DNA of 64,000 nt from Selenomonas sp. AB3002 (GTDB lineage: Bacteria > Bacillota > Negativicutes > Selenomonadales > Selenomonadaceae): assembly GCF_000702545.1 (NCBI RefSeq), contig NZ_JNIO01000008.1, forward strand, positions 1,240,001 to 1,304,000, written 5' to 3'. Numbering within the stretch: position 1 is the stretch's first letter; each line of letters starts with the position of its first letter. The position numbers were made by a program, and so were the translations under genes. Positions 1 through 64,000 of the stretch are shown here, in pieces. Below the pieces are notes generated by a model. It had not been told where the DNA came from and did no database searches. It saw only the letters and a program-made list of their open reading frames with translations.

Positions 1-2049
1 GTCTACGGGCTTGGTCAGATAGTCCTGGAACCCGGCAGCCAGGTATTCCTCCCTGGCACCCGAAATAGCGTTGGCCGTCAGGGAAATCACGGGAGTCCCG
101 CTGTTCGGGTTATCCGGCATTGACTTCATATATTTCAGGGTTTCGATGCCATCCTTCCCCGGCATCATATGATCCAGGAAAATGAGGTCATACTTCTTTT
201 CCCGGGACAGGGAGATTCCCTCGTCCCCATCGTTTGCCGTATCGATCTGAATCTGCGTCTGCTTCAGAAGCCCCTTGAACACTACCAGATTCAGCGGAGT
301 ATCGTCCACCACCAGGACACAGGCATCGGGGGCTATAAACTTTTCCTGGTATTTTTTATGCTCTGAAAGATGCACCTGACGGGCTTTCTGGTAGTCTCCC
401 AAAGGTTCCCAGCTGACAACTTTCTGCCGCAGGGAAAAGTAAAATTCGGAGCCGCTGCCATAGACACTGTCTACCTGCAGCTCTGTGCCCATCATGCGAA
501 GCAGTTTTCCTGTGATGGCCATGCCCAGGCCAGTGCCTTCGATCTTGCGGTTGCGCTTTTCCTCGATGCGTTCAAACTCGGAAAAAAGCTTTTTGAGATC
601 CTCATGCTTGATGCCTATGCCCGTATCCTTCACAGAGACATGAAGCAGCACCTCATCCGGCGCCTCCTCGCTCCGGTCAAAACCAACGGAAAATGTCACA
701 CTTCCCTTTTCCGTATATTTCACCGCATTAGTCAGGATATTCGTAATAACCTGTTTGATGTGGATCTCATCCCCATAGAGCCTTCTAGGCAAATTGGGAT
801 CAAAATTCAGGACAAGGGAGAGATTCTTGCTTTCCGCCCGCACCTGAATCATCGTCACAAGGTCGTTGAGGCTGCCCAAAAGGTCGTATTCCACAGGAAT
901 GATCTCTATTTTACCTGCCTCGATTTTGGAAAAATCCAGAATATCATTGATGATTCCCAGCAATGTGTTGCCGGCGGCCTTCACATCTTCGGCATAGGCA
1001 AGGATGTTTCTGTCCTCGCATTCCCGCAGGATCATCTCATTCATGCCGAGCACCGCATTGATGGGTGTACGGATCTCGTGGGACATATTGGCAAGGAAAT
1101 TGCTCTTGGCGCGGGAAGCTTCCTCGGCCATGGCCTTTGCCTTTTTGAGTTCCTCACTCTCGTAGATATCATCCCGGATCTGGACCAGATACATGGCCCC
1201 CACCGCGACCAGCAACATCAACAGGCCGAAGACCCAAACCACCAAAAGCGTAAGGCTTCCGATTCCCTCGGAGGCTTTTTCCTTCGGCACGAACCCCGCA
1301 ATCAGATAGTTCGTTCCCGGGATTTCCGCCTCAAGCAGCAGCATATCTCCCCGGGTCGTATTGAAGGTGCGAGCCGCCGCCATGGAGGTTTCCATATCCC
1401 GATGCATGGAATGGAAGAACTCCCTGAGCTCTCCACTCTGCATGAAATCCATATCTTCCTCGTCAAGCTGTGCAAAGGGAATGATAATATCACCTTTACG
1501 CGTGACGACACACATCCTGCCGATATCATCATAGCAGCTGATAGAAAACCTCTCCCTGATGGTTTCGGGGGGATAGAGCCGATAGAGAACATATTTGATG
1601 TTCTTGCCATGGAACACCGGACAGGTGAACAGAATTCCCCGATCCTGCACAAAGGTGATTGCCCTTTCCCCTCGCACAGAGGTCTGTATGCCATCGTAGG
1701 TGTAAAGGGACAGACTGTCCCCAAAAATTGCCTGGCCGTCAATGGCCAGCAGCCCCTGCTTCAAGCCTGCCTCATTGAAGACCAAGGGCATGAGCCTCTC
1801 CATTTCTTCCGGATTAGCTTCAATCTTGGAAGCGATATAGTTGAGAATGTCCAGCTCCGCTCCCAGCTTTTCCGCAGCTTGTATTGCCAGTGTCTCTGCC
1901 TGCCGCTTCGTCTGATTCTCTGTATAATGAATCAAGAGCTCGCTCATCCGCTGCTGAAACAGCGCCCCCACAACCAGCAATATCGCAGCAAAAAAGAGGG
2001 TGGCCAGGAGATTGCTTCCCTTCCCTTTAAAAGAGAATCTGCTATTCAT
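1..2049 (-). CDS. Hybrid sensor histidine kinase/response regulator (3' end outside window)
   Basis: Open to the window edge (683 codons visible). Seen: TM helix at about residues 14-33, an extracytoplasmic domain to about 260, TM2 at about 264-288, a short linker, a HisKA H-box (SHEIRTP, His about 324), HATPase with a GTGLGMA G-box, then a receiver domain with the phospho-acceptor in FLDHMMPG and the conserved Lys in LTKPVD at the edge. The start ATG overlaps the stop of the upstream BMP gene by 8 bp, so it is the last known gene of a BMP-BMP-kinase operon. Inference: the two binding proteins present a ligand to its periplasmic domain. A further C-terminal domain such as Hpt could lie beyond the window. 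Confidence 0.9.
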   Translation of the reverse strand, partial: MNSRFSFKGKGSNLLATLFFAAILLVVGALFQQRMSELLIHYTENQTKRQAETLAIQAAEKLGAELDILNYIASKIEANPEEMERLMPLVFNEAGLKQGLLAIDGQAIFGDSLSLYTYDGIQTSVRGERAITFVQDRGILFTCPVFHGKNIKYVLYRLYPPETIRERFSISCYDDIGRMCVVTRKGDIIIPFAQLDEEDMDFMQSGELREFFHSMHRDMETSMAAARTFNTTRGDMLLLEAEIPGTNYLIAGFVPKEKASEGIGSLTLLVVWVFGLLMLLVAVGAMYLVQIRDDIYESEELKKAKAMAEEASRAKSNFLANMSHEIRTPINAVLGMNEMILRECEDRNILAYAEDVKAAGNTLLGIINDILDFSKIEAGKIEIIPVEYDLLGSLNDLVTMIQVRAESKNLSLVLNFDPNLPRRLYGDEIHIKQVITNILTNAVKYTEKGSVTFSVGFDRSEEAPDEVLLHVSVKDTGIGIKHEDLKKLFSEFERIEEKRNRKIEGTGLGMAITGKLLRMMGTELQVDSVYGSGSEFYFSLRQKVVSWEPLGDYQKARQVHLSEHKKYQEKFIAPDACVLVVDDTPLNLVVFKGLLKQTQIQIDTANDGDEGISLSREKKYDLIFLDHMMPGKDGIETLKYMKSMPDNPNSGTPVISLTANAISGAREEYLAAGFQDYLTKPVD

Positions 2050-3142
2050 ATATCTCTACTCCCTCAACAAACCAATCCATACCGGTAAACAGCTCATGGT
2101 CACTGATTCTTTCGCCCTCCCTGCAACGAATGTTTCCCTTGTTGTCGCGTATCAAGCCGGAAAACACATCCCAGTTCGTCATGATGCGCTTCTCTTCCCG
2201 CTTCATCAGCGCGCTGGTCCAGGGCTGCACCAGCGGAGACAGGGGATACAGCTTGACACCGCCTTCTGCTATATCCAGCCAGTAATTGCGGGACGTGTTC
2301 GTCCTCCCGCTCAGATAGTCCCCCAGCACTCTCCTGTATACCATAGTCCAGTCATACAGCGCCGCCGTCAGGAACCGCTCGGAGTACTGTTCATACACAC
2401 TGTCATAGCCAGTGCTTAAAAGCCCCAGTTCCTCCGCTTCCCGCACAGCATGGGGCATATCCTCATGATAGGTGATGACATCTGCGCCCCTGCTGGCCAG
2501 AAGGGCGACACTTGCCCGCTCCTCTTCTTCATTATCCCAGCTATTGACGAAACGGACAATGAGCCGCGCCTTCGGGTTGGCAACGCGCATTCCCAAAGCG
2601 TAAGCATTGATGCTGCGATTGGCCTGAGCATTCGGCGTCGCAGTCACATAGCCCAGCACCCCTGTCCGGCTCTCGCTGCCTGCCACAATACCCGCCAGGT
2701 ACCGCGCCTGATAGAGACGGGAAAAATAGGTAGTGCAGTTTTTCTCCTTGCCCTTGCCGGAAATGGAAAAAAAGGCAACATGCGGGTGCTGCTTGGCAAT
2801 CCTGTCCACATACTGACCGTAGCCGAAGCTGGTCAGATAGATGGCATTGACGCCTTCGCTGATCAGTTCCTCGACAGCATGGTTCAGTGCCCTCTCATCC
2901 TCCGGCACATGCTCCCGCACCCGGAGGACGCACCCGTATACGTCACAGGCGCTCGACAGGCCATCGTAGTGGCTCTCATTCCAGCCCCGATCCGCTTTCG
3001 CTCCAATCAGGACTAGACCAACCACAGGCTGCTTTTCTGTTTCGGGAAGTTTGAAACTCCTTATCACGACCACAATCGCCAAAATGCAAAACAATACGAG
3101 CAGCAGCGGGAGTTTGCGTCTCAGCCATTCCTTACTCTTCAA
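2042..3142 (-). CDS. BMP-family (PnrA/Med-like) periplasmic binding protein, membrane-anchored
   Basis: A 366-residue protein with one N-terminal hydrophobic segment (about 11-28) and no lipobox cysteine, so it is probably tethered by an uncleaved helix. The rest matches the BMP fold: an N-terminal GLVLIGAKADRGWN strand-loop and YQARYLAGIVAG around residue 145, typical of BMP/nucleoside-binding proteins. It overlaps its upstream paralogue by 11 bp and the downstream kinase by 8 bp. No ABC permease or ATPase gene is nearby. The family usually serves nucleoside ABC importers; here a sensory role beside the kinase is more likely (inference). The ligand is unknown. Confidence 0.85.
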   Translation of the reverse strand: MKSKEWLRRKLPLLLVLFCILAIVVVIRSFKLPETEKQPVVGLVLIGAKADRGWNESHYDGLSSACDVYGCVLRVREHVPEDERALNHAVEELISEGVNAIYLTSFGYGQYVDRIAKQHPHVAFFSISGKGKEKNCTTYFSRLYQARYLAGIVAGSESRTGVLGYVTATPNAQANRSINAYALGMRVANPKARLIVRFVNSWDNEEEERASVALLASRGADVITYHEDMPHAVREAEELGLLSTGYDSVYEQYSERFLTAALYDWTMVYRRVLGDYLSGRTNTSRNYWLDIAEGGVKLYPLSPLVQPWTSALMKREEKRIMTNWDVFSGLIRDNKGNIRCREGERISDHELFTGMDWFVEGVEIYE

Positions 3143-4226
3143 CCGTCACACCCTCCACACACCAATCAAATCCGTTGAGCATTTCGCTGTCCGACATAGA
3201 TTCCCCTGCCTCCACGCGGACATTGCCCATGTTGTCTGTAATCGGTCCATAAAAAACATCGAATTTCCGGCTCCTCATCTTTATATTGGCCGCCAGCACT
3301 TCCTGCTTTGTTTCCGGCTTCACATTTCCGGTGAAATCCGAAAGGGAGACAATGCCGTCCTCCAGGTTCATCCACTCATGGCTTCCATGGAATTTTCCCT
3401 GCAGGCAGCTCAGGATTTCTTTGCGGTAGCATACATTCCATTTCCAGATGCAGGCAGTCAGATAGGTCTTGGGAAATTCATCGCTATTGTCCAGATTGTA
3501 GCCGATGGACCACACGCCCCGCTTCTCCGCCTCCCGATGGGGATGAATGGAGTCCGTATGCAGGGCCATGGTGTCTATGTCGGGATGGCTGTCCATCAGA
3601 TTGTTGAATGCTTCTCCGGCCGCACTGTCCTCCGTCCAGGAATTACAGTAGCGTACATAGACCTGCGCGTCCGGGCGTATGCTTCGCACTCCTAGCGCAA
3701 AGGCATTGATGCCCCGGATTACCTCCGGGATGGGGAAGGCCGCCACATAGCCGATGGCTCCCGTCTCCGTCCGCATCCCTGCCACAATGCCCGAAAGATA
3801 CCGTGCCTGATACATCCTGCCGAAGAAGGAAGACAGATTGCTGCTGTGTCCTGTGCCCGTAGCGTGAAGGAAATACACATCCGGGTACTTCTCCGCAGCC
3901 TTTTGCATGGATTCACCGAAGCCAAAGGATACCCCCACGATGATCTCGCAGCCCTTGTCCCTAATGAGGCTTTCGATATCCTTGTAACAGTCGGCGGACA
4001 CATTCTCACGGCAGACGATTTCCAAATTCAGCTCGTCCTGCAGGGATTCCAGTGCCTCATAATGTGTTTGGCTAAAGCTGCGGTCTGAGCGTGAACCGTT
4101 CAGAAGCAGCCCCACTTTGGTTGTCTTATTGGCCAAATCCACGCTCTGCCAATCATCTCTGATCAGCAGGATTCCCGCGATGACCGCCATGAGAACCAGA
4201 ATTGTCAAAATGAGGATTCTCCGCAC
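3132..4226 (-). CDS. BMP-family binding protein, paralogue of the next gene
   Basis: I chose the GTG at 4226 because AGGAGGAG lies just upstream and the resulting 364 residues match the paralogue's 366. A longer frame runs back to 4325 but lacks an SD and a sensible N-terminus. An N-terminal TM helix (about 4-20) without lipobox is followed by a BMP fold with GLLLNGSRSDRSF and YQARYLSGIVAG. It is first in the BMP-BMP-hybrid kinase operon, and its stop overlaps the next start. Two diverged BMP proteins ahead of one kinase could mean two ligands or a heteromeric sensor (inference). Confidence 0.85.
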   Translation of the reverse strand: MRRILILTILVLMAVIAGILLIRDDWQSVDLANKTTKVGLLLNGSRSDRSFSQTHYEALESLQDELNLEIVCRENVSADCYKDIESLIRDKGCEIIVGVSFGFGESMQKAAEKYPDVYFLHATGTGHSSNLSSFFGRMYQARYLSGIVAGMRTETGAIGYVAAFPIPEVIRGINAFALGVRSIRPDAQVYVRYCNSWTEDSAAGEAFNNLMDSHPDIDTMALHTDSIHPHREAEKRGVWSIGYNLDNSDEFPKTYLTACIWKWNVCYRKEILSCLQGKFHGSHEWMNLEDGIVSLSDFTGNVKPETKQEVLAANIKMRSRKFDVFYGPITDNMGNVRVEAGESMSDSEMLNGFDWCVEGVTVEE

Positions 4227-4414
4227 AAAGCTCCTCCTTTCCCAAAATCGACAGATATCGCAGGAAAATTTCCGCCACCTGTCAGCTTCATTGCTACATG
4301 GTCCAGCACAAACAAAAATGTTCAAACCTTGGTTACTTATAATTTTAGCAAAAGAATCTCTTTTTGTGTACGATATTTTGCTCGCCCAAGAGGCAGGATT
4401 GTACCACCTCCATG

Positions 4415-4894
4415 CTATGTGATGTTTTCAAGCTTCAGCAGCCATTCCTTCCGCCAAAGCCCTCCCCCATAGCCTGTGAGGCTGCCATCCTTTCCTACCA
4501 CCCGGTGGCAGGGAACGATGATGTCTACAGGGTTATGTCCTACAGCCCCGCCCACTGCCTGGGCAGACATTTTTCCCAGCTGCCGTCCCCTGGCAATCAT
4601 GTCGGCTATCTCCCCGTATGAAATTGTCTGACCATAGGGAATAGTGAGCAGTATTTCCCACACTGCCCGCCGAAAATCTGACCCTTGCAATGAAAGCTGC
4701 GGCGTAAAATCCGGCACTTTACCGGAAAAATATAAGTCAAGCCAGCGGCAGGCATCCGCAAAAACAGGCAGAGCCTGCGTCACCTGCAATGCCGGGGGCT
4801 CATCCACAAAGGACAGCCCGGTGAGAGCTTCCCCATCGCTGGTCATAAGCAGGGAGCCTAGGGGAGATTCATAACAACCAGCATAATACTTCAA
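4415..4894 (-). CDS. ogt: Methylated-DNA--protein-cysteine S-methyltransferase
   Basis: A 159-residue suicide repair enzyme that takes O6-alkyl groups from guanine onto its active cysteine. Seen: the IVPCHRV active-site motif (Cys about 130), the helix-turn-helix residues of the AVGGAVGHNP segment just before it, and the C-terminal GYGGGLWRKEWLL. Length fits the single-domain Ogt/MGMT type. The start is TTG at 4894 behind AAGGAG. It is monocistronic as far as seen; a 20-codon frame lies directly upstream. Confidence 0.95.
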   Translation of the reverse strand: MKYYAGCYESPLGSLLMTSDGEALTGLSFVDEPPALQVTQALPVFADACRWLDLYFSGKVPDFTPQLSLQGSDFRRAVWEILLTIPYGQTISYGEIADMIARGRQLGKMSAQAVGGAVGHNPVDIIVPCHRVVGKDGSLTGYGGGLWRKEWLLKLENIT

Positions 4895-4907
4895 GATAGA
4901 CCACTCC

Positions 4908-4970
4908 TTATTCCTTCAGCTTCAGTCCGTCATGCAGGAAACGGCGGCAGGTATGCACATAATCTTTCAT
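4908..4970 (-). other. Possible 20-residue ORF upstream of ogt
   Basis: ATG at 4970 to TAA at 4908, encoding a basic 20-residue peptide, ends just before the ogt SD. No family is recognised. It could be a leader, the tail of a decayed gene, or chance. Confidence 0.2.
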
Positions 4971-5064
4971 TTAGTTTCCATAGTCAACCATCATATTTCC
5001 ATTTACATCTGATATACTTCATCTTGTTTACAGGACTTGAAATAACAAGACTGGAGGGAACAAG

Positions 5065-5420
5065 ATGAAGAAGATCAAACAGCTCGGCCAAACCATATCC
5101 AATAATGGTGGACGCCGCCAGCATGTTCTTCGTCAAGAACCCCAAGCGCTTCCAGATCGTGGTCACCAGCAATCTCTTTGGCGATATCCTCACTGACCTG
5201 GGCGCCGCCATTGCCGGCGGCATGGGGCTGGCAGCAGGCGCCAATCTCAACCCTGAGCGCAAATACCCCAGCATGTTCGAGCCCATCCACGGCAGCGCCC
5301 CAGATATCGCTGGCCAAGGTCTGGCGAACCCCCTGGCTGCCATCTGGAGCGTCGGCCAGCGAACCCCTGTCCAACATGGCCCACGAACAGCAGCAGGCCC
5401 TGCGGCAGTTCAAGTTCTAA
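5065..5420 (+). pseudogene. Decayed isocitrate/isopropylmalate/tartrate dehydrogenase
   Basis: An SD (GGAGGG) and ATG at 5065 remain, but only the C-terminal part of a LeuB/TtuC-type dehydrogenase follows, in another frame. From 5105 comes [12 protein letters not shown], then [21 protein letters not shown] and [14 protein letters not shown], the substrate and NAD-binding C-terminal region of this family. Near 5350 a second frame change is needed to read on to the stop at about 5420. About two thirds of a normal roughly 350-residue enzyme is missing, so this is a deletion plus frameshift relic. A terminator hairpin survives downstream. Confidence 0.8.
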
Positions 5421-5456
5421 AAACACCGCCTCCATTGAAATTCAGATTGCAAAAGT

Positions 5457-5487
5457 GCCCAACCGCAAAACAAGATTGCGGTTGGGC
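5457..5487 (+). terminator. Terminator-like hairpin after dehydrogenase relic
   Basis: Perfect 12-bp inverted repeat GCCCAACCGCAA / TTGCGGTTGGGC with a 7-nt loop. The T content after it is modest (GCTTTGCTT). Confidence 0.6.
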
Positions 5488-5496
5488 GCTTTGCTT

Positions 5497-5652
5497 AGGA
5501 ACTGGAACGAAATAAATTATGCAGATTGCGTAGGATAAATTTTTGCTGTCAAGGCGGAGGAGCGAGGCGTAGTGGGCTACGCCGAACGACGACAACGCAG
5601 ACAGCAGAAATTTAGACAAGCAAGATGTTTGATTTATTTCGTGATAGTTCCT
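5497..5652. repeat. MITE-like palindromic repeat, copy 1
   Basis: 156 bp bounded by imperfect terminal inverted repeats (AGGAACT...ACGAAATAAAT at the left, ATTTATTTCG..AGTTCCT at the right). A central palindrome is built on GGCGTAGTGGGCTACGCC. The same architecture and core recur at 9466-9626. Its right end abuts the stop codon of the CsoR-like gene. No transposase is encoded. Confidence 0.7.
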
Positions 5653-5981
5653 TACTTTATGAAACTGTCTATAGCCTTGCTGAGTTCTTCCAGGGCCTCA
5701 CGGTCCTCATGCTGCACCGCATCCACGATGCAGTGCTCCATGTGGTCCTTGATGATGACCCGGCTGACTCCCTTGAGAGCGCTGTCCACCGCTGCCAGCT
5801 GGGTGAGCACTTCCGTGCAGTCCCTGCCGTCCTCCACCATCTTCTTGACGGATTGGAGATGGCCGATGATGCGGGCCAGGCGGTTCACCACGCTTTTGGT
5901 ATGCGTATGGCTATGGGTATGTGGGTGGCGGTGGACGATCTTGCCATCCACCAGCACATGGTCATGGTCAAGTTCCACCAT
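5652..5981 (-). CDS. CsoR/RcnR-family metal-sensing repressor
   Basis: About 109 residues from the ATG at 5981 (AAGGA four bases upstream); a TTG near 6016 is an alternative start. The DUF156 four-helix fold is recognisable from RLARIIGHLQSVKKM, then GRDCTEVLTQLAAV (first Cys) and HMEHC, giving the His-x3-Cys pair of the CsoR-type Cys-His-Cys site. A His-rich stretch (HRHPHTHSHTHT) before helix 1 is unusual and recalls the N-terminal His ligands of Ni/Co-sensing RcnR. It lies 31 bp after ileS on the same strand. The cognate exporter is not adjacent; the P-type ATPase module at 49.7-53.2 kb is one candidate target (inference). Confidence 0.85.
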   Translation of the reverse strand: MVELDHDHVLVDGKIVHRHPHTHSHTHTKSVVNRLARIIGHLQSVKKMVEDGRDCTEVLTQLAAVDSALKGVSRVIIKDHMEHCIVDAVQHEDREALEELSKAIDSFIK

Positions 5982-6012
5982 CAGGTCCTTGTCCACGGCC
6001 AGACGCTTCGCA

Positions 6013-9000
6013 TCACTCAACGGACAACACCACCGTCTCGCCGTTGATGTTCCACTCCTTGGCATGGGCCACGTCACTGCCGTAGACCACCTCATCTGCC
6101 AGGGTCACGGAACGCAGCATCTCCTCGTTCTCCGCCTTCTTCACGATGGCCAGGAGCTTGTCATTGCCGGAGAGCCCAACCTTGATGTGGTCGGTGACTT
6201 CGTAGCCGTTCTCCTTGCGCATGGTCTGCACCTTGCTGATGATCTCCCGCAGGAAGCCTTCCTCAAGAAGTTCTTCGCTGAGGGTGGTTTCCAGGGCAAT
6301 AGCCACCTCGCCGTAGCTCTGGCAGTTGTAGCCCTCGGCCTGGCTCATGGAAATCTCCACGTCCTCAGAGGTGAGGCTGTACTCCGTGCCATCGGCCAGG
6401 GTGACCTTGAGGCTGCCAGTGCTGTCCAGGGACTCCTTGGCCTGACGGCCATTCATGGCCCCAAGAGCATTCTTCACTGCCCCCATGTTCTTGCCCACCT
6501 TGGGGCCGAGAGCGCGGAAGTTGGGCTTGAAGGTGTAGACGGTGAAGTCCTCCATGTCTTCCTTGAAGACAACTTCCTTCACATTCAGCTCGTCCTCCAC
6601 GATTTCCTTGAAGAAATCATCCAGAGTGCCGGCAGCCTTCACGAACATGTGGCCGATGGGCTGGCGGTTCTTGATGTTGGCCTCGTTGCGGGCAGCGCGA
6701 CCCAGCACCACGATGGAGAGCACCAGTTCCATGTTCTGCTCCAGCTCGGTATCGATGAGGGCCTCGTCTGCCACGGGGAAGTCTGCCAGATGCACGGACA
6801 CGGGAGCAGCCTTGTCAATGCTGCAGACCAGATTCCTGTAGATGCTTTCAGTCATGAAAGGAATCATGGGAGCAGCAGCCTTGGCAGTAGTCACCAGAGC
6901 CGTGTAGAGAGTCATGTAGGCATTGATCTTGTCCTGCTCCATGCCCTTGGCCCAGAAACGGCTGCGGCTGCGGCGCACGTACCAGTTGGAAAGCTCGTCC
7001 ACAAAGGACTGGAGTGCCTTGGCAGCCTCGGTCACGCGGTAGTTAGAGAGGCAGCTGTCCACTTCCTTCACCATGGTGTTCAGGCGGGACAGGCACCACT
7101 TGTCCATGACGCTGAGCTTATCGTACTCCAGGCTGTACTTGGTAGCATCGAATTCGTCGATGTTGGCATAGAGCACGAAGAAGGCGTAGGTGTTCCACAG
7201 GGTACCCATGAACTTGCGCTGGCCTTCCTGCACAGCCCCATCATGGAAGCGGTTGGGCAGCCAGGGAGCGCTGTTCTCATAGAAGTACCAGCGGATGGCA
7301 TCGGCGCCATGCTTGCGGAGGGCATCCATGGGGTCAACGGCATTGCCCTTGGACTTGGACATCTTCTGGCCGTTCTCATCCTGCACATGGCCCAGCACAA
7401 TGACGTTCTTGTAAGGTGCCTGGTCAAAGAGCAAAGTGGAAATGGCAATCAGGGAGTAGAACCAGCCACGGGTCTGGTCCACTGCCTCGGAGATGAAGTC
7501 AGCCGGGAAGCGCTTCTCGAAGATATCCTTGTTCTCGAACGGATAATGCCACTGGGCAAAGGGCATGGCGCCGGAGTCGAACCAGCAGTCGATGACCTCC
7601 TGCACGCGGTGCATTTCCTTGCCGCACTCAGGGCACTTGATGGTCACTGCATCGATGTAGGGGCGGTGCAGCTCGATTTCCTCCGGGCAGTTGTCGGACA
7701 TTTCCTTCAGCTCGGCAATGGAGCCAATGGCATGCTGATGACCGCACTCACACTCCCACACCGGCAGCGGCGTGCCCCAGTAACGGTTGCGGGACAGGCC
7801 CCAATCCTGCACGTGCTCCAGCCAGTCGCCGAAGCGGCCCTCGCCGATGGATTTCGGAATCCAGTTGACGGTGTTATTGTTGGCAATGAGCTTGTCCTTC
7901 ACATCCGTCATCTTGATAAACCAAGTTTCCCTAGCGTAATAGATGAGCGGAGTATCGCAGCGCCAGCAATGGGGATAGCTGTGCTCGAACTTGGGCGCCT
8001 TGAAGAGCTTGCCGCTCTTCTTCAGGTCATCGATGATCAGGGGATCGGCATCCTTCACGAAGACGCCGGGCCAGTCGGTCTCTTCCGTCATCTCGCCCTT
8101 GTTGTTGACGAACTGCACGAAGGGCATATCGTACTTGCGGCAGACACGGTTATCGTCCTCACCGAAAGCCGGAGCGATATGGACAATGCCGGTACCGTCG
8201 GAGGTGGTGACATAGTCATCGCAGACCACGTAGAAAGCCTTTTTCTTCAGCTTGCCCTCTGCATAGGGGTAAAGGGGCTCGTACTCACGATGCTCAAGGT
8301 CTTTGCCCTTGTAACGCTCCAGCACCTCACGCTCGCCTTCCACGCCCTCAAAGACGGTATCCACCAGAGCCTCAGCCAGGTAATAGACAACACCTGCCAC
8401 CTTGACCTTCACATAGTCAACCTCAGGATTCACGCAGAGACCCAGGTTGGAAGGCAGGGTCCAGGGAGTGGTGGTCCAGGCCAGGAAGTAAGCATCCTCG
8501 TCCTTGACCTTGAACTTCACCATGGCAGAACGCTCTTTCACGTCCTTGTAGCCCTGTGCCACCTCATGGGAGGAAAGAGGGGTGCCGCAGCGGGGGCAGT
8601 AAGGCACAACCTTGTGGCCCTTGTAGAGGAGGCCCTTCTTCCAGATCTCCTTCAGTGCCCACCACTCGGACTCGATGAAGTCATTCTCATAGGTGATGTA
8701 GGGGTGGTCCATGTCAGCCCAGAAGCCGACCACGTCAGAGAACTCCTCCCACATGCCCTTGTACTTCCAGACGGACTCCCGGCACTTCTTGATGAAAGGC
8801 TCGATGCCGTATTCCTCAATCTGCTCCTTGCCGTTGATGCCCACCAGCTTCTCAACTTCCAGCTCCACCGGCAGGCCGTGGGTATCCCAGCCAGCCTTGC
8901 GCAGGACTTTCTTGCCCTTCATGGACTGGTAGCGGGGCAGCATATCCTTGATGACACGGGTCAGCACATGGCCGATATGGGGTTTGCCGTTAGCCGTCGG

Positions 9001-9141
9001 CGGACCATCGTAGAAAGTGAAGGTATCGCAGCCCTCACGCTGATCAATAGCCTTCTGGGCAATGCCCTCTTTTTTCCAGAATTCCTCTACTTCCTTCTCA
9101 CGGGTGACGAAATCAAGGTTGGTGTCTACTTTGCTATACAA
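6013..9141 (-). CDS. ileS: Isoleucyl-tRNA synthetase (IleRS2-like)
   Basis: 1042 residues from the TTG at 9141, placed 5 nt after AGGGGGAAT. Charges tRNA-Ile. Seen: the class I HIGH motif in PTANGKPHIGHVLTRV, GWDTHGLPVE, the editing domain region TTTPWTLPSNLGL, KMSKSKGNAVDP, paired CxC/CxxC zinc-like motifs (CECGH, CPECGKE) in the second half, and a long anticodon-binding C-terminus. The length and motif wording resemble the eukaryote-like IleRS2 class, many members of which resist mupirocin (established for the class, not shown here). Expression is controlled by the T-box leader at 9155-9405. Confidence 0.97.
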   Translation of the reverse strand: MYSKVDTNLDFVTREKEVEEFWKKEGIAQKAIDQREGCDTFTFYDGPPTANGKPHIGHVLTRVIKDMLPRYQSMKGKKVLRKAGWDTHGLPVELEVEKLVGINGKEQIEEYGIEPFIKKCRESVWKYKGMWEEFSDVVGFWADMDHPYITYENDFIESEWWALKEIWKKGLLYKGHKVVPYCPRCGTPLSSHEVAQGYKDVKERSAMVKFKVKDEDAYFLAWTTTPWTLPSNLGLCVNPEVDYVKVKVAGVVYYLAEALVDTVFEGVEGEREVLERYKGKDLEHREYEPLYPYAEGKLKKKAFYVVCDDYVTTSDGTGIVHIAPAFGEDDNRVCRKYDMPFVQFVNNKGEMTEETDWPGVFVKDADPLIIDDLKKSGKLFKAPKFEHSYPHCWRCDTPLIYYARETWFIKMTDVKDKLIANNNTVNWIPKSIGEGRFGDWLEHVQDWGLSRNRYWGTPLPVWECECGHQHAIGSIAELKEMSDNCPEEIELHRPYIDAVTIKCPECGKEMHRVQEVIDCWFDSGAMPFAQWHYPFENKDIFEKRFPADFISEAVDQTRGWFYSLIAISTLLFDQAPYKNVIVLGHVQDENGQKMSKSKGNAVDPMDALRKHGADAIRWYFYENSAPWLPNRFHDGAVQEGQRKFMGTLWNTYAFFVLYANIDEFDATKYSLEYDKLSVMDKWCLSRLNTMVKEVDSCLSNYRVTEAAKALQSFVDELSNWYVRRSRSRFWAKGMEQDKINAYMTLYTALVTTAKAAAPMIPFMTESIYRNLVCSIDKAAPVSVHLADFPVADEALIDTELEQNMELVLSIVVLGRAARNEANIKNRQPIGHMFVKAAGTLDDFFKEIVEDELNVKEVVFKEDMEDFTVYTFKPNFRALGPKVGKNMGAVKNALGAMNGRQAKESLDSTGSLKVTLADGTEYSLTSEDVEISMSQAEGYNCQSYGEVAIALETTLSEELLEEGFLREIISKVQTMRKENGYEVTDHIKVGLSGNDKLLAIVKKAENEEMLRSVTLADEVVYGSDVAHAKEWNINGETVVLSVE

Positions 9142-9154
9142 CTCTATTCCCCCT

Positions 9155-9405
9155 AAAAAATATAAAAGCCTGCATCCCAAACAGGATGCAGGCCTTGCCT
9201 ACACTTATACCACCTATTTGCCACGTACCATCATACGCTGCTTCGTAACGGGAAGAACCGGCGGGGCTTACGTGTCCCAAGGGACTCTCAGCCTGCTGCT
9301 CCGAAGTGATGTTCAGCCCGCCCTACTAGCCCCCGGCTCTCACCAGCCCCGGTTCGCTTTGACGTTCCTGCGTGCCTACTGTCTCCATCAACGCATTTAC
9401 ATATT
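9155..9405 (-). promoter_or_regulatory. T-box leader of ileS (Ile AUC specifier) with terminator
   Basis: On the minus strand the leader shows a Stem I apical signature (GCTGGTGAGAGCCGG), then GAACATCACTTCGGAG, whose ATC fits an isoleucine specifier. An AATAGGTGGTA segment follows, with GGTGGT able to pair with the tRNA 3' end. The terminator stem GCCTGCATCC/GGATGCAGGC (9168-9193) with a T-rich tail precedes the ileS SD. The T-box bulge sequence departs from the usual AGGGTGGNACCGCG. Uncharged tRNA-Ile should favour antitermination. Confidence 0.85.
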
Positions 9406-9417
9406 AACACAAAAAAT

Positions 9418-9446
9418 ATTCTACCATAAGATAAAGTATTTTTCAA
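9418..9446 (-). promoter_or_regulatory. Sigma-70-type promoter of the ileS T-box leader
   Basis: -35 TTGAAA (9441-9446), 17-bp spacer, -10 TAGAAT (9418-9423), placed just upstream of the T-box RNA. Confidence 0.75.
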
Positions 9447-9465
9447 TCAAATGCAGACAAATTTT

Positions 9466-9626
9466 AGGAAACACTGATTAAATGAAGTCATACAGATTGG
9501 CGCAGATTGTTTGTCCTTCCCAAGGCGACAAACCGGAGGCATAGCGGGCTATGTCGAGGATTTGTCAACGCAGGGAGGGCAGACAAGATACGTCAAGATG
9601 GGTGACTGAATTAATCAGTGTTTCCT
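9466..9626. repeat. MITE-like palindromic repeat, copy 2
   Basis: 161 bp with near-perfect terminal inverted repeats (AGGAAACACTGATTAA / TTAATCAGTGTTTCCT) and a central GGCATAGCGGGCTATGTC palindrome matching copy 1 in layout. It sits between the ileS promoter and the tRNA-Thr terminator. Confidence 0.75.
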
Positions 9627-9640
9627 TTACATAAGAAAAA

Positions 9641-9663
9641 CCCGGAAGGCAACCGCCCTCCGG
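9641..9663 (-). terminator. Terminator of the tRNA-Thr operon
   Basis: CCCGGA-GGC/GCC-TCCGGG hairpin. On the minus strand it is followed by a T-run (TTTTTCTTAT). Confidence 0.75.
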
Positions 9664-9677
9664 GATAAAAATCAAAA

Positions 9678-9753
9678 TGGAGCTGATGACCAGGATTGAA
9701 CTGGTGACCTTATCCTTACCAAGGATACGCTCTGCCGACTGAGCTACATCAGC
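9678..9753 (-). tRNA. tRNA-Thr (GGT anticodon)
   Basis: 76 nt including encoded CCA. The acceptor GCTGATG pairs with CATCAGC; the D-arm is GCTCAGTCGGCAGAGC; the anticodon stem TATCC/GGATA holds loop TTGGTAA (anticodon GGT); the T-loop is TTCAATC. Second in a tandem pair. Confidence 0.97.
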
Positions 9754-9795
9754 ATTCCAGCACTACCGCTTTTCTGCGACAGCCAGAATAAAAAA

Positions 9796-9871
9796 TGGAG
9801 CTGATGACCAGGATTGAACTGGTGACCTTATCCTTACCAAGGATACGCTCTGCCGACTGAGCTACATCAGC
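9796..9871 (-). tRNA. tRNA-Thr (GGT anticodon), tandem copy
   Basis: 76 nt, same sequence as the neighbouring copy. The flanking spacer (CACTACCGCTTT.CTGCGACAG) is duplicated too, indicating a recent tandem duplication of about 118 bp. Confidence 0.97.
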
Positions 9872-9907
9872 ACTCCAACACTACCGCTTTCCTGCGACAG
9901 CTCCTAT

Positions 9908-9936
9908 AGTATATCATTGAGGCAAGAGCATGTCAA
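9908..9936 (-). promoter_or_regulatory. Consensus promoter of the tRNA-Thr operon
   Basis: -35 TTGACA (9931-9936), 17-bp spacer, -10 TATACT (9908-9913), about 35 bp before the first tRNA, as expected for a stable-RNA promoter. Confidence 0.85.
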
Positions 9937-10144
9937 CACATTTTTCCAGCATCTGAAAAAATTTATCCAACATCTGGAAAAATGCAGTGTCTTAAAGCTC
10001 CCTCTTATCTATCTTGCCAAGCCCGCGGGGCTGTATTATAATGACCCCGACCAGGCAAAAACTGTTCCTGCCTCCCACTTGTCTTATGTATAGTATATTC
10101 ATCATTCTTCCCTGCTGACTCATAAGCAAAGAAAGGAGCACGTG

Positions 10145-11389
10145 ATGGAAATATCTAAAAGCCAAGAACCAAAGATCTCTGCACTGGCCTGCCCCAAGTG
10201 CGGAGCACCTATGTACCCGGACATGAAGAAAGGCGGCTTCAGCTGCCTCTATTGCGACACCTTTCGTCCCTTTGCCATTACAGATGAGGATTTTGCCCCA
10301 GCGGTGAAATTTCGCCACCAGCCAGTGAAGATTGTGGACGGTCTGCTGAAGCTGGGACACGTAGCCATAGAGGTCAAGGAGGCACTGGCCCCACCGCCCC
10401 GGGAAGAACGCCTGAAAAGACTCCTTCCCCTTGACCGGAAGTTGTTGGAAAGAGACGCAGAAGCTTTTTACGCCCTCCGGAATGAAAGCTTTTGCGAACT
10501 GAACTGCCCTTTCTGTGGGAATCATCTGACCTCCCTCTTGACAGAGAACCTCTTCACCTGCCCCTATTGCGGCCAGAAATTCGGCCACCAGGAACAGATT
10601 GCCACTGGCAAATACGACGAACGCCTGGTGGTGGGACGAAAGTACAATCTCTACAGCAAATGCCTGCCCTTCAAGCTTTCCAAGCCTGCAGCGCAGATCA
10701 GTGCCAAAGAGATAGTAAAAGGCCTTATCCAGGACACCAGCCATGTAAATGACAGGCTGACATCTGCCTATGTCCCGGTACAGCTGGCTGACCTTCGCTG
10801 GAAGATGAAAGTGTCCTGTGAACGGGGTGGCTTTTGGTACTACCAGGAATGTCTGGACTGGGCCTGGCCGCGCTCCATCATCTACGACATCTTCCTCATG
10901 GACGAACTTTCCCCCTGGGACTACGGTGAGATCACCTCATTGAAGCCAGCCTATCTGGAGGGAAAGGTTCAGCTCCTGGCTTCGGAAAACCTTGGGGACT
11001 GGCAGGCCAGAATACCCGACTGGATACTGCAAAGGACTGCTCCCCAAAGACTCCGCAGGGCATTCGGCCTGGAAGAAATACAGCTGCGCTGGGTCTCCAG
11101 AGATATCAGACAGCACAACTACGGCCTGGTGCTGCTCCCCATATATGCATTGGAAACCACCTTGGCAAACGGCGGTTTCCTAAGGCTTATGATGAACGGC
11201 CAGACAGGGAAAGCTGCTCTGCAAATTACCACCGCAAAAGAAGAATTCACCCGCATCATAGAGCCATCTGCGAAACCATCTTTGTCCCCGGAATCCACCA
11301 TGCTCTCCCCGCCCATCCCCATTCGCTACGTAAAATCCCCCTTCCTGCACGAACGGCTGACCTTATCAGAAGCATTGATGCCACGCTAG
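10145..11389 (+). CDS. Zinc-ribbon protein of unknown function
   Basis: 414 residues from the ATG at 10145, six bases after GGAG; a GTG directly before it is an alternative start. Two CxxC-x(n)-CxxC zinc ribbons are visible: CPKCGAP...CLYC near residues 18-37 and CPFCGNH...CPYCG near 121-143. The remaining 270 residues are rich in Trp/Tyr and match no family I know. There is no signal peptide or TM segment. It is monocistronic and convergent with mrp, with a shared terminator between. A nucleic-acid or protein adaptor role is possible from the ribbons but not shown. Confidence 0.75.
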   Translation: MEISKSQEPKISALACPKCGAPMYPDMKKGGFSCLYCDTFRPFAITDEDFAPAVKFRHQPVKIVDGLLKLGHVAIEVKEALAPPPREERLKRLLPLDRKLLERDAEAFYALRNESFCELNCPFCGNHLTSLLTENLFTCPYCGQKFGHQEQIATGKYDERLVVGRKYNLYSKCLPFKLSKPAAQISAKEIVKGLIQDTSHVNDRLTSAYVPVQLADLRWKMKVSCERGGFWYYQECLDWAWPRSIIYDIFLMDELSPWDYGEITSLKPAYLEGKVQLLASENLGDWQARIPDWILQRTAPQRLRRAFGLEEIQLRWVSRDIRQHNYGLVLLPIYALETTLANGGFLRLMMNGQTGKAALQITTAKEEFTRIIEPSAKPSLSPESTMLSPPIPIRYVKSPFLHERLTLSEALMPR

Positions 11390-11458
11390 AAAATCAAAGT
11401 CCCCCGGAAGCTCCCTTGTCTTCCCAATTACAAACCATCACCAAAAAATCATCACGCC

Positions 11459-11494
11459 AAAAAGGAGACCGCATGAGCAGTGCAGCCTCCTTTT
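11459..11494. terminator. Bidirectional terminator between zinc-ribbon gene and mrp
   Basis: AAAAGGAG..GC / GC..CTCCTTTT inverted repeat with A- and T-rich flanks, between converging genes. Confidence 0.6.
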
Positions 11495-11523
11495 GCTGTG
11501 CCTTGTATCAGCACAAATCTCTT

Positions 11524-12354
11524 TTACCTTGCCAGTATTTTGTCTGCAGCTTCGCTAAGCCAGTTTTCCTGCACATTCTCAATCTGCCCTGCATCGCACT
11601 GGGCGGCCAGTTCCGGCATGATGGGAATGCGTCCCAAAATGTCCAGGCCATACTGGGCAGCGATTTCTTCCAGATGGCTGTGGCCGAAGATCTCATGCTC
11701 CTTGCCGCAGTCCGGGCACTTGAAATAGCTCATGTTCTCCACCAGGCCCAGGATAGGCACTTCCATCATCTCTGCCATCTTCACAGCCTTGGCCACGATC
11801 ATGGAAACCAGCTCCTGCGGGCTGGTAACGATGACAATGCCATCCACCTTGATGGACTGGAACACCGTCAGGGTCACATCGCCGGTGCCGGGCGGCATAT
11901 CCAGGAAAAGGTAATCTGTGTCTTCCCAGATGATATCCGTCCAGAACTGTTTCACTACCCCGGAAAGGATAGGCCCGCGCCAGACCACGGGATCAGTCTG
12001 TTGCTCCAGCAGGAGGTTCATGCTCATGACATCGATGCCCCCGGCCGACTTCACGGGATAAGCCCCAGCCTGGGAGCCCAGCACCTCTCCCGTGACCCCG
12101 AACATCTTGGGTATGGAAGGCCCGGTGATATCCGCATCCAGTATCCCTGTATGCTTCCCCTTCCGGCGCATGGCCACTGCCAAAAGCCCCGTTACCAAGG
12201 ACTTGCCCACGCCGCCCTTGCCGCTGACCACGGCAATGGCGTGCTTGATATTGCTCAGCTCATTCGGCTTCTCGTGCAGATCCTGCACCTTGCGGCTGTC
12301 CTCCCCACAGGTAGACCCGCAGGAAGAGCAATCGTGATTGCATGTTTCAGACAT
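11524..12354 (-). CDS. mrp: Mrp/NBP35-family Fe-S carrier P-loop ATPase
   Basis: 276 residues from the ATG at 12354 (AGGAG seven bases upstream). The N-terminus has a Cys cluster (CNHDCSSCGSTCG), then the deviant Walker A GKGGVGKS, the FLDMPPGTGD Mrp signature, and the C-terminal CPDCG motif that holds the bridging [4Fe-4S] cluster in the family. Cytosolic scaffold or carrier for Fe-S assembly. It follows the SpoIIE-type phosphatase on the same strand in position only; no operon link is clear. Confidence 0.93.
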   Translation of the reverse strand: MSETCNHDCSSCGSTCGEDSRKVQDLHEKPNELSNIKHAIAVVSGKGGVGKSLVTGLLAVAMRRKGKHTGILDADITGPSIPKMFGVTGEVLGSQAGAYPVKSAGGIDVMSMNLLLEQQTDPVVWRGPILSGVVKQFWTDIIWEDTDYLFLDMPPGTGDVTLTVFQSIKVDGIVIVTSPQELVSMIVAKAVKMAEMMEVPILGLVENMSYFKCPDCGKEHEIFGHSHLEEIAAQYGLDILGRIPIMPELAAQCDAGQIENVQENWLSEAADKILAR

Positions 12355-12418
12355 ATTACTTCTCCTATTACTACACAATTATGAAAAATTCACCTGCTAT
12401 GCATTATAAGGCAATTGT

Positions 12419-14659
12419 TCAAATTTTGCCATAGGCAAAATCTTCCCATTGGCCTTTTCCACAGAACATCACCCCCAGCATGGTGATATCATCGTACTGT
12501 TCAGCTCCGTCTGCAAATGCATCTATGTCGCCCCTGACTTCCGTCAAGATTTCTTTCACTGAAGCCTCGCCGCTCATGTTGTCCAAAACCTTCTGCAGAC
12601 GTTCTTCCGTATAGAACTTTTTCTCTTTGTTCATAGCCTCTGTCACGCCATCCGTGTAAAGGAAAAGCATATCCCCGGGAGAAAGCTGCAAACGATGGGT
12701 CTCATAGCTCAAATTTTCTATCATGCCCAGCATCTTATCTTTTTTCTTATGCCGCACATAGCTGAATTTGCCTGCCTGTCTGGCCAGAGGCGCATTGTGC
12801 CCTCCGTTCACGTAGATAACTTCTCCTGTGTCCAGATCCAGCTGAGCCAGGAATACCGTGACGAACAACATTTCTCCATTGTCCTGGCAAAGCTCCTGAT
12901 TGGCCAGGGTCATGACAGCGCCGAAATCATCAGGGGCAGTTGCCATAAGCATAAGATTCTTCAAGGTCGTTTTAGCCCTCATCATAAAGAGCGCCGCAGG
13001 CACCCCCTTGCCTGACACATCGGCAATGGTCACCACCAGATGTTTCTCATCCAGCATATAAAAATCATAAAAATCTCCGCCCACTGCCTTGGCAGCAGAC
13101 ATAGTGGCAAAAAGCTGGATGCTTTTCTTGTCCTCCAGGAAATCCCGGGGCAATGCCCCCATCTGGATATTCCTGGCAACGGAAAGTTCCGTAGCAATGC
13201 GCTCTTTTTCTGCCGTGACTTCCGTAAGGTTTTTCATATAAGTCTGAAGCTCGTCTGTCATGGCATTGAAGCAGATTGCCAGATGCTCCAGCTCATCCCC
13301 CGTGTGGACTTCAACCTTCTTGCCGAGATTCCCGCTGCTGATCTCCCGCACACCATCAGCCAATTCACTGATAGGTGCCACAAACCGCCTGGAAAGCTTC
13401 CTGCCGCTATAGACCACTGCAGCCAGCAATGCTATGATGGCAACCACCATCAGGAGCATGGTGGACAACATCTGCCCTTTCAGATAAGAAGTCTTTTCTT
13501 CCGTAATCTTGCTGATATCAGCCTTATTCTGCACAGCAGGGGCAATGACATCATCAGCAGCGAAGGCCGCCGCTAAGCTCCAGCCACTGCTCTCGATGGG
13601 AGCAAAGGCGATGTAATAGTCTTTGCCGTCCACCTTGGTTTGCCGCACACCGCAGTCCCCCGCCACCATTTCCCTGACAGTCAGGGCCAGGGTTGGATTG
13701 TCAGACTCCCTCAGGTCGTTCTTGATATTTACCGCAAGCTCCCTCCCAGTGCCTGCCTCACCGGGGTCTTCCTGAGAGGACAAAATGACATACCCTCGCT
13801 TGTCCGTCACGAAACAAAAACCTCCTTCATGCAGGTTTATTTCTTTCAGGACATTCTGCAGATCACTGAGGGTGATTTGCATGCAGGCCACACCAAGCAG
13901 TTCGTTATTCCCATCGTAGTAAGGTACGGAACAAAACATTCCCAATCTCTTATTGAACATAAACCTTCTGACAGGGGTAAAAACAAATCCCTTCTGACTA
14001 GCAGCACTCTTGTACCAGTCACTGGCCAAAGCATCATATTGTGGCTGCGGAATATCTGACTTATCCGCTGCCAGCACTCTTTTGGCATCTACGGACAGGG
14101 CGAAGTTCTCCCTGGAAGCAATGAACACCGACTGTGCCATGACATTGTTTTCCAACATTCCCGTCAGCCAGTCACCGATATTGGCCATCAAGGAAATATG
14201 CCCAGCCAAAGGCTCCAGAGAAACCTCAGGCCCATACTGAAGGTAAAGATCCAGCGCACGGTAGTTGTCAGGAGCAGGTGTATGCACTTCCACTGGCATG
14301 AACCTTTGCGGGTATCTTTCTATCTTCTCAGCTTGCCGGGCCACAACTTGCACATCACAGGCAATATCCATCAGGCTGCGATTGATGATAGAGGCATTGT
14401 CCTGAGCTATATGCAGCAGTTCTTCCTGCCGTTGTTCTATCAGAAGGCTCGAGCTATTTTCATACGAATTTTCGCCCAGACTTTCCCCCATATTCTGTGA
14501 CTCTCTAAGGGAAACATTCATGCCATAAAGGGCAATCCCCCCCAGAATAAGCACCGCTGCCAAATTGCTCCCCAATACTATGCGTACCAGCTTATCCAGG
14601 ATCTTTCCCTGCTTATCCCCCATAAACCACTGCAATAATTTATTAAAAAAATGTCCCAT
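12419..14659 (-). CDS. Membrane SpoIIE/RsbU-type PP2C phosphatase with Cache and HAMP domains
   Basis: 746 residues; ATG at 14659 follows AAGGAG. Seen: TM1 about 27-47, a long extracytoplasmic Cache-like sensor to about 395 (with YYDGNNELLGVACMQI typical of dCache), TM2 about 398-420, HAMP to about 470, a short coiled coil, then the SpoIIE phosphatase domain (KAVGGDFYDFY at about 516, IADVSGKGVPAALFM, YTDGVTEA, YDDITMLGV) with the acidic metal ligands in place. It probably dephosphorylates an anti-sigma-factor antagonist in response to an extracellular signal (family knowledge). No partner switch genes are adjacent. Confidence 0.92.
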   Translation of the reverse strand: MGHFFNKLLQWFMGDKQGKILDKLVRIVLGSNLAAVLILGGIALYGMNVSLRESQNMGESLGENSYENSSSLLIEQRQEELLHIAQDNASIINRSLMDIACDVQVVARQAEKIERYPQRFMPVEVHTPAPDNYRALDLYLQYGPEVSLEPLAGHISLMANIGDWLTGMLENNVMAQSVFIASRENFALSVDAKRVLAADKSDIPQPQYDALASDWYKSAASQKGFVFTPVRRFMFNKRLGMFCSVPYYDGNNELLGVACMQITLSDLQNVLKEINLHEGGFCFVTDKRGYVILSSQEDPGEAGTGRELAVNIKNDLRESDNPTLALTVREMVAGDCGVRQTKVDGKDYYIAFAPIESSGWSLAAAFAADDVIAPAVQNKADISKITEEKTSYLKGQMLSTMLLMVVAIIALLAAVVYSGRKLSRRFVAPISELADGVREISSGNLGKKVEVHTGDELEHLAICFNAMTDELQTYMKNLTEVTAEKERIATELSVARNIQMGALPRDFLEDKKSIQLFATMSAAKAVGGDFYDFYMLDEKHLVVTIADVSGKGVPAALFMMRAKTTLKNLMLMATAPDDFGAVMTLANQELCQDNGEMLFVTVFLAQLDLDTGEVIYVNGGHNAPLARQAGKFSYVRHKKKDKMLGMIENLSYETHRLQLSPGDMLFLYTDGVTEAMNKEKKFYTEERLQKVLDNMSGEASVKEILTEVRGDIDAFADGAEQYDDITMLGVMFCGKGQWEDFAYGKI

Positions 14660-15137
14660 GCTCGCAACTCCTTCACAGTGGCCGCACCTTCAGCAGATGA
14701 TTTTCGAGAGCCTGAACCAGAAGGTCGACTAGCCTGCCAGAGGTCATTTTCCTAAAACATATATATCCAATATATGCTACCTATCCTATTTATATGTGTT
14801 ATGTATTCTACATTATCGCCTGATTTCCTCCCCCAGATAGCCAAAGCCGATATTTCTCCAGAGCCTGTCGAGCATGAAAATATTTTTAGGAAACTCCCTC
14901 ATCTGCACATGCTCCATATCCCTGGCAGTTGACATAAACGAACAAACAGTGCTACGATTCCATCGTCGATGTGGCAAGCAGTTTGCTGCATCATATATTC
15001 TGGTACTTATTTTTGAGGAGGTCCTCATGGAAAAGATCGAAATTCCCTCAACATGGCGATATTAAAACAAAAGCTACAGGCTATACCCACTGAAAAGGAT
15101 AGCTCGACTTCTCTTAAAAATTGGTTGGATTGTGGGG
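14660..15137. other. Gene-poor stretch with a possible gene tail
   Basis: No convincing gene. On the minus strand an open frame ends at 14813 with a plausible but unrecognised C-terminus (about 35 residues ending GYLGEEIRR). On the plus strand a good SD (GAGGAGG) precedes a 12-codon ORF at 15027. These may be remnants. Confidence 0.3.
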
Positions 15138-15159
15138 CAACTCAAAACCGCCCCTGCGG

Positions 15160-15534
15160 CTATACTATGTTATAGCCGTTTTTCTCCAAGGCCATCAATG
15201 CCATCTCAAAATTATCTTCCTTGACCAGAATATAATCAGTGTTGTAGGTAGATACCGCAAATATGCCTATCTTGTTTTCAGCCAGTATGGCTGATATTTT
15301 CGACAAAATGCCTATCAGAGAAAAATCAAGAGTACCCTATATGCGAAAGGCTCGCCAGCCATCGTCACGCTCCAGCGTTTCAACCGGTGTATCTTCTGTT
15401 TTGCAGACAAGAGATATCTCCTCATCTGTCCTGCCAATAAAATAGAATTCTTGATGCAGGTCAATATCTGCTACCGATTTAAGCTTACAGACCGTGAACT
15501 GACCGTCTATTCTTTTCAATTCCATCCTTCTCAT
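15160..15534 (-). pseudogene. ACT-domain protein interrupted by one in-frame amber codon
   Basis: Reading from ATG 15534, 65 codons run to TAG at 15337-15339. The same frame then continues for 58 codons to TAG at 15160. The joined product (about 124 residues) is a standard two-ACT (ACT_7/CASTOR-like) protein: WRAFRI-stop-GTLDFSLIGILSKI, then IGIFAVSTYNTDYILV and a final MALEKNGY. Family members carry a sense codon at the stop, commonly Gln or Glu, so CAG-to-TAG is the simplest event. Nothing else is damaged, so this is a very recent nonsense mutation, a sequencing error, or readthrough. It lies downstream of the PHP phosphatase gene. Confidence 0.85.
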
Positions 15535-15554
15535 GCCATCAACCTCGCTCTATA

Positions 15555-16421
15555 TCAAAGCTTATGCCCCAATGGCTCCATCTTCTCAAATGTGTAGATT
15601 TCCCTCATGCCAATCTCATCTCGCAGGATAGCTCTGGCATCCTCCAGATGGTCAGCCAGATACTTCGTCGAATGAGCATCGGAGCCAATGGTGATGATTC
15701 TCCCTCCCAAGTCCTTGTATAGCCGCAGGATATCTCTGGCAGGCATGGTGTCATCAAGTCCATAATGCCAGGAGGAAGTATTGAGCTCAATACCCTTGCC
15801 GTCAGCTATGGCCAGCTTCAGGATTTCCGCCACCATGTCTCTGACAGCTTTGAAGGGATATTTCCCCTGCTTGTCATAGCGGCTGATGAGGTTCAGATGG
15901 GCCAGCACCGAGTAATGCCTGAAGTTTTTCATCACCTCGTACAATTCCTGATAGTAACGCTCGTTATACTCCTGCTGGCTACGGCCCTGCTGGAATTCCT
16001 GATTCCAGAATTCCTTGTTGTCCACCTGATGGATGGACAGCAATACAAAGTCCAGCTTGTCTGCATACTTCTCAAACAAAGCCTCATACTTGGGGATAGT
16101 GCCAACCTGCACACCAAATTCCAAGCCACAATGCAAAGCTATGTCCTTGGAAAAATCTGCCTTGACCTGGCTGAATTTCTCAAAGTACCTTGGATAATCC
16201 ACATTGGCCATAGGCTCCAGTTCATCTGCCGGTGTGCCTATGCCATCGCCGCCGCGATACTCGATATTTCCCTCATCCCAGTCTTTCTTGATGCCATAGT
16301 CCACATGGTCTGTGAAACACATTTCCTCAAGCCCCAGGGAAACAGCCTTTTTCGCCTGCTCCTCCATAGGCTCACGAGAATCATCACTAAACTCCGTATG
16401 CACATGATTATCTGCCAACAT
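15555..16421 (-). CDS. hisK: PHP-family histidinol-phosphatase-like phosphoesterase
   Basis: 288 residues from ATG 16421 behind GGGAGG. N-terminal DNHVHTEFSDD is the PHP metal-binding H-x-H motif. MCFTDHVDY supplies further His/Asp ligands, and HCGLEFGVQ, FVLLSIHQVD, LAHLNLISRY and GSDAHS complete the PHP set. Such proteins hydrolyse L-histidinol phosphate in Firmicutes; no other his genes are nearby, so the substrate is uncertain. It closely follows a small membrane protein gene and precedes the ACT gene. Confidence 0.85.
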   Translation of the reverse strand: MLADNHVHTEFSDDSREPMEEQAKKAVSLGLEEMCFTDHVDYGIKKDWDEGNIEYRGGDGIGTPADELEPMANVDYPRYFEKFSQVKADFSKDIALHCGLEFGVQVGTIPKYEALFEKYADKLDFVLLSIHQVDNKEFWNQEFQQGRSQQEYNERYYQELYEVMKNFRHYSVLAHLNLISRYDKQGKYPFKAVRDMVAEILKLAIADGKGIELNTSSWHYGLDDTMPARDILRLYKDLGGRIITIGSDAHSTKYLADHLEDARAILRDEIGMREIYTFEKMEPLGHKL

Positions 16422-16435
16422 GATAACATCCTCCC

Positions 16436-16624
16436 TCACAAAACTTTCTTGTATACATAAGCTGCAATAAGGGCCTGCAATGCCACCAAAAACGCCAGCA
16501 AGCCAAAGGCTGCATAGAGGCTGGTCTGGTGAGCCAGGAAGCCCAGAAATGCCAGCAGGCTTCCTCCCAGCACCACAAGCTTCTGCCCCAGCTTCTGCAC
16601 CGCAGCATCCCCCAGGAGCCGCAT
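16436..16624 (-). CDS. Small two-helix membrane protein, unknown
   Basis: 62 residues from ATG 16624 (CAGGAG upstream). Two hydrophobic segments (LVVLGGSLLAFLGFL and the following FGLLAFLVALQALIAAYVY) end in KKVL. Its stop lies just before the SD of the PHP gene, suggesting cotranscription. An alternative ATG at 16693 would run into the Y-polymerase promoter. Confidence 0.5.
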   Translation of the reverse strand: MRLLGDAAVQKLGQKLVVLGGSLLAFLGFLAHQTSLYAAFGLLAFLVALQALIAAYVYKKVL

Positions 16625-16680
16625 GGAATCCACTCCTGTCCTTCCCACATTTTCAAATAAAACGGGGAACACATTGTTTA

Positions 16681-16710
16681 TTGACGAGAACAATAGTTCT
16701 AAAATATAAT
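16681..16710 (+). promoter_or_regulatory. Promoter with LexA/DinR SOS box for the Y-family polymerase
   Basis: -35 TTGACG (16681-16686), 18-bp spacer, -10 TATAAT (16705-16710). The spacer contains AGAAC-AATA-GTTCT (16687-16700), matching the Gram-positive LexA pattern GAAC-N4-GTTC. LexA bound here would cover the promoter. Confidence 0.85.
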
Positions 16711-16746
16711 AATATAGAAAAAAACGTTACGTGAGCATGATATGAT

Positions 16747-18252
16747 ATGAAAATGGAAAAGACCTGCTTTATTGCCATTGACCTGAAATCCTTCTACGCC
16801 TCAGTGGAGTGCGTGGAACGGGGACTTGACCCTCTGACCACCAATCTGGTAGTTGCTGATGAGAGTCGTACAGAAAAGACTATCTGCCTTGCCGCAACCC
16901 CCGCCATCAAATCTTATGGCATACCGGGGAGGGCACGGCTTTTTGAAGTGGTGCAGAAAATTCGCGAGGCCAACGGCGCCCGCCGTTTTTATGCTCCCGG
17001 CCATAAACTCGAAGGGCAGTCCTGCGATGCTGTGGAACTATCGAAGAATCCCAGCCTTGCCATCGACTATCTCGTGGCCCCTCCCCGCATGGCTCTCTAC
17101 ATGGATTACAGTTCCCGGGTGTATGGGATTTACCTGCGGTACATTGCCCCCAGGGACATACACACTTATTCCATTGATGAGGTCTTCATCAATGCCGCCC
17201 CCTATCTTGCTGCCTACAAGCTGACTACCCGTGAACTGGCTATGAAAATGATAGGGGAAGTACTTGCAGAGACCGGCATTACCGCCACCGCCGGCATTGG
17301 CACCAATCTTTACCTAGCCAAAATCGCCATGGACATCACAGCCAAGCACATGCCCCCAGACAAGCACGGGGTGCGGATAGCAGAGCTTGACGAAAGGACC
17401 TACAGGCAAAAGCTGTGGGCCCACACCCCCATCACGGACTTCTGGCGGGTGGGCAAAGGGTATGCCAACAAGCTCGCCAGCATGGGGCTGTATTCCATGG
17501 GAGATGTGGCCCGCAAGTCATTGGACAGCCAAGGAGAAAGGGACTTGTACAGGGTATTTGGCATCAATGCAGAACTCCTGATCGACCATGCCTGGGGATA
17601 TGAGCCCTGCACCATTGAGGCCATCAAATCCTACCGTCCATCTGCCACCAGCCTCAGCAGCGGGCAGGTGCTGCACTGCCCTTACACCCATGAACAGGCA
17701 CGCCTCATCGTCTGGGAAATGGCTGACCAGCTTATCCTCGACCTGGTGGCCAAGAAACTCATGACCAATCAGATAGTCCTCGATATAGGCTATGACATCG
17801 AAAACATCGCCCAAGGGTACAGCGGACCCGTCCATACTGACCACTATGGACGAAAGGTGCCCAAGCCAGCCCACGGCACCATGAGCCTCAAAAAGCACAG
17901 TTCCTCCACCAGGGAACTGCTGCGGGAAACCCTGGCCCTCTACGACCGTATCATCAGCCCGCCCCTCCTGGTCCGCCGCATTACCGTCACCATGGGAAGG
18001 CTGATAAATGAAGACAGCGCAGCCAGACAAAAAGAAGCCACGGTAGAATTTGATCTTTTCAGTGATATGGAGGGCACAGCCAAAAAGGAAGAAGCTGCCC
18101 GACTGGCAGAGGAAAAAGAAAAATCCCTGCAGCACACCATGATAGCCATCAAGAACAAGTTCGGCAAAAACGCTATCCTGAAGGCGGCCAATCTCAAAGA
18201 AGAAGCCCGCACCATTGCCCGCAACAGCGAAATCGGAGGACACAGGGCATGA
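16747..18252 (+). CDS. Y-family (UmuC/UvrX-type) translesion DNA polymerase
   Basis: About 500 residues; the start is ATG 16747 or 16753, with no strong SD. Catalytic residues are present: FIAIDLKSFYASVECVERG (first Asp, steric gate Tyr/Phe region), YSIDEVFI (the SIDE motif), then TATAGIGTNLYLAKIA for the helix-hairpin-helix region and a little-finger domain to about 400. The C-terminal tail is Lys/Glu-rich. It is expected to be DNA-damage inducible via the overlapping SOS box. The downstream 64-codon gene overlaps its stop. Confidence 0.93.
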   Translation: MKMEKTCFIAIDLKSFYASVECVERGLDPLTTNLVVADESRTEKTICLAATPAIKSYGIPGRARLFEVVQKIREANGARRFYAPGHKLEGQSCDAVELSKNPSLAIDYLVAPPRMALYMDYSSRVYGIYLRYIAPRDIHTYSIDEVFINAAPYLAAYKLTTRELAMKMIGEVLAETGITATAGIGTNLYLAKIAMDITAKHMPPDKHGVRIAELDERTYRQKLWAHTPITDFWRVGKGYANKLASMGLYSMGDVARKSLDSQGERDLYRVFGINAELLIDHAWGYEPCTIEAIKSYRPSATSLSSGQVLHCPYTHEQARLIVWEMADQLILDLVAKKLMTNQIVLDIGYDIENIAQGYSGPVHTDHYGRKVPKPAHGTMSLKKHSSSTRELLRETLALYDRIISPPLLVRRITVTMGRLINEDSAARQKEATVEFDLFSDMEGTAKKEEAARLAEEKEKSLQHTMIAIKNKFGKNAILKAANLKEEARTIARNSEIGGHRA

Positions 18253-18443
18253 TGAAGATAGAGAGAAAAATAGAGCAATACGCCGACCTCATAGACCTCC
18301 CACGACCGGAGCCAAGATGCTGCCCCCGCATGCCCCTAGAAAAAAGAGCTGCCCAGTTCGCCCCCTTCGCAGCCCTGACCGGCTACGAGGAAGTGGTAGA
18401 ACGAACCGCCAGGCAGCATGAGGACAGTATTGAGGGAGGCTAA
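18249..18443 (+). CDS. Small protein cotranscribed with the Y-family polymerase
   Basis: 64 residues; ATG 18249 overlaps the polymerase TGA (ATGATGA). Carries the RMPLEKRAAQFAPFAALTGY segment that I recall from short ORFs placed right after Y-family polymerases in Firmicutes. Function unknown; an SOS accessory factor is a reasonable inference. Confidence 0.75.
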   Translation: MMKIERKIEQYADLIDLPRPEPRCCPRMPLEKRAAQFAPFAALTGYEEVVERTARQHEDSIEGG

Positions 18444-18527
18444 AGCAGTCTATTGCTCGCTGCATGGCAACGCTTTAGCAGCACAGTCCCTGGGTATTCA
18501 TGCTATCACCTTTTCAGCAATTGAATT

Positions 18528-18790
18528 TCATACTCCCCCCTCCTCCATAATCCCCAGCGTCCTTTTCCAGTAGCTGGAATAGATGGCTCCCAAGGGATTA
18601 TATGCCAGCAGTCTGTCCTTGACCACCAGAGTGGTGACAGGCCCGGGGCAGCTGGCGTTGAAGATGGCATCGTGGCCTACGCAGAGGCCACAGGAGATGA
18701 AAAGCTCCGTGCCTTTTTCCGTCAGGATTCTGGCCTGGAATTTAGGATTGCACATGGCCTCGTGCGTAAGCTCTGGCTTGACCTGTTTCA
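18528..18790 (-). pseudogene. C-terminal remnant of a DUF1847-type metal-binding protein
   Basis: The frame from about 18790 to 18528 carries CNPKFQA, FISCGLCVGHDAIFN and PVTTLVVKDRLLAYNPLGAIY, the C-terminal third of DUF1847 proteins (normally about 200 residues). The N-terminal Cys-rich part is missing. A plus-strand terminator hairpin lies inside its truncated 5' end, suggesting the gene was cut off there. Confidence 0.65.
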
Positions 18791-18806
18791 GGTCAAGCTC
18801 TTTTTT
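18776..18806 (+). terminator. Rho-independent terminator (plus strand)
   Basis: Perfect 10-bp stem GCTTGACCTG/CAGGTCAAGC with a 3-nt loop, followed by TCTTTTTT. Confidence 0.7.
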
Positions 18807-18818
18807 GTATAAAGAAAA

Positions 18819-18841
18819 GTGCCCGACAATTTGCCGAGCAC
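18819..18841 (-). terminator. Terminator of the DUF134-NifX gene
   Basis: GTGCTCGGCAA/TTGTCGGGCAC hairpin followed on the minus strand by TTTTCTTT, directly after the stop at 18864. Confidence 0.75.
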
Positions 18842-18863
18842 CTTAAATCTGTATTGCTGATAA

Positions 18864-19628
18864 TCAGTGGCAACCATGTCCATGACCGTGACCGCCACAA
18901 CCATGGCCATGACCATGACCGCCGCAGCTATGGCCTTCGCCGTGGCCGTGATGGTCGCAGTGAACAGCGGGGTCATAAGCCAGTTTGCCTGCCAGAAAAG
19001 CATTTACTGCTTCATCGGCACTGCCCTGAACACCACCATACAAGGTAATGCCAGCCTGGGCCAGAGCATTCTGGGCACCACCGCCAATGCCACCGCAAAT
19101 CAAGGTGCTGATGTCCTCTTCCTGCAAGAGGGTCGCCAAAGCACCATGGCCAACACCATTGCTGGAGAGAATATGGGATTCCTTGATCTCATTGTCCTCA
19201 ATGGTGTAAACCTTGAACTCTTCCGTATGGCCGAAATGCTGGAAAATCTGGCCGTTGTCATAGGTAACTGCAAGTTTCATAGGGCTGTTGCTTCCTTTCT
19301 GCATCGATAATCGCACTGGATGAGGGCTGCGCTGACAAGCAGGGCAAAGTTCAAAACTTCCGCCGCTGATGACCAAAGGACGGCCTTCCACCAGACAGCC
19401 TGCCATGCGTTTGCGGGCTGCCAGATACAGAGCCTGCACCGTGGTGCGGGCCACCCCCATCTGCCTGGCACATTCTTCCTGGGTCATGCCTACGTAATCC
19501 AAGAGGCGAATGCACTCATATTCCTCCAGAGAAATAGTGACCTCCGGAGCATCTTCGCCCTCCTGCGGCATAAAACGCGTGCAGGGAGGCAGGGCACTTA
19601 CCCGGCGTTTTTTCATTGGCCTGCTCAT
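18864..19628 (-). CDS. DUF134 HTH protein fused to a NifX/NifB-like cluster-binding domain, His-rich tail
   Basis: 254 residues from the ATG at 19628 (GGAGG six bases upstream). Residues 1-100 are a DUF134 domain: RVSALPPCTRFMP, a sigma-like HTH in YVGMTQEECARQMGVARTTVQ, and a CPAC motif. From about 118 a dinitrogenase-cofactor (NifX) fold follows: MKLAVTYDNGQIFQHFGHTEEF and DISTLICGGIGGGAQNAL. The tail is a run of His/Gly/Cys repeats (HGHGHGCGG type). These two domains are more often separate neighbouring genes. Probably a metal or Fe-S-responsive regulator. Two matching operator-like repeats frame its promoter, suggesting autoregulation. Confidence 0.85.
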   Translation of the reverse strand: MSRPMKKRRVSALPPCTRFMPQEGEDAPEVTISLEEYECIRLLDYVGMTQEECARQMGVARTTVQALYLAARKRMAGCLVEGRPLVISGGSFELCPACQRSPHPVRLSMQKGSNSPMKLAVTYDNGQIFQHFGHTEEFKVYTIEDNEIKESHILSSNGVGHGALATLLQEEDISTLICGGIGGGAQNALAQAGITLYGGVQGSADEAVNAFLAGKLAYDPAVHCDHHGHGEGHSCGGHGHGHGCGGHGHGHGCH

Positions 19629-19643
19629 CATCAACCTCCATTT

Positions 19644-19691
19644 TTGACATATGTCTTAATCATATTTTACCATATTTTTGTCATATGTCAA
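19644..19691 (-). promoter_or_regulatory. Promoter and paired operator-like repeats of the DUF134-NifX gene
   Basis: On the minus strand -35 TTGACA (19686-19691), 16-bp spacer, -10 TAAAAT (19664-19669). The 12-mer TTGACATATGTC at 19644-19655 recurs inverted as TTGACATATGAC at 19680-19691. One copy covers the -35 and the other lies downstream of the start site, a layout typical of repression. Confidence 0.65.
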
Positions 19692-19780
19692 TTTAACTCT
19701 CGATCTTCAATGGCGCCAAAGCGCAACTTGCAGATTTTCTACTGAGATGGTATGTTGTTAGCAGAAAAGGAGTTTTGCTT

Positions 19781-20374
19781 ATGAATTTGGTAAAGCGTGT
19801 CTGCGGCCACACCTGGATGATTCTGCGTCACAAGTACTGGGTGTTTCGCTTTTGCTGTATTGCGGGGATTCCTTGGCAGGGATTTATGCATGACTGGTCT
19901 AAGTTCTCACCGACAGAGTTTATCGAAAGTGTCAAATACTATAATGGCAAGATTTCACCCATAAAAATATGCAAAAAGGAAAACAATGGCCTATCCATGG
20001 CCTGGATTCATCATCATGGACGAAATCTTCATCACTACGAGGCTTGGTGGGATAATTTCGACCACGGAGCATATCCGCAGGATATGCCGTACAAATACGC
20101 CGTAGAGCTGATCTGTGACTGCCTTGGGGCAGCTAAAGCCTATGGTCGTGATAAATTCACCTTCCGGGCAGAATACGAATGGTGGCAGCGAAAACGTGCA
20201 ACCGGCATTGGCATGAGCCCTAATATGCAGGTTTTTGTGGAAACGATACTCAGCAGGCTGGCAGAGACAGAAGATTTGACTTTGCTGCGGCCAAAATCCA
20301 CATGGCAAATTTATGAGGCGACAGTAAAAAACGCCAAGCACGAACATCCGGATTTTTGGGACCCGGAGGTTTAA
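19781..20374 (+). CDS. DUF5662 family protein
   Basis: 197 residues from ATG 19781 behind AAAAGGAG. HDWSKFSPTEF near residue 40, then AWIHHHGRNLHHYEAW and a second half with RAEYEWWQRK match DUF5662. The repeated His-Asp-type pattern suggests a metal-dependent enzyme, but no activity is established to my knowledge. It is divergent from the DUF134-NifX gene and convergent with rbsK. Confidence 0.8.
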   Translation: MNLVKRVCGHTWMILRHKYWVFRFCCIAGIPWQGFMHDWSKFSPTEFIESVKYYNGKISPIKICKKENNGLSMAWIHHHGRNLHHYEAWWDNFDHGAYPQDMPYKYAVELICDCLGAAKAYGRDKFTFRAEYEWWQRKRATGIGMSPNMQVFVETILSRLAETEDLTLLRPKSTWQIYEATVKNAKHEHPDFWDPEV

Positions 20375-20452
20375 CGACAGCAAGAAAGCACCGTAGAAGA
20401 CTTGGCAGCAAGAATACAATACCAACCAAAAAGCCCTTGATTTCGGAATCAT

Positions 20453-21361
20453 TCAGTTGAAGCTCTCAACCTCTGCTGACGTAGGAATCGAAGTCTGCGC
20501 CCCCTGCCTGGTTACAGCAATGGCCGCTGCTCTGGCGCCAAAATCCATGGCTTCGACGAAATTGCAGCCGGTAAAACGGCTCACAAAGGCAGCCAGAAAA
20601 CAATCACCCGCAGCGGTTGTATCAACGGTTTCGACCTTATAAGCAGCAATTTTTTCCACTTTATCTGCCGTCACCCACAAAGTGCCCTCGCCCCCAATGG
20701 TCACCAGCACATTTTTCACGCCCTTAACCAGCAGGGATTTAGCGGCTGTCACTATTTCTTCCTCCGTACCGGTCGGCAGCCCTGTGAGCACCGCAAGCTC
20801 TGTCTCATTAGGCTTGGTTATGTCAACCATTGACCAAAGCTCATCAGGCAGGTCAGGCCTTGCCGGAGCCGGATCCAATACCACAGTCTTGCCATGTTTT
20901 TTTGCCAGTCTGGCCGCAGCCACCACGGAGGGGACTGGTATTTCCAGCTGCATGACCACAGCATCAGCCTGGGCAATCAGCTCCTCTTGTTCCCGCACCA
21001 GCGCTTCATCCACAGCAGCATTGGCTCCGGCAATCACGCTGATGCTATTCTGGCCACTGCTTTCGATTTCTATGAAAGCCTTGCCGGTTTCTGCCCCGGG
21101 AATTCTTCGGACCCCCGCCGTATTCACGGAGACACTTTCCAGATTCTCCAGAAGCTGCTTACCAAAGGCATCGCCCCCCACAGCTCCAATCATAGCAGTC
21201 TTTGCCCCCAGCTTCCCCAAGGCATACGCCTGATTTGCGCCTTTGCCCCCCGGCACCAGCTTCATGCTCCGCGCCATGACAGTCTCCCCGGCCTGCGGCC
21301 GTCTGTCCATGTAAACTGCAAAATCCATATTCAAACTGCCAACGACCAATACTCTATCCAC
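20453..21361 (-). CDS. rbsK: Ribokinase (PfkB family)
   Basis: 302 residues, GTG start behind CGGAGG. Phosphorylates D-ribose to ribose-5-phosphate using ATP. Seen: N-terminal VVGSLNMDFAVYMD and GGKGANQAYALGKLGA (PfkB signature 1), TKPNETELAVLTG, and the catalytic DTTAAGDCFLAAFV (signature 2, Asp base). No rbs transporter or LacI-type regulator is adjacent. The downstream-facing neighbour DUF5662 converges on it. Confidence 0.92.
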   Translation of the reverse strand: MDRVLVVGSLNMDFAVYMDRRPQAGETVMARSMKLVPGGKGANQAYALGKLGAKTAMIGAVGGDAFGKQLLENLESVSVNTAGVRRIPGAETGKAFIEIESSGQNSISVIAGANAAVDEALVREQEELIAQADAVVMQLEIPVPSVVAAARLAKKHGKTVVLDPAPARPDLPDELWSMVDITKPNETELAVLTGLPTGTEEEIVTAAKSLLVKGVKNVLVTIGGEGTLWVTADKVEKIAAYKVETVDTTAAGDCFLAAFVSRFTGCNFVEAMDFGARAAAIAVTRQGAQTSIPTSAEVESFN

Positions 21362-21382
21362 GCTTATCAGCCTCCGTCCTCT

Positions 21383-21981
21383 TTAATCCGAAAGGTGTAT
21401 GTGAATCTCTGTGATGATGCCATTTCTCACGATAAAGTGCATGGACAGACATTCGTTGGCATTATAGATATATACTGTCCGATTCAATCTTTCGTCATAT
21501 TTCTGATTCTGTGCCTCAGACAGCTTGGGCGCCGTATGTTTCTCAATATACACCTCATCTGCCATGCCATAAGCCTGAGTCAGTACATTTTCTGACATTC
21601 CCACAGCAACTCCGGCAGGCGTAGCGTTGTTCCCTACTTTCATGTTCTTCGTAATTCTTATGTCAGCCAGAACAGGCTTCTTCTCACCGCTGAAATCCAC
21701 GAAGGTAAATATCATGCCATCATAATAGTGCCTGATCCCACCTTCATCGGAGATATTTTTTTGACTCCCATATTGGGCTTGAACCGCTTGCGGACTATCC
21801 CCCGTATGTATGCTCCCTATCCCCACCTGCTCTGCATAGACGGAGCAGCTTATGGGCAGGCCGCCCAGATTCGTCGTAAATACAGGCTCCCTGTAGGCAC
21901 TTACTTCACTCATGCTTCCAAAGGAAAGCCCTAGTATTAGCCCGGCAACAAGTACGGCTATTTTTTTGATAATTTAGTCAT
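21383..21981 (-). pseudogene. Secreted protein of unknown function with frameshift in an A-tract
   Basis: ATG 21981 (GGGGG upstream) starts MTKLSKK and then meets TAG after a run of seven A (minus strand, 21961-21967). With eight A the frame would continue as a signal peptide (IAVLVAGLILGLSFG...VSA) into an open frame to 21383. The mature part (about 175 residues) has no recognised domain; it contains a DSPQAVQAQYG segment. It could be phase-variable, recovered by polymerase slippage, a recent pseudogene, or a sequencing error. Confidence 0.7.
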
Positions 21982-22097
21982 CAGACATCCCCCTTTCTGA
22001 TTAGGAAAAGCTACAATGCTTATTAAATATCCATGTGACCATATTCTTCTCGAAATTCTTCTTTATATCCATTTGTCCTTATCATGCACTAATCTCC

Positions 22098-22125
22098 TTT
22101 CTAAGCCGCCTACACGGCGGGTCAC
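22098..22125 (-). repeat. Solitary type I-F-like CRISPR repeat
   Basis: On the minus strand the 28-mer begins GTGACCCGCCGTGTAGGCGG and ends CTTAGAAA. It has the size, the 5-bp stem with 5-nt loop (CCGCC-GTGTA-GGCGG), and the CTTAGAAA end of type I-F repeats. Only one unit is present and no spacer-repeat periodicity follows. It lies 25 bp past the stop of the McrC-like gene. A simple 3' hairpin is the alternative reading. Confidence 0.5.
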
Positions 22126-22149
22126 ATAAGCCTGCCTATATCTATATTA

Positions 22150-24228
22150 TCAGCTATGGTGGCAACGGGGGCATACGGTCTTAATTTTTCCATTCTGCAC
22201 AGTCATATTTACGACGTTTTTATATTGAAACAAACTGTCCCATTCAAAGAAGCTTTCACTATTAATTGTTTGCATCTCTGAAATGGTATCCTCTGAAACA
22301 TCATACCCCATATAAAGATATTCTTGCTTGCATTCTGGATTAGGACAAATCGTCTTGGTAAGTGTGAGCTGGTTACAATTATCGCAAACCGATCGATTTG
22401 CATGTATACGCATTTCCTTACCACAATTCGGGCAGGACATCTTCTCCATTTTAATAATCTGTCTGTATAACACATTCTGAAGTCGGCGGAAGGAATTGAT
22501 GTCAAACATAGTCAGCGGGAGAATCGATACTATCTGTCCATTCTCTCTAGCATACTCGGTCACTTTCTGCTCATTTTCATTGCAAATTGGAAGTGCAACT
22601 ACAATCTCAACCTCTGATTTTTCCTTGAGAATATTCCCCGCGACCGTATCCATTAAAGCCTTAAAACTCGTGCGATTCTCTGTCCCTAACTCGATTGCCA
22701 AGGGTATGATTACAAATTCCTTAACGACTGATTTAGGATATGAACGGTTGGATTCTTCCAACAGGCTTTTTAACGCTAAATATTTTCTACTTTCTTCATG
22801 ATTCTCACCACGATCCTTACTCCCTTTTGTTTTGAGGAGACTACAGAATGAATCTATTTCTTCTTCTGTTATATCATTTGCCCATATCAAATCTTGCCCA
22901 TCATATGATATACGGTGTTTATTTGTATTTGCAACATTTGGCACATCAATTCCATGCGGAACACAAACTTTTCGCGATTTAACATCTTTGAGCATCACAT
23001 CTACCAGCCCACCTTCTTTACAGGAGATGGTTAGCTCAAGATAATCATTTTTTCGAACATAATGGCCGTTGCCAAGAAGTTCAAAGTTGAGGACATGTGC
23101 GGCGTAACCACATAAGGACGCACAAAACTGCTGATAATAATCACAGGCATCTTCAAAAGTGACACGCTCCTCCACTTTATGCGTGCGTGGTGCAATCTTG
23201 TGATGGATTGTTTTCCACAGTTTGAAGACAACACTATAATGCTTATCCAGCACCAGTATATTCGTTTCGCTCAGAGGATTTGAAACATTTCTCGCTTTCT
23301 TGAGGTATCGATAAAGCCTTGTCTGCCTAAGTGCGCGGTAGCGTTTCAACAGCTTATATGCTATTCCTTGCAGCTTTTTTATCTCATCCAACCTTTTAGA
23401 ACGATATTTTTCTCCATTACTATCAGACGACATCAATTCTGATACAGCCTTTTGGAAAGTTACATCAAATCCGAAGCAGCCCGTCTGAACACTGCTGTTC
23501 ATGATTCCATTGAGCTGATCTTTCTGATCACGAAGCCGTTTCTCAGTTTTCCGAAGGAATCCGATAATAAGATCAATCAGTGTTTTTACCACACGATTCT
23601 CATAGATCTGAAATTCCTCCTCTTCTACTCTTGAAAACAGACGTGCCGGTTTTAGCCCACTTGCTGTACGAGCCAGCCAATCTTCACTATGCGCCGCCAA
23701 ATAGGGAATAGACTCGTATCCTATTCTCTTGACCGTCTCGATAGGACGCACTTCATTTACTGCTTTTAAATGAGATTTCGGTCTTTCGCAAATCAGCTTA
23801 AAAGCTTTATATGCAGTTTGTATCTGATTGAAAACATCTGTATAGGGAACGACCTCGATGCTTTGATCAACGGCATATATTTTAAGGTCTCCAGATCGTA
23901 TGCCGCTAATCTCATCTTTACTCATATTACGATATTCTTCGAAAAAATACTCATATGCTTGCGCATACTCATCTGGCATGACATGAATTGAATGACGGAT
24001 ACTATATGTATATTTCTGTCCGTTCTGTCGTACTACCAGATCAGCTTCTCCTACACACTCGATATACTTTGTATCCTGGTTTTTGATATCTCCGTCATAA
24101 AAGATTTCGCAATCAGCATCTGCCTTTTCCCTTTGCAACTCTATACGAGCCTTGCATGGCACAGTACGCAGAGTACTGTCTGGAACAATCTCCTTATGCT
24201 CCAAGGCTGAATGATAATAAACCCTCAT
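22150..24228 (-). CDS. McrC-like DUF2357 protein with C-terminal zinc ribbons
   Basis: 692 residues. DUF2357 is recognised from the RVEEEEFQIYENRVVKTLIDLI segment (about residues 203-224), characteristic of proteins paired with McrB-like ATPases. The C-terminus has CPNCGKE...CDNC (about 599), CPNPEC and a final CPRCHHS. I cannot see an unambiguous PD-(D/E)xK nuclease triad; IPLAIELGTENR near 510 is the best region to test. It starts 2 bp after the McrB-like stop and is the last gene of the operon. Expected role: effector or nuclease subunit loaded by the AAA+ partner (family knowledge plus inference). Confidence 0.75.
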   Translation of the reverse strand: MRVYYHSALEHKEIVPDSTLRTVPCKARIELQREKADADCEIFYDGDIKNQDTKYIECVGEADLVVRQNGQKYTYSIRHSIHVMPDEYAQAYEYFFEEYRNMSKDEISGIRSGDLKIYAVDQSIEVVPYTDVFNQIQTAYKAFKLICERPKSHLKAVNEVRPIETVKRIGYESIPYLAAHSEDWLARTASGLKPARLFSRVEEEEFQIYENRVVKTLIDLIIGFLRKTEKRLRDQKDQLNGIMNSSVQTGCFGFDVTFQKAVSELMSSDSNGEKYRSKRLDEIKKLQGIAYKLLKRYRALRQTRLYRYLKKARNVSNPLSETNILVLDKHYSVVFKLWKTIHHKIAPRTHKVEERVTFEDACDYYQQFCASLCGYAAHVLNFELLGNGHYVRKNDYLELTISCKEGGLVDVMLKDVKSRKVCVPHGIDVPNVANTNKHRISYDGQDLIWANDITEEEIDSFCSLLKTKGSKDRGENHEESRKYLALKSLLEESNRSYPKSVVKEFVIIPLAIELGTENRTSFKALMDTVAGNILKEKSEVEIVVALPICNENEQKVTEYARENGQIVSILPLTMFDINSFRRLQNVLYRQIIKMEKMSCPNCGKEMRIHANRSVCDNCNQLTLTKTICPNPECKQEYLYMGYDVSEDTISEMQTINSESFFEWDSLFQYKNVVNMTVQNGKIKTVCPRCHHS

Positions 24229-24230
24229 AT

Positions 24231-26654
24231 TTACATCAACTCACTTAACCGTTTTTCAAGCAATCTTGTAGTTTCTGGATAATCCTTCACTGCGTCCAGC
24301 AAGTCATATAATGCCTTGTCATCATCGCTGTTTATGACCTTCCGCAGAATCTTTGTTGAAATCTGGTAATCCAAAGCATCATTAACCTGACCGTTTGCCG
24401 CGGTGTACACTCCCACAAATTTGATTGTTTGAGTAACGATTCTGTTGCCAAATGACAGATTAAATTTTTCCATCAATACTCTATCTAGCGCTTCAAGTCG
24501 ATTTTTTACTTCCTCTATGTGTTTATTATTGTTGATTGCATCCTGAAATAGTGCCTGCAGCTTTTCAGCAGAGATAAATTTAGCACTCACCGGAGTATAA
24601 TTACCTGCCGACACGCCCTTTCTGTTAAGAGATACCACCTGCGCCCGGTCATAGACCTTGTCAGTGATCTCAAACGTAGATTCATCCCTATTTGCTGTCC
24701 CAACAAACCAAATATTATCCGTTACCTTGATTTTTCTCCCATCAATAAGATCTTTCGCACCAGTCAACTGGCCGAGCTTGCTTAAATATGCCGTAAGTAA
24801 TTCCTTATCCTCATCAGATGTTTCTGCTTTGATATCCCCCTGTCTGCTGCGCTCAATTTTTTCCCAAATTGCAAATATAGTAGGAGCTTCTCGCTGCATT
24901 TTTGCTTTTACACTATCCGGAAGTTCCATCGGAAGAGTTCTCATATCTGAAGACACAAGTTCAATTAGCCACTTTTCGTGATTTGGTTCCTGAAGTATTG
25001 CCAGGAAATCAGAAAAATAATACTCTATGCGTGCCAGATTCATTTCATCCAGAACGATAAATGTCGGTATTGGCTGACAGCGTTCCTTGCTGCTTCTGTA
25101 GAGTTCGATTGTAAAGCTCTTTGCATTGAACTTTTTATTAAAATCGTTGTAATATCCCAGAAGTTCATTTCGATCTCTCCACGAAGACTCCACCGGTATC
25201 AATCTATTGAATCCAGAAATCGCCTCAGAAAAAATGCGTGGCAAGCTAGATTTTCCAGTTCCAGACATACCCTGGAGGATAATCAAGCGACTGACAGCCA
25301 TGCCAGAAAGAAATGCCCGAATATCGTTATCTGTATAATAGAGCTGCTCTTCTTTCGAACGGCTTCCAGCAAAGTTTTTCACATGTGACACTATATCGCT
25401 CAGCCTCAAAAGCTCAGATCTTTGCATACGTTTCATGATATCAGCTTTAAAATCATCTGCTTCGATCTCCATATCAACCTTAGAAAGAGACGGGCAGGTA
25501 TCACCTGTTCGACTTTCAAGCGCAGTCTTGTGGCTTTCCAATTCCTGCAGTAAATGCTCATTCAAGGCATTAGTAGCCTCGACCTCTTGCTTAACAATTT
25601 CCAGTTCTTTAGTCGCATTTCTTGCGGCAATAACTTCTTCGCGATATCTGTTCCGCTCAAGCTCAAGTGCTTCATTCGCTCGTTCAAGCCCATCCGCCCT
25701 GCGTGCTTTTTCCTCTAGCGCGAAAATCGCTGCATCATTAGGATAACGCTCATATACTGACGCAAGGCGGTTATATTCTTCCTTTAGTTTCTGTAAGGAT
25801 GAGACAATCTCATTCATAGATGCAATCCGAGTTCCCTTTTCAGGATCATTGATTTCTGTTTTTACGATATCCATAAGAACCTGCAAATCTTCAAGTCTTT
25901 TTTGAAGATCACGATATCGCTCCTGCAGAACAGCATATTTACTTCTTTCATCTGCAAGCTCAGTTTCAAGTCGTGCAATTTTCATCGGATTTGCCGCTTC
26001 ATAACGACTTTTACGTGCCTGAAGATCCTCCTTTAGCTCATCGAGAGCCTCCTTTTCATCTTCCACAAAGCGTTTTTCTTTATCCAGTTGTCGCTGTGCC
26101 TCATGCAAAGCCGCTTCTTGTTCAGCGATTTCCTGAATTTGACGACTAAGATCATCTATCTTGGTCTGCCATGCCTTTCTAGCCTCATTCGCAGCCTCAT
26201 TCAGCTTCTTCAAACATTCTTCGTCAGCTGCTCGTTTAACATCCTCAGCATAGGTATCCGCACTAAGCCTTATAGACTCAGCCTTGTTCATGGCACTTTT
26301 TACAGTCTGCTCCGCCTCAGAATATTTCTTTTGAATAGCATCGAGTTTTTCCTGCAACTCGTCTCGTTGATCTGATAGTTCTTTTACTTTCTTTTCCAAC
26401 TGCTCCAAGGAATCCTGTGCTTTCTGAGCAGCCGCTTCTGCAACTTTTTTAGAATCCTCCCAACCACTTATATCCTCCAGCAGTTGCTGGATTAGTTGGC
26501 TCTTTTTTGCATCAAATTCTGCTTGACTGATGCTAGCTTCAACATCATCAAACGTAAACGACTTTACTTCTTCATTTGATTTCTCAATCATCACATTCTG
26601 GGCATTCCCAGGCTTCGTAGCATTGGTGTTCTTGCTCTTATTTCTCTTTGGCAT
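24231..26654 (-). CDS. McrB-like AAA+ GTPase with long N-terminal coiled coil
   Basis: 807 residues; ATG overlaps the previous stop (TAATG). Residues about 25-370 are an almost unbroken Glu/Lys/Ala/Leu coiled coil. The AAA+ module follows: Walker A GMSGTGKSS (about 464), Walker B IVLDEMNLARIEYYFSDFL (McrB-type DEMN followed by aromatic/SDFL), and sensor region WFVGTANRDESTFEITDKVYDRA, the McrB signature position. The DNA-binding domain of classical McrB is absent, replaced by the coiled coil. This matches the coiled-coil McrB subclass of type IV restriction-like systems. Confidence 0.85.
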   Translation of the reverse strand: MPKRNKSKNTNATKPGNAQNVMIEKSNEEVKSFTFDDVEASISQAEFDAKKSQLIQQLLEDISGWEDSKKVAEAAAQKAQDSLEQLEKKVKELSDQRDELQEKLDAIQKKYSEAEQTVKSAMNKAESIRLSADTYAEDVKRAADEECLKKLNEAANEARKAWQTKIDDLSRQIQEIAEQEAALHEAQRQLDKEKRFVEDEKEALDELKEDLQARKSRYEAANPMKIARLETELADERSKYAVLQERYRDLQKRLEDLQVLMDIVKTEINDPEKGTRIASMNEIVSSLQKLKEEYNRLASVYERYPNDAAIFALEEKARRADGLERANEALELERNRYREEVIAARNATKELEIVKQEVEATNALNEHLLQELESHKTALESRTGDTCPSLSKVDMEIEADDFKADIMKRMQRSELLRLSDIVSHVKNFAGSRSKEEQLYYTDNDIRAFLSGMAVSRLIILQGMSGTGKSSLPRIFSEAISGFNRLIPVESSWRDRNELLGYYNDFNKKFNAKSFTIELYRSSKERCQPIPTFIVLDEMNLARIEYYFSDFLAILQEPNHEKWLIELVSSDMRTLPMELPDSVKAKMQREAPTIFAIWEKIERSRQGDIKAETSDEDKELLTAYLSKLGQLTGAKDLIDGRKIKVTDNIWFVGTANRDESTFEITDKVYDRAQVVSLNRKGVSAGNYTPVSAKFISAEKLQALFQDAINNNKHIEEVKNRLEALDRVLMEKFNLSFGNRIVTQTIKFVGVYTAANGQVNDALDYQISTKILRKVINSDDDKALYDLLDAVKDYPETTRLLEKRLSELM

Positions 26655-28228
26655 TATTCGTCCCCCCTGAAACCATCAAGCAATCCATTCACTAGCTCGA
26701 ATACATTTTCCATGTAGAACTCATAATCTTCATTTACAAATCTATCGCCTGTGTCATGCGATACTTTTCTTCTGATACGATTTAACTTATCAATAAGAAT
26801 ATATTTACGCTGGATGTCTCTTTGAGTCAGGAATCTATGTAATTGTGCATCACTCAGATGATAATCTATGACAAGCATATTGATGAATTTTTCTACTATA
26901 CTATTGCCATAAGTCATGTTGATTCTATTCAAAATCGTGTTTAAGTATTTCCAGGTGACCCAATGCAATGTATCACCAGACAATCCAGCATTCCCGCAAA
27001 TCCTTTGTTTATATTCCTCGCATCCATAGATTTTCACATCATCCAAAGCCTTCTGCCGAATTTGCTCAAGTCGAGATTGATCTACGGAACGGAAATATAT
27101 GTTAAATAGCGCTTCAACAACACATCGCGCAAGGTTATTGACGATGTTTTCCTTTTCAAGAAGACTACTTTGTCGTTGCATCAATCCGTATATTCTCTCC
27201 ATATCCTCGTATACATACGGAAATCTGGATCGATATATGCTTAGCATCGGCATTCGTTCCAGCACAAATACACCGTAATCCTTAAGAGCGTTTGTGTATG
27301 ATGGGCTGAGCTTGCAGATCTCTCTATGCAAAAAGTCCTGCATGAGCTCATTGTCCAAATACGCCTTCTCTGACTGTTCAAGCCATTGAATCTGGCGCAG
27401 AAAATAATTGTCATCAACTCCATAAAAATCAAATGGTGACTCGGCACGATATCCCCCGGGATAACTAGGATCAATTATGATTCTCATCCTGAGATATAAG
27501 TTTTTCGGCTTCCCCCTGAGAGCTCTAATAAACATATTTTGGGGAAGTCTTCCTGCTTTGTTTTCCTGGAAATTTCTCTCTATAGCTTCATCTTCCTCTT
27601 CATCAAAGGACTCCAGATCGAAAAACAGGTCAAAAGCCTCCTCTTTAGGGATAGCACTTTCAAGATAGTCGTCAACAACTTTAAGATTACGAAAATATGC
27701 TCTATATGCCTTTTTTAGTCTCGCATGCTTTATTTCAACAGGCGCAAAGGTTTGTGCTTCACCTCCCTCCGCTGTCAGCTTCAAAGGAAGATGCCCTCCC
27801 CTGAATAAAGATATCGTCCCCACATCTCCCTGGTGAAAGTATGGCAGAATCTCCTTTTTTATTGCATTCACAAACATATAGCCATATTGCGAATCAGCTG
27901 ACGCTCGTTCCCGAATCCCCCCGTTTAAATATTCTTCTCCATTCTCTGTGAGTTCCCATGGTCTTCCTATTTCTCTATGCACATACTCCTTAGCCTCAAG
28001 ATGTGTAAGAATTTCTTCCACAAGGCTCTCGGTGGCATTCAAGGTTTTGGAAATCCCCCCTGTTGATAATCCTAACGATACCAGTTTCAAAACCGCCTCC
28101 TCATATGCATCAAGGAAATTTTCCATTGGAGGTGTGGCTTCACACTCAATTGCTAGAACCGGCAAGGCTATATCGATAGCCTGATCGTTGGCATCAAATC
28201 TTCTCATGCTCAATATATCAGCATTCAC
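26654..28228 (-). CDS. Operon protein with winged helix and HEPN-like C-terminus
   Basis: 524 residues from GTG 28228, eight bases after GGGGGAGG; an ATG at 28264 lacks an SD. It overlaps the helicase stop by 11 bp. N-terminal residues about 50-100 look like a winged helix (LGLSTGGISKTLNATESLVEEIL...KEYVHRE). The middle is unrecognised. The last 100 residues are helical and contain RRKVSH near residue 490, fitting the R-x4-H motif of HEPN ribonucleases, followed by helical FYMENVFELVNGLLDGF. If so it is a candidate RNase effector of the operon. Confidence 0.7.
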   Translation of the reverse strand: MNADILSMRRFDANDQAIDIALPVLAIECEATPPMENFLDAYEEAVLKLVSLGLSTGGISKTLNATESLVEEILTHLEAKEYVHREIGRPWELTENGEEYLNGGIRERASADSQYGYMFVNAIKKEILPYFHQGDVGTISLFRGGHLPLKLTAEGGEAQTFAPVEIKHARLKKAYRAYFRNLKVVDDYLESAIPKEEAFDLFFDLESFDEEEDEAIERNFQENKAGRLPQNMFIRALRGKPKNLYLRMRIIIDPSYPGGYRAESPFDFYGVDDNYFLRQIQWLEQSEKAYLDNELMQDFLHREICKLSPSYTNALKDYGVFVLERMPMLSIYRSRFPYVYEDMERIYGLMQRQSSLLEKENIVNNLARCVVEALFNIYFRSVDQSRLEQIRQKALDDVKIYGCEEYKQRICGNAGLSGDTLHWVTWKYLNTILNRINMTYGNSIVEKFINMLVIDYHLSDAQLHRFLTQRDIQRKYILIDKLNRIRRKVSHDTGDRFVNEDYEFYMENVFELVNGLLDGFRGDE

Positions 28229-31200
28229 GATAGCAGCCTCCCCCTTCAACTGCACAGATTTCATATAAACGAGAAAAACAAGGAATTTGTATCAGCGTTT
28301 CCGCATCTCCGTAGACTGCCAGTTGCCTGATAGAACGGCTAAAAGCTACACACAATCTGTTCGGTTTTTCCAAGAAGCCTACAACCGGTGCCTTTCCACC
28401 TCCTGGAGAATTGGAACGAACACAGGACAACAGCACATAATCAAACTCTTTTCCTTGGAAAGCGTCAACTGTACCAACTTCAATATTGGCCTTCTCATCA
28501 TCGTTCAGGAAACTGTCCAAATGTTTTTCGAGCATTTGCGCTTGTGCTAAATAGAATGTGATGATTCCAATGCTTGTTTTCTGATCCACATCCAATATGT
28601 GGCGAACATCCTTGCCAATCACCTCTATCTCTGCCCATCGACTTTTGGAAACGCCCGGAGTTTCAGCACCTCTGGATATGGGGATATTCACAAACACCAG
28701 TGCCTTCCCATGATTAATCTCAGACGAGCTTGCTCTCATCTCCGAAGTGATGTTTTTTGCTGTCTTCAATCTGCCATCATAAAAAGCGTCGCTCACAAAA
28801 TTGCAGATTTCCGGATGCATTCTGAACTGCTGTGTTAAAGGCAATGCTTTCGGTTTTTGGCCCTTTGAAAACATATCAAACAGTCTTTCAAACAGACTCT
28901 TTTCTATCTCTGGAATGTCTCTGAATCTTGGATCCGCTGTAAGCAACTTTAACACATCAGGCTCAAGCATATGAGGCAATTGTTTGTGATCGCCAACCAA
29001 CACTATTTTCTTTCCCATGGACATAGGAATGAACAGGTCTAGCGGATTAGCTCTTGCAGCCTCATCAACTATAACAAGATCATATATTTTATCAGCACGA
29101 TCTCGAAAATCCAGACTTGTCTGGCAAGTAGCTGCCGTCGTCATTGAATATTTTCTAACAATCATCTCGTAATCCTGCCCCATACGAGCCAGGAAATCAC
29201 TTAGGATCAAGGATTTCTTGCTCTCAATGCTGGAAAGAGTACTAAGATAATGGTTAGAGAAGGTATTAGCAATTTTCAATATACATTCATTGACTTTCTC
29301 TGTATCTTTGGTGTCAATGATACTTTCTTTTCTGCAAAAAATTTTGCGCAAACTTCCAATAGCCTTCACATATCGCTCAAAATCTTCGGAAGAATATGCA
29401 TCGTCGCATACCGCCTCAATCGCTTCTTTAATGACATCAGATATTCCCAGTTCATCGTTGATCCTAATATAAGCAATTAGCCGTCTAGCATTTCGCTGAC
29501 CATCATCCTTAAAACTCTCCAGCGAGGTTCTTTGAGCTTCTATCTTTCTAATAATAGGATTCTCATATTCATCACCGGGCTCTGTCGCGGCAGTAATAAT
29601 CTCTTTTGCAATCGCAATAGTTTCATTAGGATATGGTATACTCACATAGCTCAAATAGCGTTTTATCAACGCCACCGCTTTTTCTATCGGCTCTCCAGCA
29701 TTCTTATACGAAAGAAATTCATCGTCAAGCAGTCTCTTTTGAGATATAAATTCAGAGGCTGTCTTATCTTCAATCATATCCTTAATAGCTTCTTTCAACC
29801 CTGTATACCACTTATCCAAGGATTTCTGATACTGTTCTTTACTACCTTCAGATGTTCTTTTCGCTGTTTTTCGATAGGCTGGAATATCTCCCGGCAGTGG
29901 TGCAGAAATTGCATTGTCCACTGCTTCGTTCTGAAAGCTGGAGATTAGGATTTTAGGGCTTTGAAGTATATGTTCAGGATTTATTTTTTGATACTGCCTC
30001 TGCTCAGCCTCAAAAATTTCTCTGAACCTCTCTGCGATTGCCTTGATTACCGTAGTCTTTCCAGTTCCAGGAGGCCCCTGAATAAGTGCAATATCCGGGG
30101 TATTAACTGCTATGTCAAGAGCGGCTACCTGTTCCGGATTTAGTTCAGCTGCACGTTTGAAGTTCCTTCTGAGTTCTTCCGTAACCGCTTTATGGCTCCC
30201 CCAGGAATTCAACATTTCAAAACTGGAAGCGCCAGACTCTATCAAAGCTACAATAGATTTTATAGGTGACCTGTGCTTTATCATTCGTTCTCTCGCAGCA
30301 AGCCTGCGCTTCATGATATAATGTTCCCCCGCTGTATAAAGCTTCAAGACCCCCTTTTTCGGAATCAAATCCGTATCATCTTCGCCCTCAAGGAACGTAA
30401 TCACTCTACTATCTGTGACCTTTTTAATTTTACCAACACCAATCTGCTTCTTATGGCGAGCATTTTTTTCAATCTGCTCTGCGACAGTTTCCGCTTCCGA
30501 GGCTCCGACTTCCTTACCTATTAGCGAATCATCCAGCTCCTGATCGATGTTGAACTCATACGTGATACCGTTCACCTCAACCCGGAAATCATATGATGTA
30601 TACGTAATTTCTCCGAACTCCTCGCTTTCCTTTTCAAGGAGCTTTTTATTCAGCTCATCGTATGCCTCCCACCTGGCAAAGTATGACGCTGGATTGGAAA
30701 TTTTCTCCAAATCTGCTGATAATGCATCATTCACCTCAGCAATATCCGACATCGGTATAAATTTGATTTCTGGAGCAACGAAAATATCAACTGGGATATC
30801 ATATTTGTCCTTCAGGTAGGCTACGCTCTCTGCAATAATTCCTCGTGCAGTATTCTGAGCAACTAAATATCTCCTTCCGCCAATAAAACGAACATTGGCA
30901 TTCTGTCTCTTTTTGTTTTTATAGTTCAAACAGAACAGCGCTGGAATTCCCAATTGATCCCATATATAATCCTGCCGTAATTTTTCAATAGAATGCGCTT
31001 CCTGTAGTTTATTTGGCACGATAATATTTATAGGTGTTTTATACTCCGTCACAGACTGAAATATGTATGTCTGTATTACTATGCATTCATTCTCCACCAC
31101 ATGGGTCAAAAACATACAACGATAAGCATTTTCACGTTCACCTTCAAATAGATCCAAAAGATAATCTGCTATTTTAGGGCCAGCCTTGCATAGCACAGGT

Positions 31201-31364
31201 TTCTTGCTCTGCACATTTTTCCCATACTGGCTGGCAAGAAATACCAATCTCTCATGTGTCGGTTCAATTCGAATCAAGTTACCGGGCTGAAAGTCAGCAG
31301 AAGAATCTTCATAGCTAAGTTTGATCTTAAGCCCCATTGCCGAATAAATTTCAGATATCTTCAT
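28218..31364 (-). CDS. SF1 (Upf1-like) helicase
   Basis: 1048 residues; ATG overlaps the kinase stop (ATGA). The N-terminal 400 residues are unrecognised, with a barrel-like stretch at about 300-350. Motif I is GPPGTGKTT (about 430), motif II VIVDEAARANP (about 765), motif III LVGDHKQLPHML, motif IV region LTQQFRMHPEICNFV, motif V VDAFQGKEFDYVLLS, motif VI RLCVAFSRSIRQL. A long insertion (about 500-740) separates motifs I and II, as in 1B/stalk-type SF1B enzymes. No fused nuclease is seen. It probably translocates on RNA or DNA for the McrBC-like complex. Confidence 0.9.
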   Translation of the reverse strand: MKISEIYSAMGLKIKLSYEDSSADFQPGNLIRIEPTHERLVFLASQYGKNVQSKKPVLCKAGPKIADYLLDLFEGERENAYRCMFLTHVVENECIVIQTYIFQSVTEYKTPINIIVPNKLQEAHSIEKLRQDYIWDQLGIPALFCLNYKNKKRQNANVRFIGGRRYLVAQNTARGIIAESVAYLKDKYDIPVDIFVAPEIKFIPMSDIAEVNDALSADLEKISNPASYFARWEAYDELNKKLLEKESEEFGEITYTSYDFRVEVNGITYEFNIDQELDDSLIGKEVGASEAETVAEQIEKNARHKKQIGVGKIKKVTDSRVITFLEGEDDTDLIPKKGVLKLYTAGEHYIMKRRLAARERMIKHRSPIKSIVALIESGASSFEMLNSWGSHKAVTEELRRNFKRAAELNPEQVAALDIAVNTPDIALIQGPPGTGKTTVIKAIAERFREIFEAEQRQYQKINPEHILQSPKILISSFQNEAVDNAISAPLPGDIPAYRKTAKRTSEGSKEQYQKSLDKWYTGLKEAIKDMIEDKTASEFISQKRLLDDEFLSYKNAGEPIEKAVALIKRYLSYVSIPYPNETIAIAKEIITAATEPGDEYENPIIRKIEAQRTSLESFKDDGQRNARRLIAYIRINDELGISDVIKEAIEAVCDDAYSSEDFERYVKAIGSLRKIFCRKESIIDTKDTEKVNECILKIANTFSNHYLSTLSSIESKKSLILSDFLARMGQDYEMIVRKYSMTTAATCQTSLDFRDRADKIYDLVIVDEAARANPLDLFIPMSMGKKIVLVGDHKQLPHMLEPDVLKLLTADPRFRDIPEIEKSLFERLFDMFSKGQKPKALPLTQQFRMHPEICNFVSDAFYDGRLKTAKNITSEMRASSSEINHGKALVFVNIPISRGAETPGVSKSRWAEIEVIGKDVRHILDVDQKTSIGIITFYLAQAQMLEKHLDSFLNDDEKANIEVGTVDAFQGKEFDYVLLSCVRSNSPGGGKAPVVGFLEKPNRLCVAFSRSIRQLAVYGDAETLIQIPCFSRLYEICAVEGGGCYREC

Positions 31365-32839
31365 TGCACTTCCTCCAAAAACTTAGCCATACGAATAAAG
31401 GAGCACTTTTTCCCGCCAATCTTAATGGTTACATTTAACTCAAAATAGATGCAATCTCCATTTTCAATTTTGACCGCTTCATGATTGCCTAGATTAATAT
31501 ATTCATGTTCCTTACATTTTGAGATTGATGTACCTCTTGCAGTTTTTACCGCATAAGTACCAGCTCTCAGCTTTCTAATCACAACACCGCTCTTGGAAAA
31601 TTCATTATAAGCCCAATATCCGTCATCATTTTTGGCTATAGAAAGGTAATTATCCGCTACCCTTGCTGTTTGTGACGGATTATCATATCTGAGAACATAC
31701 AATCTTTTAATCTGATTTTTCCCATCTCTTAAAATATAAGAATTAACCAGTTTCCCCTGCGGACTGCCATTAATAATATTTCCGTTCCTATAATCATCGC
31801 CTTCTGTCAAAACATCGTAAAAATTCAGTCTAGCCTTAGGCTTAGATATTGAATCACACCAAGGGCACCCATCATATGCAATTCCGGTTTTTCTTGGGAA
31901 ATACCATGCTCCGCATGAAGGACATTTGATTACCTTGTTGCTAGCTTCCAACAAGGCAACTTCAAATTCTTGAGCTGAAGGACGCATCATTCTGTTAGTT
32001 TTACCGTCAACAAAGCATCGACGGAAAAGTCTCTTCAGCTTATCAGTAAACACAACATCAGCAGGTAACATATTTGTAGAATTGTCATCCGTGACATATT
32101 CGCACTTGCCAGCAAGTGCCGCTTCTTCATCCTCTGGATTTCCGTCCAGAATATTATCGCTTATATAAGGATGACCGACCCTAAGCAGTTCAAATAAAAT
32201 AACTGCAAGAGAGTAATTGTCTGATAATACATCAGGATTCCTCTGCCTGTTAATAACCTCCGGTGCAATGTAACGGGGCGTACCAAGCACAGAGGCTGCA
32301 CCTTTTCCAGCAATATAGATATTGTCTGTATCTATCATCTTTATCGATGCGGTCTTACATCCTGTTTTTACCAGAATATTGTTGCCGGAAATGTCACAAT
32401 ACGAGAGATTTACCCTTTCCAGCGCTCCGAATGCCTTCGCAATTATGTAACCTATGAAAATTCTTTCCCTAAGCCCAAGGCCTTTGTTGTACCATTCAAA
32501 AAAAGGTATTTTTTGATCCGGAATCAGATAAGAATTCAACGGCTTATGATCCACCACCTTTTCCATGACATATCCAACATATGGTTCACTCACAATATCC
32601 TCAATTGCAACGAAATTAGGCGGAACTTTAACCTCGCGGATAAAATGCAGGCGCTCCAGAATATCCTCATCTATATTTTTTGATCCAGATGGATAATAAA
32701 GCTTTATCATTTTGGCCCCAGTGCTGTCCTCATAAACAATTCCCTGAGATCCATATCCGACCATCTTCTCTAAGCGATGCTTATTTCCTTCTATAGTGAT
32801 AATCGTCTCACCAATCAGGTTTTGCATTCTTTCGCTCAT
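31361..32839 (-). CDS. Ser/Thr protein kinase with zinc ribbon (TerY-P triad kinase)
   Basis: 492 residues. N-terminal kinase domain: G-loop GYGSQGIVY, Lys in MIKLYYP, catalytic loop SYCDISGNNILV (Asp about 148, HRD replaced by YCD), DTDN in place of DFG, and YIAPEV. A CPSCGAWYF...CPWC zinc ribbon follows near residue 303, then a beta-rich C-terminal domain of about 140 residues, possibly FHA-like. It overlaps the PP2C gene by about 30 bp and the helicase start by 4 bp. Zinc-ribbon kinases of this kind pair with TerY-like VWA and PP2C proteins. Confidence 0.88.
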   Translation of the reverse strand: MSERMQNLIGETIITIEGNKHRLEKMVGYGSQGIVYEDSTGAKMIKLYYPSGSKNIDEDILERLHFIREVKVPPNFVAIEDIVSEPYVGYVMEKVVDHKPLNSYLIPDQKIPFFEWYNKGLGLRERIFIGYIIAKAFGALERVNLSYCDISGNNILVKTGCKTASIKMIDTDNIYIAGKGAASVLGTPRYIAPEVINRQRNPDVLSDNYSLAVILFELLRVGHPYISDNILDGNPEDEEAALAGKCEYVTDDNSTNMLPADVVFTDKLKRLFRRCFVDGKTNRMMRPSAQEFEVALLEASNKVIKCPSCGAWYFPRKTGIAYDGCPWCDSISKPKARLNFYDVLTEGDDYRNGNIINGSPQGKLVNSYILRDGKNQIKRLYVLRYDNPSQTARVADNYLSIAKNDDGYWAYNEFSKSGVVIRKLRAGTYAVKTARGTSISKCKEHEYINLGNHEAVKIENGDCIYFELNVTIKIGGKKCSFIRMAKFLEEVQ

Positions 32840-33551
32840 ATTTTACAACTCCTACGGTTCGGTCATCTGAGCTAAACTCTGATATATCAATCACCAGAGT
32901 CTCCAACTCTTTCTGAAGTTCATCCTCCGATGTCTCTGTTTCAATCGAAGCTACCAGTTCCAGTTCTTTGCCTTCTTGAATTCCATTTGCAACCCCATCT
33001 GTACAGGCAAATATTACATAAGGCACATACATATCCAGCCTGAACTCTGATGTCCAGAAATCATCTGCCTTAACACCTTTATTTAAACACATTGTCTGAT
33101 TTGCGAACAAATTGGTATCTATTGGAGCACAGCACTGCATCCCTCTGGATGTAACTGCAAGTATTCCATCACCAATGGAAAAAAGCACAATCTTATTTCC
33201 AAATTTCATAACAGCCTTTAAAGTAGCACAGCATTCATCAGCTTTCATGCCTCCTAACAGTCTCTTCCACTCGGCTATAATTTTTTCCGGCAGCCTGCTA
33301 CAATCATGGTCATTCTGCGCCTCTTTAACTGAATAAAATGCTAGCTTCACAGAAGTCACTGCCGCCTGAGAACCGACATCTGCCTTTGCACATGATCCGA
33401 CACCATCAGAAACAGCCATTGCAAAGTCCTCATTTTCGATTATAAACATTGCTGCGTCCTGATTTGTAACTCCATGGATTACATGACTGACTCCCGTGTC
33501 TGAAACAGTCACAAATGTATAATCTCCATGCTGCTCACTCTTGGCGATCAT
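32808..33551 (-). CDS. PP2C-family Ser/Thr phosphatase (TerY-P triad phosphatase)
   Basis: 247 residues. PP2C metal-ligand motifs are visible: NQDA near residue 28, MAVSDGVGSCAKAD (about 47), VIFACTDGVANG (about 183) and SSDDRTVGVV (about 232). Short single-domain enzyme without TM segments. ATGA overlap with the VWA gene and a longer overlap with the kinase gene imply translational coupling. Expected to reverse the kinase's phosphorylation of an operon component. Confidence 0.9.
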   Translation of the reverse strand: MIAKSEQHGDYTFVTVSDTGVSHVIHGVTNQDAAMFIIENEDFAMAVSDGVGSCAKADVGSQAAVTSVKLAFYSVKEAQNDHDCSRLPEKIIAEWKRLLGGMKADECCATLKAVMKFGNKIVLFSIGDGILAVTSRGMQCCAPIDTNLFANQTMCLNKGVKADDFWTSEFRLDMYVPYVIFACTDGVANGIQEGKELELVASIETETSEDELQKELETLVIDISEFSSDDRTVGVVKYERKNAKPDW

Positions 33552-34243
33552 ATGACAATATCCTCTGCATCAATATCAAACAGAGGAGCTACGACAGATG
33601 TTTCATTCGGATTGACACTATGCATACGAGCAACCGTTGACATTGTTACCCATCGGAAGAATTTGGCAATTCCAGAAACATCTTTCGTTCTTATTACCGG
33701 AACCTCAGGATCATCAATGAAAGCCTTAAGCATCTCAGTATCAGCATCATCTCCGATTCCTAATGCAAGGCGCTGACATTTAGCCGATCGTACTCCTGAA
33801 TGAAGATTTTTAAGCGGCTCCCAATCGAAATAATTCTTTCTGCTGTACATCTCTTCAGAACAATCTGTAGGAATACCGTCACTAATCAGAACAATTGTAG
33901 GAGTATAGGCTCTGGACGTAACAATCCCCCTATCTTCGATCATTTTCTGCACAGTTTCAAATGCCTGCCCCATTGGTGTGTTTCCACCCGCAGTAAGTTC
34001 TGATAAGGACAACCCTGTGATATCCTCCAAAGGCTGAACAAGTCTTACCTCACCGCCAAAAGTAATAATCGACAGCTGAAACTTGCCTCGTATATCATCC
34101 ACCCCATTTAATGTAGTAAGCATCTCACGCAAAGCAAGATTCAGTTCATTTATTTTTCCGCCCATCATACTTCCGGATGTATCGGCAAGTATAAAAATTG
34201 GAAGGGGTCTAGGTTCCCTTGCCACATAACTGTTAAGCCCCAT
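33548..34243 (-). CDS. TerY-like VWA-domain protein
   Basis: 231 residues; ATG 34243 follows AAAAGGAG. A complete MIDAS is present: DTSGSM (about 20), the Thr in GGNTPMGQAF (about 85), and Asp in VLISDGIPTD (about 122). First gene of the seven-gene operon. TerY-like VWA proteins form a conserved triad with a PP2C phosphatase and a kinase and are thought to act as metal-dependent protein-binding adaptors. No clear promoter is seen; the upstream DNA is a decayed Rpn nuclease gene. Confidence 0.92.
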   Translation of the reverse strand: MGLNSYVAREPRPLPIFILADTSGSMMGGKINELNLALREMLTTLNGVDDIRGKFQLSIITFGGEVRLVQPLEDITGLSLSELTAGGNTPMGQAFETVQKMIEDRGIVTSRAYTPTIVLISDGIPTDCSEEMYSRKNYFDWEPLKNLHSGVRSAKCQRLALGIGDDADTEMLKAFIDDPEVPVIRTKDVSGIAKFFRWVTMSTVARMHSVNPNETSVVAPLFDIDAEDIVI

Positions 34244-34331
34244 TGCTTAGCACTCCTTTTTCTCTTACCTTATCTTTCCAACTGCTCCATGCCACAATCA
34301 AAAATGCTTTCACTCAAATTGCATATCGTTC

Positions 34332-34710
34332 TCAACTGCTTATAACAGCTACATATTTTTCTTGTTCCTCTTCCGAAATACATATTATTTCCATTGCAGG
34401 TTGTACAGATACCTTCAAACTTGCCATTACGCTCTGAATTGCTTTTACACGCTCATCATCTCTGCCACATTCATAAATGCCTTCGCTCAAATTACACATC
34501 GTTCTCAGCTCCTACTCCATCTCACCTGTGACTTCAATATCGAACTTTTTCTTGAGATTTTTACTTTTCTCTTCTGCTGATTTATTGATTTTCTGGAATA
34601 TGACCTGTAGCATAGATAGCATCTGATTTCGCACTGGCCCAAGTGCCAAGTATACTATCACTATATTGAGCGAGTCATAATGTTCTTGAAATTCCTTATA
34701 CTTTCCAAAC
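34332..34710 (-). pseudogene. C-terminal remnant of an Rpn/PD-(D/E)xK-type transposase-nuclease
   Basis: The frame reads YKEFQEHYDSLNIVI, LGPVRNQMLSMLQVIFQKI, KKKFDIEVTGEME, amber TAG, ELRTMCNLSEGIYECG, ending in an EEEQEKYVAVISS-like tail. MCNLSEGI and the preceding spacing are typical of the C-terminus of Rpn family proteins. The catalytic N-terminus is missing. A second partial tail (RTICNLSESIFDCG, 34262-34332) directly follows, a small tandem duplication. Confidence 0.65.
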
Positions 34711-35520
34711 TAAATGTCGTTCTGTCATACGATAGCAGTTGATGAGATTTCTGTCTGCAGAAGTTTCCATGCATATCCAGTCTAAAATCCCGCCGAAAAC
34801 TTAACCTACAATTCCAAAACCTAGTATTCACAAGGGGTCACGGCATTTCAAGCACGATTTTAGGGCTTCGTATGGCAAGTTTTATAACGCTACCGAAAAC
34901 GCCATGAACCATTGATATTATTGAGTTCTTGGCGTAGGGTAAAAAAATCTCCAGGATTTTAGGAGCCAAATGGTGTAAACCTTCTTGATTCCACTGTAAT
35001 CCGGGCGTGTTTTATAAAAGGGCATATGGAGGTTACAGATTTTGTCCGTTCAATGCGTACATAATTGTCCAGTATAACTCTTTAACGCCTGCAATTACGC
35101 AGAAAATGTTCACTATACGTGGCAAACGGACTAAAAACAACATAAAAATCTGTTACCACAAATCAGCCCGCATTGAAACATGCCATAAATACGCCCACAA
35201 AATAGTGAAACATCATCTCTAAGCTATCTATTTCTCAAAAAAGAATGTCTCCATCCCTATGTCCACCGCTTGGGTGATTGTTAAATACATCCACAGCAAT
35301 CAACCTCAAAGCTTCCTGCCACCAACCTGCCACAAATGCCACCCCCAGAACTTCATACCCCTCCCAGGAACCCTCCGTCATACTTGAAACTTTGTGATGC
35401 GCACCTGTCTTTATCAAATATAGTAAATTTTCTTAAGATAAAATCTAGTCCCCTATGAATCGCTGGATTTGTTCAAGAAGTATCCAGTATGCCTTACCTT
35501 ACGGCAGCCAAATAAATGAT
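34711..35520. other. Gene-less AT-rich stretch
   Basis: Only short unconvincing open frames on both strands and no recognisable domain, RNA or repeat. Probably decayed mobile DNA upstream of the defence operon. Confidence 0.4.
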
Positions 35521-35548
35521 ACCCCCTAATGCGTCCACATTAGGGGGT
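35521..35548. repeat. Strong inverted repeat
   Basis: ACCCCCTAATG/CATTAGGGGGT, an 11-bp perfect stem with a 6-nt loop, upstream of the small hydrophobic ORFs. It could be a terminator, though no T-run follows. Confidence 0.5.
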
Positions 35549-35626
35549 GCGAGGTCAAGCTTTCAGTCCTCGTTAAAAAACTGACAGCTCATGTTTTCCA
35601 CCGTGCCCATGAAAGGTGGTAGGAGC

Positions 35627-35722
35627 ATGCAGGAAAGATTCCTCTGGGTGCTTGATGCAGTAGCTAAAGCCTTAGTCGCAGCAGCAATCCAAGCAATCCT
35701 GAAGTGGTATTTCGGGATTTAA
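35627..35722 (+). CDS. 31-residue hydrophobic peptide (toxin-like)
   Basis: ATG 35627 follows GGTAGGAGC. One TM-like segment (LWVLDAVAKALVAAAIQAIL) ends in KWYFGI. The leader can fold CCACC/GGTGG next to the SD. Size and character suit a type I toxin or similar membrane peptide; unproven. Confidence 0.45.
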   Translation: MQERFLWVLDAVAKALVAAAIQAILKWYFGI

Positions 35723-35771
35723 CCCAATGAACATCCTGTATGCCATGTGCTTGCAAGTAGCGCACGGCACG

Positions 35772-35811
35772 GAGAGAGGGGCAACGACACGGCACTGTCG
35801 TTCCTCTTTCC
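35772..35811. repeat. Hairpin between the two small ORFs
   Basis: GAGAGGGGCAACGACA / TGTCGTTCCTCTTTC imperfect stem with a short loop; possible 3' end of the 31-codon gene's mRNA. Confidence 0.45.
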
Positions 35812-35926
35812 TGCCAATATTATTGTTGCATGAATCTTAGATTATGTCAAGGTTCGTGCATTTTTTGATTGGCAGCATCCATGATGGGCGTCGAAAGCCC
35901 GCTGCCACACTTAGGAGGTGTTTATC

Positions 35927-36133
35927 ATGGAAAACGTTACTTTGGAAAACATTGCCGTAGTTCTTAAGTTCATTGCCTATATTGGCAGTGGACTGGGGGC
36001 AATAACCCTCGTCTCTCTTGCCGCCGCAAGGTGGTGGGAGACTGATGAGTCCCACCGCAAGGAGGTGGCGCCCTTAAAGGCGCGTGTCCTCCGCCGCCAG
36101 AGAGAGGCGGCAAGGGAAAAGACCGACAAGTGA
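35927..36133 (+). CDS. 68-residue single-TM basic-tailed protein (candidate type I toxin)
   Basis: ATG 35927 is preceded by AGGAGGTG. One TM helix (about 9-34) ends in WWE, then a strongly charged Arg/Lys/Glu tail. The 5' leader folds into a stable hairpin (GGCAGC..GGGC/GCCC GCTGCC) directly upstream of the SD. The 3' end is overlapped by a convergent small RNA gene with its own promoter and terminator. Leader structure, TM peptide and 3' antisense RNA are hallmarks of type I toxin-antitoxin loci. No known toxin family is recognised. Confidence 0.6.
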   Translation: MENVTLENIAVVLKFIAYIGSGLGAITLVSLAAARWWETDESHRKEVAPLKARVLRRQREAAREKTDK

Positions 36134-36172
36134 TTGTCGGTCGGGTGACTAAATTTCCACAAGCTTAGTCAA
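36115..36172 (-). ncRNA. Small RNA 1, antisense to the 3' end of the 68-codon gene
   Basis: About 58 nt. Two hairpins: GACTAAGCTT..TTTAGTC (36147-36170), then GACCGACAA/TTGTCGGTC (36121-36142) followed by TTTT. It overlaps the last 19 nt of the 68-codon gene. The consensus promoter at 36178-36206 drives it. Confidence 0.6.
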
Positions 36173-36177
36173 CCTCA

Positions 36178-36206
36178 ATTATATGCCGAAACACCTGGCT
36201 AGTCAA
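36178..36206 (-). promoter_or_regulatory. Promoter of small RNA 1
   Basis: -35 TTGACT (36201-36206), 17-bp spacer, -10 TATAAT (36178-36183). Confidence 0.7.
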
Positions 36207-36280
36207 GTATGGCTAGTCGGGCGTCTGCAGGATAGTGGTTCTTCCTGCACTGATGATGGCAAACCATATCATCAGGTGGT

Positions 36281-36344
36281 AAAAAGAAAAAGACCAGCAA
36301 GTAGCTTTGCTGGTCGGGTGACTAATGATTGCCCCCGTTAGTCG
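36281..36344 (-). ncRNA. Small RNA 2, paralogue of small RNA 1
   Basis: About 63 nt with the same plan: GACTAA...TTAGTC hairpin, ACCC link, GACCAGCAA/TTGCTGGTC hairpin, then TTTTTCTTTTT. On the opposite strand only a short tail resembling the end of the 68-codon gene remains (KKTSK-stop versus EKTDK-stop), so its partner gene appears lost. Confidence 0.6.
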
Positions 36345-36349
36345 CCCTT

Positions 36350-36379
36350 ATTATAAACATATTTAGAACCCCTAGTCAA
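36350..36379 (-). promoter_or_regulatory. Promoter of small RNA 2
   Basis: -35 TTGACT (36374-36379), 18-bp spacer, -10 TATAAT (36350-36355), same hexamers as small RNA 1. Confidence 0.7.
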
Positions 36380-36450
36380 CTGCTCCAGACAGAGAAGCCT
36401 GCACTACGGAAGGTTGACCCATCCCACCAGATGCGCGTCGTAAAACCTGC

Positions 36451-36546
36451 TCATTCCTTCCGCATATAAAGGCGATAGGCATAATACTCGACAGGGAGTA
36501 CACGCCCGAGGTTCACTGCCCTATGCAGAACCTGACAGCTCCGCTT
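36451..36546 (-). other. Possible gene tail, unrecognised
   Basis: A 31-codon open frame without a start ends in LPVEYYAYRLYMRKE-stop at 36451. It looks like a protein C-terminus but I cannot assign it; part of the decayed zone. Confidence 0.25.
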
Positions 36547-36613
36547 TTATTATACACCAAAGTCTCTCTATTAGTCAAATTCTAAGATAATATTATGAAC
36601 TTGCAACCATACA

Positions 36614-36976
36614 TCAGTGCCATTTCTCATCTACAAAAATCAATTTGTCATCCATGTTAACAGGATTTTCTCTCTCCCTCTTATTGGCGTAGGGAGTTTC
36701 CGGCTCAAGCACGGTTCTGCCCATGGCCAGGGGATATACTTTGGCAGCTCCAGCCTCCAATAGCAATTCTTTGCCTGCAATCAGAGAGTTGCCGGTGGTT
36801 ACGATATCATCTAGCAAGAAAATGGTCTTACCTGATATTTCAAAACGCTCATCCACAAGCATGCTCCTGAAATGAACCATCATAGACCTGTTTCCACCAG
36901 AGGATAGCTTGGCAACGTTATATCGCCTACTGAAACACTGGCTATAATCATCGCGCCTATAATACGCTGATAGCAT
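36614..36976 (-). pseudogene. Phosphoribosyltransferase C-terminal fragment
   Basis: About 120 codons containing the PRPP-binding loop IFLLDDIVTTGNSL, preceded by VHFRSMLV and ending in VDEKWH. The usual N-terminal half of a ComF-like PRTase is missing. Its 5' end overlaps the cas3 fragment in another frame, so the two pieces were joined by deletion near 36.97 kb. Confidence 0.65.
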
Positions 36977-37263
36977 TCTTGCAAGCTTGTGGACACCAGA
37001 ATCCCCGCTATCCCTTTTTTCATCACCAATTCCAATGCACCTGCAGTAGAGTGGTCTACTTTCTTGCCACCTCCTTGTAATAAATATTCTTGAAATTCCC
37101 TTGAATATTTACCCACATCATGATATAACCCCATCAGTTGCCCTACTTCTTGCTCACCAAACACCTTTGCAAATTTTTCCGCTTTCTTGCTCATTCCCCA
37201 CAAATGATCAACCATCAACTGTTCCCTGCCATCTTCTTGATTCCTATGTGCCAAGTATTTCAT
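36880..37263 (-). pseudogene. N-terminal HD fragment of Cas3 (type I-C-like)
   Basis: Starts MKYLAHRNQEDGREQ; LYHDVGKYSREFQEYL gives the HD metal motif and VDHSTAGA the next His cluster of Cas3''. Homology stops near residue 96, after which the frame reads unrelated sequence. The helicase part and all other cas genes are absent, so this is a relic of a lost CRISPR-Cas locus. Confidence 0.75.
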
Positions 37264-37650
37264 GAATATCTCTCCTAGTGCAAACTATATTTGCATTATT
37301 CTTGTAATATTGCATCTATTTTATTCGCACATAAACAAGGTAGCAGTTTGCAAAAATCCCCCAAAACCTCAACCAGACTTATCTCCCTCACCAGCTAAAA
37401 GGCTCCGAATCGCCCACCTCAAAGGCCTTTGATTCTGAAACTATCAACCTTTATCACAAACGGAATATAGCCCATCCGCATGCAGCCTTAAGCAACATGG
37501 TATAGGCCCTAGAGATTGTCGTCCCATACGCTCGCACAGCACCTATGCCGATACCTTAGGTTCTGGAGCTACCTTCATCGTTGCAAATACAGCTTTCATG
37601 GACACCACCATATCCTCATACCATAGTGCTGCATAATCACTGCACTTGTA
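37264..37650. other. Decayed intergenic stretch
   Basis: No complete gene. A start-less 32-codon minus-strand frame (YAALWYEDMVVSMKAVFA..., ending near 37555) may be a gene tail of unknown origin. Confidence 0.35.
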
Positions 37651-37868
37651 TTATTCAAGAAGTTTTCACAAACTCCTCCACAAAACCCCCGTCATTTCCC
37701 CATCATAAACTCCACAAATATCCTGCTGTCCTCCCCCTCCTGGTTTTCAACCAGCGCTTCTATATACCTGGCCTTATGCTCCTTCAGCAGGATACTGGGC
37801 AGCAGCCCCCCGCTCCATCTGAAGCATATTCACCAACAATCTGCAGGTGCAGCCATTTCCATCTACCC
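37651..37868 (-). pseudogene. Partial duplicate of the downstream fic gene
   Basis: About 218 bp closely matching 38413-38643, the 3' end and stop region of fic, beginning with the same TTATTCAAGAAGT.TTCACAAACTCC. It includes scattered substitutions and stops before the Fic active-site motif. Confidence 0.8.
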
Positions 37869-38005
37869 TTCTATGCGCTAGATAATTCAGGTATTGCTAA
37901 AATGCTTCTTCCACTTGTCCTCAATCATTTGTCTATTAGCAGCTAACCATCGCATTGTTTTCATTTGACCAAAAGAAGATAGTATATTTGCCAAACTTAC
38001 AGATT

Positions 38006-38275
38006 TTAGGCAACACCAACACCACCTTCTCTGGCCAGTTCCCATATGATAAAAGCGTTTCTGCTGGCATACTCCAGCAACTCTTTCTGCTCTTGCTCGG
38101 TAAAGCCCTCTGTTTCCACCACATTCAGCATAGGAAGACTGGATTCCAGGAAACAGAATCCATCTTCTACAGGCTTTTCAAAGTATATGCGGATATACTC
38201 CATGCCGTCCTCTGTTTTGCCTATGTCATTGAAAGTCATAGTTATACCGTCTATTTCAGTAAAGAAGTTTTTCAT
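38006..38275 (-). CDS. Hypothetical 89-residue acidic protein
   Basis: ATG 38275 follows GGGAGG at nine bases. The protein is acidic, without TM segments: an N-terminal beta-like MTFNDIG, then helix EQEQKELLEYASRNAFIIWEL. Family unknown. It lies between the fic fragment and fic on the same strand. Confidence 0.6.
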   Translation of the reverse strand: MKNFFTEIDGITMTFNDIGKTEDGMEYIRIYFEKPVEDGFCFLESSLPMLNVVETEGFTEQEQKELLEYASRNAFIIWELAREGGVGVA

Positions 38276-38417
38276 GCCAGTACCTCCCGCTTCCCGGTGA
38301 CATATTAGTAATCCCTTTCCCCAGGTTAAATAATACTCTTAACATTGCACTGTTTCTAAATATGTACTCACAGTATTTTGCGGTAACATCAATCCTGGTT
38401 TCCCGCTGATAACTTAT

Positions 38418-39203
38418 TCAAGAAGTCTTCACAAACTCCTCCACACTCCTCCACAAAAACCCCATCATTTCCCCCATCATGAACTCCACAAATATCCTGC
38501 TGTCCTCCCCATCCTGGCTTTTAGCCAGAGCCTCTATATACCCAGCCTTATGCTCCTTCAGCAAGATGCTGGGCAATAGCCCTCGCTCCATCTGCAGCAT
38601 ATTCATCAGCAGCCTGCAGGTGCGGCCATTGCCATCTACCCAGGGGTGAATGGACGCCAGCCGGTAGTGGGCTTCAAAGGATAAGGCGTACACAGAAGCC
38701 TCATCCTCATAGTTGCTTTGCCTTGCCTCATTCAGCCATGAGCAAAACTCCTCCAGTTTCCCCGGCACTTTCTGATAAGAAGGATATGTCTTGCCGCCAC
38801 GTCCAGCGCTGACATTCACCAGCCGCAGATCTACTGCCGAAGAATCGAAATCCCCCAGGGCAGTGTTATAGACACTGCCGGTATTCCTCATCACCAGAGC
38901 CGAGAGTTTCTTCAGATAATCCACGGTAATCTCCGGCTTCTCAGGCACCTGCCTGGCAACAAAATCATAAGCCCGCTTCAGGTCAAGATTCATCAGCTGC
39001 TCAGTCAACGTACGGCCACCGGGCACAATGTCTTCGTCAAACATCAGGGTGTTCTCGATTTCTGTGACCGTAGACCCCTCGATGGCGGTGGAATGCGTGA
39101 CCAGAGAATACAGGTACAGTTTATGGAAATCAAATTGCTCCCCTATGCCCAGTGAATTGAATTTTTGCAAAGCCTGGTTCAGTTTCTCGTAAACACTGTT
39201 CAT
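38418..39203 (-). CDS. Fic-family protein (AMP transferase-like), N-terminal inhibitory motif
   Basis: 261 residues from ATG 39203 behind GGAGAGAGG; a longer frame to 39314 lacks support. The active site HPWVDGNGRTCR (about residue 183) matches HxFx(D/E)GNGRxxR except Trp for Phe. An STAIEGS inhibitory helix motif near residue 31 makes it class II (self-inhibited). Transfers AMP to target hydroxyls in the family; the target is unknown. A partial copy of its 3' end lies at 37.7 kb. Confidence 0.9.
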   Translation of the reverse strand: MNSVYEKLNQALQKFNSLGIGEQFDFHKLYLYSLVTHSTAIEGSTVTEIENTLMFDEDIVPGGRTLTEQLMNLDLKRAYDFVARQVPEKPEITVDYLKKLSALVMRNTGSVYNTALGDFDSSAVDLRLVNVSAGRGGKTYPSYQKVPGKLEEFCSWLNEARQSNYEDEASVYALSFEAHYRLASIHPWVDGNGRTCRLLMNMLQMERGLLPSILLKEHKAGYIEALAKSQDGEDSRIFVEFMMGEMMGFLWRSVEEFVKTS

Positions 39204-39310
39204 CAGACTGACCTCTCTCCTCTTGCAAGTATTGTTGTATCCGCAATAGTCACCAAATCCAAGAAGTTTTGCGGATATAACCGTAAAAACGTCCTGCTTC
39301 TGGCATTGAT

Positions 39311-40123
39311 TCACTTCTTCACCAATTCCACCGGCGACAGCACTGATGCCCCCTGGCTGTTCTTGAAGATATCTGCCCTGACGCCAAAGACATTCCTGAT
39401 GAGGTCTACTGTGAGTATCTCATCCGGGCTGCCCTGGGCAAACAAGGCTCCCTCCTTGATGACCACCAGCTCATCTGCATACTGCAGGGCGTGGTTGATA
39501 TCGTGGAGCACCATGATCACGGTCATTCCGTATTCCCTGTTGATGGACTCGATCAGGTTCATGACCTCCAGCTGATGGGCTATGTCAAGATAAGTGGTGG
39601 GCTCGTCCAGCAGCAGGATTTCCGGTTTCTGGGCCAGGGCCATGGCTATCCAGGCTCTTTGGCGCTCGCCGCCGGAAAGGGTCATGACCTGCCTGTCCTT
39701 GAAGGACTCCAGTTTTGTCACGGAGAGAGCCCATGCCACGGCTTCCCGGTCTGCCCTGGCATCCTGGCTGCCGCCGTGCCAGCTGCGGTAAGGGAATCTG
39801 CCGTAGTCCACCAGCGTGCCCACCGTGGTGTCAGGGGGAGCCTGCAGGCCCTGGGGCAGGATGGCCAGCTTCTGGGCCAGCCGCTGCCTGCCCATCTTGC
39901 GGATTTCCTCACCGTTCAGCCTGATGGCCCCCTCGTAGGCGTGGTTCAGGCCGGAGATGGCCCGCAGGAAAGTGGACTTGCCTGCGCCGTTGGGACCGAT
40001 GATGGCAGTACGCCTGCCCAGGGTGAAATTCAGGGAGATGTCTTTTAGGATGGCTTTGCCCTTAATGGCAACCTTCAAATGGCTGACGCGGAACCCGTCA
40101 GGCTTTTTGCTTTGCTCGCTCAA
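39311..40123 (-). CDS. FecE/BtuD-type ABC transporter ATP-binding protein
   Basis: 270 residues, TTG start behind GGGAG. Walker A GPNGAGKST, signature LSGGERQRAWIA, Walker B ILLLDEPTTYLD. Energises uptake through the FecCD-type permease encoded just upstream (3-bp gap). The operon also carries the binding protein and a precorrin-2 methyltransferase, so a corrinoid is the favoured substrate; ferric siderophore or heme remains possible. Confidence 0.92.
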   Translation of the reverse strand: MSEQSKKPDGFRVSHLKVAIKGKAILKDISLNFTLGRRTAIIGPNGAGKSTFLRAISGLNHAYEGAIRLNGEEIRKMGRQRLAQKLAILPQGLQAPPDTTVGTLVDYGRFPYRSWHGGSQDARADREAVAWALSVTKLESFKDRQVMTLSGGERQRAWIAMALAQKPEILLLDEPTTYLDIAHQLEVMNLIESINREYGMTVIMVLHDINHALQYADELVVIKEGALFAQGSPDEILTVDLIRNVFGVRADIFKNSQGASVLSPVELVKK

Positions 40124-40126
40124 TGG

Positions 40127-41101
40127 TCACAGCTCCCTTCTCAGCAGGAACAGGAAGAACGGGGCGCCCAGCACCGCCATGATAATGCCCACAGGCAGTT
40201 CCACGGGAGAGAAGGCCACCCGGGCAAAGGTATCACTGAAGGTTACCATGCCCACTCCCAAAAGAGCCGTCCCCGGCAGGAGGAAGCGGTAGTCAGAGCC
40301 TATCATGAGCCGGGCTGCATGGGGCACAATTAGGCCCACGAAGCCCAGCAGCCCCACCACGGAAACGGCGCTGGCCGCCAGCAGGGCCGCCACGGAGGTG
40401 AGGATCAGGCGGGTGAGCTCTACCCGGAGGCCCAGGCCTTTGGCCAGTTCATCTCCCAGCTGCAGGATATTGATATGCCTTGCCGAAGCAAAGGCCAACA
40501 AAGCCCCGCCCAAAGTATAAGGCCAGAGCATGGCCACATGGGGCCAGCTGCGGGCAGACAGGCCACCTACCATCCAGATCAGGGCGCTGTGTACCCTGTC
40601 GCTGTAGAAAATCATCAGGGCGGAAATCCCCGCCCCCAAAAAGGCCGACACTGCCACACCTGCCAAAATGATGCGGATGGGCTGGATGCCGTTCTTCCAG
40701 GCCAAGAGGTAAATCAGCACCGCCGCCCCCATGGCCCCCACAAAGGCCGCAGGGGTAATGAGAAAGCCGTACCCCGGCAGGGCCAGCATCACCAGGATGC
40801 CCATGAGCCCCGCCCCGGAAGAAATGCCGATGATATGGGGGTCAGCCAGTGGATTCCTCATCACCGCTTGTAAAATAGCCCCGGACAGGGCCAGGTTGAT
40901 GCCCACCAGCGCCGCTACCAGCGTGCGGGGCAGGCGTATGTTCATCAGGATCTGCTCATGGGTGCCGCTGCCCCCGGCAAAGAGGGTCTGCCACACTTCC
41001 AAAGCGGGTATCTCCACAGAACCCAGGCTGATGCTGATGAGCATGCCCAGCACTGCCAAAACAAAGAAGGCCGCCAATAAGACGACCTTTCTTATCATCA
41101 T
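40127..41101 (-). CDS. FecCD/BtuC-type ABC permease
   Basis: 324 residues with about ten hydrophobic segments; ATG behind AGGAGG. FecCD signatures: RLPRTLVAALVGINLALSGA, DPHIIGISSGA, and GLIVPHAARLMIG (coupling region). Functions as the homodimeric channel for the adjacent ATPase and binding protein. Confidence 0.93.
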   Translation of the reverse strand: MMIRKVVLLAAFFVLAVLGMLISISLGSVEIPALEVWQTLFAGGSGTHEQILMNIRLPRTLVAALVGINLALSGAILQAVMRNPLADPHIIGISSGAGLMGILVMLALPGYGFLITPAAFVGAMGAAVLIYLLAWKNGIQPIRIILAGVAVSAFLGAGISALMIFYSDRVHSALIWMVGGLSARSWPHVAMLWPYTLGGALLAFASARHINILQLGDELAKGLGLRVELTRLILTSVAALLAASAVSVVGLLGFVGLIVPHAARLMIGSDYRFLLPGTALLGVGMVTFSDTFARVAFSPVELPVGIIMAVLGAPFFLFLLRREL

Positions 41102-41130
41102 ATTGACGACCTCCTGTCAATTCTCATTCC

Positions 41131-42072
41131 TTAAAATGCTTCCGGATAGACCAGCTTGGCCATCATTTCCACGGCTTCCGGATAGTGAAGGCCGGGACTT
41201 AAGAGGAACAGGTCCTGGGGCAGGTAGAAGACCTTGCCCTGGCGCACCGCCTCCACGGACTGCCAGGCAGGGTTCTCTGCCATGGTTGCGTCCATGCTGG
41301 CCTTGATTTCTTCCAATTTGCCCATGCTGGTGACGAACATCAGCTCGGGATTCTTCTCCACCATGGTCTCCAGGCTGTAGGGAGCAGAGTCGGGATCCTT
41401 TTCCAGCGGGGTCATGTCCCCTGCCACATTCTCCCAGCCCAGCATTTCTGCCACCGAACCTGCTATGCTGCCGGAAAGCTGCACAGTGAGCCCCTGATTG
41501 GTGCTGTGGATGACGGCCACCCGGCGCTTCTCCTGCGGGATTTTCTCCTTCACGGCCTGGATTTTCTTGTCCATAGAGGAAATAAGGGCCTCTCCCTTTT
41601 CCTTCTCCCCCGTAAGCTGGGCAAAGAGAGCCACTTCCCGCTTCACGTCCTCGTAGCTCTTCATATCCACCACCAAGGTCTTGATGCCGCTGGCTTCCAG
41701 GGTTTCCACCAGCTTCTCATTCATGCCCTTGTTGATGATGACCAGATCCGGCTCACAGGAGAGCACCTTTTCCACATCAATCTGGTAGACCTTGCCCACG
41801 CTGGCCTTGTCTTTGGCATAGTCCGGCATCTTGGTCTTGGAGTCCGGGCGGCCCACTACGTCGCCCCCCACCTCGTGGAGAGGCTCCAAAAAGGAAGCAG
41901 AGGTAACCACAATGCGCTCCGGCTTTTTCTCCAGAGTCACTTCCCGGCCCAGGTCGTCCTGCACTTTGGTAAAAATCTGCGCGGAAGCATTATTTGCCGC
42001 CTGCTGGCTGCCGCAGCCTGCCGCAACCAATAAAAACAGAAGGCACAGCAGGACTGCCGTAAGTTTTTTCAT
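41131..42072 (-). CDS. Periplasmic corrinoid/siderophore-binding lipoprotein
   Basis: 313 residues from ATG 42072 (GGGAG nine bases upstream). A type II signal with lipobox LVAAGCG is followed by a FecB/BtuF class III binding fold: PERIVVTSASFLEPL, VLSCEPDLVIINKG, and a C-terminal QDLFLLSPGLHYPEAV. Delivers substrate to the following FecC/FecE pair. Placement after the cobalamin gene suggests corrinoid or cobinamide binding (inference). Confidence 0.88.
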   Translation of the reverse strand: MKKLTAVLLCLLFLLVAAGCGSQQAANNASAQIFTKVQDDLGREVTLEKKPERIVVTSASFLEPLHEVGGDVVGRPDSKTKMPDYAKDKASVGKVYQIDVEKVLSCEPDLVIINKGMNEKLVETLEASGIKTLVVDMKSYEDVKREVALFAQLTGEKEKGEALISSMDKKIQAVKEKIPQEKRRVAVIHSTNQGLTVQLSGSIAGSVAEMLGWENVAGDMTPLEKDPDSAPYSLETMVEKNPELMFVTSMGKLEEIKASMDATMAENPAWQSVEAVRQGKVFYLPQDLFLLSPGLHYPEAVEMMAKLVYPEAF

Positions 42073-42099
42073 ATCGCCCATCTCCCTTTTCTAGCAGGC

Positions 42100-42798
42100 T
42101 CAATGCCTGCGGGTGAGAATGGTGGACAGATAGTTCAGCTTCTCATCCCGATGGGCCATGATATCATCGATGACCTGCTCCCCGTCCAGGCCTGCGCGGC
42201 TTACCAGCACGGCATTCTCGGCCAGGCCGTGGGCAGCCAGCTGATGGGCCACATCGGAGAAGTTCTTGTAGACCTTCATCATCACCACATTGTCAGCCAC
42301 TGCCAGGGCATTCTGAATCTTGTCCGGGCTGGCGGTAGCCGGGATGATGGCCAGCACATCGTCACCCTCCACAATGGGGGCGCCAATCTGGCTGGCAATG
42401 GCAGCAAAAGCGGGCACGCCGGGAATGGTGCAGATTTCCACGTCCTCATGCTCCAGCAGGCGGTAAACGTAAATATAGGTGCTGTAGAACATGGGGTCGC
42501 CCAGGGTCAGGAAAGCCACGTTCTTGCCTGCGCGCAAAAGTGCCAGGATTTCCGCCTTGTTCTCCTCCCAGGCCTTGGTATCATCTGCAAAGCCCTTCAC
42601 CATAGGGAACACCTGATAGACTATCTCCACATCTTCCTTGAGGTAGGGCTTGGCAATGGAAAGAGCCACGCTGCCGTCCTTCTTCTCTGTCTTGGGAGCG
42701 ATGAGCACATCCACCTTCTTGATGGCGTTGATGGCCTTCACAGTCAAAAGTTCCGGGTCGCCGGGGCCCACGCCGATACCGTAAAAAATTCCGCTCAT
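42100..42798 (-). CDS. cbiL: Precorrin-2 C20-methyltransferase
   Basis: 232 residues; ATG behind GGAGG. SAM-dependent tetrapyrrole methyltransferase fold: YGIGVGPGDPELLTVKA, VAFLTLGDPMFYSTY, and TIPGVPAFAAIASQIG. Adds the C20 methyl in anaerobic cobalamin synthesis. It heads the operon with a FecBCD-type importer. No cobalamin riboswitch is visible in the roughly 100 bp upstream. Confidence 0.9.
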   Translation of the reverse strand: MSGIFYGIGVGPGDPELLTVKAINAIKKVDVLIAPKTEKKDGSVALSIAKPYLKEDVEIVYQVFPMVKGFADDTKAWEENKAEILALLRAGKNVAFLTLGDPMFYSTYIYVYRLLEHEDVEICTIPGVPAFAAIASQIGAPIVEGDDVLAIIPATASPDKIQNALAVADNVVMMKVYKNFSDVAHQLAAHGLAENAVLVSRAGLDGEQVIDDIMAHRDEKLNYLSTILTRRH

Positions 42799-42902
42799 AA
42801 TATGACCTCCATTGCAAATCTGTTGATTACGCTGTTATATATCTATGCGCTCATCATTTCATCCAGATTTTATTTTAACCCAATCTGTCTGATTTTTCCA
42901 TA

Positions 42903-42940
42903 GGAAAAGGAGCCGTTGCAATTGCAACAGCTCCTTTTCC
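42903..42940. terminator. Terminator after the Opp/Nik-type operon
   Basis: GGAAAAGGAGC..TTGCAATTGCAA..GCTCCTTTTCC, a near-perfect 38-bp inverted repeat just after the last ATPase gene; symmetrical, so possibly bidirectional. Confidence 0.75.
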
Positions 42941-42947
42941 TGCATAT

Positions 42948-43730
42948 TCAGCACGCCCTGACCGCAAAAACAGAGCTCAACAGCTTCCTGGTATACGGAT
43001 GCCGGGCTTCCGCAAGCTTATCCCCCGGCAGTTCTTCCACTATGCTTCCCTGCTGCATGACTGCCACCCGATGGCTGATCAGGCTCACCAGGGCCAGGTC
43101 ATGGCAGATGAAGATATAGCTGACACCGCGCTTCTTCTGGATTTCCGCCAGCAATTTGGCGATGCTGTCCTGCACGGACACATCCAGGGCACTGGTGGCC
43201 TCATCGCAGATGATGATTTCCGGCTCCAGTATCAGGGCCCGGGCAATGCCCACCCGCTGGCGCTGGCCGCCGCTCAATTCATGGGGATAGCGCAGGGCCA
43301 TCTCCGGTGGCAGCTCTACCTGCCGCAGGAGCTCCACGGCCCTTGCTTCAGCTTCCTTATCTGAGACTTTGGCAAAATTCCGCAAGGGCTCGCAGATGAT
43401 GTCCTTGATGCGCATCTTGGGATTGAAAGCCGTGGCAGGGTCCTGGAAAATCATCTGGATGTGCCTGGCCATTTCCCGCCTTTTCTCTCCCTTGATGTTG
43501 GTGATATCCTCACCCTTGAAGAGAATCCTGCCGCTGGTGGCAGGGTGCAGCCCCATGATGGTGCGGACGAAGGTAGACTTGCCGCAGCCGGACTCCCCCA
43601 CCAGGCCCAGGGTTTCCCCTTTGCGCAGCTGCAGGGAGATATCGCGGCAGGCAGTGAATTTCTTGCCCTTTTCCGGCTCGAAGACCTTGCAGACCTTTTC
43701 AGCAGCCAGCAGTATTTCCTGTTCAGACAT
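42948..43730 (-). CDS. Peptide/nickel-type ABC ATP-binding protein (F subunit)
   Basis: 260 residues from ATG 43730 (GGAGG eight bases upstream). Walker A GESGCGKST, signature LSGGQRQRVGIARAL, Walker B IIICDEATSALD. Overlaps the D-subunit gene by 8 bp. Last of five genes (B-C-A-D-F) downstream of a cobalamin riboswitch. Confidence 0.93.
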   Translation of the reverse strand: MSEQEILLAAEKVCKVFEPEKGKKFTACRDISLQLRKGETLGLVGESGCGKSTFVRTIMGLHPATSGRILFKGEDITNIKGEKRREMARHIQMIFQDPATAFNPKMRIKDIICEPLRNFAKVSDKEAEARAVELLRQVELPPEMALRYPHELSGGQRQRVGIARALILEPEIIICDEATSALDVSVQDSIAKLLAEIQKKRGVSYIFICHDLALVSLISHRVAVMQQGSIVEELPGDKLAEARHPYTRKLLSSVFAVRAC

Positions 43731-44508
43731 AGCGACGGCCTCCAATCTCCGGCACCGAAGCCAGCAAAGTCCTGGTATAGTCAGCCCTGGGGCTTCCTAT
43801 GACCTCGGCAGTAGTGCCGTACTCCGCCACCCTGCCGCCGGTCATGACCATGATCTTGTCTGCCATGTGGGCTGCCACGCCGATATTGTGGGTGACGATG
43901 ATCATGGCAGAGCCTGCCTCCTGCACCACCTGCATCAGCTCTTCTACTATCTGGGCCTGGGTGGTAACATCCAGAGCCGAAGTGGGCTCATCTGCCAGCA
44001 GCAGCTGGGGCTGGAAGGTGAGCGCCATGGCGATGCCAACTCTCTGCCGCATGCCGCCGCTGAGCTCGAAGGGATGAGAGTCCATCACCCTGGCAGGGTC
44101 CGGCAGGTTCATGCGCTTGAGGAGGCTTTTGGCCTTTTCCTCTGCCTCACCCTTGCCCATGCTGCTGTGCACCTGCATGTATTCCACAAACTGGCTGCCG
44201 ATGGTGCGGACAGGATTCAGCATATTGCCGCTGTCCTGAAAGATCATGGCCACATCTTTGCCACGAAGCTCCAGCCATTCCTTATTGGTGAGGGAAAGGA
44301 GCTTCCGCCCTGCAAAATCTATCTCCCCGCCGCTGACCCGGCCCGTGCCGGAAAGGCATCCCAGGATGGCGCGGATAACGGAGGTCTTGCCGCTGCCGGA
44401 CTCCCCCACGATGGCCAGTATCTCCCCCGGCTCCAGGCCGAAGGAAACATTTTCCACCGTGGATTTTCCCTGATACTCGATGGAAAGATTCTTTACATCT
44501 AAAAGCAT
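43723..44508 (-). CDS. Peptide/nickel-type ABC ATP-binding protein (D subunit)
   Basis: 261 residues. Walker A GESGSGKTS, signature LSGGMRQRVGIAMAL, Walker B LLLADEPTSALD. Forms the ATPase heterodimer with the following F subunit. Separated by 10 bp from the binding-protein gene. Confidence 0.93.
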   Translation of the reverse strand: MLLDVKNLSIEYQGKSTVENVSFGLEPGEILAIVGESGSGKTSVIRAILGCLSGTGRVSGGEIDFAGRKLLSLTNKEWLELRGKDVAMIFQDSGNMLNPVRTIGSQFVEYMQVHSSMGKGEAEEKAKSLLKRMNLPDPARVMDSHPFELSGGMRQRVGIAMALTFQPQLLLADEPTSALDVTTQAQIVEELMQVVQEAGSAMIIVTHNIGVAAHMADKIMVMTGGRVAEYGTTAEVIGSPRADYTRTLLASVPEIGGRRYV

Positions 44509-44518
44509 TTTCGCTCCC

Positions 44519-46099
44519 TTACTTGGCAGGCTTGATGATATTGGTGATCCAGTAGTAGTCGGAAGGATACATCTTCACGTTGGCCAGAGCCTTGCTGCTG
44601 ACGATGTTGGTCTGGGGATAGCCCAGGAACAGGGCTGCCCCGTCGTTCATGATCATCTGCTGGATCTCGATGATGAGCTGGCGGCGCTTCTCCTTGTCAA
44701 ATTCCACGGACAGGGCCTCGAACTTGGCGTCCAGAGCAGGATTGCTGTAGCCGGAGCCGTTCTGGGGATTCTCGCCATTCAGATTGGACTTCCAGTACCA
44801 GTTGAGGAAAATCTCAGGATCGCCGGTGTTGGCGGTGGTGATATTGGAAATCAGGAGGTCATACTCGCCCTTGATGCCAATCTGGTCAACGAGATTGTAA
44901 TCCACGGTCTTGATGTTGATGTCAAAGCCCAGCTTCTTCAGGTCAGCCTGCACTGCCTCAGCGTAGAGGGGCAGTTCTGCGCGGCTGTTGTAAACCACGA
45001 AATCAAGCTTCAGAGGCTGGCCGTCCTTTTCGCGGATGCCGTCGCCGTTGGTATCCTTCCAGCCGGCCTCGTCAAGGAGCTTAGCTGCCCTTTCGGGATT
45101 GTAGGCGTTGGGGTCAGTGAGCTGGTCAAAGCCGTAATCCATGGAAGGAGGCACAGGAGCCTTGCCCGGCAGGAAAGTGTCCTTCAGGAGCACCTTGTTG
45201 TAGGTTTCCCTGTCGCAGCCGGCAATGAGAGCGGCGCGCACCTTGTCGTCCTTCAGGATGCCCTTCTGGTTCAGGCGGGCCAGCACCACCCGCAGGGAAG
45301 AAATCTCGTCCACGAAGAACTTGTCATTGCCACGGAAGGTGTCCATGTCACCTGCGGCGATGTTCACAGCCATATCCACCTCGCCGGACTGGAGAGCCAT
45401 GGCCCGGGTGTTGGGGTCATCAATGGAGGGAATCTCCACCGTCTCAAAGGGTACTTCCCCATCCCAGTAGGAGGGGTTCTTCTTCATGACAGCCTTTTCC
45501 TTCACGAAGGATTCCACCATGTAGGGACCGGTGCAGATGGGGCCTTCCTTGGCAAAGTCGCGATTTGCCTCGGCCTTGGTGTCCACAATGATGAAAAGGG
45601 GGTCCGCCAGGAAGCCCGGCATATTGGGCATGGGCTTTTCCGTCACGATGGTGAGGGTCTGCCCCTCAGCCTTGATTTCCTTGTACTTGAAGAAAGTAGC
45701 GGCACGGTTGTTCTTGGCGAAGGCACGCTCGATGGAAGCCTTCACAGCCTCAGCCGTAAGCTCGTCGCCATTGGAGAACTTCACGCCCTCACGGATCTTG
45801 AAAGTCCAGGTGAGATGGTCGTCGCTGATGTTCCAGCTCTCGGCCAGCCAGGGCTGCACATTCATCTTCTCGTCAAACTTGGTAAGGCACTCACCCAGGC
45901 CGTAGCGCATGACCACCCAGCCAAAGTAATTCTGGGTAGGCTCAAGAGTGTCGGCGAAGTTGGTGACACCCACCTTCAGCACACCCTGCTGGGCGCTCCC
46001 CCCTTTGTCTGCCCCGCAGCCGGTCAGAGCAGCCGTCAGAGCCGCACCGCACAGCCCCATAGCCACAGCTTTCCAAACTTTCTTCATGTTGAACTTCAT
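44519..46099 (-). CDS. Family 5 solute-binding lipoprotein (NikA/OppA type)
   Basis: 526 residues from ATG 46099 (GGGGA nine bases upstream). The lipobox TAALTGCG gives a membrane-anchored lipoprotein. SBP_bac_5 features: WLAESWNISDDHLTWTFKIREGVKFSNGD, CTGPYMVES, and AAKLLDEAGWKDTNGDGIR. Could bind a peptide, Ni, or a metal-metallophore complex. Control by a B12 riboswitch makes cobalt, or a cobalt complex, the best guess (inference). Confidence 0.9.
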   Translation of the reverse strand: MKFNMKKVWKAVAMGLCGAALTAALTGCGADKGGSAQQGVLKVGVTNFADTLEPTQNYFGWVVMRYGLGECLTKFDEKMNVQPWLAESWNISDDHLTWTFKIREGVKFSNGDELTAEAVKASIERAFAKNNRAATFFKYKEIKAEGQTLTIVTEKPMPNMPGFLADPLFIIVDTKAEANRDFAKEGPICTGPYMVESFVKEKAVMKKNPSYWDGEVPFETVEIPSIDDPNTRAMALQSGEVDMAVNIAAGDMDTFRGNDKFFVDEISSLRVVLARLNQKGILKDDKVRAALIAGCDRETYNKVLLKDTFLPGKAPVPPSMDYGFDQLTDPNAYNPERAAKLLDEAGWKDTNGDGIREKDGQPLKLDFVVYNSRAELPLYAEAVQADLKKLGFDINIKTVDYNLVDQIGIKGEYDLLISNITTANTGDPEIFLNWYWKSNLNGENPQNGSGYSNPALDAKFEALSVEFDKEKRRQLIIEIQQMIMNDGAALFLGYPQTNIVSSKALANVKMYPSDYYWITNIIKPAK

Positions 46100-46142
46100 T
46101 GCACGCATTCCCCTTTTCTAAAAAATAAGAGAGACAACATAT

Positions 46143-46958
46143 TTATTCCTGCCGCGGGTCAAGGACATCCCTCAGGCTGTCCCCCCACAGATTGAATATC
46201 GCCACTACGCTGAAGATGGCCAGCCCCGGATAGAGCATGAGCCAGGGAGCCGACTGGATATACTGGCGCCCCTCATTCAGCATCAGCCCCCACTCCGGTG
46301 TGGGAGGCTGGGCACCGAAGCCCAGGAAGGACAGTCCCGCAATCTCCATCATCATGGTGCCGATGTCCATGGCTCCCGTGATGACCACCATGGGCAGCAC
46401 ATTGGGCAGCACATGGCGCCAGAGAATAGCTCCGGTGCGGGCCCCCTGGATCCTGGCTGCCTGGATGAAATCCTGATTGCGCAGGCGCAGCACCAGGCTC
46501 CTCACCAGCCGGGCGTACTTGGCCCAGCTCACCACCAGCAGGGCCAGGATGGTATTCACCACGCTGCCCCCCAGGATGCCTGCGATGGCAATGGCCAGCA
46601 CGATGCCCGGGAAAGCCAGCATCATATCCGCCAGGCGCATGAGGATGGTTTCCAGCCAGCCCCCGAAGAACCCAGCCAGCACTCCCACCAGCGTGCCCAC
46701 AGCGGCAATCAGCGCCACCAGGCACAGGGCCATGAAGAGAGAAACCTGGGTGCCGCAGAGAATGCGGGAGAAAATATCCCGGCCCAATTTATCCGTGCCC
46801 AGGATATGCTCTGCCGACGGCGTCTGCAGCACCAGTTTCATGTTTCCCTCCATGGGGTCCTGGGGAGCAAGGTAAGGGGCAAAGATGGCCAGCAGCACCA
46901 CAAATACCACCAGAGCTGTATAGAAGGCGAAAAGCCTGTTCTCACGAAAAACCGCCAT
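46143..46958 (-). CDS. Peptide/nickel-type ABC permease (C subunit)
   Basis: 271 residues, five to six TM segments. N-terminal OppC-type HILGTDKLGRDIFSRILCG and the EAA-loop region AARIQGARTGAILWRHVLPNVLP. Its start overlaps the B-subunit stop by 1 bp. Confidence 0.93.
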   Translation of the reverse strand: MAVFRENRLFAFYTALVVFVVLLAIFAPYLAPQDPMEGNMKLVLQTPSAEHILGTDKLGRDIFSRILCGTQVSLFMALCLVALIAAVGTLVGVLAGFFGGWLETILMRLADMMLAFPGIVLAIAIAGILGGSVVNTILALLVVSWAKYARLVRSLVLRLRNQDFIQAARIQGARTGAILWRHVLPNVLPMVVITGAMDIGTMMMEIAGLSFLGFGAQPPTPEWGLMLNEGRQYIQSAPWLMLYPGLAIFSVVAIFNLWGDSLRDVLDPRQE

Positions 46959-47893
46959 CAGTTCCCCTCCTTTTTCAGCCGCGGGTCAAGATAAGCATAA
47001 GAAAGATCCACCAGCGCGTTGATGCCCATGTAAACTATGGAAATCCAGAGCACGAAGCCCTCAATGAGAGGATAGTCCCGCATGGAGATGGCCCGCACCG
47101 CCATATTGCCGATGCCAGGCCAGGAGAACACCATTTCGATGACCGCCACGCCCCCCAGGAGCCAGCCAATGGACATGCCCAGCAGGGTGATGAGGGGCAG
47201 GATGGCATTGGGCAAGACGTGCTTCCACAGGATAGCCTGCTCCGAAAGCCCCCTGGCCCTTGCCCCCACCACATAATCCTGCTGCAGTTCCTCCAGGAAC
47301 ACAGTGCGCACCTGGCGGATATACTTGGAGGACATATAGAGGGCCAGGGTCAGGGAAGGCAGCACGATGCCCTCCAATGTCACAGCCGACTTGGCAATAG
47401 GGAACCAGCCCAGCTTCAGGCCGAAGACATAGAGGAAGAGCAGGCCTATCCAGAAGGAAGGCATGGACACCCCGATAAAGGAAATGCCCCGCACCAGATG
47501 ATCCTGCCAGCCGTTCCTGTGAATCGCAGACCATATCCCCAGCGGCAGGGAAATCAGCAGCACGAAGACGATGGTCACAGCCGCCAAAGTAAGCGTCCCT
47601 GCAAAGCCCTCCAGCAGCTTTTCTGTAACCGGTTTCTTGGCAGAGTAGGATATGCCCATATCACCCTGCAGCACGCCTCCTGCCCAGTTCACATACTGCA
47701 CCAGGAAGGGCTTGTCCAGTCCCAGCTCCGCCCTGGTCTTGTCCAGGGTTTCCTGTGACACGATAGTGTCCCCCGCCTCCAGCAGCATGGCCGCCGGGTC
47801 CCCGGGGGCCAGATAGGTCAAGCAAAAGGTCAGGAAGCTGACACCTATGAGGGTAATCAGCATCTGCGACATCTTGCCCAAAAGTTTTTGCAA
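46958..47893 (-). CDS. Peptide/nickel-type ABC permease (B subunit)
   Basis: 311 residues; TTG start at 47893 after GGGGAG. DppB/NikB features: LTYLAPGDPAAMLL, GVSMPSFWIGLLFLY, and ARGLSEQAILWKHVLPNA EAA loop. First gene after the cobalamin riboswitch terminator. Confidence 0.93.
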   Translation of the reverse strand: MQKLLGKMSQMLITLIGVSFLTFCLTYLAPGDPAAMLLEAGDTIVSQETLDKTRAELGLDKPFLVQYVNWAGGVLQGDMGISYSAKKPVTEKLLEGFAGTLTLAAVTIVFVLLISLPLGIWSAIHRNGWQDHLVRGISFIGVSMPSFWIGLLFLYVFGLKLGWFPIAKSAVTLEGIVLPSLTLALYMSSKYIRQVRTVFLEELQQDYVVGARARGLSEQAILWKHVLPNAILPLITLLGMSIGWLLGGVAVIEMVFSWPGIGNMAVRAISMRDYPLIEGFVLWISIVYMGINALVDLSYAYLDPRLKKEGN

Positions 47894-47917
47894 AGTTTCT
47901 CATCTCCCCATAAACAT

Positions 47918-47947
47918 AAAAAACCTGCCCGCAAAAATGCAGACAGG
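47918..47947 (-). terminator. Expression-platform terminator of the cobalamin riboswitch
   Basis: CCTGTCTGC/GCGGGCAGG 9-bp stem (with G-U pairs) around an ATTTTT loop, followed by TTTTTT, between riboswitch and the B-permease start. Confidence 0.75.
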
Positions 47948-47984
47948 TCCACCATATACTTCTCCAGCAAAATCCCCATCCCCA

Positions 47985-48175
47985 TCGCTCGCGGGTCAAA
48001 CGGTGATTGTCAATCAGGCAGTTCTCCTGGCTCCAGGTCATCACTTCCTTGCGCCTTCCCAGAAAGACTTTGCTCTTTCCAGTGACATCAATGCAATGAA
48101 GCTCGCTGTTACAGTGGCGGGACCGCGCCGGCTTTTACCGGCTTCTCTATTAAGTCATAGGAACTATGCTATTCC
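47985..48175 (-). promoter_or_regulatory. Cobalamin (B12) riboswitch
   Basis: The minus strand carries the conserved core GCCGGTAAAAGCCGG, GCGGTCCCGCCACTGTAA, then GGGAAGG, and the B12 box GAGCCAGGAGAACTGCCTG (near 48015-48035). A downstream terminator fits OFF-switching by adenosylcobalamin. It controls the five-gene ABC operon at 42.9-47.9 kb. Confidence 0.93.
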
Positions 48176-48262
48176 TTTCGACACCCAATCCAATCTCAAT
48201 ATAGAATTGTTTTCAATGAAAATTACAACAGGCAAAATTTTACCACTACCTACCCCAGCCTG

Positions 48263-49600
48263 TCAAGTTTCGCAGGCAGGCTGGGGACGCCCCTGCCACA
48301 GGCGCCACAGCAGGAAGGAGGCACAGGCAGCCCTGATGGACTGGTCGATGGCCAGAGCCAGCCAGGCACCAGGCAGGCCCATATCCAGCACCTGCAGGAA
48401 GAAAGCCGTGATCAGGGGACGCAGGAAGGCGATGCTCACAAAGGAATAGGCTGCCACCTGGCTGGTCCTGCCGCTGCCCCGGAGCACGCCGGCGCACACC
48501 AGGGCATGGGCCTCCGGAAAGCTCACCGCCGCCACGAAAATCATGACCAGGCTCCCTAAGGGCAGCAATCCCACTTCATGGGAGTAGAGGCTGAAGATTT
48601 CTTCCCGCAAGCTGAAGGTCAGCACAAAAGAAACAAGGGAAAAAATCAAGCTCCACTTGAGCCCGGCCCGCAGCTGCCGCTGCCAGTAAGCCCAGTCGCC
48701 TGCCCCGTGAGCGTGGCCTGCCATGACCATATTGGCCTTGCCCAGTCCCCCGGCAAAGCAGTAATAGAAATCGCAGAAATTCATGCAGATGGCATGGACG
48801 GCATAAGCTGCCGTGCCCAGCTCCGCCACCATGCGGGTGTAGAGCACCATGCCGATGCGCTCGAACCCCTGCTCGCTGAAGACTCCGGCAAAGACTGGCA
48901 AGAATTCCCGGAAATATGACCTGTCAGGCCAAAAAGCCCGCCAGTCCCCCGGCATAGCGCTGCCCCCCAGCTGGCGGGCAGAAACTGCCAGAGTCCAGCT
49001 GGTGCCAATGACCGTACCCACAGCAGCCCCCGTCACCCCCAGCGCAGGAAAGGGGCCCAGGCCAAAGATGAACAGAGCATTGCCCACGACATTCACCAGA
49101 TTGCCCTGAAGGTTGGCGCTCATCACCTCTTTGGTGTGGCCATAGCCCAGCTGCACTGCCTGCAGGACAGTGGCCAGAGTGGTTAGGAATACCCCCAGCA
49201 GAGCGATGTCCCCATAGGACAGAGCCGCTGCCAGATACTCTTCCTGCGCCCCCATCCAGCAGAGAATGCGCTCCAGCTGCCAGAAGAACAAGACATGCAA
49301 TATGCCCATGAAAATAACAGCACAAAAAAGTGTCCGTGCAAGCAGCACGGGCACTTCCTGTGTATTATCCTCACCGAACTTCCTGGCAGTGAGCAGCGTC
49401 AGAACCGCCGCTATGGAGCGAACCACACAAAGCAGCATCATCCTGGGCTGGGTAAAGATACTCACCGCCGCAATAGCCGCCGTTCCCAGCATGCCTGCCA
49501 TGATGATATCCACAGAACTCAGCAGCACCATAAACAGGCCCTCCAGGGCAGCAGGCATTGCTATATTCAGATAATGTCTGTCCTCGTCCGGTATGCGCAT
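48263..49600 (-). CDS. MATE-family efflux transporter
   Basis: 445 residues from ATG 49600 behind AAGGAG. About twelve TM segments in two similar halves; N-half MPAALEGLFMVLLSSVDIIMAGMLG is the MatE start, and LGPFPALGVTGAAVGT sits near the middle. Cation/drug antiporter by family; substrate unknown. It lies upstream of the riboswitch on the same strand, with a hairpin (CCCCAGCC/GGCTGGGG) across its stop. Confidence 0.9.
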   Translation of the reverse strand: MRIPDEDRHYLNIAMPAALEGLFMVLLSSVDIIMAGMLGTAAIAAVSIFTQPRMMLLCVVRSIAAVLTLLTARKFGEDNTQEVPVLLARTLFCAVIFMGILHVLFFWQLERILCWMGAQEEYLAAALSYGDIALLGVFLTTLATVLQAVQLGYGHTKEVMSANLQGNLVNVVGNALFIFGLGPFPALGVTGAAVGTVIGTSWTLAVSARQLGGSAMPGDWRAFWPDRSYFREFLPVFAGVFSEQGFERIGMVLYTRMVAELGTAAYAVHAICMNFCDFYYCFAGGLGKANMVMAGHAHGAGDWAYWQRQLRAGLKWSLIFSLVSFVLTFSLREEIFSLYSHEVGLLPLGSLVMIFVAAVSFPEAHALVCAGVLRGSGRTSQVAAYSFVSIAFLRPLITAFFLQVLDMGLPGAWLALAIDQSIRAACASFLLWRLWQGRPQPACET

Positions 49601-49709
49601 GCTGAAACTCCTTATCACCTAATAATCAATATCAATTAGATGATAACAAGCTGCCTCTGCCTGCGCAAGCCCCCCCGGGGGATATAGACAGCCTCATTCG
49701 TCAAACTGC

Positions 49710-51824
49710 TCAGCGACGCCTCCTGGCAAACAACGGCGCATTGGGCCGCAGGATGCGGCAGCTGTTCAGCACCACAGCCAGAGTGGCCGTATTGTGGATC
49801 ACCGCTGCCCACAGAGGATTGATGCGCCCCAAAGCTCCCAACAGCATGGCGGAGGAATTCACCAGGATTGTCGCCATGAAGTTCTGGTGCACCAGATCCA
49901 TGGTGCGCTTGCCCAGCTGCAGGGCCTCCATAAGGCGGTTGGGGTCCTCGGAGTGGATGGTCACTGCAGAGGACTCGGCGGCAATATCCGTCTGCCGCCC
50001 GCCCAGGGAAACGCCCACATCTGCAAAGGCCAGGGCCGGAGCATCGTTGATGCCGTCCCCCACCATCATCACCGTGCCACGCTGCTTGAGCTTGTTCACA
50101 TAAGTGCTCTTGTCCTCAGGCAGGATTTCCGCATGGTAAGAGTCGATATCCATGGCATTTGCCACCTCAGCTGCCACCGCCTTGGAATCGCCGGTGAGCA
50201 TGACTATCTCGTCAATGCCATAGCGGCGCATGCGGTTCAGGGTCTTCTTCATATTGGGACGCACAGGGTCCTCGATGCCGATGACGCCGATAAGCTCCTG
50301 GTCACGGGCCACATAAAGGAGGTTCTTGCCCTTGAGGCCTGCATCAAGGTTCTCATTATCCTTGACGCCATTTTCGTTCAAGAACTTCAGGCTGCCCACG
50401 CGGATAGTGCCGCCCTTGCAGCCCTCGAAGTCCGGCACCTCTGCCAGCATGCCCCGGGCCACCACGGTCTCGGATTTCTTATGCTGGGGCACCTGCCATT
50501 CCTGTGCCTTCACATACTTCTGGATGGCCACTGCCAGGGGATGGACGGAATGCTGCTCGGCAGAAGCCGCCAGCAGCAGTAGTTCCTTCTCCTCCACCCC
50601 GACCTTGGTCTTGATGAAGGAAATCTGGGGAATGCCCACGGTGAGGGTACCAGTCTTGTCCAGCACCACCGTGTCAGTCTCTGCCAGGGCCTCGATATAG
50701 TTGCCGCCCTTCACCAGGATGCCGCGCTTGGCCGCTGCCGCAATGGAAGCAGAAATGGCCGTGGCAGTGGAAAGCTTGAGGCCGCAGGAGAAGTCAATGA
50801 ACAGCAGGTTCAGCACCCGCTGCCAGTCACGGGTGGCACCGTAGACAATGCCCGCCCCGATGAAGGAAATGGGCACCAGCAGATTGGCCATCTGGTCGGC
50901 GAAATTCTGCACCGGCGCCTTGCGGGTCTGGGCCTCCTCCACCAGATGCACGATATGGGCCAGGGAGGTGTCAGAGCCCACTTTCTCCACCGCAATCACC
51001 AGTTCCCCTGCCTCCACCACGCTGCCTGCGTAAACGGGAGAACCTGCGTGCTTCATGGCGGGATTGGACTCGCCGGTTATGGAGGCCTGATTCACGGCAG
51101 CATCACCGGAAATCACCCGCCCGTCAATGACGATTTTCTCGCCGGCATGGGCGGCGATGATGTCCCCGGCCTTCACCTGCTCAATGGGCACCTTGCGCTC
51201 CACCACATCTCCATCATCCTCCTGGCCCTCCACCAGCCAGACGTAGCGCTGGTCAAGGGACAGGAGGCCGGAGATATGGGTGCGGGCGCGCTCTGCCGCA
51301 TAGCTGGTGAGCATCTCCGCGCCATTGGACAAGGCCAGCAGGGTCAGGCTGGATTCCGGCTTGCCTGCCAGCACGGAGGCGATGACTGCCGTAGCCGTCA
51401 ATGTATCTGCATTGGGACGGCGGTCTTCGATCATGCCCTGAATGCCAGTCTTGATGAAGTTCCGGGCAATGCCCAGCACCAGAATGGTGCGCAGGATCTT
51501 CATGCTGGCATAAAGCTGGGGAGAAGTGCGCTGCAGGAGCTGCATGCCTGCAAAGCTGGCCAGGGAAATCAGGGCATCCCTGCGATACTCAACCAGGCGG
51601 TCTGCCTGGCTGACGGATTCTTCCTTCACCCGCACCAAGGTGCGCACAATAAGAGACTGCACCTGCTGCAGGGGCAGCACGCCGCGGTAGTAGATGCGCG
51701 CCTGGCGCTCCTCCACCACTGCCGCTGCTATCTGGCGGAAGCTGCGCAGTTTGGCTGCCAGGATGGCCCGTTCCTCACGGGGCAGGGCCACCGCCAGCTT
51801 TATATTGTAAACACCGTATTTCAT
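49710..51824 (-). CDS. P1B-type metal-transporting ATPase with SCG in place of CPC
   Basis: 704 residues from ATG 51824 (ATGA overlap with the upstream gene). A short HMA_2-like N-domain (KYGVYNIKLAVALP) is followed by the actuator loop (ITGESNP), phosphorylation motif VLDKTGTLT, MVGDGINDAPAL, and HP motif HSVHPLA. The TM6 metal motif reads DFSCGLKLSTATAI, so the usual CPC/SPC proline is Gly. Exports a soft or transition metal; Fe, Mn or Cu cannot be told apart here. Last gene of a four-gene module with two HMA-like proteins and a small TM protein. Confidence 0.88.
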   Translation of the reverse strand: MKYGVYNIKLAVALPREERAILAAKLRSFRQIAAAVVEERQARIYYRGVLPLQQVQSLIVRTLVRVKEESVSQADRLVEYRRDALISLASFAGMQLLQRTSPQLYASMKILRTILVLGIARNFIKTGIQGMIEDRRPNADTLTATAVIASVLAGKPESSLTLLALSNGAEMLTSYAAERARTHISGLLSLDQRYVWLVEGQEDDGDVVERKVPIEQVKAGDIIAAHAGEKIVIDGRVISGDAAVNQASITGESNPAMKHAGSPVYAGSVVEAGELVIAVEKVGSDTSLAHIVHLVEEAQTRKAPVQNFADQMANLLVPISFIGAGIVYGATRDWQRVLNLLFIDFSCGLKLSTATAISASIAAAAKRGILVKGGNYIEALAETDTVVLDKTGTLTVGIPQISFIKTKVGVEEKELLLLAASAEQHSVHPLAVAIQKYVKAQEWQVPQHKKSETVVARGMLAEVPDFEGCKGGTIRVGSLKFLNENGVKDNENLDAGLKGKNLLYVARDQELIGVIGIEDPVRPNMKKTLNRMRRYGIDEIVMLTGDSKAVAAEVANAMDIDSYHAEILPEDKSTYVNKLKQRGTVMMVGDGINDAPALAFADVGVSLGGRQTDIAAESSAVTIHSEDPNRLMEALQLGKRTMDLVHQNFMATILVNSSAMLLGALGRINPLWAAVIHNTATLAVVLNSCRILRPNAPLFARRRR

Positions 51825-52600
51825 ACCGTACGCCATCCTCTCATGAGGGAAACGGCCCACCAGAACATCTGGGACCCGGTGGGGAACTGCTGGTTGGCAA
51901 ACATCTTCTGGAAGCCCCGCAGCAGGAAGAAGAGGGAAGCCGCCGAGCTGATATCCAGCCAGCCGCCGGTATGCTCCTTGATCCAGGCACTGAAGGAACG
52001 CATAGTGCCCCTGAGGCTTCTGGTGATGGCACCGGCATGGGCCTCAGAAGGCAGGCCCTCACCCTTAAGCGGTGCAGGAGGTACGGGGGGCAGGCTATGC
52101 TTGAAGACCTTGTCACGCAGCTCTGCTGCCAGCTTGTCCATCTCTTCCTCGTTGGCCTCTGCAACCTCATAGATAAAGAGAATGCTGCCCGTCAGGGCAT
52201 TGGCCTTCACTTCCTTCAAAAAGGGCAGTGAAGCAAGTTTTTCCAAAGTCTTTTCCAAGCCCTTGTCAAAGGAAGCCCTGTAGCGGCGGCGTCCCGGCTG
52301 CCTGGAAACCAGGGTAAAAGGTTCAACCGGAGCTGCAAACACTGCCCGCTGAATCCTGGCCCCGGCTTTTGCCACACCCTGGCCTGCCTGCTTCATCATG
52401 TCAAGGCCGCTGTCCAAAAGGCCGGACTGGCCGCCGGAACGACCGCCCAGGCCTCCCATGCTGCCCATCATGCCGCCCATCATACCGCCGCGGCCACCCA
52501 TCATGCCTTTGGCGGCACCGGAGCCGCCTCCAATAAGCATCTGTGCCAAAGCCTGACCTGCTGCCATACCCATCATCATTCCTGTTCCGGACATAGCCAT
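51821..52600 (-). CDS. HMA_2-domain protein with Met/Gly-rich N-terminus
   Basis: 259 residues from ATG 52600 (GGGGAG upstream). Residues 1-60 are Met/Gly-rich (GMMMGMAAG, MMGGRGGMMGGMMGSMGG), likely flexible and metal-binding. About residues 90-165 form a ferredoxin-like HMA_2 fold without CxxC (YRASFDKGLEKTLEKL, GSILFIYE). The C-terminus has an amphipathic or TM-like stretch (SAASLFFLLRGFQKMF). Translationally coupled to the ATPase, so a dedicated partner or chaperone is likely (inference). Confidence 0.75.
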   Translation of the reverse strand: MAMSGTGMMMGMAAGQALAQMLIGGGSGAAKGMMGGRGGMMGGMMGSMGGLGGRSGGQSGLLDSGLDMMKQAGQGVAKAGARIQRAVFAAPVEPFTLVSRQPGRRRYRASFDKGLEKTLEKLASLPFLKEVKANALTGSILFIYEVAEANEEEMDKLAAELRDKVFKHSLPPVPPAPLKGEGLPSEAHAGAITRSLRGTMRSFSAWIKEHTGGWLDISSAASLFFLLRGFQKMFANQQFPTGSQMFWWAVSLMRGWRTV

Positions 52601-52604
52601 CACT

Positions 52605-52904
52605 TCATCTCCCCTTTACATGCGACATAATATACTGTTCAACTTTTGCCAGTTCAGCATTGGCTCTGAGACGCTCCGGCACATACTTGATAAGAATGGA
52701 GCCGGTAGCGGTGCTGGTATCCACTGAGTCAATCTCTGCAAAAGAAAGCAGCTGGGACCTCACTTCGTGCTCCAGATTCGCATTGCCGATGAGATTCCTG
52801 GAGCGCAGGCGCACCCTCCCAGGCAGATAAGACGCAATTTCCACAGAACGGATAAATAAATCCAACTTGCTGGTTGGAATCTGTATGTTCCCCAACAGAT
52901 TCAA
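52605..52904 (-). CDS. Small HMA_2-like protein
   Basis: 99 residues, TTG start behind GGGAGG. IASYLPGRVRLRSRNLIGN and TATGSILIKYVPE outline a beta-alpha-beta HMA_2 fold lacking metal-binding cysteines. It lies 4 bp before the Met-rich HMA gene. Confidence 0.75.
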   Translation of the reverse strand: MNLLGNIQIPTSKLDLFIRSVEIASYLPGRVRLRSRNLIGNANLEHEVRSQLLSFAEIDSVDTSTATGSILIKYVPERLRANAELAKVEQYIMSHVKGR

Positions 52905-52981
52905 GAATATTTCCTCCCTTTCACATAGAAGAAAAGACTGCCAGGGGCGAAGCCGATGGCAGTCTCCAAACTCATAAGAAA

Positions 52982-53188
52982 TTACTTCTGCTTAGCTTCC
53001 TGAGCAGCGATAAGGTCCTCGAGCTCCTCTTTCTGGCGCTGAAGCTCAGCAAGGGGCAATTCACCTGCGGGAGCAGCCTGCTGGAGGGCAGCCATCTGCT
53101 GCTCACGCTCCTGCATGAAGCGATAGCCGAAAATACCAGCTACGGCACCAACTGCGAGACCAATCCAAAAATCTGTTTTCTGGAACAT
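52982..53188 (-). CDS. Small single-TM protein heading the metal ATPase operon
   Basis: 68 residues from ATG 53188 after AGGAGG. TM segment FWIGLAVGAVAGIFGYRFM, then a Gln/Glu-rich coiled coil (LAELQRQKEELEDLIAAQEA). Resembles small membrane proteins found with this type of P-ATPase module; function unknown. Confidence 0.7.
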   Translation of the reverse strand: MFQKTDFWIGLAVGAVAGIFGYRFMQEREQQMAALQQAAPAGELPLAELQRQKEELEDLIAAQEAKQK

Positions 53189-53249
53189 AAATATCCTCCT
53201 CATGTGAAACACTTAGGCCAAGCTGAAAACAACCTAACTGACTGTTCCC

Positions 53250-53292
53250 ATTATACTGCGAATGAGAACAGCTGTCAATATTGAATGATTAT
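53250..53292 (-). promoter_or_regulatory. Promoter of the metal ATPase operon with Fur-like half-site
   Basis: -35 TTGACA (53273-53278), 17-bp spacer, -10 TATAAT (53250-53255). Immediately upstream, TTGATAATCATTC resembles part of a Fur box (GATAATGATAATCATTATC). The promoter call is strong; the Fur site is tentative. Confidence 0.65.
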
Positions 53293-53440
53293 CAACCTTG
53301 CCTAAAAATATATTAACTGCTTAAAGTATAACATAAATTACATAGTAAGAGAAGGTCCGGAAGGCAATTAGAAGTAATTATCAGACACATTTGTTATTGA
53401 TTATTATTCTTTTATTTATCAGCTCAGAAGCGACGTTTAT

Positions 53441-53504
53441 TGATTATCATAATATTTGTTCATCTTCGAATATTATTGACCATAACTGCTAGTTATGATA
53501 ATAT
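53441..53504 (+). promoter_or_regulatory. Promoter and operator of the GntP-type permease gene
   Basis: -35 TTGACC (53476-53481), 17-bp spacer, -10 TAATAT (53499-53504). The spacer is filled by a perfect inverted repeat CATAACT-GCT-AGTTATG (53481-53497), a likely repressor site. A Fur-like TTGATTATCATAATA lies at about 53441-53455. The rest of the 53.19-53.54 kb gap is AT-rich with nothing else seen. Confidence 0.65.
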
Positions 53505-53543
53505 ATGTATGCTTTCAAACAATAATTTCAGGAGGAGATTCCC

Positions 53544-54956
53544 TTGGCAACCATCGCTATGGCAGCTGCGCTCATAGGGCTTATGCTCTGCGCTTACCGC
53601 GGCTGCTCCATCATCCTGGTCGCACCCTTCTTTGCGGTTGTGGCCGCCCTGGGCAGCCAGCACTATGGCCTGCCCATTTTCAGTGAGCTTTACATGACCA
53701 AACTGGCCGAATATGTAAAGACCTATTATCCCATCTTCCTTTTCGGCGCCGTCTTCGCCAAACTCATGGAGAAAGGCGGTCTGGCCTCTGCCGTGGCGGC
53801 CAAGATTGTCAGCACCCTGGGAGAGGAGCGGGCCATCCTGGCTGTTATCCTGGGCTGCGGCGCCCTGACCTACGGCGGCCTGTCCGTCTTCGTGGTAGCC
53901 TTCGTCATGTACCCCTTCGGGGCCGTGATCTTCCGTCAGGCTGACATTCCCAAAAGGCTCCTGCCCGCCACTCTGTGGATAGGCATCTTTTCCTTTGCCA
54001 TGGTTGCCATGCCGGGCACCCCCCAGATTCAGAACATCATCCCCGCTGCCTACTTCGAGACTTCTTCCTGGTCAGGCATCGGCATCGGCCTCTTCGCCAC
54101 CATCATCTTCATGGTCATGGGCTGGGGCTGGCTCACCTACCGCATGAAGAAGCTCAAAAACGAAGGCGAAGGCTACGGTGCCCACGCCGACCGTCAGAGC
54201 GGCCAGGGCAAGGCAACTGTCAGCTGGCAGCTGGCCATGGTGCCCCTCCTGCTGGTAGTCATCATCAACGTGATTCTCTCCAATCCCTTCGCCTGGGACT
54301 GGGGTTTCCACTGGGCTGAGGATATGCTGGAGTCCCTCTCCGGCATGAAGCTCACTCTCATTGCCTCCCATATCGGCAAGGTATCTGCCATCTGGTCCAT
54401 TTCCATCGCCCTGATTGTCAGCAGCGTCGCCGCTGGCTGGATTGGCAGGAAAAGGCTCAAAGCCACTGACGGCTTTTTGAATCCCATCAACTTCGCCGCT
54501 TTGTCCTCTGGCACTGCGGCCCTGAACGTGGCCTCCGGCTTTGCCTTTGGCTGCGTGCTGGTGGCCATGCCGGGCTTCAGCCCCATCAAGGATGCCCTCC
54601 TGGGGCTTTCCGCCTCCAGCGGCCCGCTGCTTTCCGCAGTCCTTGCCACCAACATCATGTGCGGCATCACCGGCTCTGCTTCCGGCGGTCTCACCATCGC
54701 CCTCTCAGCCTTTGGCGAGCAGTGGGCACAGGCAGCCATCGCCCAGGGCATTCCCCTGGAGGTCATGCACCGCATCGTGGCCATCGCTTCCGTGGGCATC
54801 GACCCGGTGCCCCACTGCGGCGCGCTGGTGACCCTGCTGGCTATCTGCGGTCTCACCCACAAGCAGTCCTACTTCGACATCGTGGTGCTGCTCTTCATGA
54901 AGTTTACCGTGCCCTTCCTGTGCATCGCCTTCTACATGCTGACGGGCATCGTCTGA
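53544..54956 (+). CDS. GntP-family permease
   Basis: 470 residues; TTG start after AGGAGGAG. About twelve TM helices. FAKLMEKGGLASAVAAKIVSTLG, GCGALTYGGLSVFVVAFVMYP and ITGSASGGLTIALSAFGEQW are typical of the gluconate/hydroxy-acid:H+ symporter family. Followed after 63 bp by the SHMT-like gene, so it may import that protein's substrate. Confidence 0.88.
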   Translation: MATIAMAAALIGLMLCAYRGCSIILVAPFFAVVAALGSQHYGLPIFSELYMTKLAEYVKTYYPIFLFGAVFAKLMEKGGLASAVAAKIVSTLGEERAILAVILGCGALTYGGLSVFVVAFVMYPFGAVIFRQADIPKRLLPATLWIGIFSFAMVAMPGTPQIQNIIPAAYFETSSWSGIGIGLFATIIFMVMGWGWLTYRMKKLKNEGEGYGAHADRQSGQGKATVSWQLAMVPLLLVVIINVILSNPFAWDWGFHWAEDMLESLSGMKLTLIASHIGKVSAIWSISIALIVSSVAAGWIGRKRLKATDGFLNPINFAALSSGTAALNVASGFAFGCVLVAMPGFSPIKDALLGLSASSGPLLSAVLATNIMCGITGSASGGLTIALSAFGEQWAQAAIAQGIPLEVMHRIVAIASVGIDPVPHCGALVTLLAICGLTHKQSYFDIVVLLFMKFTVPFLCIAFYMLTGIV

Positions 54957-55019
54957 TAAGGCATGGCAATACAATAGATATATGTATGAGCAAATATTTC
55001 CCAGAAAGGATCTGATCCT

Positions 55020-56300
55020 ATGGATAATGAGACTCTGCTCCGCCGTATGGAGGCCTTCGACCCGGAGCTTTCTGACCTCTTGCTCTCCGCTCTGGACAGG
55101 CAGTGCTCCACCCTGTCCCTGATACCTACCGCCAATGCGGTCTCTCCCTTCTCAGCCTATCTGAAGGGCAGCGTGCTGGGCAATGACTTCATGGACCATC
55201 ACGCCATTGAGCGCCGCAGCCGCCTGGAGCAGATGGCCTGCCGCCGGGTGAAGGAACTCTTCCACAGCGGCCACGCCATCGTCCGCACGGGCAACCCCGT
55301 GGCGGCATCCCGTGTAGTTTTCTACGCCCTGGCCCAGCCGGACAGCACCATCCTCTCTTTCAATCTGCGCAAGCAGGAGCACTGCACCGGCGACTGGATG
55401 ACCTATAACTTCGTGAAATTCAGCCTGGAGCCGGACACCCTCACCATAGATTTTGACAAGGTACGGGAGCTGGCCCTGAACCACCGTCCCCGCATCATCA
55501 TCTACTCCCCGGTGAACTACCCCCAGAATACAGACTACGAAAAGTTCCGCCAGATCGCCGATGAGGCAGGCGCCTATCTCTGGGTGGACATCGGGCAGAA
55601 TGCAGGCTTGGTGGCCACAGGCTTCGTGCCCTCCCCGGTCCCCTATGCAGATGTGGTGACCTTCGGTGCCAGCGACGCCCTCCACGGCCCCCAGAACGGC
55701 ATCATCCTCACCACGGAAAAGCTGGCTCCCTGGCTTGATCAGGCGGTCATCGACACGGGCCATGTGTCTTTGAAGAAAAACGTGCTGGCAGCTTTGGCCA
55801 TCACCTTCAAGGAAGCTGCCACTGACGAATTCATCGCCTACTGCCAGCAGACTATCAAGAACGCCCAGGCTTTGGAAATGGGCCTCAGGGAAGCAGGCGT
55901 GAACACCCTCTGCGGACCCACCGCCAACCATCTGGTATTGGCCCAGCTCAGGGAGGGCATCGACGGCAGCAAGCTCACGGATAATCTGGTTGCAGCGGGC
56001 CTTATGGTGAAGCCCGAGCAGCTCCTCACCTCCAGTGACCTCAGCTTCTCTGTGCTGCGCCTCTCCAGCCTTGACCCCACCACCCGCTCCCTGAAGGAAA
56101 AGGATATGTTAAAGGTAGGCACCGCCCTGGGCAACTTCATCAACTCCGGCCAGAAGGGCAATGATATCTCCGAAATGTCCAAGATAGTCAAGAAAATCAT
56201 TGACGGACGCCCTCTCTTTTCAGAAGAATGGCTCCCGGATGCAGAAGCAGACGACAGCCAGCCGGATATGATGGAAAAGATGATTTACTGGAACATCTGA
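55020..56300 (+). CDS. Serine hydroxymethyltransferase-like protein lacking the PLP lysine
   Basis: 426 residues, SHMT fold throughout: LIPTANAVSPFSAYLKGSVL, a DIGQNAGLVATG match to SHMT DMAHIAGL, VTFGASDALHGPQNG where SHMT has TTTTHKTLRGPRGG, and VLRLSSLDPTTRSLKEKDM with the carboxylate-binding Arg retained. Key catalytic residues are altered: PLP Lys to Asp, stacking His to Gln, and the N-terminal Glu of ASEN to Thr. Probably not a classical SHMT; a pseudoenzyme or altered chemistry. Cotranscribed with the GntP-type permease and followed by a strong terminator. Confidence 0.85.
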   Translation: MDNETLLRRMEAFDPELSDLLLSALDRQCSTLSLIPTANAVSPFSAYLKGSVLGNDFMDHHAIERRSRLEQMACRRVKELFHSGHAIVRTGNPVAASRVVFYALAQPDSTILSFNLRKQEHCTGDWMTYNFVKFSLEPDTLTIDFDKVRELALNHRPRIIIYSPVNYPQNTDYEKFRQIADEAGAYLWVDIGQNAGLVATGFVPSPVPYADVVTFGASDALHGPQNGIILTTEKLAPWLDQAVIDTGHVSLKKNVLAALAITFKEAATDEFIAYCQQTIKNAQALEMGLREAGVNTLCGPTANHLVLAQLREGIDGSKLTDNLVAAGLMVKPEQLLTSSDLSFSVLRLSSLDPTTRSLKEKDMLKVGTALGNFINSGQKGNDISEMSKIVKKIIDGRPLFSEEWLPDAEADDSQPDMMEKMIYWNI

Positions 56301-56310
56301 TATGGCATTA

Positions 56311-56353
56311 AAGCGCCTCTCTGTGATGCAAAAATCACAGAGAGGCGCTTTTT
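56311..56353 (+). terminator. Terminator of the permease/SHMT-like operon
   Basis: AAGCGCCTCTCTGTGAT/ATCACAGAGAGGCGCTT stem with a short loop and TTTTT tail. Confidence 0.9.
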
Positions 56354-56390
56354 CGTCCCCCGGCTCACAAAGATTCAGGAGTGCTTTTCA

Positions 56391-56468
56391 TCAATCCGCA
56401 TCCACCAGTGCTGTCCTGTCCGGATATTCTGCAGTGATATCGCGAAGCCGCGCCAGATATCTTTTCAT
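56391..56468 (-). pseudogene. Truncated copy of the NRPS gene start
   Basis: ATG 56468 with a good SD (GGAGAG) encodes 25 residues (MKRYLARLRDITAEYPDR...) matching the first 25 of the upstream NRPS (MKRYLDRLHEIMEKYPDR...), then TGA. It lies just after the NRPS stop, so it is the relic of a second, tandem adenylation gene. Confidence 0.7.
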
Positions 56469-56494
56469 AGACACTCTCCTCATAAAGTATTCGC

Positions 56495-59398
56495 TCACTT
56501 CCCATCGCTGAGATAATCAACAGCCTCAAGATAATTCTCCACAAACATCTCTACTTTATCAGCAGAAAAATGATGAGGGGAGTAAATGACACTGAGATGC
56601 AGCCTGTCATCCTCCGCCTGATCCACCACAGAAACCACAAAAAAATGCCACGGCTGCTCAAACTCAGGGATATACGGCAGTTGCTGCTCAATATATTTGC
56701 CCATTTTTCCAAGGCCGAACATATCCTTTTGATAGAGGAACAACACACTTTCACTCATAGATGGCACATCCAGGGGGAAATAACTGTAAGGAGCGTGAGC
56801 GACGCCAAACTCCATCTGTGCCTTCGTCTGGGCCAAGAGCTCTTCCGGGGTGTTCCCTTCCCCTATAGCCAGGCCAACGGGCACATTAAAGGCAAAGCCT
56901 CCCGCAGAATTCATTTTTAAGGATTCATCCCGGCCATTGCTGGTCACATACACCAAAGAATGATTGGTTCCATTGCTTTTAGCCATAGCCAAGGCTGCCG
57001 CCGTCGTGTAGAAGGCATTGGTTCTGTCCAGCTTCCTGGGAAAGGCATTGGTCTTTCTGTATAAAACCGCCTTTTGATACCTTCCCTCCCAATCGGGATG
57101 CATTTTGCACTCCGACGCAGCCAGCTGCAGTTTTTGCCGGTAAAGTTCCTCATAATATCTTCCTGCTTCCCGATAAACCTCACTTGCCGCAGCCAGTTCC
57201 ATTTGCCTGAGAAGATAATAATAATAGTCAGGCGCAGGCTCAAAAGATGGATTTTCATAGCATTCAAACAGATTGTCGCGCAAAAGGGCCATCCCTGTGC
57301 CATCAAGAAAAGCATGATGAAGCTGCAGGAACAAATAAGAAGTTTCCTTCGTACGCAGGATTTTTCCCCGGTAGCCGCCCTGGGCAAAAATATCCATTTT
57401 TTCCAGGGGCGCCTGCTGCAGCCTGTCTATCTCCGCCTCCGTTACCTCCCGGATTTCTGTGGGCACCGGCAGGCTTTCATCATACACCTGCCTGATAACT
57501 CCATCTTCCCCTCTTGCCAAACGGGTGGAAAAGATGGGATAGTGCCGCAGCACCTTGTCAAGGGCCTCCCTGAGTCTTTCCGGGTCAACGGAAGGCTTCA
57601 TCTTGTAGAAGCGAACAATCCAGCCCATATTTTGCTCGGCATGTGCCAAAGTCAGTTCCACCCATATTTTCTGCATGGACAGGAGTTCCCTCAGTTCCTG
57701 CCTGGCCTGGAGTTCCTGCAACTGCCAGGCAGCATCCCCCGGCATCTGACGATTGGCGCAGATTGCAGCCAGCCGCCTCGGTGTCCTCGCATCGTACAAC
57801 TCTCCTGCCGTGAAAGAAAAGCCACGGCTGCCTGCCAGAGCAATCAGGCGGATGGAACGCAGGGAATCTCCCCCCAGCCGGAAAAAATCGCTCGCTGCGC
57901 TGAATTTTTCCAGGTCCAGGATCTCTGCCATCATCTCACAGATGGCCCGCTCTGCTTCATTTGCGGGAGCCACGTACTCGCCTGCCATATCTTTCAGCTC
58001 CGGCGCAGGAAGAAGGCGGCGAAGGATCTTTCCCCTGTCACTCAGCGGCATTTCCTCCAGCGGAATGTAATAGGTGGGAAGCATATAGCGGGGCAACATA
58101 TCCGCCAGCGCCCCCAGGTCCACCTTCAATTCCTTCCCTGCCAGCAGGTTCCGCTCTGCCGCCTCTCCCCGCAGATAATACAGGCAGATAAAGGAACGCC
58201 CCTCCAACTCAAACCCTTTGGCTACCACAGTCTCCAGCCCCGTAATTTTTTTTACTGCACTCTCGATTTCCACCGGCTCCACGCGGTTGCCGTTGATTTT
58301 GAACATATCGTCCTTGCGGCCCACGATATAATACATGCCGTTCTCATCTCTTCTGCCGAGATCTCCCGTATGGAAGACCCCGTCCACAAAAGCCGCCTTT
58401 GTTTTCTCCGGCAGATTCAGATAGCCCCTGACGTATTCATTTTTAAAACAAATCTCGCCAGTCCCGGCTCCCTCCACTCTGTTTCCCTGCTCATCCTCCA
58501 GATGCAGGTCAATTTCTGCCAGTACAGGCTTCCCCATGGGCGCTATTTCATAGGCCTTGTCCAGAAAAGTCTCCAGTATCGTGAAGCCTGCTTCCGTCAT
58601 CCCGTATAGATTGCGGATGGCCGGCTTTCCTCCGGGATAATAAAGCCCATTTGCCGGCTCCCCTGCCGTGAGGATTTCTTCCAGATAGGGACTCGGTTCC
58701 TTGTACAGCCGTACATAAGAAGGTGACAGAAAGATTCCCTGTATCCGATTTTCATGCATATACCGGGAAAAGCTGGCAATATTCCTTACGATATCCCCTG
58801 GCAGGATGTACATGGTAAAAGCCTGCAGGGTATAGTGCATCACAAACTGGCAAGTCGCCATGAAATAAAAGGGAGAGATGATCCCCTGCCTGAACTCCCG
58901 CCAGTCCGTTCTATCCTCTATGAGGGAAGCCTGCTGTTCTATATTGCCATATTCATGGATGGAGCCTTTCGGATTTCCAGTGGAACCTGAGGTATAGATG
59001 ATATAGGCTTTGTCATGAAGCTCTGCCTCCTCATGCCCCTCCCTGTATTCCTCTGTTGCCAGTATCTTCCGATACAGGGCTTCATCCAGGACAATGGTGC
59101 AGGAAGCGTCTTTTTTTATGTAGTCAACCCGCTCCTGCGGGTAATCCTCCTCCAGGGGAATGAACGCTGCTCCGGCCTTCAATACGCCTAGAATGCAGGA
59201 GACGCTCCCTATGCCCCGTTTGGGGCAGACCAGGATGTGGTCTTCCCGCTTCACCCCCTGCTTCTTCAAGTAATTGAAAATTTTCCCCGTCTCAATTTCC
59301 ACCCCACGATAAGTCAGGCTTTTTTCCGCCTCGACCAAGGCCGGCCTGTCTGGATATTTCTCCATGATCTCGTGAAGGCGATCCAGATATCTTTTCAT
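56495..59398 (-). CDS. Single-module NRPS: adenylation - carrier - condensation-like
   Basis: 967 residues from ATG 59398 (GGGAGG seven bases upstream). Adenylation domain to about 480: YIIYTSGSTGNPKG, NLYGMTEAG, FHTGDLGRRDENG, GRKDDMFKINGNRVEP, and Lys in SDRGKILRR. Carrier domain at about 500-570 with FRLGGDSLRS (phosphopantetheine Ser about 513). Condensation-like domain to the end with HHAFLDG (HHxxxDG, about 695). No thioesterase. The A-T-C order with a terminal C domain suggests it joins its amino acid to an acceptor supplied in trans. Product unknown; no further biosynthetic genes adjacent. Confidence 0.9.
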   Translation of the reverse strand: MKRYLDRLHEIMEKYPDRPALVEAEKSLTYRGVEIETGKIFNYLKKQGVKREDHILVCPKRGIGSVSCILGVLKAGAAFIPLEEDYPQERVDYIKKDASCTIVLDEALYRKILATEEYREGHEEAELHDKAYIIYTSGSTGNPKGSIHEYGNIEQQASLIEDRTDWREFRQGIISPFYFMATCQFVMHYTLQAFTMYILPGDIVRNIASFSRYMHENRIQGIFLSPSYVRLYKEPSPYLEEILTAGEPANGLYYPGGKPAIRNLYGMTEAGFTILETFLDKAYEIAPMGKPVLAEIDLHLEDEQGNRVEGAGTGEICFKNEYVRGYLNLPEKTKAAFVDGVFHTGDLGRRDENGMYYIVGRKDDMFKINGNRVEPVEIESAVKKITGLETVVAKGFELEGRSFICLYYLRGEAAERNLLAGKELKVDLGALADMLPRYMLPTYYIPLEEMPLSDRGKILRRLLPAPELKDMAGEYVAPANEAERAICEMMAEILDLEKFSAASDFFRLGGDSLRSIRLIALAGSRGFSFTAGELYDARTPRRLAAICANRQMPGDAAWQLQELQARQELRELLSMQKIWVELTLAHAEQNMGWIVRFYKMKPSVDPERLREALDKVLRHYPIFSTRLARGEDGVIRQVYDESLPVPTEIREVTEAEIDRLQQAPLEKMDIFAQGGYRGKILRTKETSYLFLQLHHAFLDGTGMALLRDNLFECYENPSFEPAPDYYYYLLRQMELAAASEVYREAGRYYEELYRQKLQLAASECKMHPDWEGRYQKAVLYRKTNAFPRKLDRTNAFYTTAAALAMAKSNGTNHSLVYVTSNGRDESLKMNSAGGFAFNVPVGLAIGEGNTPEELLAQTKAQMEFGVAHAPYSYFPLDVPSMSESVLFLYQKDMFGLGKMGKYIEQQLPYIPEFEQPWHFFVVSVVDQAEDDRLHLSVIYSPHHFSADKVEMFVENYLEAVDYLSDGK

Positions 59399-59467
59399 TG
59401 GCAAACCTCCCGTTTCGTTCACTGCTCACCGCCAAGATATCGTAAACGTCATAATGGTTGACAATCA

Positions 59468-59492
59468 GCCTTCCCCTCTGGGGAAGGCTTTT
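59468..59492. repeat. Short perfect hairpin upstream of the NRPS
   Basis: GCCTTCCCC-TCT-GGGGAAGGC followed on the plus strand by TTTTGTT. No plus-strand gene precedes it, so it may be a dispersed repeat hairpin or a leader element of the NRPS mRNA. Confidence 0.5.
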
Positions 59493-59567
59493 GTTGGCAT
59501 TTCCAAAGACGTTTACTACAAAATTAAGCGAAAATTCACTAACTAACACCCTCAAGGCCCTCAAGGC

Positions 59568-59602
59568 AAAAAAAGAGCCTGACTGCCTTGGCAGACAGAC
59601 TC
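59568..59602 (-). terminator. Terminator of the aro/tyrA operon
   Basis: GAGTCTGTCTGCC/GGCAGTCAGGCTC hairpin followed on the minus strand by TTTTTTT, just after the tyrA stop. Confidence 0.85.
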
Positions 59603-59624
59603 CCATATCCATGGATATTTTTTA

Positions 59625-60530
59625 TCAGTTTGGGTCTATCCGCTTCTCCACGGCCTGCTCCAGCAGGCTGTCGCGCCTTGCCTTGGAGGCGGCGAAATAA
59701 TCGTGAATGGCTGTGCGGTCATGGCTGTCTATCGCTGTGATGACCTCGCCTAAAATTGACTGCAGTTCCTTCAGATGGCGGTTGATGGCCTCCCCATTGG
59801 TCATGCAGATGTCTGCCCACATGTCCGCATTGGAGGAGGCTATGCGGGTAGTATCCGTGAAGCCGCCGCCGATGAGCTTGATGCAGGACTCCAAGTCGTC
59901 CCCGCTGCGGTTCAAAAGTGTCACCAGGGCTGCTGCCGTCACATGGGGCACATGGCTGATGACGGAGGCGCAGCGGTCATGCTTTCTGATGTCAAGGGTG
60001 GTGAAATTTGCCCCCGTGTGCCTGAGCACTGCCATGAGCTTTTCATGGGCTTCCTCTGGCGCCCCCGTATCCTCCACAATCACATAAGCCTTGCCGCGGA
60101 AGAGGTCGGCCTTGGCAGCGGTGACACCGCTTTTTTCCCGCCCCGTCATGGGATGGCCTGCAATGTAGTAGATATTCTCTGGCAAAATACCCTGCAGCTG
60201 CTGCCAGATATACTGCTTGGTACTGCCGGCATCAGTGATGATGGTGCCAGGCTTCAGATAGGGCAGGAGCTTTTTCACCATGGGCACGATCTGCAGCACC
60301 GGAGGGCTCAGAAAGACAATATCAGCTTCTGAGACTACCTTTTCTATATCGCCGTCTGCAAAATCCACGGCCCCCAGTTCCACTGCCTTTACCATAGAGG
60401 CCTGGGTGCGGCAAAGGCCTGTGATATAAATGCCCTCTCCCATTGCCTTTTTCAGGCAGAGGCCCAGGGAGCCGCCAATGAGGCCCACGCCAATAATGGC
60501 CAGGCGTACAGGCTCCCCTGCCGGCTTCAT
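59625..60530 (-). CDS. tyrA: Prephenate dehydrogenase
   Basis: 301 residues, ATGA overlap with aroF. N-terminal Rossmann [16 protein letters not shown], then GAGSTK-type TDAGSTKQ, catalytic-region [10 protein letters not shown] (His), [19 protein letters not shown], and a helical dimerisation domain. NAD-dependent oxidative decarboxylation of prephenate in tyrosine synthesis. No C-terminal ACT domain, so feedback control is probably elsewhere. Confidence 0.93.
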
Positions 60531-61540
60531 ACAGTTCTCCCCATGACAGCAGCGATCCTCTCCAAATCGGACATGAGGACATTGAACTTCTTGGGCGTGA
60601 GGCTCTGGTCACCATCGGACAGGGCAATCTCCGGATGGGGATGCACTTCGATGATGAGTCCGTCTGCCCCGGCAGCCACAGCGGCCCTGGCCATGGGCTG
60701 CACCATCTGCCAGCGGCCCGTGCCATGGCTGGGATCAACGATAATGGGCAGGTGAGAAAGTTCCTTCACTGCCGCCACGGCGCTGAGATCAAGAGTATTG
60801 CGGGTGTAAGTCTCATAGGTGCGGATACCGCGCTCGCAGAGGATGATGTTCTCATTTCCGCCTGCGGCGATGTACTCGGCGGCATTCAGCCACTCGCTGA
60901 TGGTGGCGGAAAGGCCGCGCTTCAGCATCACAGGCTTCTTGGCCCTGCCCAGAGCCTTCAGCAGCTGGAAGTTCTGCATATTGCGGGCCCCCACCTGATA
61001 GAGGTCGGCATACTGCCCCACCAGCTCGATATCGTCCTTGTCCACGATTTCCGTGACAACTTTGAGGCCGTTCTCGTCAGCCACCTGACGCAGGAGCTTC
61101 AGGCCGTCCTCAGCCAGGCCCTGGAAGTCATAGGGGCTGGTGCGGGGCTTGAAAGCGCCGCCGCGCAGGAACTGGGCGCCGCCGGCCTTCACGGCCTGAG
61201 CCGCCTCACGCAGCTGCTCCAGGCTCTCCACAGAGCAGGGACCTGCCATGACCACCAGCTGCTCGCCACCTACCTTCACGCCGTCCACATCCACCACGGA
61301 GTTTTCCGGATGGAACTCACGGCTCACCAGCTTGTACTTCTCAGTGATGCGGACAGTCTTTTCCACACCGGGCAGCATATTCATCTCCAGGTTGCCTATG
61401 ATTTTCTTATCACCGATAACACCTACGATGGTGCGCTCTGCGCCTACGGAAAGATGGGCCTGCAGGCCCACAGACTTCAGCTTGTTTTCCACCTTGGCTA
61501 TATCTTCCTTGGTTGCACTGGGGCTCATTACGATAATCAT
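60527..61540 (-). CDS. aroF: 3-deoxy-7-phosphoheptulonate synthase (AroF, ferredoxin-like N-domain)
   Basis: 337 residues; ATG after GGAGG. An ACT/ferredoxin-like N-terminal regulatory domain (about 1-70) precedes the KDPS/DAHPS barrel: [61 protein letters not shown]. Condenses PEP and erythrose-4-phosphate, the first step of aromatic synthesis. Cotranscribed with tyrA. Confidence 0.95.
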
Positions 61541-61569
61541 CTAATTACCTCCTGCTCCTATATGATTTG

Positions 61570-62046
61570 TTATTGCGCTTTCGTGCCTGCCTCCCTCATG
61601 AGGGCGATTTCATCGCAGTTGGGGAACTTGGGGCAGTCTATGCACTCTTTCCACACCTTGTGGGGCAGTTCCTCCTTGGTGATGATCCTGAAGCCCAGCG
61701 TCTGGAAAAAACCGGGCTTATAGGTGAGGGTGAAATACTGCTCAATGCCCAGCTCATCACCTTCGGCCATCAGGCGGCGGACAATCTCCCCGCCGATGCC
61801 CCGGCGGATGTAGTCAGGGTCCACCGCCATGGTGCGCACCTCTGCCAGTTTCTCCCAGATGATGTGCAGGCCGCCGACACCAGCCAGACGCCCCCCATTT
61901 TTCTCATCGATGGCCACCACCATATCGCGGATGGTCTCATAGAGAGTATTGCGGGAGCGGGCCAGCATGACCCCTTCTTCCGCATACTTGTTCACCAGTT
62001 CATAGATGGCTTCTATATCGCCAAAAACAGCTTTCCTGTATTCCAT
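61570..62046 (-). CDS. GNAT N-acetyltransferase (ArgA-like)
   Basis: 158 residues. GNAT acetyl-CoA loop VDPDYIRRGIGGEIVRRL, with N-terminal RKAVFGDIEAIYELVNKYAEEGVML and the FFQTLGFRIITKEELPHKVWKECIDCPKFPNCDE tail (two Cys pairs) typical of short ArgA-like N-acetylglutamate synthases. Position in the aro operon is unusual for arginine synthesis. Confidence 0.82.
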   Translation of the reverse strand: MEYRKAVFGDIEAIYELVNKYAEEGVMLARSRNTLYETIRDMVVAIDEKNGGRLAGVGGLHIIWEKLAEVRTMAVDPDYIRRGIGGEIVRRLMAEGDELGIEQYFTLTYKPGFFQTLGFRIITKEELPHKVWKECIDCPKFPNCDEIALMREAGTKAQ

Positions 62047-62079
62047 ACAATCACTTCCCGGCCCGTCAAAGGGCCCTGT

Positions 62080-62718
62080 TTATTTTCCTGGCACTGCACT
62101 GGGGCACACCTCATGGAGGGGACAGTCAGTGCAAAGGGGATTCCTGGCCTTGCATAGTTTCCTGCCATGCCAGATCAGCCAGTGGTGGGCTGCAGACCAC
62201 TTCTCTTTGGGAATAGCCTTCTGCAAGCCCTTTTCCACTTCCAAAGGCGTGGTGCCAACAGCCAGCTTCAGCCTGTTGGCCACCCGGAAGACATGGGTAT
62301 CCACCGCAATGGCTGGATAATCAAAGGCCACGCTCATGACCACATTGGCCGTCTTCCTGCCCACCCCCGGCAGCTTCTGCAGGGCCTCGAAATCCTCGGG
62401 CACCTGCCCACCATAGTCCTGCAAGAGCATCTGGCAGGCCGCCATGATGTTTTTTGCCTTGTTGCGGAAAAGCCCGCAGTCCTTGATTTCCTGCTCCAGC
62501 GTCCCCAGTCCCAAGGCCAGGATTGCCTCAGGGGTGGGCGCCTTGGCAAAAAGCCTTTCCGTCACCACATTCACCCGCACATCTGTGCATTGGGCAGACA
62601 GGATGACGGCAATCAGGAGCTCGAAGGGATTGCGGAACTTCAGGGCAGGCTTCACGCCTTGATAAATTTCCTCCAAAATGGCAATCTGCTGCTCCCTGAC
62701 TGCCTTGGTCACCCGCAT
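62080..62718 (-). CDS. nth: Endonuclease III
   Basis: 212 residues from ATG 62718, 1 bp after the upstream stop. Helix-hairpin-helix LPGVGRKTANVV with catalytic Lys, VDTHVFRVANRL with catalytic Asp, and a C-terminal [4Fe-4S] motif C-x6-C-x2-C-x5-C (CKARNPLCTDCPLHEVC). Removes oxidised pyrimidines. Coupled to the UPF0210 gene. Confidence 0.96.
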   Translation of the reverse strand: MRVTKAVREQQIAILEEIYQGVKPALKFRNPFELLIAVILSAQCTDVRVNVVTERLFAKAPTPEAILALGLGTLEQEIKDCGLFRNKAKNIMAACQMLLQDYGGQVPEDFEALQKLPGVGRKTANVVMSVAFDYPAIAVDTHVFRVANRLKLAVGTTPLEVEKGLQKAIPKEKWSAAHHWLIWHGRKLCKARNPLCTDCPLHEVCPSAVPGK

Positions 62719-62719
62719 A

Positions 62720-64000
62720 TCAGTTGGTAAGGCTCCGCACCGGCGCGGGAATGCGGCCGCCGCGGGCCACGAAGGCTGAGGAACTGTACTGGTTCCTGAC
62801 GGGCACGATGGGGCAGTAGCCCAGGAGGCCGCCGAACTCCACCACATCTCCCACCTTCTTGCCGGGCACGGGAATCACGCGCACAGCCGTGGTCTTGTTG
62901 TTGATCATGCCGATGGCAGCTTCATCGGCGATGATGCCGGAAATGGTGGCTGCGGAAGTATCACCCTCCACTGCAATCATATCCAGACCCACGGAGCAGA
63001 CGCAGGTCATGGCCTCCAGCTTCTCAATAGAAAGACTGCCCTGCTTGACGGCAGCAATCATGCCCTCGTCCTCGCTGACGGGAATAAAGGCGCCGGACAG
63101 ACCGCCCACATGGGAGCTGGCCATGAGGCCGCCCTTCTTCACTGCATCGTTCAGCATGGCCAGAGCAGCCGTGGTGCCGGGAGCGCCGCAGGCCTCCAGG
63201 CCCATTTCCTCCAGGATGCGGGCCACGCTGTCCCCTACGGCAGGCGTGGGAGCCAGGGAAAGGTCGATGATGCCAAAGGGCACCCCCAGACGCCTGGAAG
63301 CCTCGCGGGCCACCAGCTGGCCCACACGGGTGATCTTGAAGGCCGTCTTCTTGATGGTCTCTGCAATCTCCGTGCAGTCAGCCCCCTTGAGATCCTCCAG
63401 GGCATGCTTCACCACGCCGGGGCCGCTGACACCCACGTTGATGACCCGGTCACCCTCGGACACGCCGTGGAAGGCGCCTGCCATGAAGGGGTTGTCCCCG
63501 GGGGCGTTGCAGAAAATCACCAGCTTGGCGCAGCCCAAAGCCTGGGTGTCACGGGTGAGCTCGGCGGTGCGCTTCACCACTTCGCCCATCTCCCGCACGC
63601 AGTCCATATTGATGCCCGCCTTGGTGGAGCCCAGGTTCACAGAGGAACACACTATATCCGTGGAAGCCAGCGCCTGGGGTATGCTCTCGATCAGCACCCT
63701 GTCACCGTGAGTGTAGCCCTTCTCCACCAAAGCGGAGAAGCCGCCGATGAAGTTGACACCCACAGCCTTGCCAGCCCTGTCCATAGCCTCGGCCACAGGC
63801 ACGAAGCTGTCTGTCTTGCAGGCATCAGCCGCAATGGCAATGGGAGTCACAGAGATGCGCTTGTGGATGATGGGGATGCCGTACTCTGCCTCGATGTCCT
63901 CGCCGGTCTTCACCAGGAACTCTGCAGACTTGGTGATCTTGTCATAGACATTCTGGCAGAATTTCTCGAGATTGGGATGAGCGCAGTCCCTCAGGGAGAT
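62720..64000 (-). CDS. UPF0210/DUF711 (PFL-like) family protein, 5' end outside window
   Basis: 427 codons visible. The frame is open to the window edge and upstream of the first internal Met reads [14 protein letters not shown], typical N-terminal UPF0210 sequence, so the true start lies beyond 64000. Glycine-rich segments ([40 protein letters not shown]) and [12 protein letters not shown] are family hallmarks. Often adjacent to a small ACT-domain gene in bacteria; function unsettled. First visible gene of the nth-GNAT-aroF-tyrA operon. Confidence 0.9.

Follow-up and report, generated by a model that had tools for sequence, protein, structure and literature searches.

The question raised by this locus of Selenomonas sp. 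AB3002 is whether two short minus-strand units beside a reading frame for a tiny membrane peptide are genuine small RNA genes and, if they are, what they control. A preliminary description had read them as a candidate type I toxin-antitoxin arrangement. The window referred to below is the whole stretch of DNA that was analysed, 64,000 nucleotides in length, and the features on which the argument turns are the following.

36178..36206, minus strand: promoter of unit 1, TTGACT-17-TATAAT, 11/12, from the sequence and a consensus scan
36114..36173, minus strand: predicted small RNA gene of unit 1, with inferred ends
~36173-36170 to ~36117, minus strand: predicted RNA of unit 1, 54-57 nt, with inferred ends
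36350..36379, minus strand: promoter of unit 2, TTGACT-18-TATAAT, 11/12, from the sequence and the consensus scan
36285..36346, minus strand: predicted small RNA gene of unit 2, paralogue of unit 1, with inferred ends
35869..35926, plus strand: leader with a GGCAGC..GCTGCC hairpin and the Shine-Dalgarno sequence AGGAGGTG, predicted mostly paired
35927..36133, plus strand: 68-codon ORF, stop included, with one hydrophobic stretch and a basic tail, a candidate toxin
36114..36133: stretch shared by the unit 1 RNA gene and the 3' end of the 68-codon ORF, 17-20 bases (17 if the RNA ends at 36117)
36121..36176, plus strand: two inverted repeats as read on this strand, a possible end of the 68-codon message, with no clear T-run

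The two units run from 36206 to 36114 (unit 1) and from 36379 to 36285 (unit 2) and share the same design. In unit 1 the promoter is followed, 7 bases on, by GACTAA-(12)-TTAGTC, then by ACCC and by a second hairpin, GACCGACAA-(4)-TTGTCGGTC, which leads into a T-run of TTTT only. In unit 2 the gap is 6 bases, GACTAA-(12)-TTAGTC and ACCC recur, and the second hairpin reads GACCAGCAA-(6)-TTGCTGGTC, followed by TTTTTCTTTTT. The first hairpin of either unit begins 6-7 bases past the end of the -10 element, and the second takes the common form of a 9-bp GACCRRCAA/TTGYYGGTC stem with a T-run after it. Both promoters and both minus-strand terminators were returned by the consensus scan of 35200-36700, which listed 5 promoter-like sites (1.9 expected) and 7 terminator-like sites (1.5 expected). 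A search of both strands of the 64-kb window for the whole design, i.e., a promoter of at least 10/12 and then two hairpins and a T-run, gave 2 matches (units 1 and 2) and 0 in 100 Markov-1 random windows, to be taken as a guide rather than a clean test as the limits were chosen with the units already known. A laxer search again returned only units 1 and 2, the random windows giving a mean of 0.02 and a maximum of 1. Two minus-strand units of one design, as had been described, are thus confirmed by the sequence, the scan and the design search.

Units 1 and 2 align from promoter to T-run, and the likeness is lost soon 3' of the T-run. Stem 1 is identical at 12/12 bases and ACCC at 4/4, two pairs of stem 2 differ between the units and both are compensated, and the loop of hairpin 1 keeps 2/12 bases, with 10/12 changed. 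Covariation support is confined to stem 2 and to two sequences, stem 1 being invariant. At the DNA level the units are therefore well supported as paralogous small RNA genes, and the tandem paralogy proposed earlier gains from the alignment, the compensated pairs, the folding and the design search alike. A constant frame with an altered loop is the pattern expected of diverging pairing RNAs, which we infer here from two sequences.

The predicted folding is stronger than that of shuffled sequence for both units, with z of -4.19 for unit 1 (0/200 shuffles as good) and -3.97 for unit 2 (1/200). The two-hairpin fold of unit 1 is best from all 5 start points tried. For unit 2, the likelier starts, 5-8 bases past the -10 element, favor another 5' hairpin, in which the G run of the loop pairs with CACCC, and the GACTAA/TTAGTC hairpin wins only with a start 3 bases past the -10, where GGG is transcribed. 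ACCC itself pairs, extending stem 1, once the 5' GGU/GGG is in the transcript. Hence, the ACCC link of the preliminary description is present in both units, but as a free link it holds for some start points only, because its pairing depends on where transcription starts.

The 68-codon ORF encodes a peptide with one hydrophobic stretch (Kyte-Doolittle maximum of 1.89 over 19 residues, starting at residue 11) and a tail rich in basic charge, and its ATG is preceded by the Shine-Dalgarno sequence, which is predicted mostly paired in a leader region with a folding z of -2.60 (35815-35960). Codon scores were computed against 12 long ORFs outside the low-GC island described below and 5 inside it, with stops ignored, as a score that charges stops would favor any open frame. 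The ORF's own frame tops the six and is matched by 0 and 2 of 1000 base shuffles, against 615 and 85 of 1000 for a 52-codon control ORF nearby. Unit 1 is convergent with this ORF and overlaps its 3' end. Position, Shine-Dalgarno and codon score together support the view that unit 1 lies antisense to the 3' end of a gene for a small membrane protein that is probably translated, and on the same three grounds the overlap with a transmembrane-peptide gene claimed earlier stands.

No convincing promoter was found for the ORF, the best in the 228 bases upstream (spacers of 15-19) reaching 8/12, and a hairpin with TTTTTT, unlisted in the consensus scan, ends about 60 bases 5' of the ATG; therefore the message may arise by read-through. 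On the plus strand, TTATTAT follows the hairpin of unit 2 equivalent to the possible message end. Pairing with the leader was not above chance for RNA 1 (60/60 shuffles as good or better), nor was it better for RNA 2 (59/60 as good), and a split CCACA..CTTAG was the sole repeat likeness found by eye for pairing between RNA 1 and the leader.

Unit 2 had been described as facing the remnant of such a gene. What resembles the 68-codon ORF opposite unit 2 is limited to the last codons, within the RNA gene itself and with two in-frame stops upstream, and the similarity between the units is lost a little beyond the T-run; this does not amount to evidence of a lost gene, and the remnant is not supported. 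Unit 2 has no facing ORF with a start codon and a transmembrane segment, and no partner for it is in sight. Further along, a third minus-strand TTGACT-18-TATAAT stands in tandem at 36578..36549, without the double hairpin after it. The start of its transcript would be complementary to a 20-base sequence with 80% likeness to 35578-35597, and its pairing with the leader of a 31-codon ORF was not clearly above shuffles (12/60 as good). This ORF (35627-35722, plus strand, MQERFLWV...) encodes a single hydrophobic helix, its frame is coding-like (5 and 2 of 1000 shuffles as high), and a minus-strand promoter-like site (35850-35822, 10/12) with no T-run after it faces the ORF. The two could form a further small pair.

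Relatives of the RNAs were sought with a covariance model, R1, built from two sequences (units 1 and 2), in genome sets of 150, 189 and 398 that overlap one another; the peptide was searched in the sets of 150 and 398. In the window the units score 79.8 and 78.7 bits and the next best match 13.0. Among 150 relatives, own genome included, there was one other match at E<=1 (genome G116, 19.3 bits, E 0.71); among 189 family genomes, only the own genome at E<=0.1; and among 398 phylum genomes, 7 matches besides the own at E<=0.1, the best at 31.5 bits (with a one-genome E of 3.5e-4). All of these seven and the G116 match begin inside same-strand frames of 154-648 codons, stop to stop. In the seven, stem 1 is absent in two, reduced to three pairs in two and present with five of its six pairs in three, and a 10/12 promoter-like site lies upstream of only one of the eight (L067). 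They were taken as gene-end terminators or chance matches rather than relatives, the wider context having been examined for one (L062). The covariance-model search suggested in the preliminary description thus recovered units 1 and 2, but it yielded no accepted relative.

Pattern searches led to the same place. The exact pattern of hairpin 2 occurs, among the 150 relatives, in the own genome only, and the exact pattern has 0 matches in the genome contigs collection. In IMG/VR its single match (L031) is antisense in a stretch that looks coding and was set aside, as were 53 loci with a -10 element and hairpin 1, none of which has both hairpins in R1 at E<0.1 (best L112, 21.9 bits, hairpin 1 only); a stricter pattern gave 0 matches there. 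The units are unmatched in Rfam at gathering score, at which the window gives only two tRNAs and a cobalamin riboswitch. The riboswitch lies at 48000-48203 (minus strand, 102.8 bits), and tandem near-identical tRNA-Thr(ggt) genes at 9678-9871 (minus strand) form a 110-nt repeat at 97%.

For the 68-aa peptide, two weak matches in the own genome (E 0.77 and 1.1), five besides the own in the 150 genomes (E 0.016-0.084), two in the 398 (E 0.0026 and 0.0027, the latter containing 4 stops) and four in plasmids (E 4-9) were all rejected. No viral or genome contig match was found in a search that reaches close relatives only, and none in the phage collection by tblastn. In PHROGs the peptide met only a family of unknown function (E 0.036), and it matched no toxin family, nor anything in Pfam or NCBIfam at E<=10. 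Similarly, matches of the 31/37-aa ORF in 14 of 90 genomes besides the own (best E 0.069) were not accepted; it had no match in the phage collection (tblastn) and a best E of 0.18 in PHROGs. The DNA of 35500-36620 matched no plasmid, and its single match to phages, 40 bases at E 0.3, was discarded. The locus appears private to the source genome among those searched. As neither peptide nor RNA has an accepted relative, conservation cannot back the pairing. The phrase 'type I toxin-antitoxin', sought with names of Negativicutes, was absent among the matches listed, which says little.

The setting of the units is one of defense-type genes and gene fragments. GC is 0.40-0.45 at 22-38 kb and 0.46-0.60 elsewhere in the window, with 0.47-0.56 in the stretch containing the RNA units (35.5-36.5 kb). 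A low-GC defense-type island occupies 22150-34243 on the minus strand; its AAA_5-like protein is below the Pfam cut-off and is called PDC-M26A by PADLOC, and its helicase is SF1-type and MkoA-like.

22150-34243, minus strand: island genes for DUF2357, AAA_5-like, MkoB-like, helicase, kinase, PP2C phosphatase and VWA proteins
36614-36976, minus strand: phosphoribosyltransferase-domain fragment, ShosT-like by PADLOC, beside the RNA units
36880-37263, minus strand: Cas3-HD fragment, beside the RNA units

At the equivalent place in another genome of the genus (G004), adjoining a gene which we take to be Fic, a 746-codon ORF has DNA 73.5% like the Cas3-HD fragment over 253 bases, and among the further ORFs after it one is a Csd1 match at 456 bits. 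With the Cas3-HD fragment here and cas genes at the same place in G004, the RNA units lie beside an apparently decayed type I-C cas locus. Csd1 was not matched at E<=0.001 in the window's genome or in three others of the genus (G001, G002, G003), and no CRISPR array was found in the window, the direct-repeat search at the settings used giving only the tRNA pair. Four same-genus stretches (L054-L057) lack a unit of this design, the best R1 match being 9.8 bits.

What, then, would the RNAs do? The likeliest reading, to which we give slightly less than an even chance, is that these candidate cis-antisense RNAs act like type I antitoxins, with unit 2 a putative orphan. It is placed foremost because of the analogy with par/Fst and the Clostridioides difficile pairs and the precedent of the zor/orz orphan, and from layout and precedent a type I toxin-antitoxin function is plausible. 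The two tandem promoters would give two RNAs of one design, about 57-60 nt each. RNA 1 would be complementary to the last ~17 bases of the ORF and, if the message extends there, to the next ~40; its loops may make the first contact with the corresponding hairpins of the message, a longer duplex would grow from there, and cleavage of the message or a stop to its translation would follow, as expected of a cis-encoded, 3'-convergent type I antitoxin. The leader, with its Shine-Dalgarno predicted to be paired, would keep basal translation of the presumed toxin low. RNA 2, from a duplicate of the gene, may be an orphan antitoxin with its partner lost or elsewhere, and since its first loop differs at 10/12 bases it should no longer serve the target of RNA 1. 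Several results weigh against this reading: the lack of a convincing promoter for the ORF, the chance-level pairing with the leader, the loss of hairpin 1 of unit 2 to another fold from the likelier starts, covariation in stem 2 only, a peptide above the usual length, the lack of accepted relatives and the missing partner of unit 2.

The same anatomy would be expected if real RNAs acted on the ORF in cis by antisense and its small membrane protein were harmless, and the 68-aa length, the lack of a toxin family match and the PHROGs family of unknown function agree with it. The predicted-paired Shine-Dalgarno and the setting of defense-type genes and fragments suit a toxin somewhat better, though indecisively, and we consider the harmless protein unlikely. 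If instead the RNAs act in trans, one scaffold presenting different loops to messages encoded far away, their overlap with the ORF would be incidental. Loops that diverged while the remainder was conserved, and a unit 2 without a facing gene, speak for this; however, the complement of each loop and stem edge (16 and 17 bases, at most 2 mismatches) occurs just once elsewhere in the genome, at 2 mismatches, against 1 and 0 matches for the reversed control, a weak point as real targets can be shorter. Action in trans is accordingly judged quite improbable.

The units might also be duplicated bidirectional terminators amid decaying fragments, with promoters that fire little and RNAs that have no function. 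There are gene fragments nearby, and the unit is absent from the four same-genus stretches and, by R1, from five other same-genus genomes. Yet without selection one would hardly expect two 11/12 promoters at equal spacing from the same repeats together with two compensated pairs, and this explanation appears the least probable of those weighed. The type I antitoxin reading can be carried further, to a new, lineage-private type I family in which the gene of a compact antitoxin (~57-60 nt) was copied and re-aimed through one loop, leaving an orphan antidote beside decayed CRISPR-Cas; in this full form it is rather unlikely, and the start-dependent fold of unit 2 lowers its odds slightly. Should the RNAs prove to be expressed and the peptide toxic, the locus would add a type I pair that lacks known relatives and has a very small antitoxin, its natural duplicate would show a change of specificity after copying, and one more such module would adjoin CRISPR-Cas remains.

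Pfam and NCBIfam include an Fst model, and the 68-codon ORF, unlike Fst/par, has no match in either. The RNA 1-leader duplex, no better than shuffles, likewise sets the locus apart from Fst/par. In par_pAD1, convergent promoters, an RNA II of ~40 nt, a shared terminator and a stem-loop sequestering the Shine-Dalgarno are described, and Fst carries a PXXXG(C) motif in its hydrophobic domain (PMC7472228). As in that account of Fst-RNA II, a very short RNA here converges on a single-transmembrane peptide with a charged tail, with hairpins on both strands at the overlap and a Shine-Dalgarno predicted to be paired (PMC7472228). The hydrophobic stretch here contains by eye no proline, and hence no PXXXG; the peptide has 68 aa versus 33 in Fst; the minus-strand promoter and terminator are present and the ORF promoter was not found; and there are two RNA units, unlike par_pAD1. 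Since neither the motif of the Fst peptide nor the repeats of the leader are found here, the locus is not assigned to Fst/par. In TxpA-RatA and BsrG-SR4 the antisense RNA is convergent and 3'-overlapping with a transmembrane peptide, a layout shared by unit 1, and their antitoxins are longer than the RNAs of the units; unlike these, the 68-codon ORF has no Pfam or NCBIfam match. Both B. subtilis families are named in PMC6563280.

The convergent pairs of C. difficile come closer in several respects. Passages on them report that they are not homologous to other type I toxins and that several lie by CRISPR arrays (PMC6563280; PMC7699646). Like CD2517.1-RCd8, CD2907.1-RCd9 and CD0956.2-RCd10, the locus combines convergent overlap, AGGAGG, a transmembrane segment with a basic tail, no toxin homology and a CRISPR neighborhood (PMC6563280; PMC7699646). 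The C. difficile type I toxins described there measure 34-59 aa and are encoded next to CRISPR arrays or within prophages. The present locus has only a Cas3-HD fragment nearby, no array was found in the window at the settings used, and the peptides have no tblastn match in the phage collection. At 68 aa the peptide also exceeds the usual <60 aa given for type I toxins (PMC6563280). The zor/orz systems have a 29-aa toxin and an antitoxin that pairs with the toxin's 5' UTR, unlike the arrangement proposed here (PMC11264685). Tandem pairs are nevertheless known among them, and an orphan antitoxin is known and expressed; in its tandem paralogues, one of them a putative orphan, the present locus resembles zorO-orzO/zorP-orzP (PMC11264685).
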